From a virus, in the IMG/VR virus record IMGVR_UViG_3300042301_000163, positions 1 through 37,206 of that record: a DNA stretch of 37,206 nt. The stretch is one strand, 5' to 3'. Both the position numbers and the translations under genes were made by a program. Below, piece after piece: positions 1 through 37,206 of the stretch. Positions within the stretch are counted from its first letter, which is position 1. Each line of letters opens with the position of its first letter. The notes beneath the pieces were generated by a model. It was not told the DNA's origin, ran no database searches, and saw nothing but the letters and a program-made list of their open reading frames with translations.

Positions 1-127
1 GTTAATGCTACGGTGGTTTACGCTACTTCGCAACTTGGCTACGCCAACGCGGGTTACGGCACAGTCACCCAGCAAAACAATAAAGCCACTGGTGTTACGC
101 TAAACAAGACCGCTGGGACTATTACGA
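1..127. repeat. Terminal overlap, left copy (identical to 37080-37206)
   Basis: Bases 1-127 are identical to the last 127 bases of the window. The reading frame of the virion gene beginning at 37017 runs unbroken across the join, so the contig closes into a circle. 127 is a common assembler k-mer length, so the repeat is most simply an overlap of a circular assembly and not a physical terminal repeat. Confidence 0.95.
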
Positions 128-372
128 CAACCAACGCACAGATGGCCCCCAGTGCAGATGTTGCGTTTATTGTCACCAACAGCCAAGTTTCTGCGTTGGA
201 TACAGTAATCGTAAATATTGCATCTGGCGCTACGGCTACTTTTGCGTATTCGATTGCGGTGGTGACTGTGACAGATGGCGCGTTTACTATCAATTTGAGC
301 AATATGTCGAGCAACGCCTACACAGACACGCTCAAGATCAATTTTGCTATTCTTCATGTTTTGCCTGCATAG
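1..372 (+). CDS. Virion (head/decoration-like) protein, C-terminal part; 5' end is at 37017
   Basis: This is the downstream part of a gene whose ATG lies at 37017. Frame 1 continues from there through the contig join to a TAG at 370-372, giving about 144 residues in the closed circle. The product is rich in Ala, Thr, Val and Asn, has no charged or catalytic motif, and looks like a beta-rich virion protein. Its N-terminus (TKPIGVAYLD) resembles that of the protein at 5903-6535 (TKPVGVAYED). It lies among packaging and portal genes, which fits a head-associated role. A GTG at 13 could be mistaken for a start, but it lies inside the gene and has no role of its own. The exact function is unknown. 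Confidence 0.75.
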   Translation, partial: VNATVVYATSQLGYANAGYGTVTQQNNKATGVTLNKTAGTITTTNAQMAPSADVAFIVTNSQVSALDTVIVNIASGATATFAYSIAVVTVTDGAFTINLSNMSSNAYTDTLKINFAILHVLPA

Positions 373-380
373 GGGTTATC

Positions 381-524
381 ATGCCACTCGTTAAGTCAAA
401 GTCACCCGAAGCCTTTCGCAAAAATGTCAAAGCTGAAGTTGCAGCGGGTAAGCCTATCAAGCAGGCAGTGGCGATTGCGTATTCAGTCAAGCGCGAGGCC
501 GCTAAACCAATGAAGAAAAAATAA
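381..524 (+). CDS. Small lysine-rich phage protein, 47 aa
   Basis: ATG at 381 after GGGGTT; the stop TAA (522-524) overlaps the portal ATG by one base. The product begins MPLVKSKSPEAFRKNVKAE and ends in KPMKKK, with a central QAVAIAYSVKRE segment. It is strongly basic and probably helical. Very similar small proteins are common beside portal and terminase genes of environmental podoviruses, but I know no function for them. A DNA- or virion-associated role is only a guess from charge and position. Confidence 0.75.
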   Translation: MPLVKSKSPEAFRKNVKAEVAAGKPIKQAVAIAYSVKREAAKPMKKK

Positions 525-2707
525 TGGCAGATCCAACAGGCATCGTAGCGGCAGGCAATGTCGCCAATGGCGGCAGGAAAGCTAAGAGCGAGTCCAGCGT
601 ACTCGCTACAGCGCGTTCCCGTCTTGATCTTGCCATGTCAGCGCTGTCTGACAGCCGGGAAGATGAAATTGATGACCTGAAATTCTACGCAGGCTCGCCA
701 GACAACCATTGGCAGTGGCCGTCAGATGTGCTGGCGACTCGCGGTGCTGTGCAAGGCCAGACGATTAACGCTCGGCCATGCTTGACAATTAACAAGCTGC
801 CACAGCACGTTCGTCAAGTGACTAACGACCAGCGGCAGAACCGTCCGGGTGCAAAAGTCATTCCCGTTGACGATAACGCTGACGTTGAGATTGCAGAGAT
901 CTTTAACGGGATGATTCGGCACATTGAGTACCGATCAGATGCTGATGTGGCCTACGACACGGCCTGCGAAAACCAAGTGGCTTACGGGGAGGGATATTTT
1001 CGCCTGCTCACTGAGTACTGCAACGACGACACGTTCGATCAAGACATCAAAATTGGGCGTATTCGCAACAGTTTTAGCGTCTACATGGATCCAATGATCC
1101 AAGACCCGACTGGCGCAGACGCCAAATATTGTTTTATCACTGAAGACCTGACAAAAGACGAGTACGAGCGTATGTACCCGGACGCATCGCCCGTGTCTAC
1201 GCTGCAATCGCTGGGTGTTGGCGACCAATCTATCTCCAACTGGCTTAACGAAGACACGATTCGCATTGCCGACTACTACTACATTGATTACGACCCGGCT
1301 ACGCTAAACCTGTATCCCGGTAATATCACCGCTTTTGACGGTACTCCGCAAGATAAACAGTTAAAAGCTATCTACGGCAAGCCTAAGAAAAGCCGCGAAG
1401 CTGACCGCCAAAAGGTCAAGTACTGCAAAATTAACGGCTACGAAATTCTTGAGGAACGCGATTGGGTTGGCAAGTACATCCCCGTTATCCGCATTGTCGG
1501 CAACGAATTTGAGGTTGATGGCCGTCTGTATGTGTCGGGCTTGGTGCGTAACGCCAAGGACGCGCAGCGGATGTACAACTACTGGGTGTCTCAAGAAGCT
1601 GAGATGCTGGCTCTGGCGCCAAAAGCCCCGTTTATTGGCTACGGCGGCCAGTTTGAGGGCTACGAAGACAAGTGGAAGACCGCTAATACAAACAACTGGC
1701 CTTATTTGGAGGTCAATCCAGACGTTACAGACGGCCAAGGCGCTGTTTTGCCACTACCGGCTAGGGCACAGCCTCCAATGGCCTCTAGCGGCCTCTTGCA
1801 AGCCAAATCAGGCGCTGCTGAAGACATTAAGTCCACAACCGGGCAATACAACGCATCTTTGGGCATGGGTAGCAATGAGCGTTCAGGAAAAGCCATTCTT
1901 GCGCGCCAGCGCGAGGGCGATGTGGGCACATACCATTACGGCGACAACTTAGCCCGTGGTATCCGCCACCTTGCCCGGCAGTTAGTTGACATGATTCCCA
2001 AGATTTACGACACGCAGCGCATCGCACGAATTATTGGCGAAGACGGCGAAACGAAAATGGTCAAGATTAACCCTGACCAGATGGAATCAGTCAACAAGAT
2101 TCAAGACGAAAACGGCATTGTCATTGAGAAGATTTACAACCCGGGTGTCGGCACTTATGACGTGGTGGCTACGACTGGCCCGGGCTACGCGACCAAGCGT
2201 CAAGAGGCACTGGAAGCAATGGCTCAGTTGCTGCAAGGCAACCCACAGTTGTGGGCAGTGGCTGGCGATTTGTTTGTCAAGAACATGGATTGGCCAGGCG
2301 CGCAAGAGATGGCCAAACGCTTTGCCAAGACCATTGATCCGAAGTTGATGAGCGATGGCGAGGACAATCCAGAACTGCAAGCCGCGCAGCAACAGATGCA
2401 AGCGATGGGTCAAGAGATGGAGCAGATGCACCAGATGATTACCAATGTTGGTAAGTCCATCGAAGCGCAAGACATGAAACGCAAGGATTACGAAACTGAA
2501 ATCAAGGCATATCAGGCCGAAACGCAGCGGATTTCTGCTGTGCAAGCCGGCATGAGTGAGCAGCAGATTCAGGATATTGCTATGGGCGTAGTTGCTGCGG
2601 CAATGGAGTCACAAAACACGATGAACCAGATGCCTGAGATGCGTGAAGAATCCATGCCTATGGAAATGACGCAAGAAGAAATGCCACCACAAGGAATGCC
2701 ACAATGA
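524..2707 (+). CDS. Portal protein, P22 gp1-like
   Basis: The 727 residues match the size of the P22 portal (about 725 aa). The protein forms the dodecameric ring at one capsid vertex through which DNA is packaged and ejected. Family-typical features are the segment around residues 140-230 (NQVAYGEGYFRLLTEY, then IRNSFSVYMDPM and DAKYCFITEDLTKDEYERMYP), a middle stretch with VSGLVRNAKDAQRMYNYW and APKAPFIGYGG, and GNERSGKAILARQREGDVG near residue 450. The C-terminal 120 residues are rich in Gln, Met and Glu (QQQMQAMGQEMEQMHQMI) and probably form the helical barrel. The start overlaps the upstream stop by one base; its own stop overlaps the next start as ATGA. The family call rests on recognition of the sequence pattern. 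Confidence 0.95.
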   Translation: MADPTGIVAAGNVANGGRKAKSESSVLATARSRLDLAMSALSDSREDEIDDLKFYAGSPDNHWQWPSDVLATRGAVQGQTINARPCLTINKLPQHVRQVTNDQRQNRPGAKVIPVDDNADVEIAEIFNGMIRHIEYRSDADVAYDTACENQVAYGEGYFRLLTEYCNDDTFDQDIKIGRIRNSFSVYMDPMIQDPTGADAKYCFITEDLTKDEYERMYPDASPVSTLQSLGVGDQSISNWLNEDTIRIADYYYIDYDPATLNLYPGNITAFDGTPQDKQLKAIYGKPKKSREADRQKVKYCKINGYEILEERDWVGKYIPVIRIVGNEFEVDGRLYVSGLVRNAKDAQRMYNYWVSQEAEMLALAPKAPFIGYGGQFEGYEDKWKTANTNNWPYLEVNPDVTDGQGAVLPLPARAQPPMASSGLLQAKSGAAEDIKSTTGQYNASLGMGSNERSGKAILARQREGDVGTYHYGDNLARGIRHLARQLVDMIPKIYDTQRIARIIGEDGETKMVKINPDQMESVNKIQDENGIVIEKIYNPGVGTYDVVATTGPGYATKRQEALEAMAQLLQGNPQLWAVAGDLFVKNMDWPGAQEMAKRFAKTIDPKLMSDGEDNPELQAAQQQMQAMGQEMEQMHQMITNVGKSIEAQDMKRKDYETEIKAYQAETQRISAVQAGMSEQQIQDIAMGVVAAAMESQNTMNQMPEMREESMPMEMTQEEMPPQGMPQ

Positions 2708-3066
2708 AATGCGCTGAATTTATAGGGATTCTGTTCCTAGCCCGTGATGTAACGCACAGTGTTCATTTGAACACCCGGAGTTACTCCAAACACGTTGCGC
2801 TTAACATTTTCTATGATCGCATCATTGGTGCGGCGGATGATTTTGCCGAAGCCTACCAAGGCCGTCACGGTTTGATTGGCCCAATCAATTTGCACTCGGC
2901 AAAGAAAACCAGCAATGTCATTGAGTTTTTGGAAGACTCGCTAAAACAGATCGAAGATTGCCGGTACGAAGTTGTTGATAAATCAGATTCGTCGCTGCAA
3001 CAGTTGATAGATAATATTGTTGAAATTTATCTTCGCACGCTTTACAAACTTCGCTTTTTGGCATAA
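2704..3066 (+). CDS. Conserved helical phage protein (DUF5856-like), 120 aa
   Basis: The start overlaps the portal stop (ATGA), so translation is probably coupled. The sequence begins MKCAEFIGILFLARDVTHSV and has a conserved-looking FAEAYQGRHGLIGPINL segment near residue 47 and LIDNIVEIYLRTLYKLRFL at the C-terminus. It looks all-helical, possibly a small ferritin-like bundle. I recognise it as a conserved phage protein of the DUF5856 type from memory of such sequences; no function is established. It sits between portal and structural genes but has no evident virion signature, so it could be an assembly factor or a non-virion protein. Confidence 0.7.
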   Translation: MKCAEFIGILFLARDVTHSVHLNTRSYSKHVALNIFYDRIIGAADDFAEAYQGRHGLIGPINLHSAKKTSNVIEFLEDSLKQIEDCRYEVVDKSDSSLQQLIDNIVEIYLRTLYKLRFLA

Positions 3067-3075
3067 GGAAACATC

Positions 3076-3345
3076 ATGGCTAATTACACACAAGCTGCTG
3101 CAACAACCCAAGTTAAAGTTGGTGCTGGCAAGCTCTACGGGATTTTTGTTTCCGCTTCTTCAAGCGGTACTTTGACGATCTATGACTCTGGCGCCAAAAG
3201 CACTGACGACCCTAAAATTTCCGACACAATCAGCGTAGCCGCTGGTACAACTTATTTAAACATCCCCGCCGGGTTGTTTTTTAACAAAGGTTTGTACATT
3301 GTGCTTGGTGGTTCGTCTGCGGCGTTTACCGTTGCCTACGATTAA
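3076..3345 (+). CDS. Small beta-rich structural protein, 89 aa
   Basis: ATG at 3076 follows TAAGGAAACATC, a good ribosome site. The product (starting MANYTQAAATTQVKVGAGKL) is Ala/Ser/Gly/Thr rich, has almost no charge and repeated short beta-prone segments (LTIYDSG, YLNIPAGLFF, LYIVLGG). This composition is typical of small capsid decoration or fibre proteins. Its place between portal and scaffold supports a head role. I do not recognise a named family. Confidence 0.7.
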   Translation: MANYTQAAATTQVKVGAGKLYGIFVSASSSGTLTIYDSGAKSTDDPKISDTISVAAGTTYLNIPAGLFFNKGLYIVLGGSSAAFTVAYD

Positions 3346-3369
3346 TCTGGTACATTTACCAAAACCGTA

Positions 3370-3401
3370 TCGGTGAGGTTCACCGAGGAATCTAAGGATT
3401 C
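3370..3401 (+). promoter_or_regulatory. Two tandem hairpins before scaffold gene, the second covering its ribosome site
   Basis: TCGGTGA (3370-3376) pairs with TCACCGA (3380-3386) over a 3-nt loop. Two bases on, GAATC (3388-3392) pairs with GATTC (3397-3401) over TAAG. The second hairpin holds the AAGGA that is the only evident Shine-Dalgarno for the scaffold ATG at 3408. The 62-nt gap is long for this tightly packed region. No T-run follows, so these are not simple terminators; translational control or RNA processing is more likely. Confidence 0.55.
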
Positions 3402-3407
3402 AGAAAC

Positions 3408-4175
3408 ATGACTGAAGAAGTCGAAAACCTAGCGGTTACACCCGTGCCAGAACAGGAAGCAACGGCTGCGCCTGAAACTGTAGTAGAAACGCCGGAAGTA
3501 GTTGGAGCCAAATCATTCTCGCAAGAGGAACTTGACGCAGCTATTGGAAAACGCCTCGCAAGAGAGCAACGTAAGTGGGAACGAGAGCAAGTACAACGTC
3601 AGTCTGAACAACAGACGTTGAGGGCAGCACCGTTAGCTAGCGCTGACCAGTTTGATACCAATGAAGCGTATGCGGAAGCATTGACACTTCAAAAGGCGGA
3701 AGAACTGATCGCCAAGCGTGAAGCAGCAAAGCAGCACTCGCAAGTTCTTGAAAGCTATCACGACCTTGAGGAAGCAGCGCGGGACAAGTACGATGACTTT
3801 GAACAAGTCGCCTACAACCCAAAACTGTCAGTCACGAACGTGATGGCCGAAGCAATCCAGTCTTCGGACATTGGGCCTGAGTTAGCTTACTATCTCGGCT
3901 CTAACCCCAAGGACGCGGATCGTATCTCACGCATGACGCCACTCAGTCAGGCAAAAGAGATCGGGAAGATTGAGGCTAAATTAACCGCAGATCCACCGGT
4001 CAAAAGAACTACGTCAGCGCCTCAGCCTATTTCACCTGTTAACGCACGATCCTCTGGATCGCCGTCGCACGACACTACTGATCCACGGTCTATCAAGACC
4101 ATGACGACCAGCCAGTGGATTGAAGCGGAACGCGCCCGGCAGATGAAGAAGTATGAATCGCAACGTAACCGCTAA
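3408..4175 (+). CDS. Scaffolding protein
   Basis: 255 residues (P22 gp8 is about 303). It should assemble inside the procapsid with the coat protein and leave before or during DNA packaging. It is highly charged and helical, with an acidic N-terminus (MTEEVENLAVTPVPEQEAT), a coiled-coil-like section near residues 38-70 (SQEELDAAIGKRLAREQRKW), and a basic C-terminus (ARQMKKYESQRNR), which in scaffolds usually contacts the coat. It lies directly upstream of the coat gene, the invariant position for scaffolds. The call rests on composition, position and motif style, as scaffolds are poorly conserved. Its ribosome site lies within a hairpin at 3388-3401. Confidence 0.85.
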   Translation: MTEEVENLAVTPVPEQEATAAPETVVETPEVVGAKSFSQEELDAAIGKRLAREQRKWEREQVQRQSEQQTLRAAPLASADQFDTNEAYAEALTLQKAEELIAKREAAKQHSQVLESYHDLEEAARDKYDDFEQVAYNPKLSVTNVMAEAIQSSDIGPELAYYLGSNPKDADRISRMTPLSQAKEIGKIEAKLTADPPVKRTTSAPQPISPVNARSSGSPSHDTTDPRSIKTMTTSQWIEAERARQMKKYESQRNR

Positions 4176-4196
4176 CTTTTTTTAGGACTTATTCAA

Positions 4197-5408
4197 ATGT
4201 CAAACAGCATTCTCACCATCGACATGATCACGCGCAAAGCGCTTGAAATTCTCGAAAATAACTTGGTTCTTACCCGTAACGTGAACCGTCAGTACGACGA
4301 CAGCTTTGCTGTTGAAGGCGCTAAAATTGGTTCCACCCTGCGTATCCGCCTGCCGGATCGTGCGTTGGTTACTGACGGCGCTGCCCTGCAAGTTCAGGAC
4401 GACAACGAGCAGTTCACGACCTTGACCGTCGCCAACCAAAAACACATCGGTGTCAACTTCACATCTGCTGAACTGACCATGCAATTGGATGACTTCGCAG
4501 AGCGTGTGCTTAAGCCGCGTATTTCTCAACTGGCTTCCAGCATTGATGCTGACGTTGCTAACGCCTACAAAACCATCGGTAACACCGTTGGCACGCCGGG
4601 CACGACTCCTTCGACTTCTTTGGTGCTGCTGCAAGCCCAGCAGAAGCTGAACGAAAACGCAGCTACTATGTCGCCACGTTACGCTACTGTCAACCCTGCC
4701 GCTAACGCTGGTCTGGTTGAAGGTATGAAAGGTCTGTTCAATCCAACAGACACGATCAGCAAGCAGTTTCGCAACGGCATGATGGGCACGGGCGTGTTGG
4801 GCTACGAAGAAGTCAACATGAGCCAGTCGATCAAGCAGCACACTACCGGCTCGCGTAGCGCCACTGCTTCTACCTTGGTTAAAACCCCGGGCGTTACTTC
4901 CGAAGGTGCGTCAAGCATTCTGTTGGAACAAGGCTCTGTGTCTACGACCATCAAAGCTGGTGACGTGTTCACAATCAGCGGCTCTAATGCTGTCAACCCA
5001 CAAACCCGTGAAACCACTGGTTCGTTGTTCCAGTTCGTTGCCTTGGCTGATGCCACTGCTTCGTCCGGCACATGGACTGTGACTGTTGCGGCCATGTACT
5101 CGGCCAATCATGCGCTGGCTACTATGGATGTGTTGCCTGCAACTGGCGGCGTTGTGACCTTCGTTGGCGCTGCTTCTACTGCTTACGCTCAAAACTTGGT
5201 TTACCACAAGGATGCCATCACGTTCGCTACTGCTGACTTGTTGCTGCCACAAGGCGTTGACATGGCTGCGCGTGCCGTTCATAACGGTATCAGCCTGCGT
5301 GTTGTTCGTCAGTACGACATCAACAACGACCGTATGCCTTGCCGTATCGACGTTCTGTATGGTTTCAGTACCATCCGTCCACAAATGGCTTGCCGCATCT
5401 GGGGCTAA
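4197..5408 (+). CDS. Major capsid (coat) protein, P22 gp5-like
   Basis: 403 residues (P22 coat about 430). HK97-fold shell protein. Recognisable features are MSNSILTIDMITRKALEILENN at the N-terminus, a segment near residues 40-58 (GAKIGSTLRIRLPDR), the long helix region with ELTMQLDDFAERVLKPRISQL around residue 97, and a C-terminus ending in RIDVLYGFSTIRPQMACRIWG, typical of the P22 coat family. Codon use is strongly biased towards C/T third positions (AAC, TTC, CGT), as expected for the most expressed gene. A strong terminator follows at 5413-5436, which would raise the dose of coat mRNA relative to downstream genes. Confidence 0.93.
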   Translation: MSNSILTIDMITRKALEILENNLVLTRNVNRQYDDSFAVEGAKIGSTLRIRLPDRALVTDGAALQVQDDNEQFTTLTVANQKHIGVNFTSAELTMQLDDFAERVLKPRISQLASSIDADVANAYKTIGNTVGTPGTTPSTSLVLLQAQQKLNENAATMSPRYATVNPAANAGLVEGMKGLFNPTDTISKQFRNGMMGTGVLGYEEVNMSQSIKQHTTGSRSATASTLVKTPGVTSEGASSILLEQGSVSTTIKAGDVFTISGSNAVNPQTRETTGSLFQFVALADATASSGTWTVTVAAMYSANHALATMDVLPATGGVVTFVGAASTAYAQNLVYHKDAITFATADLLLPQGVDMAARAVHNGISLRVVRQYDINNDRMPCRIDVLYGFSTIRPQMACRIWG

Positions 5409-5412
5409 ACCG

Positions 5413-5436
5413 AATGCCCCTTCGGGGGCGTTTTTT
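5413..5436 (+). terminator. Intrinsic terminator after coat gene
   Basis: AATGCCCC (5413-5420) pairs with GGGGCGTT (5425-5432) around a TTCG tetraloop, followed by T-rich sequence. This is a classic rho-independent terminator lying 5 bases after the coat stop. Confidence 0.9.
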
Positions 5437-5459
5437 AAATCTTTTTTAAGGAAATTATC

Positions 5460-5861
5460 ATGGCACTCCCTAATGGCGCTGGTGGCTACCAGCTTGGTGA
5501 CGGCAATATCGGTGAAGCTGTTCTGTCGGTTCAAGGCGCGCCCACTGCTGTGGCTGCTGCCGCAACAATGACGGCTGCTGAACTGTCTAATGGCTTGTTT
5601 GTGTTCAACGGCGCTGCCGGTAATCTGACTTTGCCCACCGTGGCATTGGTAGAAGCCGACATCACGGCTGCATCAAAAGTCAACGCTTCTCTTGACTTCA
5701 TCATCATCAATATTGATGCTTCCGGTTCTGAGTCAGTCACTTTGGCGGCGGGTACTGGCTGGACACTTGTTGGTGTTGCTGCGGTTGCTGTTAATACATC
5801 TGCTCAGTTCCGCGCCCGTAAAACCGGCGACGGCACTTGGACTGCGTACCGTATTGCTTAA
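5460..5861 (+). CDS. Probable head decoration or structural protein, 133 aa
   Basis: ATG at 5460 follows TTTAAGGAAATTATC. The protein starts MALPNGAGGYQLGDGNIGEA and is low in charge, rich in Ala, Thr and Gly, with a DFIIINIDASGSESVTLAAG stretch and a TWTAYRIA C-terminus, like the small beta-barrel modules found in phage fibres and capsid decorations. It is framed by two very similar UUCG-loop terminators, so its expression is set apart from both coat and downstream genes. A virion role is inferred from composition and position; I do not recognise a family. Confidence 0.75.
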   Translation: MALPNGAGGYQLGDGNIGEAVLSVQGAPTAVAAAATMTAAELSNGLFVFNGAAGNLTLPTVALVEADITAASKVNASLDFIIINIDASGSESVTLAAGTGWTLVGVAAVAVNTSAQFRARKTGDGTWTAYRIA

Positions 5862-5865
5862 ACCT

Positions 5866-5891
5866 AACGGGGGCTTCGGCCCCTGTTTTTT
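5866..5891 (+). terminator. Second UUCG-loop terminator
   Basis: Stem AACGGGGGC-type arm (5866-5874) pairs with GCCCCTGTT (5879-5887) around TTCG, followed by a T6 run. It lies 5 bases after the stop of the 133-aa gene, and is nearly the mirror of the hairpin at 5413-5436. Confidence 0.88.
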
Positions 5892-5902
5892 AAAGGAACA
5901 TC

Positions 5903-6535
5903 ATGGCAAATACAAAACCTGTTGGCGTTGCATACGAAGACCCGTATTTGGACGGCGCAACTATCAACAATTCGGTTATTACGGGTACGGTAACGTCTAC
6001 CGCAGTGTCTAACATTGCTGTAACAAACGCAACAACTGGCAGCAGCGATGCTGCGGCATCCACCACTACGCTTACCCTTACGGGTGCTGGCGCTGTTGGC
6101 TGGGCAAGCAAGTCACAATTAGCAGCAAACGTCGCATTGGGTGCTTACGCTAACGGCCTGTACGGCTACTTGGCATTTGGCGCAAGTGGCCGCGTAACTG
6201 GTCTGGCTTCTGGTACTGTTGGCGAAATTGTGATGTCTGCTGGTTGCACACAAGGAACCTACGCCGCAATTGAAGCTGAAGTCGGTATGCCTAGCGGCGC
6301 TGTTACTGGCACGAACACATCGTTCCTCTACTTAAGTTCTTATGGCGCTGACAAAGCAACATTTGACACAAGCGGCACTTTGTTCAATCTGGCTGGCGTG
6401 ACTAAGGGTTCGGGTAAGCTCCTGCAAGACACGACATCTGGTGCAACAATCCGCCCAGTTCAAGCGCTTAAAGTCATTACACCTGATGGCATTCGCTATC
6501 TGCCGCTGTATGTGACTGCTGCTATTGCTGCCTAA
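5903..6535 (+). CDS. Virion structural protein, 210 aa
   Basis: ATG at 5903 after TTTAAAGGAACATC. The N-terminus (MANTKPVGVAYEDPYLDGA) resembles that of the protein running from 37017 through the join to 372. The rest is rich in Ala, Gly, Thr and Val, with few charges and a C-terminus ITPDGIRYLPLYVTAAIAA. It lies directly after coat and decoration-like genes and before the portal-closing gp4-like gene, so a head-surface fibre or decoration role is likely. No catalytic motif. Family not recognised. Confidence 0.75.
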   Translation: MANTKPVGVAYEDPYLDGATINNSVITGTVTSTAVSNIAVTNATTGSSDAAASTTTLTLTGAGAVGWASKSQLAANVALGAYANGLYGYLAFGASGRVTGLASGTVGEIVMSAGCTQGTYAAIEAEVGMPSGAVTGTNTSFLYLSSYGADKATFDTSGTLFNLAGVTKGSGKLLQDTTSGATIRPVQALKVITPDGIRYLPLYVTAAIAA

Positions 6536-6537
6536 AG

Positions 6538-6699
6538 ATGATCACCCGTGAAGTGATTATGGATCGGGTGCAAAGTCTGCAAAAACAAGCCGAGCGTTTG
6601 CGTTCCGATTTGGACGCAACGCTCGGTGCGTTACAAGACTGCGGGTATTGGCTTGAGCAATTGAAACAGGAAAACACTGATGGCAATGATTTATCTTGA
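6538..6699 (+). CDS. Small coiled-coil protein, 53 aa
   Basis: ATG at 6538, three bases after the upstream stop. The product (MITREVIMDRVQSLQKQAER at the N-terminus) shows heptad-like spacing of hydrophobic residues over its first 45 residues, ending NTDGNDLS. It overlaps the next gene by 20 bases. It may be a small assembly factor, but nothing identifies a function. Support is an in-frame start, tight spacing and typical composition. Confidence 0.6.
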   Translation: MITREVIMDRVQSLQKQAERLRSDLDATLGALQDCGYWLEQLKQENTDGNDLS

Positions 6700-6883
6700 G
6701 CATCCTGACCACGGCCGTAAAGTTGCCACAATGGAGCTTGAAGCCGAATTTGATGAAAAAAATGGCTGGACACGCTACAATCTCGACACACCTTGCGTCG
6801 TTGAGGAAGAAGAAATAGCCCCCGTAAACGCATTGGAAATCAAGCGCAAGTACACACGACGGGCCGTAACCGAAGGAGTTTGA
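6680..6883 (+). CDS. Small acidic/basic hypothetical protein, 67 aa
   Basis: ATG at 6680 preceded by GAAACAGGAAAA; the stop lies one base before the gp4-like ATG. The N-terminal half (MAMIYLEHPDHGRKVATMEL) is followed by an acidic patch (VEEEEI) and a basic C-terminus (EIKRKYTRRAVTEGV). It resembles small uncharacterised proteins often found just before head-completion genes. No function can be given. Confidence 0.65.
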   Translation: MAMIYLEHPDHGRKVATMELEAEFDEKNGWTRYNLDTPCVVEEEEIAPVNALEIKRKYTRRAVTEGV

Positions 6884-6884
6884 G

Positions 6885-7598
6885 ATGGCAACCACTGCTG
6901 GCGATCAGATAAACGGCGCGTTACGCCTGCTAGGTGTGCTGGCTGAAGGCGAAACGCCATCTGCGGCTATGTCGCAAGACGCAATTGGGTCGCTCAATCA
7001 GATGATTGACTCTTGGAACACTGAGCGTCTGTCGGTTTTTAGCACGCAAGACCAAACCTTTACTTGGCCTGCGGGTCAGATCACACGCACGCTTGGCCCG
7101 TCGGGTAACTTTGTAGGCTTGCGTCCTGTCTTGTTGGATGAGGCCACCTACTACCGTGATCCGGGCACAAACGTGTCTTTTGGCATAAAGTTTATTAACC
7201 AGCAGCAATACAACGGCATTGCGGTTAAGACTGTGACCAGCACCTACCCGCAAGTCATTTTTGTCAATAACACCTATCCTGACGTTACGATGACGGTCTA
7301 CCCGCGTCCTACACGGGACTTGGAATGGCATTTTGTTTCGGTTCAGGAGTTAACACAGCCTGCTACATTAGTCACTAGCTTGGCTTTTCCGCCGGGCTAT
7401 CTGCGTGCATTTAAGTACAACTTGGCGATGGAAATTGCGCCAGAGTACGGCGTTGAGCCAAGCCCACAGGTGCAGCGCATTGCGATGACCAGCAAACGCA
7501 ACCTCAAACGCATCAACAACCCTGATGACGTGATGTCAATGCCATACGCTATTGTGGCGACTCGCCAACGCTTTAACGTCTACGCCGGTAACTACTAA
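6885..7598 (+). CDS. Head completion / tail accessory factor, P22 gp4-like
   Basis: 237 residues (P22 gp4 is 166). In P22 this protein binds under the portal ring after packaging and forms the platform for gp10. The N-terminal AGDQINGALRLLGVLAEGETPSAAMSQDA and LNQMIDSWNTERL segments are typical of this family across podoviruses, as is the C-terminal AFPPGYLRAFKYNLAMEIAPEYG. It is preceded by GAAGGAGTTTGAG, a strong ribosome site, and its stop overlaps the gp10-like start (TAATG). It is followed by the gp10-like gene exactly as in P22. Confidence 0.9.
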   Translation: MATTAGDQINGALRLLGVLAEGETPSAAMSQDAIGSLNQMIDSWNTERLSVFSTQDQTFTWPAGQITRTLGPSGNFVGLRPVLLDEATYYRDPGTNVSFGIKFINQQQYNGIAVKTVTSTYPQVIFVNNTYPDVTMTVYPRPTRDLEWHFVSVQELTQPATLVTSLAFPPGYLRAFKYNLAMEIAPEYGVEPSPQVQRIAMTSKRNLKRINNPDDVMSMPYAIVATRQRFNVYAGNY

Positions 7599-9043
7599 TG
7601 GAATCGCCAATTCTTGGCTCCAGTTATGTAGCCCGAAGCGTCAATGCGGCTGATAACCGCATGGTGAATATGTACCCAGAGATAGTGCCGGAGGGCGGTA
7701 AAACGGCTGCTTTTCTGTCGCGTTGCCCCGGCCTCCAGCGCTTAGTCGCGGCAGGCGTCGGCCCTGTTCGCGGGTTGTGGGTGTTAAAAGAGTACTTGTA
7801 CGCTGTTTCTGGTGACACGGTGTACCGGCTTAACGTAATTGGCGACACTACCCGCTGGAAAATTAAACCTCTAGGCACGGTTACTGGCACTGGCCCCGTG
7901 TCGATGTCAGATAACGGCACTCAACTTTTTATCGCGTGCAACCCAGACGGGTACATTTACAACGCGATCACCGAAGTTTTTGCCCAGATTACCGACCCTG
8001 ATTTCCCCGGCGCGGTCAAAGTCAGCTATCTTGACGGTTACTTTGTTTTTAACGAGCCGGACAGTTCTCGCGTGTGGGTGACTTCACTGCTAGATGGTCT
8101 GTCTGTTGACCCGTTGGATTTTGCCAGCGCTGAAGGCGACCCAGATGGTTTGGTGTCGCTGATTGTTGACCACCGCGAAGCGTGGCTATTTGGCGCTAAT
8201 TCTATTGAAGTCTGGTACGACGCTGGATTGCCTGACTTTCCGCTGCAACGCATTCAGGGCGCTTTTAACGAGATTGGTTGCGCCGCCCCCTACTCGGTCG
8301 CTAAACTTGATAACGGCCTGTTTTGGCTTGGTTCTGACGCCCGTGGGCGCGGTATTGTCTACCGAGCCAACGGCTATACTGGCGTTCGTGTCTCTACGCA
8401 CGCCATTGAGTGGCAAATCCAGCAATACACAAATTTATCTGACGCCATTGGCTACACATATCAGCAAGACGGTCATGCTTTTTACGTCTTGATTTTCCCG
8501 ACCGCGCAAACCACTTGGGTCTACGATGTGGCGACGCAAGCGTGGCATGAACGCGCAGGCTGGGACAACGGCGATTTTGTGCGCCATCGGTCTAACTGCC
8601 AAGCTGTTTACGACAATCAAATTATTGTCGGCGACTTTGAGAACGGCAACATTTACGCATTTAACTTGGACGAGTACGCTGACAACGGCGATATTCAAAA
8701 ATGGCTGCGGTCGTGGCGTGCCCTTCCTACCGGCCAAAACAATTTAAAACGGTCAGCGCAGCACACACTGCAAATTGATTGCGAGGCCGGTGTCGGCATC
8801 AATACCGGCCAAGGCGATGACCCTCAAATTATGCTGCGGTGGTCAGACGATGGTGGTCACACTTGGTCGAATGAATACTGGCAGTCTATTGGCAAAATCG
8901 GTCAGTATTTTAAGCGCGTCATCTGGCGTCGGTTGGGCATGACGTTAAAGCTGCGCGACCGCGTGTACGAAATATCAGGCACAGACCCAGTAAAAATTGC
9001 CATCATGGGCGCTAAACTTGATGTGACCCCTACCAATGCCTGA
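7598..9043 (+). CDS. Packaged DNA stabilisation / tail hub protein, P22 gp10-like
   Basis: 481 residues (P22 gp10 is 472). It should form the hexameric hub that closes the portal and holds the tailspikes or fibres. The N-terminus (ESPILGSSYVARSVNAADNR) and repeated beta-propeller-like segments (LWVLKEYLYAVSGDTVYRL, GYFVFNEPDSSRVWVTSLLDG, LIVDHREAWLFGANSIEVWY) are characteristic. The C-terminal RWSDDGGHTWSNEYWQSIG motif is shared with the family and with other phage tail hub proteins. Translation is probably coupled to gp4 through a one-base overlap. The stop overlaps the tail fibre start by 8 bases. Confidence 0.92.
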   Translation: MESPILGSSYVARSVNAADNRMVNMYPEIVPEGGKTAAFLSRCPGLQRLVAAGVGPVRGLWVLKEYLYAVSGDTVYRLNVIGDTTRWKIKPLGTVTGTGPVSMSDNGTQLFIACNPDGYIYNAITEVFAQITDPDFPGAVKVSYLDGYFVFNEPDSSRVWVTSLLDGLSVDPLDFASAEGDPDGLVSLIVDHREAWLFGANSIEVWYDAGLPDFPLQRIQGAFNEIGCAAPYSVAKLDNGLFWLGSDARGRGIVYRANGYTGVRVSTHAIEWQIQQYTNLSDAIGYTYQQDGHAFYVLIFPTAQTTWVYDVATQAWHERAGWDNGDFVRHRSNCQAVYDNQIIVGDFENGNIYAFNLDEYADNGDIQKWLRSWRALPTGQNNLKRSAQHTLQIDCEAGVGINTGQGDDPQIMLRWSDDGGHTWSNEYWQSIGKIGQYFKRVIWRRLGMTLKLRDRVYEISGTDPVKIAIMGAKLDVTPTNA

Positions 9044-10862
9044 TCAGTTAAATATCACCAACATCCCCTCGGCAAGGGTTGAAATAATTGACGCTCGCAC
9101 GGGGATGATTTCGCGTGAGTGGTATCGGTTCTTTTTAAATTTGTTTAATCTTGCAGGCGCCGGCGGCAATCAAATATCGCTGGATGATGTTCAATTAGGC
9201 CCACCGCCAGCAGAAGCGAGCACCAGCAGCGGTGGAGGCGGCGCCGGTACGGTGACATCTGTAGGAATGTCCGTACCAACGGGGTTAAGTGTTACAGGCT
9301 CACCTGTTACGACCAGCGGCACGTTTGCAGTTACCTACAGTGCTGGGTACGCTATTCCTACAACGGCCAAGCAAACGCAATGGGACACCGCGTATGCTGA
9401 ACGGCTGCAATGGGACGGCGGCGCAACCAATCTGGTTGCAGCCACTGGCCGTACATCGCTGGGCGCTACGACTGCTGGCGGTAATTTCTTCACACTGCCT
9501 AACCCTAGCGCGATTACCTTTGTTCGCATCAACGCGGATAACACAGTATCCACGCTCGACGCAGCGACCTTTCGCACAGCTATTGGTGCAGGCACTGGCA
9601 GCGGCACGGTCACATCAGTCAGCGGAACTACTGGCAATATAACCAGTACTGGCGGCACAACGCCGGTCATTGACTTGGCTAGTGGCATTGTCACGCCAAA
9701 CACTTACGGCTCGGCGCTGTTAATTCCGGTCATTACGGTGGATACCTATGGCCGCGTGACTACAATCACTACAGCCGCCAATCCACAAGGCACAGTCACG
9801 TCTGTATCTGTTGTATCGGCCAACGGTTTTGCTGGTACATCAAGCGGCGGCGCAACTCCCGCGCTGACGTTATCGACCAGCATTACCGGCGTGCTTAAAG
9901 GCAATGGTACGGCTTTGTCTGCCGCTACAGCAGGCACAGACTATTCTGCCGGTACATCAGCGTTGGCTACTGGTATCCTGAAATCCACCACAACTACAGG
10001 CGCGTTGTCAATTGCTGTTGCGGCAGACTTTCCAACGTTGAACCAGAACACCACTGGCAGCGCAGCGACACTGACCACAGGTCGAACCATTGCCATAACG
10101 GGCGATCTGGCCTACACCAGCCCATCGTTTGACGGGTCTACAAACGTCACTGCTGCTGGCACGCTGGCAACAGTCAACTCAAATGTTGGTGCATTTACAA
10201 ACGCAAGCGTCACTGTAAACGCCAAAGGACTTGTCACGGCGGCATCTAGCGGCACTGCACCCGTCACATCAGTCACCGGCACTTCACCTGTCGCATCTAG
10301 CGGCGGGGCAACGCCTGCGATTAGTCTTACCGCTGGCTACGGCGACACGCTTAACCCTTACGCATCTAAGACTGCCAATTACTTTTTGGCAGCACCCAAC
10401 GGTACAGCCGGTGTACCAACCTTCCGAGCAGTTGTTGCTGCCGACATCCCTACGCTCAACCAAAATACCACTGGTACGGCATCCAACGTCACAGGCACGG
10501 TTGCTATTGCCAATGGCGGCACAGGCCAGACAACGGCTACCGCAGCGTTTGACGCCCTAGCGCCGACCACTACCAAAGGCGATCTGATTGTTCGCAATGG
10601 CACGGGCAACATCCGACTAGCTGTAGGCACAGACACCTATGTGTTGACGGCAGACGCTGCTGCCGCATCTGGGGTTAAGTGGGCTGCGCCCGGCGGTGGT
10701 AGCAGCAACATTACATCGCTGGGGCTATGGGAAAATAGCGCCTCAATTACAGCTAACTACACGATTGGAACTGGCAACAACGGTATGTCATCGGGGCCAA
10801 TTTCGGTTTCGTCCGGCGTTTCGGTCACTGTGCCAACAGGTTCATCGTGGGCTATTGTTTAA
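9036..10862 (+). CDS. Repeat-rich tail fibre protein
   Basis: 608 residues. The N-terminus (MPDQLNITNIPSARVEIIDA, then ISREWYRFFLNLFNLAG) is a conserved attachment domain seen in fibre genes that follow gp10-like hubs. A Gly/Ser linker near residues 65-72 leads into a long Ala/Thr/Gly/Ser shaft with repeated GTVTSV and TPxISLTAG-type motifs, suggesting an elongated trimeric beta fibre. The last about 45 residues (ANYTIGTGNN, VTVPTGSSWAIV) form a module also found at the end of the protein at 15955. The role is host recognition at the outer end of the tail. No chaperone or enzymatic domain is visible. Confidence 0.85.
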   Translation: MPDQLNITNIPSARVEIIDARTGMISREWYRFFLNLFNLAGAGGNQISLDDVQLGPPPAEASTSSGGGGAGTVTSVGMSVPTGLSVTGSPVTTSGTFAVTYSAGYAIPTTAKQTQWDTAYAERLQWDGGATNLVAATGRTSLGATTAGGNFFTLPNPSAITFVRINADNTVSTLDAATFRTAIGAGTGSGTVTSVSGTTGNITSTGGTTPVIDLASGIVTPNTYGSALLIPVITVDTYGRVTTITTAANPQGTVTSVSVVSANGFAGTSSGGATPALTLSTSITGVLKGNGTALSAATAGTDYSAGTSALATGILKSTTTTGALSIAVAADFPTLNQNTTGSAATLTTGRTIAITGDLAYTSPSFDGSTNVTAAGTLATVNSNVGAFTNASVTVNAKGLVTAASSGTAPVTSVTGTSPVASSGGATPAISLTAGYGDTLNPYASKTANYFLAAPNGTAGVPTFRAVVAADIPTLNQNTTGTASNVTGTVAIANGGTGQTTATAAFDALAPTTTKGDLIVRNGTGNIRLAVGTDTYVLTADAAAASGVKWAAPGGGSSNITSLGLWENSASITANYTIGTGNNGMSSGPISVSSGVSVTVPTGSSWAIV

Positions 10863-10871
10863 GGAACACAC

Positions 10872-11213
10872 ATGACAGTTACTGCCCGAAATTTAGTGCC
10901 AGCAAAGCTGGTAGAAAACACCCAGACTACCCAGTACACAGTGCCCACCAACGCCACTGCCGTAATTATTGACAAATTTACGGCCACAAACATCAGTAGT
11001 AGCGCGGCTACAATCAGTGTAAACTTGGTCACAGGCTCAGACACTACTGGTAATCAGAACCTGATAACCAAAGCTAAAACACTGAATGCGTCTGAGGTGT
11101 ACACATTTCCAGAACTGGTAGGTCAAATTTTGCCAAACGCTGCGTTCATCTCAACCATTGCTGGCACAGCAAGCGCTATCAATATGCGCGTGTCTGGTCG
11201 TGAGGTGACGTGA
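10872..11213 (+). CDS. Small virion protein, 113 aa
   Basis: ATG at 10872 after TTTAAGGAACACAC. Starts MTVTARNLVPAKLVENTQTT; a compact beta-rich sequence (AVIIDKFTATNISSSAATIS, NMRVSGREVT). This type of protein commonly sits next to tail fibres of podoviruses and is probably a fibre-associated or tail-tip component. The stop overlaps the next ATG (TGATG). No specific family recognised. Confidence 0.65.
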   Translation: MTVTARNLVPAKLVENTQTTQYTVPTNATAVIIDKFTATNISSSAATISVNLVTGSDTTGNQNLITKAKTLNASEVYTFPELVGQILPNAAFISTIAGTASAINMRVSGREVT

Positions 11214-11806
11214 TGCAACTAGCTTGTAGCAATACTTTTGATCTTGCGAATATTACGCCGGATAAAGTGCTGGCGTTGCAAGATGAGTTGCTAAAGCTAC
11301 CGCAAGCGGATATTGTTACCAAGCACACATTTCTTGACGGCGTGTACGAGCGCACCATCACTATCCCACCGTGGACTGTTTTGACGGGTGCGGCGCACAA
11401 GACAGCGTATAAAGTACGGCTTGACAAAGGCAAGATTGCGGTCAACACTGAAGACGGCGTAAAAGTGCTTACCGGCCCTTGCGAATTTGAAGCGCCAGCG
11501 GGTATGCAACGCGCCGGGCGTGTGTTTGAAGATGAAGTGGTTTGGACAGATATTTATGCCAACTTAGATAACTGCGAAGACATGACCACGTTAGAAGACC
11601 GACTGTATGTAGTCCCCGCTTGCGGGATGGCCGATAGCAGAACAGATGAACAAAAAGCAAAAATTGCGTACCGCGCTTTTTTGTACCAAATTGGGTTAGA
11701 TACGGGCAACGTAAATGACGCGGAAGCGCATATTTTTACGACAGGTAAATTTACCTACGGCATCTGTGATGTTGTAGCCCGTAAAATGCAAAGTAAGGAG
11801 AATTAA
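11213..11806 (+). CDS. Cupin-like phage protein
   Basis: 197 residues from the ATG at 11213, which overlaps the upstream stop as TGATG; a GTG one codon earlier is less likely. Residues about 45-105 read as a single double-stranded beta-helix: GVYERTITIPPWTVLTG, AHKTAYKVRLDKGKIAV, then FEAPAGMQRAGRVFEDEVVW. The His in the AHKTAY segment sits where cupins carry a metal ligand. Similar cupin-like proteins occur among tail genes of environmental phages and may bind sugars or act in tail assembly. The C-terminal half is helical and unassigned. The cupin call is from motif spacing only. Confidence 0.65.
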   Translation: MQLACSNTFDLANITPDKVLALQDELLKLPQADIVTKHTFLDGVYERTITIPPWTVLTGAAHKTAYKVRLDKGKIAVNTEDGVKVLTGPCEFEAPAGMQRAGRVFEDEVVWTDIYANLDNCEDMTTLEDRLYVVPACGMADSRTDEQKAKIAYRAFLYQIGLDTGNVNDAEAHIFTTGKFTYGICDVVARKMQSKEN

Positions 11807-11807
11807 C

Positions 11808-12545
11808 ATGGCGGGATACGTTTCCGCTGCCATAGCAGGCAGCGCGATATTAGGCAGCATGGCGGCTAAAGATGCTGCTGAAACGCAAGCCGGCGCGGCG
11901 AGAGAAGCTGCTGCGCTTCAAAATCAACAATATCAGCAGACACGCCAAGACCAGATGCCTTGGATGGAAGCTGGTGGCCGAGCGCTAGGCAAATTGGAGT
12001 CAGCCGCCGATTACACGCCGTTTGGAATGGATCAGTTTCAAGCTGATCCTGGTTACGGGTTTCGGTTGTCTGAAGGCCAAAAGGCGCTTGACAGATCCGC
12101 AGCCGCGCGCGGCGGTTTGATCTCAGGGTCTGCGCTCAAAGCGGCTACGCGGTTTGGGCAAGACATGGGTTCGCAAGAATACACAAACGCTTTTAACCGT
12201 TATCAAACAGAACGTCAGGCGCGGCTAGGGCCACTGCAATCATTGGCTGGCGTAGGAATAACGACTGCGGGGCAACTAGGCCAAGCAGGCGCGGCTAACG
12301 CAGCTAACGTAGGCAATTATTTGACCGGCGGGGCAGCAGCCAGCGCTGCTGGTCAAGTAGGCGCAGCCAACGCGCTAACCGGCGGCCTTAGTTCGTACAT
12401 GAACTACAGCCAAGGCAACAGGTTGCTTGACGCTTTGCAAACTAATAAGTTAAATAGTCAATACGGCGCGTCGAATGTATACGGGCCGGGGGGAGGGGGG
12501 ACTGTCCCCTCTGCAAGCTCAATCAATTACGATATCCCGTATTAA
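11808..12545 (+). CDS. DNA ejection protein, P22 gp7 position
   Basis: 245 residues (P22 gp7 is 229). ATG follows AAGGAGAATTAAC. It has a hydrophobic, Gly/Ala-rich N-terminus (MAGYVSAAIAGSAILGSMAA), then a Gln/Ala-rich coiled-coil region (REAAALQNQQYQQTRQDQMP) and a middle DPGYGFRLSEGQKALDRSAA motif typical of this protein class in podoviruses. It probably leaves the capsid with the DNA and helps to form a conduit across the cell envelope. It is the first of three ejection genes whose sizes and order match P22 gp7, gp20 and gp16. A G6-A-G6 tract encodes its Gly-rich C-terminal GPGGGGT. Confidence 0.8.
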   Translation: MAGYVSAAIAGSAILGSMAAKDAAETQAGAAREAAALQNQQYQQTRQDQMPWMEAGGRALGKLESAADYTPFGMDQFQADPGYGFRLSEGQKALDRSAAARGGLISGSALKAATRFGQDMGSQEYTNAFNRYQTERQARLGPLQSLAGVGITTAGQLGQAGAANAANVGNYLTGGAAASAAGQVGAANALTGGLSSYMNYSQGNRLLDALQTNKLNSQYGASNVYGPGGGGTVPSASSINYDIPY

Positions 12546-12554
12546 AGGTTAGAT

Positions 12555-13802
12555 ATGGCACTCGACCCGAATATTTCTCTTGGCGTTAGGCCGCTTCAGA
12601 TTGCTGATCCATTGGCGCAGTACGGCCAAGTAGCGCAGATTCAAGGCGCGCAACAAGCGCAGCAGATGAACGCGCTTAAGATGCAAGAAGTGCAGCGGGA
12701 CATTCAAGAAACCAACGCTATGCGTGGCCTTGACCTGAAAGACCCCGAGTACCGCGCAAAAGTGTACGGGATTAGCCCCGCGCGTGGCCAAGCATTTGAC
12801 GTAGCGCAAACTGAAGCGGCGAGTAAAAAGGCTACCACCGGAAAAGCGCTGGAAGAAACGGCGGTCATGCAACGCAAAGCCGCTGACGATCGTTTGGCAA
12901 ATTTGCGTATTAATCAGTCAGATGAAAATATTATCGCGCACAACCAAGATATTCAGCTATCAAACGCAACGCCGGAAGCAAAGGCTTACGCCGACCAACG
13001 GTCAAAAATGATCTTGAGTTTGGCCCCCGCGCAAAGAAAACAATTTTTTGACGAGTTAGGAACGACCGGCGCCGATCGCATGACTGCACAAACGGCACGT
13101 CTAGGTCAACAGTCTACTGCTGAGTCTGCCCGTTTGGGGCGCGTAACCACTGAGCGTGGTCAGGATATGACAGCGGCCACTGCTAAAGCCGGCCAAGGGG
13201 TAACTTTGCGCGGTCAGAATTTGCTTGACACACGCGAAAAAGAAAACATTCTTATTCGCCAAGAAGACCAACGCCGCAAAGGCGATCCAGCGTTTATTCA
13301 ACAAATGGCGCAGGCTTCGGCTACTGGTGCGGCTATCGCCAAAGACCAAGCATTGGCGCAAAAACTGTTGCCAAAAGTTCTTGAGACTGCTAATCAAACA
13401 CTTAGCCAGATTGATGACCTTATCGGCAAACGCGATGAAAAAGGCGTGCTTCTTAAAGGGTCTACCCCGCATCCCGGATTTCAAGATGCTGTCGGCGCAA
13501 CGTACTTACCTGGTGCTCGGTTTGTTCCCGGAACAAGCGCTTCGGACTTTCAATCCCGTTTTGATCAAGTTAAAGGCGGCGCATTTTTGCAGGCGTTTGA
13601 GACACTTAAAGGCGGTGGTTCTATCACTAACATTGAGGGTGAAAAAGGCACAGCAGCGCTTAACCGCATGAGCCTTGCACAAAGCGAGCAAGAATTTGTT
13701 CAGGCGGCGCGGGAATTTCAAGGTATTGTGCGTGCCGGCGTTAAAAGAGCGCAAGAAAAAGTGCCCGGCGCCGCTAGCGGCGAATGGAGCGTGGTTAAAT
13801 AA
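12555..13802 (+). CDS. DNA ejection protein, P22 gp20 position
   Basis: 415 residues (P22 gp20 is 471). Predominantly helical, rich in Gln and Ala in the N-terminal third (AQIQGAQQAQQMNALKMQE), followed by a region with repeated TARLGQQSTAESARLG-like units near residues 180-220. The C-terminal third contains FQSRFDQVKGGAFLQAFETL and GSITNIEGEKGTAALNRMS, a pattern I recognise from ejection or injection proteins of environmental podoviruses. It starts 9 bases after the previous gene and overlaps the next by one base. It should be delivered into the cell with the genome. Confidence 0.8.
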   Translation: MALDPNISLGVRPLQIADPLAQYGQVAQIQGAQQAQQMNALKMQEVQRDIQETNAMRGLDLKDPEYRAKVYGISPARGQAFDVAQTEAASKKATTGKALEETAVMQRKAADDRLANLRINQSDENIIAHNQDIQLSNATPEAKAYADQRSKMILSLAPAQRKQFFDELGTTGADRMTAQTARLGQQSTAESARLGRVTTERGQDMTAATAKAGQGVTLRGQNLLDTREKENILIRQEDQRRKGDPAFIQQMAQASATGAAIAKDQALAQKLLPKVLETANQTLSQIDDLIGKRDEKGVLLKGSTPHPGFQDAVGATYLPGARFVPGTSASDFQSRFDQVKGGAFLQAFETLKGGGSITNIEGEKGTAALNRMSLAQSEQEFVQAAREFQGIVRAGVKRAQEKVPGAASGEWSVVK

Positions 13803-15952
13803 TGGGAACACAAATCTACAAGGTACGCGATCCTAGCGGCGCTATCCGCGAGATTGAAGGCCCGTCTGGCGCGGCTGACGATCAAGTCATCGCTAAAGCC
13901 AAAGAACTATTCGCCCCTAGTAGCGGCGTTCCTGCTGGCCGTGGGGCTGCGCCAGTTGAGTTAACGCCGCTTCAACAAAAGTATAAAGACGTGCGCCCGT
14001 ATGTCGCGCCTCTTGTAGAAGGCGCAGGCGCGATTTACGGCGGCCTGCTTGGTGGTGCTGCGGGAACTTTTGGCGCTGGCCCCGTAGGTACGGCGGCTGG
14101 CGGTGTTGCTGGGGCTGGCTTGGGCTACGGCATAGGCAAAGAACTTATGCAACTCGCCGATGTGTACGTCGGGGGTAAAGCCCCGCGCCAAGGCGCAGAG
14201 CAAGTTGTTGAGCCAGTCAAAAATATTCTTGAAGGCGCAACCTACGAAGCTGGCGGCCGTGTGGCCGCGCCGATCATTGGTAAAGGTGTTGGCTATGTAG
14301 CGGGTAAAGTCGCCGATCTGCGCCAAATACCAAAACAAAAAGCGGCTGAAATTGCGCGCAACGCGCTTGGCCCTGATCTGCCAGAAGTGCTTAACGCCCT
14401 TAAAGCCTCGCAAAGCGGCGACGTTACCGCCGCGCAAGCTACGGCAAATCTCAATAGCCCTACTTGGCAAGCACTGCTTGACCGCGTTAGCAAACGTGAC
14501 CCTCGGTTTCTTGCTGCGCTTGAGCAATCGCAAGGCGAAGTGTCGTTGAACGCGCTGGCTAAACTGGCCGGCGGAGCTACGGTTACCGAAACCCGCGCTA
14601 CAGCAGAAGCGGCTAAGAACGCGCTTAACAAAACCACTACACCTTTGCGTGAGGCAGCCCTTAACCGCGCCAACTTAGGCAGCGATGTAGCCGCGTTTGA
14701 AGCGCAAGCCGGGCAATTAAGCGCTGACGCAACCGCTAAAGTCGCGGATGTTCGCCGGCTGATTAAAGCCGGTAATTTGGCTGAGGCGGCTGGCAGGCTT
14801 GAACTGATTAAAAAAGGCGTGCCGGTTGGTTTTACGCAGTACACCTACAAAGGTGATCTGGCTAAGATGGCCGACGATTGGGCTACGGGCGCTGCCACAG
14901 CTTCGCTGGACTTGGGCCAAGGCGCCCGGTTCGCGCAAGGCGCGGCGGACGCGCTGCGGTCGGTTGGCATCAAACCGCTGGAAGGCGCGCCGCTGGCAAA
15001 AAGCATTGCCGGCGTGGCCAACAAACCTGAGTTTGCGGGTAATGATTTGCTTGCGGGTGCGGTTAAGAATGTTGCTGACGACATTGCCAAATGGACGGAT
15101 AGCGGTGGTATTCTTGATGTGGTTGCGCTTGACGCAATTCGTAAACACTCTGTTAACGCCGCCATTCAACAAATGCGACCGGGCGTTGATGCCACCACCC
15201 AGCGTAACCTTGCGGCCGGTGTGCTGTCCAAAGTCAAGCCTTTGATCGACGACGCAATTGAAGCGGCCGGCGGTGTGGGCTACAAACAATACTTGGCTGA
15301 CTACGCCAAAGGATCGCGTCAAATTGCTGAACGCAAATTGACTGGTGAAGCACTTAATTTGTGGAAGACCAATAAGGATGCGTTTGTCAAACTGGTGCAG
15401 GGTGAGACGCCAGAGGCCGTTGAAAAGATTCTTGGCCCCGGCAGTTACGACATTGCCAAAGAAGTTAGCGAGACTACGCTCAACGTACTGCAAGACCAAG
15501 CGGCTAAAGTGCTGCGCGAGGCAAAGATAACTTCACAAGTTGCTGGCGGTCAAGACGCGCTTAAAGAATTGCTGCTGCAAAATATGTCTAGGTTTCGTTT
15601 GCCTTCGTACATTACGGCAGTGGCCGCGACAACGAACAAGGCGCTGGCAATTTTGCAAAACAAGATTGGCGCTAAAACGCTCAACACGTTGACTGAGGCC
15701 ATGAAGACGCCGCAAGGTGCAACGGCGTTGCTGGAAACGCTGCCAGGTTCTGAACGGCTTCGCGTGCTGAAACTTATTTCAGACCCGGCTATGTTGACGC
15801 AAGGCTCAAAACTGTACGCTTCGCCCGGTAAGATAACTACGGGCGCATTGGCTAAACAGGCCGCAGAAGCGATTCGTACTGGCACGGCGGTTAGCGCTGG
15901 TAACGCGCTTACAACCGAAAACGAAAATCAAAACGCTTTGATCGGAAGATAA
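13802..15952 (+). CDS. Large DNA ejection / internal virion protein, P22 gp16 position
   Basis: 716 residues (P22 gp16 is 609), the last and largest of the ejection trio. The N-terminus (MGTQIYKVRDPSGAIREIEG, with DDQVIAKAKELF) is typical of such proteins. A Gly/Ala-rich hydrophobic stretch at about residues 72-112 (GAIYGGLLGGAAGTFGAG and on) could insert in membrane. The rest is long and helical with many Ala and Lys. No lysozyme or transglycosylase motif was found, so peptidoglycan cutting during entry is not supported here. It probably helps translocate DNA across the inner membrane. Confidence 0.8.
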   Translation: MGTQIYKVRDPSGAIREIEGPSGAADDQVIAKAKELFAPSSGVPAGRGAAPVELTPLQQKYKDVRPYVAPLVEGAGAIYGGLLGGAAGTFGAGPVGTAAGGVAGAGLGYGIGKELMQLADVYVGGKAPRQGAEQVVEPVKNILEGATYEAGGRVAAPIIGKGVGYVAGKVADLRQIPKQKAAEIARNALGPDLPEVLNALKASQSGDVTAAQATANLNSPTWQALLDRVSKRDPRFLAALEQSQGEVSLNALAKLAGGATVTETRATAEAAKNALNKTTTPLREAALNRANLGSDVAAFEAQAGQLSADATAKVADVRRLIKAGNLAEAAGRLELIKKGVPVGFTQYTYKGDLAKMADDWATGAATASLDLGQGARFAQGAADALRSVGIKPLEGAPLAKSIAGVANKPEFAGNDLLAGAVKNVADDIAKWTDSGGILDVVALDAIRKHSVNAAIQQMRPGVDATTQRNLAAGVLSKVKPLIDDAIEAAGGVGYKQYLADYAKGSRQIAERKLTGEALNLWKTNKDAFVKLVQGETPEAVEKILGPGSYDIAKEVSETTLNVLQDQAAKVLREAKITSQVAGGQDALKELLLQNMSRFRLPSYITAVAATTNKALAILQNKIGAKTLNTLTEAMKTPQGATALLETLPGSERLRVLKLISDPAMLTQGSKLYASPGKITTGALAKQAAEAIRTGTAVSAGNALTTENENQNALIGR

Positions 15953-15954
15953 AT

Positions 15955-16632
15955 ATGGCCTCACTTTCCCCTACCCCCAAGCTACAGTTCTTCGGAACTG
16001 ACGGTCTGCCTCTTGTGGGCGGTAAGCTGTACACCTACGCGGCGGGCACGACAACGCCTATCGCAACGTACACCGACAACACCGAGGCTACGCTAAACAC
16101 CAACCCGGTGATTTTGGACGCGGCGGGGCAAGCTAACGTGTGGCTGGCCGATACGACCGCGTACAAGTACCAGTTGAAAACTTCCGCTGATGTGCCTTTG
16201 TTTACGGTTGACTATGTGTCAGTGCCCGTAACCACTAATTCGTTTGCCTCGCCACCAGCTATCGGCAGCAACGTACCCAACGCAGGCACTTTCACCAACC
16301 TTAATGTTGTAGATTTGCTGACGCTTGAGTCCACTGGCGCGGCTATTTTGAACGTAGGCACTACAGGCGAGCGCCCAGCAGCCCCCGAAGACGGCATGGT
16401 TCGCTACAATAGCACCACAGCTAAGTTTGAGGGCTATAACGGCGCTTGGGGTGCGTTGGGTGGTGGCGCAACGGGTGGCGGTACGGATACGGTGTTTTTT
16501 GAGAACAGCTTGATTGTGATGGCAAACTACACTATCCCCGCTGACAAAAACGCTGGTACGTTTGGCCCTGTGTCGGTTAACAACAGCATCACTGTGACCG
16601 TACCGGCCACTAGCGTCTGGTCAATCGTTTAA
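15955..16632 (+). CDS. Tail fibre/spike protein with head-binding-like N-terminus
   Basis: 225 residues. The N-terminal about 90 residues (FFGTDGLPLVGGKLYTYAAG, then TPIATYTDNTEATLNTNPVI and LDAAGQANVWL) form a well-known phage fibre module resembling the adhesin-binding end of P22-type tailspikes. The middle NAGTFTNLNVVDLLTLESTG is a short beta repeat. The final about 40 residues (VMANYTIPADKN, GPVSV, VTVPATSVWSIV) match the C-terminal module of the fibre at 9036. There is no catalytic beta-helix, so if this is a spike it lacks a depolymerase domain. It begins a run of small fibre-like genes. Confidence 0.8.
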   Translation: MASLSPTPKLQFFGTDGLPLVGGKLYTYAAGTTTPIATYTDNTEATLNTNPVILDAAGQANVWLADTTAYKYQLKTSADVPLFTVDYVSVPVTTNSFASPPAIGSNVPNAGTFTNLNVVDLLTLESTGAAILNVGTTGERPAAPEDGMVRYNSTTAKFEGYNGAWGALGGGATGGGTDTVFFENSLIVMANYTIPADKNAGTFGPVSVNNSITVTVPATSVWSIV

Positions 16633-16641
16633 GGAACAATC

Positions 16642-16857
16642 ATGGGCGTTAAATTAGTTTCGGCAAGCGCGGGGTCTGTTGAGATCATTGCCCCCGCCAC
16701 CGCCAGCGCGTTCACGGTTACGATGCCTGAAGCGACAGGTAATGCGCTTGTAAGCACTGCGGTTTCTGCGTCTACGACAAATACAGTAACCAACAAAGTA
16801 GCAATTAATATTGGTGGCACTGTATATTATTTGCTTGCGTCAACTAGCGGGACTTAA
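16642..16857 (+). CDS. Small fibre-module protein, 71 aa
   Basis: ATG at 16642 after TTTAAGGAACAATC. The protein (MGVKLVSASAGSVEIIAPAT, ending INIGGTVYYLLASTSGT) carries the TNTVTNK...IGGTxYYLL pattern found in repeats of larger phage tail fibres. Here it stands as a separate gene. Probably a virion fibre component; function beyond that unknown. Confidence 0.65.
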   Translation: MGVKLVSASAGSVEIIAPATASAFTVTMPEATGNALVSTAVSASTTNTVTNKVAINIGGTVYYLLASTSGT

Positions 16858-16859
16858 AA

Positions 16860-17189
16860 ATGACAACAAAAATTGATGGCACAAGCGGCGTCTTGCAGTC
16901 GTATGACTACCAAGTCTTAACGACTGGCTTTACATACACTTTTGCGGCTGGCACTACCACACTGATCGCCAACCCAGCTGGTACGCTTGCGGCAGGCACA
17001 ATCACAATGCCTGCTGCGCCTGCTGATGGCATGGTGATCACGTTTAGTTCAACGCAAATTATTACGGCGTTGGTTGTTTTGGGTAATACTGGTCAAAGTA
17101 TTGTCGCCGCCGTTACAACATTGGCCGCAGGCGGCGGTGCAAAATACATTTATCGCTTGACAAATACCACTTGGTATCGCACAGCTTAA
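16860..17189 (+). CDS. Small fibre-module protein, 109 aa
   Basis: ATG at 16860, two bases after the previous stop. The segment TITMPAAPADGMVITFSSTQ followed by LVVLGNTGQSIVAA, TTLAAGG and TWYRTA is a recurring beta-module in phage tail fibres. Probably a receptor-binding or fibre-tip accessory piece encoded separately. No enzymatic motif. Confidence 0.65.
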   Translation: MTTKIDGTSGVLQSYDYQVLTTGFTYTFAAGTTTLIANPAGTLAAGTITMPAAPADGMVITFSSTQIITALVVLGNTGQSIVAAVTTLAAGGGAKYIYRLTNTTWYRTA

Positions 17190-17198
17190 AGGACTTTT

Positions 17199-17627
17199 AT
17201 GACCATCACAATCAACGGTACAGGTACGATCACTGGCGCAGCTACGCTGGCGACTACAGTTGCCAGCCCCACTTTTACCACACCCAACATCAACTCAGCA
17301 CAGTTTGCTACGGTATCGGGTACTGCGCCTATCTACCCTTGCCGCGCATGGGTGAACTTCAATGGCACTAGCACTGTAGCTATTCGGGGGTCTGGTAACG
17401 TATCAAGCATCACTGACAACGGCACTGGTGATTACACGGCCAATTTTACTACTGCAATGCCGGATGCAAACTACGCTGTTACAGCATCTACAGGTGCAAT
17501 CGGCGGTGGAACTGGCGAAATCTTGGTGGATACATACACAACAACGAGCGTTAAAATAAGAACATACAACTCCAGCGGGAGTACTGCGTTTGATTTTGAT
17601 CCTATTAGCATAGCCATTTTCCGCTGA
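17199..17627 (+). CDS. Tail fibre distal-module protein, 142 aa
   Basis: ATG at 17199 after TTAAAGGACTTTT. Starts MTITINGTGTITGAATLATT. Residues about 45-100 (APIYPCRAWVNFNGTSTVAI, GNVSSITDNGTGDYTANFTT, AMPDANYAVTAS) match a module that I recognise as the C-terminal end of many unrelated phage tail fibres. It is likely to lie at the receptor-facing end. Here it is a stand-alone gene in a row of similar modules. Confidence 0.75.
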   Translation: MTITINGTGTITGAATLATTVASPTFTTPNINSAQFATVSGTAPIYPCRAWVNFNGTSTVAIRGSGNVSSITDNGTGDYTANFTTAMPDANYAVTASTGAIGGGTGEILVDTYTTTSVKIRTYNSSGSTAFDFDPISIAIFR

Positions 17628-17636
17628 AAGAACCAA

Positions 17637-17813
17637 ATGACTCAAAGAATCATCTACAAAACATCAGACGGCGGCGTTGCCGTTATTGTTCCCGCCGAGT
17701 CAATTGAAGTCTGCATGAAAGACATTCCTGATGGCGCTGAGTACGCCATTGTGGATACAGCAGACGTTCCAGCAGACCGTACATTTAGAGGAGCATGGGC
17801 ATGGGCATCGTAA
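17637..17813 (+). CDS. Small tail-region protein, 58 aa
   Basis: ATG at 17637 after GAAAGAACCAA. The protein (MTQRIIYKTSDGGVAVIVPA ... DVPADRTFRGAWAW) belongs to a small protein type widely seen just after tail fibres in phages, with a characteristic acidic middle and RxAWxW end. It overlaps the next gene by 13 bases. Probable role in fibre assembly or a small tail component; not proven. Confidence 0.75.
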   Translation: MTQRIIYKTSDGGVAVIVPAESIEVCMKDIPDGAEYAIVDTADVPADRTFRGAWAWAS

Positions 17814-18034
17814 TTAACATCGACAAAGCGAAAGCAATAGCGCATGATGCGCGGCGCGTTGCCCGGGCTATGGAGTTTGTACCGCTGGATGTGAAGGCCA
17901 CCATCCCATCAGAGGCCGCAGCCGCTGAAGAAGCACGTGCAGCCATCCGCACCAAGTACGCAGAAATGCAGACCGCCATTGACACGGCGGTTAATGTAGC
18001 TGCGTTAAAAAGTATTGTGGAAAGCCTAGTGTGA
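17801..18034 (+). CDS. Partner small tail-region protein, 77 aa
   Basis: The start at 17801 is preferred over the in-frame ATG at 17795 because AGAGGAG (17787-17793) lies 7 bases before 17801 but only 1 base before 17795. Protein MGIVINIDKAKAIAHDARRV is helical and basic at its N-terminus, then Ala/Glu rich. The pair formed with the upstream 58-aa gene is common after phage tail fibres. The stop overlaps the next start (GTGA). Confidence 0.75.
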   Translation: MGIVINIDKAKAIAHDARRVARAMEFVPLDVKATIPSEAAAAEEARAAIRTKYAEMQTAIDTAVNVAALKSIVESLV

Positions 18035-18669
18035 GTAATCTTGCAATGCAAGGGGGTGCAACTGGTTCCGGCACAGTCACCTTATTAGCACCCGTTACAA
18101 ACACTAATCGCACCATCAACTTGCCCGATTCCAACGGGACTATTGTGACCACGGCAAGTACCGCCGTAGTTACGCCAGCTATGCTTACCCAGCCTTTTAC
18201 TTCTGGCACAGCAGTGGCATCAACCTCTGGCACTAGCATTGACTTTACTAGCCTTCCCAACTGGGTAAAACGTATTACTGTGATGTTGAATGGAGTATCT
18301 ACCAACGGAAGTTCTGTTATCGAATTTAGATTAGGAACTTCAAGCGGGGTAGAAGCTACGGGGTATAACGCAGGTATAGGTTTGGTATCAACTACAAATA
18401 ACACAACTAGGGGTTTAGCAAGCTCTACAGGGATTCCAATTGTTCATGGTGGAGCAGCAGGGGATGCTTTTTACGGGGCAATTATATTTTCAAGTATGGG
18501 GAGCAACATCTGGGTAGGTTCGGGAACTTTTTGGAACGTAACTTTAGCTAGTTCATTTTTATCCGGCGGAAAAACACTTTCAGGAACTTTAGACCGAGTA
18601 AGGGTGACAACCCAAAATGGAACAGATGCTTTTGACGCTGGCTCCATTAACATCCTGTACGAGGGCTAA
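18031..18669 (+). CDS. Tail fibre/receptor-binding-like protein, GTG start
   Basis: 212 residues starting with GTG at 18031, which overlaps the preceding stop by 4 bases. An ATG at 18046 is possible but would cut off residues (SNLA) typical of this module. The N-terminus reads GSGTVTLLAPVTNTNRTINL then PDSNGTIVTTAS, a frequent fibre module. The remainder has SIDFTSLPNWVKRITVMLNG and a jelly-roll-like pattern ending in DAGSINILYEG, common at the C-terminus of receptor-binding proteins. The segment from about 18290 to 18600 is richer in A/T at third positions than its neighbours, which suggests recent exchange of the tip. Confidence 0.75.
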   Translation: MSNLAMQGGATGSGTVTLLAPVTNTNRTINLPDSNGTIVTTASTAVVTPAMLTQPFTSGTAVASTSGTSIDFTSLPNWVKRITVMLNGVSTNGSSVIEFRLGTSSGVEATGYNAGIGLVSTTNNTTRGLASSTGIPIVHGGAAGDAFYGAIIFSSMGSNIWVGSGTFWNVTLASSFLSGGKTLSGTLDRVRVTTQNGTDAFDAGSINILYEG

Positions 18670-18671
18670 TC

Positions 18672-18896
18672 ATGCAACGAATAGAAATCAATGTAGTTAC
18701 TGGTGAGCAGCAAGTTATTGACCTGACAGCAGAAGAAATTGCCGCGCTGCCAGCGCTTGCGCTGCCCACCTATCAAGCGCTTCGCGTCAAAGCCTACCCA
18801 TCAATGGCTGACCAGCTTGATCTGCTATACCACGGCGGCATGGACGCATGGAAAGCAGCAATCACCGCAGTTAAAGAGGAGTTTCCTAAGCCATGA
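18672..18896 (+). CDS. Small tail-associated protein (XkdW-like), 74 aa
   Basis: ATG at 18672, two bases after the fibre stop. The C-terminal half (RVKAYPSMADQLDLLYHGGM, then DAWKAAITAVKEEFPKP) is the short segment found in many tail-fibre assembly or XkdW-like proteins that accompany fibre genes. Probably helps fold or attach the preceding fibre. The stop overlaps the next ATG (ATGA). Confidence 0.75.
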   Translation: MQRIEINVVTGEQQVIDLTAEEIAALPALALPTYQALRVKAYPSMADQLDLLYHGGMDAWKAAITAVKEEFPKP

Positions 18897-19117
18897 ACGA
18901 TGTAACGCACCGCGAAATTTACGACAGGCTGGTGGCTGTCGAGGGCAAGGTCGATGTCATCGCAACAGACACTGCTGCGGTCGTCAAAGCGTTTGACTCG
19001 GCACAAGGCGCGTTTGCTGCCTTGGAGTTGCTTGGCAAGCTGGCAAAGCCTCTGCTGTGGATCATGGGCGTTGTAGTGGCGTTAGCAGCCGCTTTGGAAC
19101 ACCTTCGGGAGCGCTGA
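18893..19117 (+). CDS. Small membrane protein, possible holin/antiholin, 74 aa
   Basis: The start overlaps the previous stop as ATGA. N-terminal 45 residues are soluble and helical (MNDVTHREIYDRLVAVEGKV), followed by one membrane segment near residues 50-67 (PLLWIMGVVVALAAAL) and a charged tail EHLRER. The size, single transmembrane helix and position at the head of the lysis region suggest a lysis-timing protein. It could equally be an unrelated membrane protein. Confidence 0.6.
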   Translation: MNDVTHREIYDRLVAVEGKVDVIATDTAAVVKAFDSAQGAFAALELLGKLAKPLLWIMGVVVALAAALEHLRER

Positions 19118-19118
19118 A

Positions 19119-19610
19119 ATGCTGGATCCCTTCACGGCGTTAGCCGCAGTTAATACTGCAATTAAGCTAGTGAAGACCACGGTGAAGACCGTGCAGAATC
19201 TTGAGAGCCTCGGCCCCTGCCTTGGCCAGTTCTTTGGGGCTAAAGCTGAAGCAATTAAGGTAGTCAAGGCCGGTGGGTTCAAAGGCTCGGCAATGGGTCA
19301 GGCGCTGGAGTTAGAGCTTGCCATTGAACAAGCCCGGGCGTTTGAAGAAGAAGTCAAGATGCTGTTTTTTCAGTCCAACAAAATGGATGTATGGCAGAAG
19401 ATAGTCGCCCGTACCGCCAGCATCACCAGCGCTCAGATTCAAGCAGAGCGCCGTGAACGCGAAGAAGCCAAACGCAAAAAAGCTGAAGTGGACGAAGTGA
19501 TTGAAATCGTTCTGTTCAGCGTTGTTACGCTTGCGCTGGTGGGGACTGTTGGGTACTTCGTCTATGAGGCTGTGGTGCAGTGCCAAGGCCGGTGTAGCTT
19601 TCAAAAATGA
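19119..19610 (+). CDS. Membrane-anchored protein before lysis genes, 163 aa
   Basis: N-terminus MLDPFTALAAVNTAIKLVKT is amphipathic. A charged helical middle (QAERREREEAKRKKAEVDEV) precedes one membrane span near residues 128-152 (IEIVLFSVVTLALVGTVGYF). I recognise this architecture as a conserved protein of environmental phages encoded beside lysis genes; its function is not established. The coiled-coil plus single span is reminiscent of an i-spanin but in the reverse order, so I do not call it Rz. Confidence 0.65.
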   Translation: MLDPFTALAAVNTAIKLVKTTVKTVQNLESLGPCLGQFFGAKAEAIKVVKAGGFKGSAMGQALELELAIEQARAFEEEVKMLFFQSNKMDVWQKIVARTASITSAQIQAERREREEAKRKKAEVDEVIEIVLFSVVTLALVGTVGYFVYEAVVQCQGRCSFQK

Positions 19611-20065
19611 GCTTTGACTTAACCAAAGCCATTGGCGCACTTGCCGCCAGTATTGCCGCGCTAGGCGGCAGTTACACGCTTGCCGACAAAATTGGTTGGC
19701 TTGACAGGGCTATTATTCAGTGGACACCAGAGCATTTCAAGATCGTTGCAGAGGCTGGGCAACCCATCACTGTTACTGTTGCAAGAATAAAGAAGCGTGA
19801 TGACTGCTCAGTGGAGGGCTTTACCCCAAGCATCAGAGACGCAGCCGGTATGCTGCATGAAGTGACTACCACTGCAAGCAAGTTCAGTGGCCCAGCAGGG
19901 GCAGAGATTGACACGTTTACATACCAGCTTACGATGGTGCGAAAAGAAAAGATTGCACCCGGCAAAGCAACCTTGCTGGCGACCATCAAATACAAATGCC
20001 CAGAGGGTGAGCGCATCGTGCAATATCCCCGCCATGCAAATCTAAGTTTTGACTTGAAAGGCTAA
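19607..20065 (+). CDS. Probable membrane/periplasmic protein, 152 aa
   Basis: The start overlaps the upstream stop (ATGA). A hydrophobic N-terminal stretch at about residues 6-30 (AIGALAASIAALGGSYTLAD) could be a signal anchor. The remainder is a beta-rich domain (HFKIVAEAGQPITVTVARIK, FTYQLTMVRKEKI, YKCPEGERIV) with two cysteines, compatible with an exported immunoglobulin-like fold. Its position inside the lysis cluster hints at a role in lysis or envelope disruption. No family is recognised. Confidence 0.6.
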   Translation: MSFDLTKAIGALAASIAALGGSYTLADKIGWLDRAIIQWTPEHFKIVAEAGQPITVTVARIKKRDDCSVEGFTPSIRDAAGMLHEVTTTASKFSGPAGAEIDTFTYQLTMVRKEKIAPGKATLLATIKYKCPEGERIVQYPRHANLSFDLKG

Positions 20066-20067
20066 CT

Positions 20068-20478
20068 ATGTTCCCCCTCACAGCACTCCTTGAAGTCGGC
20101 GGCAAGCTCATCGACAAACTCATTCCTGATCCGGAAGCCAAGGCCAAAGCCCAGATGGAACTGGCAAAGCTGGCGCAAGACGGCGAACTCGCCAAGATGG
20201 CGAACGACACCAAGTTGTTTGAAGTTGAGCAGCAGAACACCACTGACCGCTGGGAAGCTGACATGGGTTCAGACTCGTGGTTGTCCAAGAACATACGCCC
20301 GATGGCGTTGATTGCTATCTTTGTGGCGTTCTTTCTGTTCACAATGATGTCAGCGTTTGGCTACAACGCACAAGAGAGCTATGTGCAGTTGCTGGGCCAA
20401 TGGGGGCAAATCATCTTCCTTGCCTACTTTGGTGGCCGCACCGTTGAGAAGCTGGCTGACATGAAAGCCAAGAAATGA
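20068..20478 (+). CDS. Holin, 3TM superfamily (GTA-type)
   Basis: 136 residues. The N-terminal part (LEVGGKLIDKLIPDPEAKAK, then AQMELAKLAQDGELAK) is a helical region typical of the family, with two clear membrane spans near residues 77-99 (RPMALIAIFVAFFLFTMM) and 104-122 (VQLLGQWGQIIFLAYFGG). The end is basic (LADMKAKK). Holins open the inner membrane so that the endolysin can reach peptidoglycan. It overlaps the endolysin start by 4 bases, the usual lysis-cassette layout. Confidence 0.85.
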   Translation: MFPLTALLEVGGKLIDKLIPDPEAKAKAQMELAKLAQDGELAKMANDTKLFEVEQQNTTDRWEADMGSDSWLSKNIRPMALIAIFVAFFLFTMMSAFGYNAQESYVQLLGQWGQIIFLAYFGGRTVEKLADMKAKK

Positions 20479-20993
20479 AAGAGAACCTACTCCCCGCTAT
20501 GGTCGCCCTGCTCAAGCACGAGGGAGGCTTCGTAAATCATAAGTCTGATCCCGGCGGAATGACTATGCTTGGAGTTACCCAGCGTGTTTGGGAAGAATGG
20601 GTAGGTCATCCAGTTGGTGAACAAGAGATGCGTGCGCTTACCCCAGTTATCGTAGCCCCAATGTACAAGCAGAAATACTGGGACAAGATACATGGCGATG
20701 ATCTGCCTTCTGGCGTAGACCTGGCTGTGTTCGACTGCTGTGTAAATTCTGGCCCCGGCAGGGCGTCTAAGATGCTGCAAAAGGTTCTGGGCGTTGCACA
20801 GGACGGCGCTATTGGGGCGCAGACGCTGTTAAAAGCAACGACTGTAGACAGCAGCAAGCTAGTTGCTGACTACAACGCTGAGAGGCTGGCCTTTCTAATG
20901 GCCCTGCCAACGTGGGATACGTTTGGCAAGGGCTGGGGTCGCCGCGTTGCAGAGGTGACTGATCAGGCTACCCGCTTAAGCACTCTTGCGTAA
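20475..20993 (+). CDS. Endolysin, GH108 muramidase
   Basis: 172 residues. The N-terminal motif around residues 14-35 (KHEGGFVNHKSDPGGMTMLG) is the signature of glycoside hydrolase family 108, with Glu16 as catalytic acid; VDLAVFDCCVNSGPGRASKM near residue 75 is also typical. The C-terminal about 70 residues look like the small peptidoglycan-binding domain often fused to it (LGVAQDGAIGAQTLLKATT). It cuts the glycan strand of peptidoglycan. There is no signal peptide, so it depends on the holin. Its last 18 bases overlap the convergent gene at 20976-21137. Confidence 0.93.
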   Translation: MKENLLPAMVALLKHEGGFVNHKSDPGGMTMLGVTQRVWEEWVGHPVGEQEMRALTPVIVAPMYKQKYWDKIHGDDLPSGVDLAVFDCCVNSGPGRASKMLQKVLGVAQDGAIGAQTLLKATTVDSSKLVADYNAERLAFLMALPTWDTFGKGWGRRVAEVTDQATRLSTLA

Positions 20994-21137
20994 CAGCGCG
21001 CGGTAGGCTTCTATCGCGTCCTTGACATCACGCTGAAGAAACTCAATTCTTTCGTTTTGCTCGCATATCTTGGCGTAGGATTCATCCGCAAACTTTGCTA
21101 GATTTTCTTGCGTCCAAGTGCTAAAGGTTGGCGTCAT
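20976..21137 (-). CDS. Small coiled-coil protein, 53 aa
   Basis: Reads leftward from ATG at 21137 to TAA at 20976-20978. The product begins MTPTFSTWTQENLAKFADES and has a short helical C-terminal half (IEFLQRDVKDAIEAYRALLR). It is the last gene of the leftward operon and overlaps the endolysin 3' end tail-to-tail by 18 bases, with no terminator between. It fills a gap that would otherwise be empty. Function unknown. Confidence 0.7.
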   Translation of the reverse strand: MTPTFSTWTQENLAKFADESYAKICEQNERIEFLQRDVKDAIEAYRALLRKSA

Positions 21138-21149
21138 AGCAGGCATTCC

Positions 21150-21344
21150 TCACGTTCCGGCTTTGGCATCAGGCGCGGGTCTAACCTGGTGAACGGCCAC
21201 CACGCTTTTAACTCGCTTTGGGTTAACACGTTCTTCGGTTGTGAACGTGTGCCCGTTGGCGCATTCTCGGCGGCGGGTAACGTGGGTTTGTTTGTTGCGG
21301 CTGTCATTTATTGTGCTCCATGCGTTGCAGATAGGGCAGTTCAA
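21150..21344 (-). CDS. NrdR-like zinc-ribbon protein, 64 aa
   Basis: The N-terminal 40 residues (MNCPICNAWSTINDSRNKQT, then RRRECANGHTFTTEERV) match the zinc ribbon of the NrdR ribonucleotide-reductase repressor, with C3, C6, C28 and H32 as probable metal ligands. The second knuckle is CxxxH where NrdR has CxxC. The ATP-cone domain of NrdR is absent. It may therefore bind DNA or protein without the nucleotide sensor. Such small forms occur in other phages. It ends 12 bases before the next gene. Confidence 0.75.
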   Translation of the reverse strand: MNCPICNAWSTINDSRNKQTHVTRRRECANGHTFTTEERVNPKRVKSVVAVHQVRPAPDAKAGT

Positions 21345-21556
21345 AGTTTGTGTACGTTAAAGTGTTTGGGTTTTTGGGCCATCATCACGGCGGTTTTTGC
21401 GCCGATGCCAACTGTACCGTAATTAGGTGTACCTAATCGTGACCGTTCAATAGCCTTGGTAGATGCAACGCTGCGTTTTAGCGCCGTGTTGTTGTCATCC
21501 TTCTTGCCTTGCCGTTCTTCGTCGGTGTACTGCTTCCAGTTAAATGCGTTGGTCAT
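21341..21556 (-). CDS. Hypothetical protein, 71 aa
   Basis: Overlaps the genes on both sides by 4 bases (ATGA). Starts MTNAFNWKQYTDEERQGKKD, hydrophilic and basic with Ser/Thr and Lys, ending KPKHFNVHKL. No domain recognised. The tight coupling argues that it is a real, translated gene. Confidence 0.65.
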   Translation of the reverse strand: MTNAFNWKQYTDEERQGKKDDNNTALKRSVASTKAIERSRLGTPNYGTVGIGAKTAVMMAQKPKHFNVHKL

Positions 21557-21777
21557 GTGTTCCCCCTTGCTCGGATTTGCCTTGCCAATTCATCCCCAGC
21601 GTATTCAACGCTGTCTTCACACACCTTCGCACACGCCTCACGCTCATCAACACGGACAAGGGCGGCAAAGCGTTCAAGAAGCTGGTCAAACGGAACTGCG
21701 CTGTGAACTTCGCACTTGGTGTAAAGCCCCGCTTCATGCGCCATCTTATTCACTTTGCTATTCACAATGCTATTCAT
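21553..21777 (-). CDS. Conserved small phage protein, 74 aa
   Basis: Starts MNSIVNSKVNKMAHEAGLYT. The C-terminal half contains LERFAALVRVDEREACAKVC, a motif I know from many small phage proteins of unknown role in proteobacterial phages. Coupled by ATGA overlaps on both sides. A frame on the opposite strand covers the same DNA but lacks this conserved motif. Confidence 0.75.
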   Translation of the reverse strand: MNSIVNSKVNKMAHEAGLYTKCEVHSAVPFDQLLERFAALVRVDEREACAKVCEDSVEYAGDELARQIRARGNT

Positions 21778-21986
21778 ATCAACCTCCCGATCACAAACGC
21801 AAGAGAAACCATCAAGCTAAAAACTATCGTCGTCACGAACAGCCAAGTAGCCCATACTAGCTGGCGCTGTATGCCGTTCCAATGCACCTCTGGCAGTTCA
21901 GCGTCATTGAATTGGCAGCTAACTGTGCAGTTATGCGGATGAGGACATGGTTGGATACCGGCAGCGCCGTCACACATTCTGGTCAT
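21774..21986 (-). CDS. Small membrane protein, 70 aa
   Basis: The N-terminal part holds four cysteines and two histidine-containing motifs (CPHPHNCTVSC). One membrane span lies near residues 44-68 (VWATWLFVTTIVFSLMVSLA). Overlaps both neighbours by 4 bases. It could modify the host envelope or act in exclusion, but nothing shows this directly. Confidence 0.65.
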   Translation of the reverse strand: MTRMCDGAAGIQPCPHPHNCTVSCQFNDAELPEVHWNGIQRQLVWATWLFVTTIVFSLMVSLAFVIGRLI

Positions 21987-22177
21987 TCCGCCCCCGTCGA
22001 TATGTACGCTTTCAAACGCTTGATCTGGTTCTTATTGAACGTCACCATCGACGAGGCGTATTCCACGCCAGTCTCTGCTTTGAGTAACTCATGCTCGGCG
22101 CTTACAAGCTGCGTCGCTGCCGATTCCAGCGGTGTAGGCGGCTTAAATAACTTCTTAAATTCGGTGTAGATAATCAT
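21983..22177 (-). CDS. Conserved small phage protein, 64 aa
   Basis: Starts MIIYTEFKKLFKPPTPLESA. The PPTPLE..A...L..AE..LL.AET..EYA......N...I.RLKAY pattern recurs in small helical proteins of many proteobacterial phages. No function is known. 4-base overlaps on both sides. Confidence 0.7.
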   Translation of the reverse strand: MIIYTEFKKLFKPPTPLESAATQLVSAEHELLKAETGVEYASSMVTFNKNQIKRLKAYISTGAE

Positions 22178-22365
22178 GGTTGTTTTGCCTCTTGTAGTAA
22201 TTCGATTCGTTCCCGCGACACGCGCAGTGTGTTGTAGCGCTGGTGCAGCCGCTGCAAGACCGACACGCGGCGGTCGTGCGCCCTCTCATGCGTCAGCATC
22301 TCCAGCACCTTAGACTCATCCAAGGTTCGCAGTTCGGTGTTAAGACTTCGCCAGGTGAGTGTCAA
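22174..22365 (-). CDS. Small helical protein with TTG start, 63 aa
   Basis: The start is TTG at 22365, with GGAG 7 bases upstream on the coding strand (in the 3' part of the preceding gene). No ATG is available until residue 23, so TTG is favoured. Sequence MTLTWRSLNTELRTLDESKV then RRVSVLQRLHQRYNTLRVSR is helical and basic. Function unknown. Confidence 0.6.
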   Translation of the reverse strand: MTLTWRSLNTELRTLDESKVLEMLTHERAHDRRVSVLQRLHQRYNTLRVSRERIELLQEAKQP

Positions 22366-22501
22366 TTTTTATCTCCAGTTGTTCAATAGTGATTTGTATC
22401 CGGTAGGCAGTCCTCGCCGCCGCCTTAAGGTCGCGTACCCTTATCTTTTGCTCGGCCTTGGCTGCCTTCAGCTTGGCCTTCCATAGGTCTATTCGTTTCA
22501 T
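22340..22501 (-). CDS. Small basic helical protein, 53 aa
   Basis: ATG at 22501 overlaps the helicase stop as ATGA. Sequence starts MKRIDLWKAKLKAAKAEQKI and has many Lys/Arg/Ala, ending IEQLEIKIDTHLAKS. Overlaps the next gene (22174-22365) by 26 bases in another frame. Function unknown; position suggests co-translation with the helicase. Confidence 0.65.
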   Translation of the reverse strand: MKRIDLWKAKLKAAKAEQKIRVRDLKAAARTAYRIQITIEQLEIKIDTHLAKS

Positions 22502-23781
22502 TTCAAAGCCTCCATAGCAATGTCTGACAGCGCACGCTTGTCGTGAAGCGCCGCCCAGATTTTTTCATCAATCGTTTTATCGGTCAGCAGGATGTAGCAC
22601 CACACGTCATGCTTCTGACCGCTGCGGTGCAGGCGGCCTATGGTCTGCTCGTAGAGTTCAAGCGACCAAGGCAGAGACAGGAAGACAATCCGGCAGCCTC
22701 CAAACTGCAAGTTAAGGCCATGCCCTGCGGATTTTGGATGAACCAGCAGCAATTCGATTCGTCCATCGTTCCACAGGTTGACAGCGTTGGGGGTGTCAAG
22801 GGTAGCGGCTCTAGGGTATCGGCGCTGGAGTTCGGCGAGTTCTTCTTTGTAGGTGTAGGCGATAATGGTGTTGGCACGTTGGTTCTCTTGAAGTAAGTCA
22901 TCTAACAAATCAAACTTGTGCGCCGACAGCCAGACCGGGCCGGCGTCGGTGTAGAGAAACCCGCTGGCCATCTGCTGCAACTTCTGCGTCACGACAGCCG
23001 CGTTGACTGCCACCACATCGTTCAGCACAAAATCTTTCTTCATGGTGTTGTAGTCGGCCATACCCATCCGGCCGCGCACCTCGACCGTGTGCAGCGGCGG
23101 CAGCTTGTCTTTGTATTCACCTGGCTCCAATAGGTAGGTGGCCGGCTTGATGCGCTCCATCACCTGTGGCAGCGCGTTAGCGCGCGGCGCCCAGTCGCCG
23201 TACTCTTTGTTGATCAGGATGAAGTACTGCTGCTGGAACGCGCCCTTGCTGCGCCCTAGCAGCGACTGGTCAACGATCTTGCACTGGCCGAACACGTCTT
23301 CTAAGCCGTTGCTGGTGAACGAGCCGGTCAGTCCCCAGCGGATGTTAATGTTGGTGATGACTTTGTTGAGAGCCTTGAACCTAGCCCCCGACGGGTTCTT
23401 TAGCCGGGTTAACTCATCGTAGACAATGCCGTCAATGTGCGACAAATCTTGCGTTGCCAGCCACTGAATGTTGTCGTAGTTGGTGACGATGATCTGGGCG
23501 TCACTGTAAAGCGCTGCTTTACGCTGCGCCGGTGTGCCGATGGCAACTGCCAGCTTAAGACTGGGCGCCCAGATCGGCTGCTCGACTGGCCACACATCAG
23601 TGCAGACGCGCTTGGGAGCCAGCACTAGGAAGCGCTTAACAACGCCTGCGTCGATCAACATATCTTGCATAGCCGTCAAGGTAATGGCTGTCTTGCCTGC
23701 GCCCACTGGCGCCAAGATCATGGCGCGGTCGCGCTCAAACAAGAAGTCAGCCGCTGTCTCTTGGTAGGGTCTAAGTTGCAC
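22498..23781 (-). CDS. SNF2-type DNA helicase/translocase
   Basis: 427 residues from the GTG at 23781, chosen because AAAGGA lies 6 bases upstream; an in-frame TTG at 23799 would add 6 residues. Motifs run in order: Q-like RPYQETA, Walker A APVGAGKTA (Lys30), a DEAH-equivalent YDELTRLKNP near residue 125, LTGSFTSNG (motif III) and C-terminal QTIGRLHRSGQ (motif VI). This is the SF2/SNF2 ATPase common in phage replication modules, where it probably remodels forks or recombination intermediates together with the VRR-NUC nuclease. It overlaps the methyltransferase 3' end. Confidence 0.9.
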   Translation of the reverse strand: MQLRPYQETAADFLFERDRAMILAPVGAGKTAITLTAMQDMLIDAGVVKRFLVLAPKRVCTDVWPVEQPIWAPSLKLAVAIGTPAQRKAALYSDAQIIVTNYDNIQWLATQDLSHIDGIVYDELTRLKNPSGARFKALNKVITNINIRWGLTGSFTSNGLEDVFGQCKIVDQSLLGRSKGAFQQQYFILINKEYGDWAPRANALPQVMERIKPATYLLEPGEYKDKLPPLHTVEVRGRMGMADYNTMKKDFVLNDVVAVNAAVVTQKLQQMASGFLYTDAGPVWLSAHKFDLLDDLLQENQRANTIIAYTYKEELAELQRRYPRAATLDTPNAVNLWNDGRIELLLVHPKSAGHGLNLQFGGCRIVFLSLPWSLELYEQTIGRLHRSGQKHDVWCYILLTDKTIDEKIWAALHDKRALSDIAMEALK

Positions 23782-25276
23782 GCGCAATCCTTTCGCCAAT
23801 CCACCGCACCACTGGCACAGCCCAAGAGTTACCCAAAGCCTTGTAGCGCGGCCCGTCTGGCGTTGGCTTACCCTTGGCCTTGATGTCGGTGTAGTTGTCT
23901 GGAAACCCTTGCAGGCGTTCGCACTCGACTGGGGTCAGGCGGCGTACTTGCATACCCTGCATCAAAGCGGGTGTTCTGTTTGATCCGCTATCCGCCGCGC
24001 CAAGGGTTGGTGAAATATGCTCGTCATAGCCGATTCCGCCTGCTGCGCTGCCTTGACCACCTTTAAAGCATCCAATCGGCTGCGCCACAGCATGGCTGTG
24101 CCCTTTAGTCAATGTGTACATAGCTTCGCCAGCCTGGCCGATGCCGCAGCCAGTGCTGGCAGCAGCGTCTGCGTCACGCAAAGCGTTCATACTGTTAATT
24201 GGAATTGGCTGCGCCACCGCGTGTTGGTCAGCTTTGGTCAAGGTAAAGGAAACATCCTCGCTGATACCCGACCCTTGCGGCCCCGCAGTGTCAGCGCGGC
24301 CGATCATGTTGCCTTGAATGGCATACGCGGGTTGCATGACTGGATGTACCGTCAACGCCTCGCAGCCATTCCCCAAGTCTTGGCCTGATTTCAGCAATGT
24401 TGCTGATGTTTGATCTTCGGTGTACGCGCCAATGCCGCCGCAACTAAACGTAGATACGGGCAAAATTGTTTCTGTTTCTGGGTCATAGCGTTGGCCCGTG
24501 CCAGTTGTAAGGCATTGAGCCAAAGCGGGGGCAATTATTGCCTGCGCTTCTACTCTGGCGTTGCCTGTGCGACTAAAAGGAGCGCCGTTTGTAACTGTGG
24601 GGGCAATTGCTTGCCCCTTTTCTCGGCTCGGCGCAGTATCCCTGCGCACGCCGTCGAACTCAAAAAGAACCGCTGCGGGATCGAAGTCTGCTCTAGCACT
24701 TGCGACAACGAACACACGGCGGCGGCGTTGGGCCACTCCGAAATATTGGGCGTCAAGGACTCGCCACGCAACTGCTCTTTGGGGGCCATCAATAAAACCA
24801 GCGTTAGTCCATCGGCCCCCTGATGGGACGAGCGCGTCATCTTCGCCGGCAAGCGCTCCCAAAAAGCACCCAAAGGCATTGTCTTTGGTGTTAAGAACGC
24901 CGGGGACGTTTTCCCAGAAGACAATGCAAGGATTGGACTGTTGAACAGATCGCATTTCGTCAATGGCATTTGCTATCTCACAAAAAGTTAAAGAAAGATT
25001 TCCGCGCGCATCGTCAAGCGACTTACGCAGACCAGCTACAGAAAAAGCTTGACAAGGCGTGCCACCACAGAACAGGTCGGGTGCTTCTACCTCACCAGAC
25101 AGGATGCGCTCAGGCAGCAAGGTCATGTCGCCAAGGTTGGGAACATCAGGGTAGTGGTGCTTTAGCACCGCTGATGGGAACGGCTCAATCTCAGACAGCC
25201 ATGCGGCCTTCCAGCCTAATGGATGCCAAGCCACACTGGCGGCTTCAATGCCGCTGCAAACACTACCGAACTTCAT
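23771..25276 (-). CDS. C5 cytosine DNA methyltransferase
   Basis: 501 residues from the ATG at 25276, where motif I begins (MKFGSVCSGIEAASVAW); the frame is open further upstream but that part has no family similarity. Catalytic PCQ at 74-76 (GGTPCQAFSV), ENV at 122-124, QRRRR at 183-187, and C-terminal motifs IX-X (RRLTPVECERLQGFP, YKALGNSWAVPVV). An unusually long target-recognition region, about residues 225-435, carries two similar units (FTLTKADQHAVAQPI and YTLTKGHSHAVAQPI). It is likely to methylate phage DNA against host restriction; no cognate endonuclease is seen. Overlaps VRR-NUC by 14 bases. Confidence 0.93.
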   Translation of the reverse strand: MKFGSVCSGIEAASVAWHPLGWKAAWLSEIEPFPSAVLKHHYPDVPNLGDMTLLPERILSGEVEAPDLFCGGTPCQAFSVAGLRKSLDDARGNLSLTFCEIANAIDEMRSVQQSNPCIVFWENVPGVLNTKDNAFGCFLGALAGEDDALVPSGGRWTNAGFIDGPQRAVAWRVLDAQYFGVAQRRRRVFVVASARADFDPAAVLFEFDGVRRDTAPSREKGQAIAPTVTNGAPFSRTGNARVEAQAIIAPALAQCLTTGTGQRYDPETETILPVSTFSCGGIGAYTEDQTSATLLKSGQDLGNGCEALTVHPVMQPAYAIQGNMIGRADTAGPQGSGISEDVSFTLTKADQHAVAQPIPINSMNALRDADAAASTGCGIGQAGEAMYTLTKGHSHAVAQPIGCFKGGQGSAAGGIGYDEHISPTLGAADSGSNRTPALMQGMQVRRLTPVECERLQGFPDNYTDIKAKGKPTPDGPRYKALGNSWAVPVVRWIGERIARAT

Positions 25277-25550
25277 TGAGCCACCCGTCAATCTGTTCTT
25301 TGTTCCACAGGCACGCATAGTTCTGGCGCATGAGCGCCATGTCGGATGCAAAGACTTTCTGCAAGGGCGACAGCCGGCCGCCTTCGGTCTTGACCTCAAC
25401 GAACCATGTCTGGCCGTTGGGTAGGCACACAATGCGGTCGGCCACACCACGGTGCGCCGGGCTGGTGAATTTGTACGCCCTGCCACCAATCGTTTTGACG
25501 CGATCAACTAGGTAACGCTCGATTTGGCGCTCAAGCATACTTTCGCTCAT
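25263..25550 (-). CDS. VRR-NUC domain nuclease
   Basis: 95 residues, all one domain. PD-(D/E)XK-type residues are D38 (GVADRIVCLP), E52 and K54 (WFVEVKTEGG), then SPLQ near 61-64. These small stand-alone VRR-NUC proteins act as structure-specific endonucleases, probably Holliday-junction resolvases, in phage replication modules. Encoded between HNH and methyltransferase genes, with a 20-base overlap of the HNH 3' end. A second in-frame ATG at 25538 is also possible as start. Confidence 0.9.
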   Translation of the reverse strand: MSESMLERQIERYLVDRVKTIGGRAYKFTSPAHRGVADRIVCLPNGQTWFVEVKTEGGRLSPLQKVFASDMALMRQNYACLWNKEQIDGWLNEVR

Positions 25551-26031
25551 GGGTAAAAATTTCGGATTGCGCTTTCGCGCGTGCGGCTACGGCGTCGTCA
25601 AAATTTTCAAACATTCCTAGATACACACGTCGTTTGTCTTTTGTTATAAACGCTTCGTATTTTCCGTGCGCGTGCAAATAAACGCCTTTTGCACCCGACT
25701 TGTTATTGGAGTAATGCTTAGTGTTTTGAAGGTTTTGCGCCGGTGTAGCGCAGCGTAAGTTGACAATAGAATTGTTGCTAGGGTCGCCGTCAATGTGATC
25801 TATGTACGCTTTAGGCCAATCGCCGTGCGATAGTGCCCAGCAAATACGGTGCTTAAGAAATGATTTGCCGTCTACGTTTACCAAAACGTACCCGTTCTTT
25901 TTGGTATGCCCCGCAGGCAACCCCGCACGATCATTGCGCGCCGTTCTTGGCCGCGCTTTCCACACTAACGTGCCGTTGCACGCGTTGTAAGCAAACAATT
26001 CTTGAAGCCGGGGGATAGAAATTGTGTTCAT
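25531..26031 (-). CDS. HNH homing endonuclease with AP2-like DNA-binding domain
   Basis: 166 residues. The HNH core spans about residues 58-100 (KHRICWALSHGDWP, then YIDHIDGDPSNNSIVNLRC), with H61, H79, D81 and N91 as likely active-site residues. The C-terminal 55 residues (SGAKGVYLHAHGKYEAFITK then VYLGMFENFDDAVAARAKAQ) form an AP2-like domain. This domain pair is typical of free-standing phage homing endonucleases. It is the first gene of the leftward operon, next to the divergent promoter region, and overlaps VRR-NUC; it is likely a selfish insertion that took over the promoter-proximal position. Confidence 0.9.
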   Translation of the reverse strand: MNTISIPRLQELFAYNACNGTLVWKARPRTARNDRAGLPAGHTKKNGYVLVNVDGKSFLKHRICWALSHGDWPKAYIDHIDGDPSNNSIVNLRCATPAQNLQNTKHYSNNKSGAKGVYLHAHGKYEAFITKDKRRVYLGMFENFDDAVAARAKAQSEIFTHERKYA

Positions 26032-26115
26032 GGCCGCAATTATGCCTGTAAAAAACTTTTACACAACAATTTATTTTTGATGTAAGATCAAGGCTCACAA
26101 ATTAAAGGACAGTAA
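26032..26115. promoter_or_regulatory. Divergent promoter region with 17-bp palindromic operator
   Basis: This 84-bp gap separates the leftward and rightward replication operons. TGTAAAA (26047-26053) and TTTTACA (26057-26063) form a perfect 7-bp dyad around AAC, the size of a Cro/CI-type operator. A rightward candidate promoter is TTTACA (26058-26063) and TAAGAT (26083-26088), spacer 19, a little long. A leftward one is TTGTGT and CATAAT (RC of 26061-26066 and 26039-26044), spacer 16, which would give a very short leader. Both -35 boxes overlap the right arm of the dyad. Promoter calls are by eye. Confidence 0.6.
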
Positions 26116-27228
26116 ATGCAACACTCAAACATCGTCGGCGGCAGCAGTGCCAAGCGCGTCATCAACTGCCCCGGCAGTGTGGCGCTGGTGCAGAAGATGC
26201 CGCCGCAAGCCAGCAGCAGTCACGCCGATCAGGGCACGCTGCTTCACGACATCGTTAGCGAAGTGCTGGAAAAAGACTTGGCGCCCGAGTCATTCATTGG
26301 CCGCAAGTACGAAGGCGAAGTCTTCACGCAAGATCTGCTAGACAGCAAGCTATTGCCTGCGCTGGCGTTGCTCGACCAAGTAGACCCCGACAAGACAATG
26401 GAGTATGAAGTCGAGACGCGCGTCGGCTTTGCCGATCTGCTGCCCGGCGTGTTCGGCTCGACCGACCTAGTGGGGCGCATTGGTAACAAGGCCATCGTTC
26501 TTGACTGGAAGTTTGGCAGCGGCGTCGTCGTGTCGGCTGAAGAAAACGAGCAGTTGATGTTCTACGCAGCCGCCGCCATGCGTACCCCCGAAGCGCAGTG
26601 GGTGTTTGACGGCGCGACAGAAATCGAATTGATCATCATCCAGCCGCCAGAGATCAAGCGCTGGACGACCACACGGGCGCGCATCGAACAGTTTGAAATT
26701 GATTTGGTAACGGCCGTCAAGGCAGCCGAACAACCAGAGGCCAAGCTGAAGCACGGCGACCACTGCCGCTGGTGCACAGCCAAGCCAGTCTGCCCAATAA
26801 TGACTGGCGCTGTTGACCGCGCTGTAGCGTTGAAGATCGACGCGATTGACGTTGACAAGATAGGCGCGTATCTCCACAATGCAGACCTCTTGGAAGCGTG
26901 GATTAAAGACCTCCGCGCTCTGGCCGAAGAAATGATGAAAAAAGGCAAGCCCGTTACAGGCTGGAAGATGGTTCCAAAACGGGCGACAAGATCATGGGTG
27001 AAGGAGGAAGACGCCAAGGTGGTGCTGCTCCAACACCTGAAAGAATCTGAAGTGATGGTGAGTAAGTTGATAAGTCCAGCAGCGGCTGAAAAGCTGATGA
27101 AAAAGCTGCCGGACGGTTTGACAGTTGCCGTTAGTTCAGGTAACACAATTGCACCGGAGAGCGATCCCCGGCCAGCAGTTGTGCTAATCGGGCAGCAGTT
27201 GTCTGCTGCCCTTTCTAAAATCATGTAA
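26116..27228 (+). CDS. Cas4-like/DUF2800 PD-(D/E)XK exonuclease
   Basis: 370 residues. Preceded by AAAGGACAGTAA. The nuclease core shows GSTDLVGRIGNKAIVLDWKFG-like spacing with D117, D130 and K132. Four cysteines, C18 near the N-terminus (INCPGS) and C217, C220 and C226 (GDHCRWCTAKPVCP), are placed like the iron-sulphur ligands of Cas4/AddB-type nucleases. This family (DUF2800) opens the classical phage replication cassette and is thought to act in recombination or end processing. The C-terminal 100 residues are helical and unassigned. First gene of the rightward replication operon. Confidence 0.88.
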   Translation: MQHSNIVGGSSAKRVINCPGSVALVQKMPPQASSSHADQGTLLHDIVSEVLEKDLAPESFIGRKYEGEVFTQDLLDSKLLPALALLDQVDPDKTMEYEVETRVGFADLLPGVFGSTDLVGRIGNKAIVLDWKFGSGVVVSAEENEQLMFYAAAAMRTPEAQWVFDGATEIELIIIQPPEIKRWTTTRARIEQFEIDLVTAVKAAEQPEAKLKHGDHCRWCTAKPVCPIMTGAVDRAVALKIDAIDVDKIGAYLHNADLLEAWIKDLRALAEEMMKKGKPVTGWKMVPKRATRSWVKEEDAKVVLLQHLKESEVMVSKLISPAAAEKLMKKLPDGLTVAVSSGNTIAPESDPRPAVVLIGQQLSAALSKIM

Positions 27229-27237
27229 AGGTAAATT

Positions 27238-27894
27238 ATGTTAACTGTATTCAAATCCGCTGGTCTGCCAGCAGTCGCTTCCCTCGCCAACTCCCTGCGC
27301 GCAATCTCTACTGACGTCGGCCCTGCCGGTGTCGTCATCCTCAAGATGGACAAGACCGGCCACTGGGTGTTCGGTGCTGACCAGACCGAAGTTGAAGACG
27401 ACGCTACATGGGCGGTCAACCCGTTCAGTTTTGTCCACGGCTTTATCGCTTGGGGCGACGGTGAGGTCTTGGGCGAGAAGATGGCCAGCGTTAGCCAGCC
27501 ACTGCCAGAACTTGAAGTGGCGCCTGCCGCTGCCAAGCGCGGCTGGGAGACGCAAGTCGGCATGAGCCTGAAGTGCTTGACCGGCGAAGACAAGGGCATG
27601 GAAGCGCGCTTCACCACGACGTCAGTGGGCGGTAAGCGTGCGGTGCAGACCTTGGCTGTCGCCTTGGCCGAGCAAGTCGAGAAAGACCAGACCAAGCCTG
27701 TGCCAGTGATTAAGCTGAAGAAAGACCATTACGCCCACAAGAGCTACGGCAAGATTTACACCCCAGTGTTCCAGCTTGTTGAGTGGGTCGGCATGGACGC
27801 CGAAGAAGAACTGACGCCTGAAAGCGCGTTAGCCGCTAGTGTTGAGGAGGAATCGCCAGCACCAGCAGGCGGTCGCCGCCGCCGCGCAGCGTAA
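27238..27894 (+). CDS. Replication-module protein, possible ssDNA-binding protein, 218 aa
   Basis: ATG at 27238 after GTAAAGGTAAATT. Starts MLTVFKSAGLPAVASLANSL. Mixed alpha/beta with an acidic segment (DAEEELTPESALAASVEEES) and a basic GGRRRRAA end. In related phage replication cassettes the slot between DUF2800 and DNA polymerase is held by a ssDNA-binding (DUF2815-type) protein; an acidic tail is common in such proteins. The sequence itself does not look like DUF2815 to me, so the role is inferred from context only. Strongly biased codon use suggests good expression. Confidence 0.6.
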   Translation: MLTVFKSAGLPAVASLANSLRAISTDVGPAGVVILKMDKTGHWVFGADQTEVEDDATWAVNPFSFVHGFIAWGDGEVLGEKMASVSQPLPELEVAPAAAKRGWETQVGMSLKCLTGEDKGMEARFTTTSVGGKRAVQTLAVALAEQVEKDQTKPVPVIKLKKDHYAHKSYGKIYTPVFQLVEWVGMDAEEELTPESALAASVEEESPAPAGGRRRRAA

Positions 27895-27904
27895 GCCTTT
27901 CCTG

Positions 27905-27928
27905 AAGCCCATTGGTAACAGTGGGCTT
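27905..27928 (+). promoter_or_regulatory. Hairpin before DNA polymerase start
   Basis: AAGCCCA (27905-27911) pairs with TGGGCTT (27922-27928) with a 10-nt loop. It fills most of the 40-nt gap before the polymerase ATG at 27935, which has only a weak GG-based ribosome site. No T-run follows, so a role in translation or RNA processing is more likely than termination. Confidence 0.5.
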
Positions 27929-27934
27929 TGGAAA

Positions 27935-29872
27935 ATGCTCTACCTTGACTTTGAAACAAAATCACGCTGTGACCTACGGGCCAAAGGCGTCTACAACTAC
28001 GCGCAGGATAAGACGACTGACGTCTTGATGATGTCCTACGCATTCGACGATGGCGAGGTTATGACGTGGCTGCCTAGTCAGCCCTTCCCTGAAGTTGTTC
28101 GCAGCTACACCGGCCTGATCTACGCCCACAACGCGGCGTTTGAGCGTCTGATATTCTGGTATGTCTTGCAGATCGAATTTAAGCTGGAGCAGTTCTACTG
28201 CACCGCTACGCAAGCACGCGCCAACTGCGCGCCCGGCAGTCTTGAGGACGTTGGCCGGTTCGCCAGTGCCAGCATGAAAAAAGACCATCGCGGCAGCCAG
28301 TTGATTCGCCTGCTGTCTATCCCGCAGGCCAACGGCGAGTTCAGGCAAGACGCCGGGCTGATGACCGAGATGGTCGCCTACTGCGAACAAGACGTCAAGG
28401 CCATGCGTGCGGTCAGCCAAGCCATGCGCCAACTGTCCGACGAAGAACTGGCTGACTACCATGTCAACGAGCGCATCAACGACCGTGGCGTACTGGTGGA
28501 CGTGCCGCTGTGCAGCGCTGCCGTGCGCTTCGCTGAAGCTGAGAAGATAGAGATTCAGCAGATCGTGCTGGAGGTCAGCGACGGCGCCATCACCAGCGTG
28601 CGATCCCCTAAAATGAAGCAGTGGGTTTTAGATCGTGTCGGGCCAGTCGCCAAGGCGCTGATGCTGACCGAAGAAGACAAGTATTCTATTGACAAAAACG
28701 TCAGGGCTAACCTATTGGTCTTGGCAGAGGAGAATCCCGATGAAATTCCGGCCGCTGTTGCAGACGTCATCCAATGCGCCGACGACCTCTGGGCGTCGTC
28801 AGTTGCGAAGTTCAGCCGCCTTGCACAGCTATCTGATGAAGAAGATGGCCGTGTTAGAGGCGCGTTTGTATTCGCGGGAGGGTCAGCTACTGGACGGGCA
28901 TCCAGCTACGGCGCACAGGTTCACAACTTCACCAGAAAATGCGCTAAACAGCCAGATGAGGTTCGCAACGCTATGGTGCGCGGACACTCAATCACCCCAA
29001 GATACGGAAAACGGATTACGGATGTTCTCAAGGGAATGCTCCGGCCCTCACTGATAGCCGCGCCCGGTAACGTCCTGATCGCTTACGACTGGTCAGCCAT
29101 TGAAGGCCGCGTGCACCCTTGGCTGGCCAACAGCGCCGCCGGTGAAGTCAAGCTGGATCTGTTTCGCTCTGGCCTTGACCCGTACATCGTCAACGCTACG
29201 TTTCTCTACCATCTGCCTTACGACCAAATTACGGCCGATATGCGCCAACTTGGCAAGGTGCAGGAGCTAGCCCTTGGTTTTCTTGGCGGTGCTGGCGCGT
29301 TTGAAGTGTTCGGCAAAGTCTACGGCGTGCGCCTGTCGCCCACTGAAGTACAGCGCGCCGTTGACGTGTGGCGTAGGGCAAACCCTTGGGCGATGCAGCA
29401 CGGCGGCCAGCTTGAGAGCGCTTACCTTCGGGCGATGCGAAATAAAGGCTACGAATCGAGTGCTTGCCGCATAACTTATATGTTCGACGGGCAGCACCTC
29501 TGGTACAGTTTACCTTCCGGTCGGGTACTGTGTTACCCCAACGCCAAATTCGACGCTGAAGGTAATGTGACGTACTCAAAAGCCGCTTGGAAACCCGCCG
29601 CTGATGCCAAGGAATGGCCCCGGGCGCGCCTCTGGAAAGGTCTAGCCTGCGAGAACGTAGTGCAGGCTACAGCCAACGATATTCTGCGCCACAGTCTGCG
29701 CCAGATTGACGGCGTTGTCCTACACGTTCATGACGAAATTGTCGTGGAAGTGCCGGCTGAGAATGCCGACGCCGTGAGCAGTCGAATGTTAGATGTGATG
29801 TGTACGCCACCGGCGTGGGCTACGGGTTTACCCCTAGCTGCTGAAGGTGTGACGACGACAAGGTATTCGTAA
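27935..29872 (+). CDS. Family A DNA polymerase with 3'-5' exonuclease
   Basis: 645 residues from the ATG at 27935 (MLYLDFETKS); the frame is open upstream but overlaps the previous gene. Exonuclease motifs: Exo I LDFET (D5, E7), Exo II YAHNAAFER, Exo III YCEQDVKAM. Polymerase motifs: A YDWSAIEGRV (D385), B-like RQLGKVQELALGFLGGAGA, C HVHDE (597-601). All catalytic acids are present. This compact PolA form is found in many phages and should replicate the phage genome with the downstream primase-helicase. No separate thioredoxin-binding loop is evident. Confidence 0.94.
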   Translation: MLYLDFETKSRCDLRAKGVYNYAQDKTTDVLMMSYAFDDGEVMTWLPSQPFPEVVRSYTGLIYAHNAAFERLIFWYVLQIEFKLEQFYCTATQARANCAPGSLEDVGRFASASMKKDHRGSQLIRLLSIPQANGEFRQDAGLMTEMVAYCEQDVKAMRAVSQAMRQLSDEELADYHVNERINDRGVLVDVPLCSAAVRFAEAEKIEIQQIVLEVSDGAITSVRSPKMKQWVLDRVGPVAKALMLTEEDKYSIDKNVRANLLVLAEENPDEIPAAVADVIQCADDLWASSVAKFSRLAQLSDEEDGRVRGAFVFAGGSATGRASSYGAQVHNFTRKCAKQPDEVRNAMVRGHSITPRYGKRITDVLKGMLRPSLIAAPGNVLIAYDWSAIEGRVHPWLANSAAGEVKLDLFRSGLDPYIVNATFLYHLPYDQITADMRQLGKVQELALGFLGGAGAFEVFGKVYGVRLSPTEVQRAVDVWRRANPWAMQHGGQLESAYLRAMRNKGYESSACRITYMFDGQHLWYSLPSGRVLCYPNAKFDAEGNVTYSKAAWKPAADAKEWPRARLWKGLACENVVQATANDILRHSLRQIDGVVLHVHDEIVVEVPAENADAVSSRMLDVMCTPPAWATGLPLAAEGVTTTRYS

Positions 29873-29901
29873 AAAAAAGCCCCCGTGGATTAGACGGGGG
29901 C
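29871..29901 (-). terminator. Intrinsic terminator reading leftward, after polymerase gene
   Basis: GCCCCCGT (29879-29886) pairs perfectly with ACGGGGGC (29894-29901). The T8 tract that would complete a terminator lies on the minus-strand side (A8 at 29871-29878), so it works best on leftward transcripts. On the plus strand only GAATTATC follows. It could stop antisense transcription into the polymerase gene or act as a pause/processing hairpin for the forward mRNA. Confidence 0.7.
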
Positions 29902-29925
29902 GAATTATCAACCAAGGAGAACAAC

Positions 29926-32214
29926 TTGCAATTCCTCGATTTTATATCATCATTAGCCCCAGAAGGTGAAACAGCGTTAATCGTCAGGCAAAAGCCACAA
30001 CTAAAAGATGGCGAGATGCAGTTTCACGCTGACGGCGCGGTCAAGGCAACATGGCCGGCCAGTCTGCCGACCAAGGGCGTCAAGCCCAACCAAGCATGGT
30101 ACGGCAACACTGCGTCGTTCATCGTCGAGCGCTTCAAAGACGGTCATGTCAGCGCAAGCGCTGCCAATTGTGAGTACATCCTAGTGATGATGCTGGACGA
30201 CGTGGGCACTAAGGCCAAGACGCCTGACTTGCCGCCGACGTGGATCATGGAGACGTCCGCCGGCTCGTTCCAGTGGGGTTACGCTTTCAAAGAGCAGCCG
30301 ACCAAGGCCGAGTTCAGCGCAGCGATCAAGGCCATCGCCGACGCCGGCTACACTGACCCGGGCGCCATCAACGCGGTGCGTAACTTTCGCCTGCCCGGTA
30401 GCGTCAACCTAAAGCCCGGCCGTGGCAATTTTGAGGCGCGCATTGTTGAGTTCCACCCAGAGCGTGACTTCAGCCTGCCAGAGATATGCGCCGCGCTGGG
30501 TGTGACGCCCGCCGCCGCCGACAGTTTGACCCTGCGCCCGATCCGCATCAGTGACGACGGCGCGGACGATGTAATGACTTGGCTGTCCGGTCAGGGTCTG
30601 CTGCTGTCCAAGCCCAACCAAGAAGGCTGGGCTGGCGTTATCTGCCCTAACAGCGCCGAGCATACAGACGGCAACCCGGAAGGCCGGTATATGCCTGCTA
30701 ATCGCGCTTACTGCTGCCTGCATGGCCACTGCATCGACTTCGGCTCGTCGCTGTTCTTGCAGTGGGTCGCAGACAATGGCGGCCCAAAACACGCGCCAGG
30801 TCTGCGTGAGGAACTGTTTACGGCCGTGATGAGTGACGCGCTGGCCAAGCTGACGCCCAACGACATATTCACCGACGCCGCTGCCGAGCGTGTGGCCGAG
30901 GTCGAGCGCAAAGAGTTAGGCCGCATCGAAAAGGCCGATTGGTATGCCCGGTTCGCGTACATTCAAGACGATGAGTCTTACTTTGATATGCAAGACCGCC
31001 GCGAGGTGTCGCGCCAGACGTTTAACGCCCTGTTCCGCCATATCAGTTGCAAGTCAATCCATTCTGGCCGCAAGGTCGAGGCGTCTGTTTGCTTTGATGA
31101 GAACCGACAGAAGAACGGCGCTAAGGCGTTGGTCGGCATCACTTACGCGGCCGGCGAGACGGTTTTAGTCACCCGCGACGGCGACATCTACGGCAACCGC
31201 TGGCGTGACGCGCGGCCGGCTGTCGCCGCCGGCGATGTGACCCCTTGGATGACGCACTGCCAGACCCTAGTGCCCGATGCGCGGGAGTTGGCGCATATCT
31301 TGGACGTGATGGCGTTCAAGGTGCAGCACCCAGAGGTCAAGGTCAACCACGCGATCCTACACGGCGGCGACCAAGGGTCAGGCAAGGACACCATGTGGGC
31401 GCCGTTTATTTGGGCTGTATGTGGCGCGCACCTCAAAAACCGTGGGCTGCTGGATAACGATACGATGTCGTCCCAGTTCGGCTACGCCTTAGAGTCCGAA
31501 ATCCTGATTCTTAACGAGTTGAAAGAACCGGACGCCAAAGAGCGCCGCGCGTTGGCCAACCGCCTGAAACCCATCATCGCAGCGCCGCCTGAGATGCTGT
31601 CAGTTAATCGTAAGGGTCTGCACCCATACCAGATGGTCAATCGCGTGTTCGTGCTGGCGTTCTCCAATGACCCCGTGCCCATCTCGCTCGACTCGCAGGA
31701 TCGGCGCTGGTTCTGCGTGTGGTCGCACGCCCCCAGAATGGCGCCCGATGCGGCCGCGAAGATGTGGGCGTGGTACACGTCCGGCGGCTTTGCTGCTATC
31801 GCTGGCTGGCTGGCCGCCCGTGACGTGTCGGCGTTCAATCCCGGCGCCGCGCCCATGCTGACAGAATTTAAATTGAACCTAGTCGAGCATGGCATGAGCA
31901 GCGCGGAATCGTTTCTGGTCGAGATGATGCGTAACAAACTAGGCGAGTTCGCCAAGGGCGTGGTCGGTTCGCCTTTTCACTCGCTTTGCGACCGTGTGGC
32001 CGGCTCTGCGCCTAACGGCGTGAAAGTACCGCAGGCCGCGCTACTGCACGCATTCAAGGAAGCCGGCTGGGTCGATCTAGGCCGCGTAGCGTCGGCCGAC
32101 TTCCAAAGCAAAAAGAACCTATTCTGTTCGCCCGATATGGCCAATACGCCCAAGTCGACGCTCCGGCGCATGGTAGAGGACGCGCCGCCAGTCGGACTGG
32201 TCAGGGTGAAATAA
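29926..32214 (+). CDS. Primase-helicase (VapE/D5-like)
   Basis: 762 residues with a TTG start at 29926, supported by AAGGAG 6 bases upstream; the next ATG is not near the domain start. The N-terminal third resembles a RepB/archaeo-eukaryotic-type primase (CEYILVMMLDDVGTK, WIMETSAGSFQWGYAF). A Cys/His cluster (AYCCLHGHC) follows near residue 265. The C-terminal SF3-like ATPase has Walker A GGDQGSGKDT (Lys487), a Walker B-like ILILNELKEPD, and FVLAFSNDPVPISL as sensor. It should unwind and prime phage DNA together with the polymerase. Last gene of the rightward operon. Confidence 0.9.
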   Translation: MQFLDFISSLAPEGETALIVRQKPQLKDGEMQFHADGAVKATWPASLPTKGVKPNQAWYGNTASFIVERFKDGHVSASAANCEYILVMMLDDVGTKAKTPDLPPTWIMETSAGSFQWGYAFKEQPTKAEFSAAIKAIADAGYTDPGAINAVRNFRLPGSVNLKPGRGNFEARIVEFHPERDFSLPEICAALGVTPAAADSLTLRPIRISDDGADDVMTWLSGQGLLLSKPNQEGWAGVICPNSAEHTDGNPEGRYMPANRAYCCLHGHCIDFGSSLFLQWVADNGGPKHAPGLREELFTAVMSDALAKLTPNDIFTDAAAERVAEVERKELGRIEKADWYARFAYIQDDESYFDMQDRREVSRQTFNALFRHISCKSIHSGRKVEASVCFDENRQKNGAKALVGITYAAGETVLVTRDGDIYGNRWRDARPAVAAGDVTPWMTHCQTLVPDARELAHILDVMAFKVQHPEVKVNHAILHGGDQGSGKDTMWAPFIWAVCGAHLKNRGLLDNDTMSSQFGYALESEILILNELKEPDAKERRALANRLKPIIAAPPEMLSVNRKGLHPYQMVNRVFVLAFSNDPVPISLDSQDRRWFCVWSHAPRMAPDAAAKMWAWYTSGGFAAIAGWLAARDVSAFNPGAAPMLTEFKLNLVEHGMSSAESFLVEMMRNKLGEFAKGVVGSPFHSLCDRVAGSAPNGVKVPQAALLHAFKEAGWVDLGRVASADFQSKKNLFCSPDMANTPKSTLRRMVEDAPPVGLVRVK

Positions 32215-32216
32215 AA

Positions 32217-32236
32217 AAAGCCCCGTGAGGGGCTTT
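32217..32236. terminator. Bidirectional terminator between convergent operons
   Basis: AAAGCCCC (32217-32224) pairs perfectly with GGGGCTTT (32229-32236) over a GTGA tetraloop. A-rich sequence lies to the left and T-rich to the right, so it can stop both the primase-helicase transcript and the leftward transcript arriving from 33 kb. Confidence 0.9.
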
Positions 32237-32294
32237 ATAGTTTTAGGATGATTGCGAGTAAAGCAGCAACAAGCGCCGCGAGTGCTACGCCCAT
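32235..32294 (-). CDS. Possible 19-aa hydrophobic peptide
   Basis: An ATG at 32294, overlapping the end of the upstream gene by 10 bases, opens MGVALAALVAALLAIILKL and then TAA. The sequence would make a single short membrane helix. It fills the space up to the terminator and keeps the overlapping style of this operon. It is very short, so chance cannot be excluded. Confidence 0.35.
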   Translation of the reverse strand: MGVALAALVAALLAIILKL

Positions 32295-32473
32295 CCCGCG
32301 CGCTCTTCCAGCGCCTGCACAATGGCCGGGTCAAGTATTCCGATAACTTCGATTCCTTTGTACTTGGCCGATATTAGCGTGTATATCGCCGGCCAGCCTT
32401 GATCGATCGCCGTGGCCGGCTCCGCCGGTTCATGTTCAAACTTGCATTCGAATTCGTGGCCGTGTGCGATCAT
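32285..32473 (-). CDS. Small hypothetical protein, 62 aa
   Basis: Start at 32473 (MIAHGHEFECKFEHEPAEPA), which overlaps the upstream stop as ATGA and has GAGG 8-9 bases before it; a longer frame upstream would overlap another gene completely. Contains YKGIEVIGILDPAIVQALEE, a pattern seen in small uncharacterised phage proteins. Function unknown. Confidence 0.65.
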   Translation of the reverse strand: MIAHGHEFECKFEHEPAEPATAIDQGWPAIYTLISAKYKGIEVIGILDPAIVQALEERAGWA

Positions 32474-32628
32474 GTTGTAACCCTCACCGGTGCGATGTAG
32501 GCGTCGAAGCCATTGCGGCGCAACCATGCGACAACACGTTGCGCCCGATGCCGGGCCATCATGCGCCGGCCAAGCGGCCGGCTGTATGCGTTGGCCGCGT
32601 AGAATAGATTGACGGTGTAGAGTGTCAT
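32470..32628 (-). CDS. Small basic protein, 52 aa
   Basis: ATG at 32628 overlaps the upstream stop as ATGA, and its own stop overlaps the next ATG in the same way. Sequence MTLYTVNLFYAANAYSRPLG, then RHRAQRVVAWLRRNGFDAYI, with eight or more Arg. It may bind nucleic acid; nothing else can be said. Confidence 0.65.
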   Translation of the reverse strand: MTLYTVNLFYAANAYSRPLGRRMMARHRAQRVVAWLRRNGFDAYIAPVRVTT

Positions 32629-32822
32629 GCCATAGCCCTATCTAATTCGTTTTGTAAATCTTCCGCCCGGTTCTCGGCGCGGATTAGTTCTTTTTTGACC
32701 TCTTCCAATTCGGCGACTGTCTCGCCTATGGCTTGCGCCAATTGGTCAAGCCGGTGATATAGGTCGGCAATTGCCAAGTTGCCGGCCAAGTATGCGGCGC
32801 GTTCGTTTTCGTCGTTTGTCAT
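32625..32822 (-). CDS. Small coiled-coil protein, 65 aa
   Basis: ATG at 32822 preceded by AAGGAAAACAAC. Acidic helical sequence with heptad spacing (LDQLAQAIGETVAELEEVKK, ELIRAENRAEDLQNELDRAM). Likely a dimeric coiled coil. First of a chain of ATGA-coupled genes after a repeat-bearing gap. Function unknown. Confidence 0.7.
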   Translation of the reverse strand: MTNDENERAAYLAGNLAIADLYHRLDQLAQAIGETVAELEEVKKELIRAENRAEDLQNELDRAMA

Positions 32823-32853
32823 GTTGTTTTCCTTCGGTTACCGGACGGATTGT

Positions 32854-32884
32854 CCGCATATACGGCCGGCGCGGCCGCATATAC
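32854..32884. repeat. 10-bp direct repeat spaced by 21 bp around a GC-rich dyad
   Basis: CCGCATATAC occurs at 32854-32863 and 32875-32884, two helical turns apart, with CGGCCGGCGCGGCCG between. It lies in the 68-bp gap between the GP88-like gene and the coiled-coil gene. The arrangement resembles a binding site for a dimeric or paired regulator. Confidence 0.6.
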
Positions 32885-32890
32885 TGAAAA

Positions 32891-33538
32891 TCAGGCCGCT
32901 ACCTTGATGCGAATTACCTTGTGCATGGTTCGGCCATGCGCTGGGTAAGCGATTACCGGCACGGCCTTGTCATAGCACGCCCGGCAACCGCTACATTTAC
33001 CCTCGTTCTCATATGCTCGGCACAATGTAACCATGCCCGGGTTAACGCGGGAATCGGGGACAATTACCGAACCATGCAAACCGGGGATAAATACGCCTAC
33101 GATCGAATCGCTGGACGGCCGAACCATGACATTCGGCAAGGCTTGCATGGCATGCAAAACTAGGGCAAATTTCGGAAATTTATGCATCCGCGTGGGCAAC
33201 CAATGTTTGCACCACGGCGTACGCGTCATGACGTCCAGCATTTTCTCCGCTAGGGCTAGGCTGTACATATCGCCCGAATCGAACCACCGAAAATAACGAT
33301 CACGCTCAAGCTCTGCAACCATATCGTCAACCCATTCGAATCGCGTCCAGTCGATGCGATTGAATTCCCGTGGTGCTTTGACGTTAGCGAACCGGTAATT
33401 TCCCGTGGTCGCGTAGCATCCCTTGCAGGCATCAACTAGCACGCCGGGGCTTTCAATCGAACCGGGGCAAGTGTCTAAGGCTTGCAACGACCATGAACGA
33501 ATCCCGTCCAGTTTTGAGGTAACGCTGATTTTTGGCAT
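32891..33538 (-). CDS. GP88-family phage protein
   Basis: 215 residues. I recognise the pattern of the phage gene 88 family: SKLDGIRSWSLQALDTCPGS at the start, ACKGCYATTGNYRF near residue 37, RWFDSGDMYSLALAEKM near 84, HWLPTRMHKFPKF near 112, and CSGCRACYDKAV plus IAYPAHGRTM at the C-terminus. Cysteines 24, 38, 41 and 182, 185, 188 form two CxxC-like groups that could hold zinc or an iron-sulphur cluster. No biochemical role is established for the family to my knowledge. ATG at 33538 sits after AAGGTTAAACC. Confidence 0.85.
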   Translation of the reverse strand: MPKISVTSKLDGIRSWSLQALDTCPGSIESPGVLVDACKGCYATTGNYRFANVKAPREFNRIDWTRFEWVDDMVAELERDRYFRWFDSGDMYSLALAEKMLDVMTRTPWCKHWLPTRMHKFPKFALVLHAMQALPNVMVRPSSDSIVGVFIPGLHGSVIVPDSRVNPGMVTLCRAYENEGKCSGCRACYDKAVPVIAYPAHGRTMHKVIRIKVAA

Positions 33539-33547
33539 GGTTTAACC

Positions 33548-33670
33548 TTATTTTGTGAGAACGTCAAAGTAGGCCAACATGGCCACAACACCAGCGCCGA
33601 CGATCGCCAGCGCGCCGATGATGTCGAATAGTGCGCGCCGGACGCGCCGGCCGAATAGCGCGCGCATCAT
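33548..33670 (-). CDS. Very small membrane protein, 40 aa
   Basis: ATG at 33670 overlaps the upstream stop as ATGA. Sequence MMRALFGRRVRRALFDIIGA followed by one membrane span (LAIVGAGVVAMLAYF) and a short tail DVLTK. The Arg-rich N-terminus should stay in the cytoplasm. It may alter the host membrane early in infection, but this is a guess from topology. Confidence 0.6.
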   Translation of the reverse strand: MMRALFGRRVRRALFDIIGALAIVGAGVVAMLAYFDVLTK

Positions 33671-33939
33671 GCTTGGCTTTCGTGGTGTTGCGCGACTTCA
33701 AAAATATCGTGATAAGTAGCGGAGAGGTAGGATTGCGCCGCTTCCATGATTGCGGTCATGTCGGCGTCGGCCGGCCAAGTGTTGCAGACTTCGGTCTGAT
33801 CTTGCAATTCGATTCGGTCAGCGTAGACGACGACTTGCAACATCCCGTCGCCGTCGGCGCAATAGACTTTAAGGTAATCGTCAGCGGCCGCGTCGCCTGG
33901 CCATACGTTCCAAGTGATTTTTGATGAGTTAAATACCAT
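33667..33939 (-). CDS. Hypothetical acidic protein, first gene of leftward operon, 90 aa
   Basis: Start at 33939 (MVFNSSKITWNVWPGDAAAD), with AAGG 7-8 bases upstream; a GTG at 33978 lies inside the promoter -10 region and is unlikely. Acidic (many Asp), with VYADRIELQDQTEVCNTWP in the middle and a helical end (IMEAAQSYLSATYHDIFEVA). No family recognised. A consensus-like promoter lies at 33970-33997. Confidence 0.7.
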   Translation of the reverse strand: MVFNSSKITWNVWPGDAAADDYLKVYCADGDGMLQVVVYADRIELQDQTEVCNTWPADADMTAIMEAAQSYLSATYHDIFEVAQHHESQA

Positions 33940-33969
33940 TTTTTGCCTTCGTTTGTTGTTGAAGTCTTG

Positions 33970-33997
33970 AGTGTACACGATTCTTTTACACTGTCAA
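33970..33997 (-). promoter_or_regulatory. Sigma70-type leftward promoter
   Basis: On the minus strand, TTGACA (33997-33992) is followed after 16 bases by TACACT (33975-33970). The -35 is a perfect consensus. The spacer contains GTGTAAAAG, a 9-mer also present in the divergent region at 26056-26064. Transcription would start about 20-30 bases before the ATG at 33939. Confidence 0.7.
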
Positions 33998-34102
33998 CGA
34001 TTTATTTGCTAGGTGTTTACGCTAGGTCATTTGGGTCATAATTTGGGCATGGGTTTACGGCGTGATGACCCATGCGCGAAGCCTTACAGCGTCTCACTAG
34101 TT

Positions 34103-34249
34103 CGGGTTTATGGGTCATTTGGGTCATGAAAAGAAGTCAATATAAAAATATCAAAAAGACTGTATAGATATACAGTAGTGAAATTTCCAATGTTATAAGT
34201 CAGCGATTTTTTCCCGATGACAATATGACCCAAATGACCCATAAACCCG
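34103..34249. repeat. Perfect 25-bp inverted repeat enclosing the LexA-like box
   Basis: 34103-34127 and 34225-34249 are exact reverse complements of each other; each arm contains a GGGTCAT pair plus CGGGTTTA. The 97-bp interior is A/T rich and holds the LexA-like box near its middle. Confidence 0.9.
34158..34177. promoter_or_regulatory. LexA (SOS) box, near-consensus
   Basis: Sequence GACTGTATAGATATACAGTA contains CTGT (34160-34163), 8 bases, then ACAG (34172-34175), within a perfect 8-bp dyad (34159-34176). It matches the E. coli-type consensus TACTGTATATATATACAGTA at 18 of 20 positions. A leftward promoter candidate, TTGGAA (RC of 34185-34190) and TATACA (RC of 34161-34166) with an 18-base spacer, has its -10 inside the box, so LexA binding would block it. 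Confidence 0.75.
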
Positions 34250-34341
34250 GACGACCACGACGCGCGCAAAATGTAATTGGGTCATTTGGGTCAGCAAAAT
34301 AAATTAGCCTAAATGACCCATGACCCTGACCGCCTGCTCCT

Positions 34342-34375
34342 TAATCGATAGCACTCTGCTCTCTAATCGATAGCA
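34342..34375. repeat. 12-bp direct repeat on a 22-bp period
   Basis: TAATCGATAGCA occurs at 34342-34353 and 34364-34375. The 22-bp offset equals two helical turns, so a protein pair could bind on the same face. Each unit contains the palindrome ATCGAT. Confidence 0.75.
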
Positions 34376-34484
34376 GACCGCGTGATGCAAGTAGCCGATT
34401 GTTTTGGGTCAACCCAAATGACCCATCGCGCCATGCATACATCAGTCAATGCTTATATAAACATAAAACTGACTGGCGCCAAGG

Positions 34485-34517
34485 CATAGGGTAAACCCTA
34501 TGTTAGGGTATACCCTA
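34485..34517. promoter_or_regulatory. Twin palindromic operators upstream of terminase genes
   Basis: CATAGGGTAAACCCTATG (34485-34502) is a perfect dyad, followed at 34504-34517 by the dyad TAGGGTATACCCTA. Both contain TAGGGT-WW-ACCCTA and their centres are 17 bp apart. The four alternating half-sites look like tandem operators for a dimeric repressor or activator. Confidence 0.7.
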
Positions 34518-34539
34518 TAGCAATCGGGTTTTTGCTTGC

Positions 34540-34552
34540 GGGGGGAGGGGGG
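34540..34552 (+). other. G6-A-G6 tract
   Basis: Thirteen bases, six G, one A, six G. The same 13-mer occurs at 12488-12500 inside the gp7-position ejection gene. It lies between the twin operators and the small terminase gene. Confidence 0.7.
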
Positions 34553-34648
34553 TACCCGGCGGCAAGAGGTCACGGCTACGAAGGGGCTGAAAACAAAATT
34601 TTTTTTAATATATACTTCGCGCACACGCATCTCGTGGCTGGAGAATCC

Positions 34649-35095
34649 ATGTTCTACTCGCTTCCATTTGAAGCGCGCAAAGTCCAAGCGACAGAGGCGC
34701 GCCTAAACGCCATCTATGACGCTGCCAAGCTAGGGCTAAAGGGCGACACACTCGCATTGGCCGCCGGGATGCTGCCCACCGAATACCGGCAACTGTGCCA
34801 GCTTGACCCTATCGCAGAGGTAGCGGCGATGAAAGGCCGCGCTGATGGCGAGATCACCGCCTCGCGTCAACTGCACCAAGCCGCGCAAGATGGCGACGCT
34901 AAGGCCAGTCTGGCGATTCTGCAAAACGTTCACGGCTGGGTGGCCAAGCAGGCCATCACTATAGACGTCGATCAGCGCATCTCTATCACAGCTGCACTGG
35001 CCGAGGCCGAGCGGCGCGTTATCGACGTGATAGAGAACAACCCTAGTGAACAACTCACGCCACAACTAAATGCAGTCTACCAAGTACAGCGCTGA
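34649..35095 (+). CDS. Terminase small subunit
   Basis: 148 residues (P22 gp3 is 162) from the ATG at 34649, preceded by TGGAGA 5 bases away; the upstream open frame is low-complexity and part of the control region. Residues 1-50 (ARLNAIYDAAKLGLKGDTLA, LAAGMLPTEYRQLCQL) look like a DNA-binding helix-turn-helix. A middle Ala/Lys/Glu helical part (ITASRQLHQAAQDGDAKASL) should make the oligomer. It recognises the packaging site and delivers DNA to the large subunit. Overlaps the large subunit by 26 bases. Confidence 0.85.
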   Translation: MFYSLPFEARKVQATEARLNAIYDAAKLGLKGDTLALAAGMLPTEYRQLCQLDPIAEVAAMKGRADGEITASRQLHQAAQDGDAKASLAILQNVHGWVAKQAITIDVDQRISITAALAEAERRVIDVIENNPSEQLTPQLNAVYQVQR

Positions 35096-36596
35096 AGACG
35101 AACAAGAACTGATGGCCCGGCTATGGTCGGCGCAAGTCAAAGACAACCCGTATGTGTTCGTGATGCTGATGTTCCCGTGGGGCGTCAAGGGCACGCCACT
35201 GGAACACTTCAGTGGGCCGCGCAAATGGCAGCGGGAGGTGCTGCAAGACATAACAGCGCACATCAAGCAGAACAACGGTAAGGTTGACTTTGACACCTTG
35301 CGCGAAGCAGTCGCGTCAGGCCGGGGTATTGGCAAGTCGGCGTTAGTTAGCTGGCTGGTGATCTGGATGCTGACCACGCGAATCGGCTCGACGACCATCG
35401 TGTCGGCCAACAGCGAGTCGCAGTTGCGTAAAGTGACCTGGGCTGAGATTACCAAGTGGCTGGCGATGGGGCTGAACAGCCACTGGTTTGAGGTCAGCGC
35501 AACCAGTCTGCAACCGGCCAAGTGGTTAACCGAGCTAGTCGAGCGCGACCTGCGTAAAGGCACAAGATATTGGGGTGTTGAGGGGCGGCTGTGGTCGGCT
35601 GAGAATCCTGACGCTTTTGCCGGTGTGCACAACATGGACGGTGTGCTGGTGATCTTTGACGAGGCCAGCGGTATTGACGACGCTATCTGGGCGGTGACTG
35701 CCGGCTTCTTTACAGAGAACACGCCGAACAGGTTCTGGTTTGCGTTCTCCAATCCGCGTCGCAACACGGGGTATTTTTACGAAACGTTCCACTCCAAGCG
35801 CGACTTTTGGGATACCAAGGTGGTGGACGCTAGGACAGTCGAGGGGACAGACAAGGCGGTCTATCAGCAGATCATCGACGAGTACGGGCCAGACTCAGCC
35901 CAAGCGCACGTCGAGGTGTACGGTCAGTTTCCAAGCGCGGGCGACGATCAGTTCATCGGAGCTAACACGGTCGATGAGGCCATGAAGCGGATTAAGTACC
36001 AAGACCTGAGCGCGCCGATCGTGATAGGGGTCGATCCGGCGCGGTTTGGCGCCGACGCGACAGTCATCGCGGTCAGGCAGGGGCGGGATATTGTCAAGAT
36101 CATGCGGCACAGGGGCGACGACACCATGACGGTGGTCGGGTATGTGATTGAGGCGATTGAGGAGTTCAAGCCGACGCTGGTGGTGATCGACGAAGGCGGC
36201 TTGGGCGCCGGCATTGTGGACAGGCTCAAAGAGCAGCGGTACAAGATCAAGGGAATAAACTTTGGCAACAAGTCCAAAAACCCTATAATGTACGGAAATA
36301 TGAGGGCGCAGATGTGGGGCGATATGCGCGAGTGGCTGAAGACGGCGAGTATTCCAAACGACAGGTTCTTGAAAAGCGATTTAATTTCGCCTATGATGAA
36401 GCCGGATTCGCGGGGGACTATCTTCTTAGAGTCTAAGAAAGATATGAAGTTACGGGGCTTGGCCTCACCGGACGCAGCCGACGCCATTGCGGTGACGTTT
36501 GCGTTTCCTGTTGCGAATAGAGAAGCGCACGGCAGAACGCAAGTCAGCCGTGTGTACAGTCGAGACAGCGTATCAACTGGATGGATGGGGTCTTAA
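35070..36596 (+). CDS. Terminase large subunit
   Basis: 508 residues (P22 gp2 is 499). ATPase: Walker A SGRGIGKS (Lys89) and Walker B VLVIFDEASG (D197, E198), with VSANSESQLR as the adjacent motif. Nuclease: D322 in GVDPARFGADATVIAV, D374 in VVIDEGGLGAG, and the third acidic site at D468/D471 (LASPDAADAIAV). It is the packaging motor and cuts DNA into headfuls. The start has no clear ribosome site, which fits coupling from the small subunit. The style is that of P22/phage-type headful terminases. Confidence 0.95.
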   Translation: MQSTKYSAEDEQELMARLWSAQVKDNPYVFVMLMFPWGVKGTPLEHFSGPRKWQREVLQDITAHIKQNNGKVDFDTLREAVASGRGIGKSALVSWLVIWMLTTRIGSTTIVSANSESQLRKVTWAEITKWLAMGLNSHWFEVSATSLQPAKWLTELVERDLRKGTRYWGVEGRLWSAENPDAFAGVHNMDGVLVIFDEASGIDDAIWAVTAGFFTENTPNRFWFAFSNPRRNTGYFYETFHSKRDFWDTKVVDARTVEGTDKAVYQQIIDEYGPDSAQAHVEVYGQFPSAGDDQFIGANTVDEAMKRIKYQDLSAPIVIGVDPARFGADATVIAVRQGRDIVKIMRHRGDDTMTVVGYVIEAIEEFKPTLVVIDEGGLGAGIVDRLKEQRYKIKGINFGNKSKNPIMYGNMRAQMWGDMREWLKTASIPNDRFLKSDLISPMMKPDSRGTIFLESKKDMKLRGLASPDAADAIAVTFAFPVANREAHGRTQVSRVYSRDSVSTGWMGS

Positions 36597-36597
36597 T

Positions 36598-36861
36598 ATG
36601 GCAACTAAAAAAACTGTCTCCTTGTCTGTCGGGCGCGGCGAAAAACTGCCCGTGTCCAAGGGCGCAGGGCTGACGGCCAAAGGGCGTGAGAAATACAACG
36701 CTGCGACTGGCAGTAATCTAAAGCCGCCAGCCCCTAATCCTAAGACTAAGGCAGACGCAGGCCGCAAGGCATCCTTTTGCGCGAGAATGGGCGGCGTTGT
36801 TGAAAACGCCAAAGGCGATGCAGAACGTGCTAAAGCTGCCCTTAAACGATGGAAGTGCTAA
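36598..36861 (+). CDS. Small conserved basic protein (DUF6321-like), 87 aa
   Basis: The start is taken at the ATG at 36598, one base after the terminase stop; a longer frame overlaps terminase and lacks the family sequence. Contains SVGRGEKLPVSKGAGLTAKG, REKYNAATGSNLKPP, and the end FCARMGGVVENAKGDAERAK then ALKRWKC. This is a conserved small protein of environmental phages, DUF6321 from memory. It is lysine-rich with a conserved C-terminal Cys. Its role is unknown; position between terminase and head genes suggests head or packaging. Confidence 0.75.
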   Translation: MATKKTVSLSVGRGEKLPVSKGAGLTAKGREKYNAATGSNLKPPAPNPKTKADAGRKASFCARMGGVVENAKGDAERAKAALKRWKC

Positions 36862-36863
36862 TC

Positions 36864-37016
36864 ATGGATACAAAATTCGGACTCTATGCAAACATTCACG
36901 CCAAGCAAGAGCGCATCAAAGCAGGCTCTGGCGAAAAGATGAACAAAGTCGGCAGCAAAGCCGCGCCGACCAAGCAAGACTTTATAAAGTCTGCCAAAAC
37001 TGCGAAGAAGAAGTAA
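36864..37016 (+). CDS. Small lysine-rich conserved phage protein, 50 aa
   Basis: ATG at 36864, three bases after the preceding stop; the stop TAA (37014-37016) directly abuts the next ATG. Sequence MDTKFGLYANIHAKQERIKA then GSGEKMNKVGSKAAPTKQDF and KSAKTAKKK. This type (KFGLYANIHAK...RI..GSGEKM...) recurs next to terminase and portal genes of podoviruses. Highly basic; may be DNA- or capsid-associated. Confidence 0.75.
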   Translation: MDTKFGLYANIHAKQERIKAGSGEKMNKVGSKAAPTKQDFIKSAKTAKKK

Positions 37017-37206
37017 ATGAGCTTCACTAAACCTATTGGCGTTGCGTATCTTGACCAAGACATTATTGGCGCAGACACCGTTAATGCTACGGTGGTTTAC
37101 GCTACTTCGCAACTTGGCTACGCCAACGCGGGTTACGGCACAGTCACCCAGCAAAACAATAAAGCCACTGGTGTTACGCTAAACAAGACCGCTGGGACTA
37201 TTACGA
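37017..37206 (+). CDS. Virion (head/decoration-like) protein, N-terminal part; continues at 1-372
   Basis: ATG at 37017 abuts the upstream stop. It encodes MSFTKPIGVAYLDQDIIGAD and runs off the window end inside the 127-base overlap. After closing the circle it continues in frame to 372. Described further at the entry for 1-372. Confidence 0.85.
   Translation, partial: MSFTKPIGVAYLDQDIIGADTVNATVVYATSQLGYANAGYGTVTQQNNKATGVTLNKTAGTIT
37080..37206. repeat. Terminal overlap, right copy (identical to 1-127)
   Basis: Identical over all 127 bases to the window start. Removing one copy gives a circular unit of 37,079 bp. Confidence 0.95.

Follow-up and report, generated by a model that had tools for sequence, protein, structure and literature searches.

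What reads the two nearly identical palindromes that stand side by side before the terminase genes of an uncultivated phage? The locus lies in an IMG/VR virus record of 37,206 bases, analysed here as one stretch (the window). The twin dyads are:

34485..34502, no strand assigned: upstream dyad CATAGGGTAAACCCTATG, with 8-bp arms and core AGGGTAAACCCT (exact sequence)
34504..34517, no strand assigned: downstream dyad TAGGGTATACCCTA, a perfect 14-bp palindrome (exact sequence)

They contain the exact 14-mers TAGGGTAAACCCTA (34487-34500) and TAGGGTATACCCTA (34504-34517), the only perfect matches to TAGGGTNNACCCTA in the window. Their centres are 17 bp apart, and the pair begins 162 bp and ends 132 bp before the ATG of the small terminase gene, terS (34649). 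None of 200 dinucleotide-shuffled windows and none of 2000 shuffled copies of the region gave near-identical twin palindromes, and the interval 33979-34648 holds nine palindromes with arms of at least 6, where 0.96 would be expected. The arrangement described in the earlier note, near-identical dyads with 17-bp centre spacing some 130-160 bp before terS, is thus present exactly and absent from shuffled sequence.

The dyads sit inside a non-coding stretch of ~670 bp, flanked on one side by leftward small genes and on the other by the rightward terS-terL pair. Judged by its motifs, this stretch looks like a replication origin joined to the terS promoter region:

34023..34425, no strand assigned: six TGGGTCATTTGGGTCA iteron pairs, on both strands, a probable replication origin
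34159..34176, no strand assigned: LexA/SOS-box-like dyad ACTGTATAGATATACAGT, near-consensus
34334..34375, + strand: two 20-nt direct repeats containing AATCGATAGCA
34403..34418, no strand assigned: iteron-type dyad TTTGGGTCAACCCAAA
34530..34591, + strand: G-rich spacer between the dyads and the T-tract, alignable in relatives, GGGGNGGGGGTAGGGCCG-like
34592..34606, + strand: AACAAAATTTTTTTT tract, its AACAA and TTTT columns the same in all 12 relatives aligned
34587..34616, + strand: putative terS promoter, with a weak -35 (CTGAAA), 18 bp and a -10 (TATACT)
34649..35095, + strand: small terminase gene terS, assigned by position and relatives, no Pfam/PHROG match
35070..36596, + strand: large terminase gene

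The window holds seven TGGGTCATTTGGGTCA iteron pairs against 0.23 expected, and six of the seven fall within 34023..34425. A clear origin signal was absent from the GC skew, and an Rfam scan returned sub-threshold matches only, none covering the dyads. Downstream of the dyads the order is the conserved AACAAWWTTTT tract, a -10-like TATACT/TAAACT box (TATACT/TAAACT/TAAAAT-like in relatives) and the terS ribosome site; the two dyad centres precede the predicted -10 by 103 and 120 bp. LexA/SOS-like sites also occur in the close relatives L008, L009, L011 and L012, and at G010:C1:7467-7482.

We then compared the position of the dyads across 80 relatives fetched by terL. The closest (terL 94-96%) lack AGGGT dyads and carry others, mostly of the AGTNAGT...ACTNACT type; in the close relative L014 the slot dyad is CCCTACCCCGGGTAGGG. 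A collection-wide scan for AGGGTNNACCCT located 62-92 bp before AACAAWWTTTT found 25 contigs, 17 of which encode a terS of the window phage's family. In all 17 family loci the dyad shares the strand of terS and stands 64-92 bp ahead of the tract, with the terS start 144-201 bp downstream, whereas a control palindrome of the same composition (TGGGANNTCCCA) gave 16 contigs in the same scan, none in the family. TTAGTNNNNACTAA was found in this slot in 37 contigs, about 14 of them in the family. In other relatives the slot is filled by GTTAGTNNNNACTAAC/AGTNAGT or further dyads, and about half are without any. The downstream flanks of L204, which carries AGGGTAAACCCT, and L254, which carries GTTAGTGGCCACTAAC, are nearly identical.

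A census of 55 non-redundant slots from the terL-fetched set assigned three to the AGGGT class, 18 to AGTNAGT/GTTAGT (one also with an iteron-type dyad), six to iteron-type dyads only, one to CCCTAC (a class set by regular expression) and 27 to none of these. A perfect dyad is present in 30 of the 55, compared with 8.6 in shuffles; the iteron part further upstream is also dyad-rich (33 versus 12.6 expected). AGGGTNNACCCT occurs three times in 6,050 bp of slots versus seven times in about 490,900 bp elsewhere. The cultured Rhodoferax phage P26218 lacks all of the dyad types. Because dyads stand at the same place in relatives, the closest of which are without AGGGT, the slot by these comparisons is conserved in position, optional, and exchangeable in sequence. 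Conservation of the 14-mer itself, on which the earlier note had staked its reading, is accordingly partial: it is missing from the closest relatives but recurs at the same place in more distant ones.

These dyads could in principle act as DNA or as RNA. The two in the window are mutually complementary (15-nt arms, 93% complementary) and can pair as one long hairpin with an RNA z-score of -2.4, as expected if they acted as a hairpin within an RNA that runs into terS. However, in a fold comparison of the window, L199 and L204 (L212 was left out), the single-dyad AGGGT relatives are not unusually stable (z 0.08 for L199 and 0.89 for L204), and the scanned region holds no terminator-like site. 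Because single-dyad relatives lack a stable hairpin, a role in RNA only is disfavoured, and we consider it extremely unlikely. We favour recognition as DNA by a dimer, since the dyad arms are fixed in sequence and separated by 2-nt AT-rich spacers, the place of the dyads relative to the promoter tract is fixed, and single-dyad relatives show no RNA structure.

The dyads stand just ahead of terS, a place that would suit a packaging (pac) site recognised by the small terminase. TerS of the window, however, is 90% identical to that of a relative with a different, non-AGGGT dyad and 64-66% identical to those of AGGGT phages, and none of its residues matches the AGGGT phages while differing from non-AGGGT neighbours. 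We therefore rejected TerS as reader and regard a pac site as very improbable. The C-terminal tail of TerL showed an apparent link to dyad class; it is a clade marker, since it is also present in phages without AGGGT dyads (L003, L044 and L080).

Gene content was compared across 19 long phage contigs. For most core proteins the genomes nearest to the window are G010, G011 and G028, although these three carry other dyads. Among the compared contigs, no gene is common to AGGGT phages only, save an open frame that covers the conserved non-coding tract itself, and no protein of the window varies with dyad type in these genomes. The earlier note had offered the NrdR-like zinc ribbon (21150-21344) as a possible reader; it is present in G010 and G028, which have other dyads, and missing from the five other AGGGT genomes compared, and so does not fit that role. 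A 63-aa protein encoded at 22174-22365 (- strand) is found in all compared family genomes and has no PHROG match.

With no gene shared by AGGGT phages only, no AGGGT-specific TerS residue and a TerL tail that marks a clade, a dedicated, conserved phage reader is unlikely on these comparisons. The reader might still be a small phage-encoded regulator, which could differ from one lineage to the next. Several of the window's small proteins, such as those at 21341-21556, 21774-21986 and 33667-33978, are without a homologue in the genomes compared, and in L097 and L122 a 52% relative of the last is close to AGGGT dyads. Yet that relative also occurs in L025 and L082, both without these dyads, and AGGGT phages share no class-specific gene, so that a phage-encoded reader seems doubtful to us. 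As partners of the dyads, gene 33667-33978 and gp88 were rejected, neither being associated with them.

The neighbouring origin offers another reading, in which the dyads are an accessory part of it, bound by the initiator or a partner and not a transcription operator. They lie next to the iteron cluster and to an iteron-type dyad with which they share the core GGGTNNACCC, and iteron type tracks the wing residues of the phage primase-helicase (29926-32214, + strand). Across about 68 loci, the C-terminal wing motif of this protein co-varies with the sequence of iterons spaced 9 bp apart:

wing VAS-x-D(F/Y)(Q/P)-SKKH: iteron TTTGGGTCA
wing KSR-xxD-(T/S/N)KKH: iteron TGTGGACAA
wing LLKSRAHT-TKKH: GTGGGT-rich regions
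wing LASRxYQ-TKKH: TGTTGGC

The pairing is decoupled from terL relatedness. Between the TTTGGGTCA and TGTGGACAA groups, which have similar overall identity, the only perfectly segregating columns are 650, 718, 721 and 722; an AlphaFold2 model (mean pLDDT 76.5) places residues 718, 721 and 722 at the strand that leads into the wing of a domain resembling a winged helix. A fold search with the model of the primase C-terminus gave no significant match, and the weak ones include winged-helix proteins. In the SaPI Rep and Cch2 proteins, the C-terminal domain binds iterons (PMC7581432). The apparent origin-recognition code is therefore a further example of a mode of recognition already known, here unusually clear. 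It may make origin specificity predictable in uncultured phages.

The AGGGT dyads do not follow this code. They occur with all three iteron types (the window, L199/L067 and L203/L212), which argues against the primase wing as their reader, and the reference point for their fixed position is the terS promoter tract. We thus rejected the primase as dyad reader, and we rate an accessory origin role for the dyads as unlikely.

Operators of dimeric helix-turn-helix regulators can be arranged as adjacent near-perfect palindromes, 15-17 bp apart, in a promoter region. The window likewise has adjacent palindromes in a promoter region, but these stand 100-120 bp upstream of the predicted -10 and their type is swapped between close relatives. 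A phage can place sites for a host regulator in its promoter region, as GIL01 does in using LexA/SOS boxes (PMC4551915), and the window has its LexA-box-like dyad at 34159-34176; unlike those boxes, AGGGTNNACCCT is not a LexA site. The binding site of SlmA is GTGAGTACTCAC (PMC3116907). This exact 12-mer, or GTTAGTGAGTACTCACTAAC, lies in or near the slot of the relatives L241, L247, L031 and L053. The window dyads differ from it in sequence and were rejected as an SlmA site, as was SlmA as a general host reader, the GTGAGTACTCAC 12-mer being found in 0 of 26 Burkholderiales genomes.

Further, similar pairs occur beyond the family. Tandem AGGGTNNACCCT is present in 38 viral contigs, mostly with 15-bp spacing, and the control palindrome in none. 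The unrelated phage L106, which also encodes a sigma factor, has tandem dyads both close to the terminase gene group and ahead of the primase (L106:5540-5566 and L106:11437-11463), and another unrelated phage, L094, has one before its portal gene. A GP88-family gene (PF17338), at 32891-33538 (- strand) in the window, is patchy in distribution and lies near AGGGT dyads in the unrelated L090, L095, L105 and L112.

On Alcaligenaceae and related chromosomes, AGGGTTAACCCT pairs with 17-18 bp spacing lie around a -10-like box before a conserved gene of ~60 aa (L123, L128, L138, L139, L154, L155, L159, L164 and L168). In Alcaligenaceae the small gene is often near hslO- and pseudouridine-synthase-like genes, by our reading of the sequences. 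There, AGGGTTAACCCT-N5-AGGGTTAACCCT before the ~62-aa gene has the same half-sites and 17-bp spacing as the window, and the pair flanks a TATAAT -10; the window has TATGTT between its dyads, without a matching -35. At L193 and L198, in Pusillimonas and Variovorax, a single AGGGTTAACCCT is found about 10-20 bp before the start of similar MarR-like genes (family assigned by eye), as if these were autoregulated. Across 300 Burkholderiales genomes the 17-bp-spaced tandem occurred in one, the seed genome itself, and we accordingly treat host use as a lead and not a result. Most other genomes sampled show no enrichment of single dyads, and the enrichment to six to nine per genome comes from genomes picked for holding the tandem. 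The literature yielded AGGGTNNACCCT variants only in unrelated papers.

Taken together, we give about even credence to the twin dyads being a putative operator pair for a homodimeric regulator upstream of the late promoter, more probably one read by the host. The window has near-identical palindromes at short spacing, in a slot that recurs at a fixed position with varying sequence class. This recurrence, and the similar tandems before terminase, primase and portal genes of unrelated phages, support the operator-like DNA element before the terminase operon that the earlier note had proposed; it is the zinc ribbon as its reader that falls away. Two observations make a host-encoded regulator more likely than a dedicated phage repressor: dyad type changes among close relatives without any conserved phage protein changing with it, and similar pairs are found both in unrelated phages and on some Betaproteobacterial chromosomes.

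In the operator model, two dimers would bind the tandem sites 100-120 bp upstream of the terS -10, beside the probable origin, and tune the passage from early and replicative functions to late transcription of terminase and head genes; the dyads might thereby control the whole late region. A spacing of 15-17 bp would place the two dimers on different helix faces. At this distance the dyads do not reach the predicted -10, which makes simple repression by promoter occlusion unlikely; the upstream position would instead suit an activator, action at long range or an influence on the adjacent origin.

More tentatively, a lytic-looking freshwater phage family may keep a plug-in operator slot before its late operon and swap its type (AGGGT, GTTAGT/AGTNAGT, CCCTAC or none) while its own proteins stay unchanged, tying late expression to whichever host regulator is available. 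Were a host regulator to read the slot, phages could link late expression to the state of the host simply by exchanging operators, and such exchanges could track changes of host.
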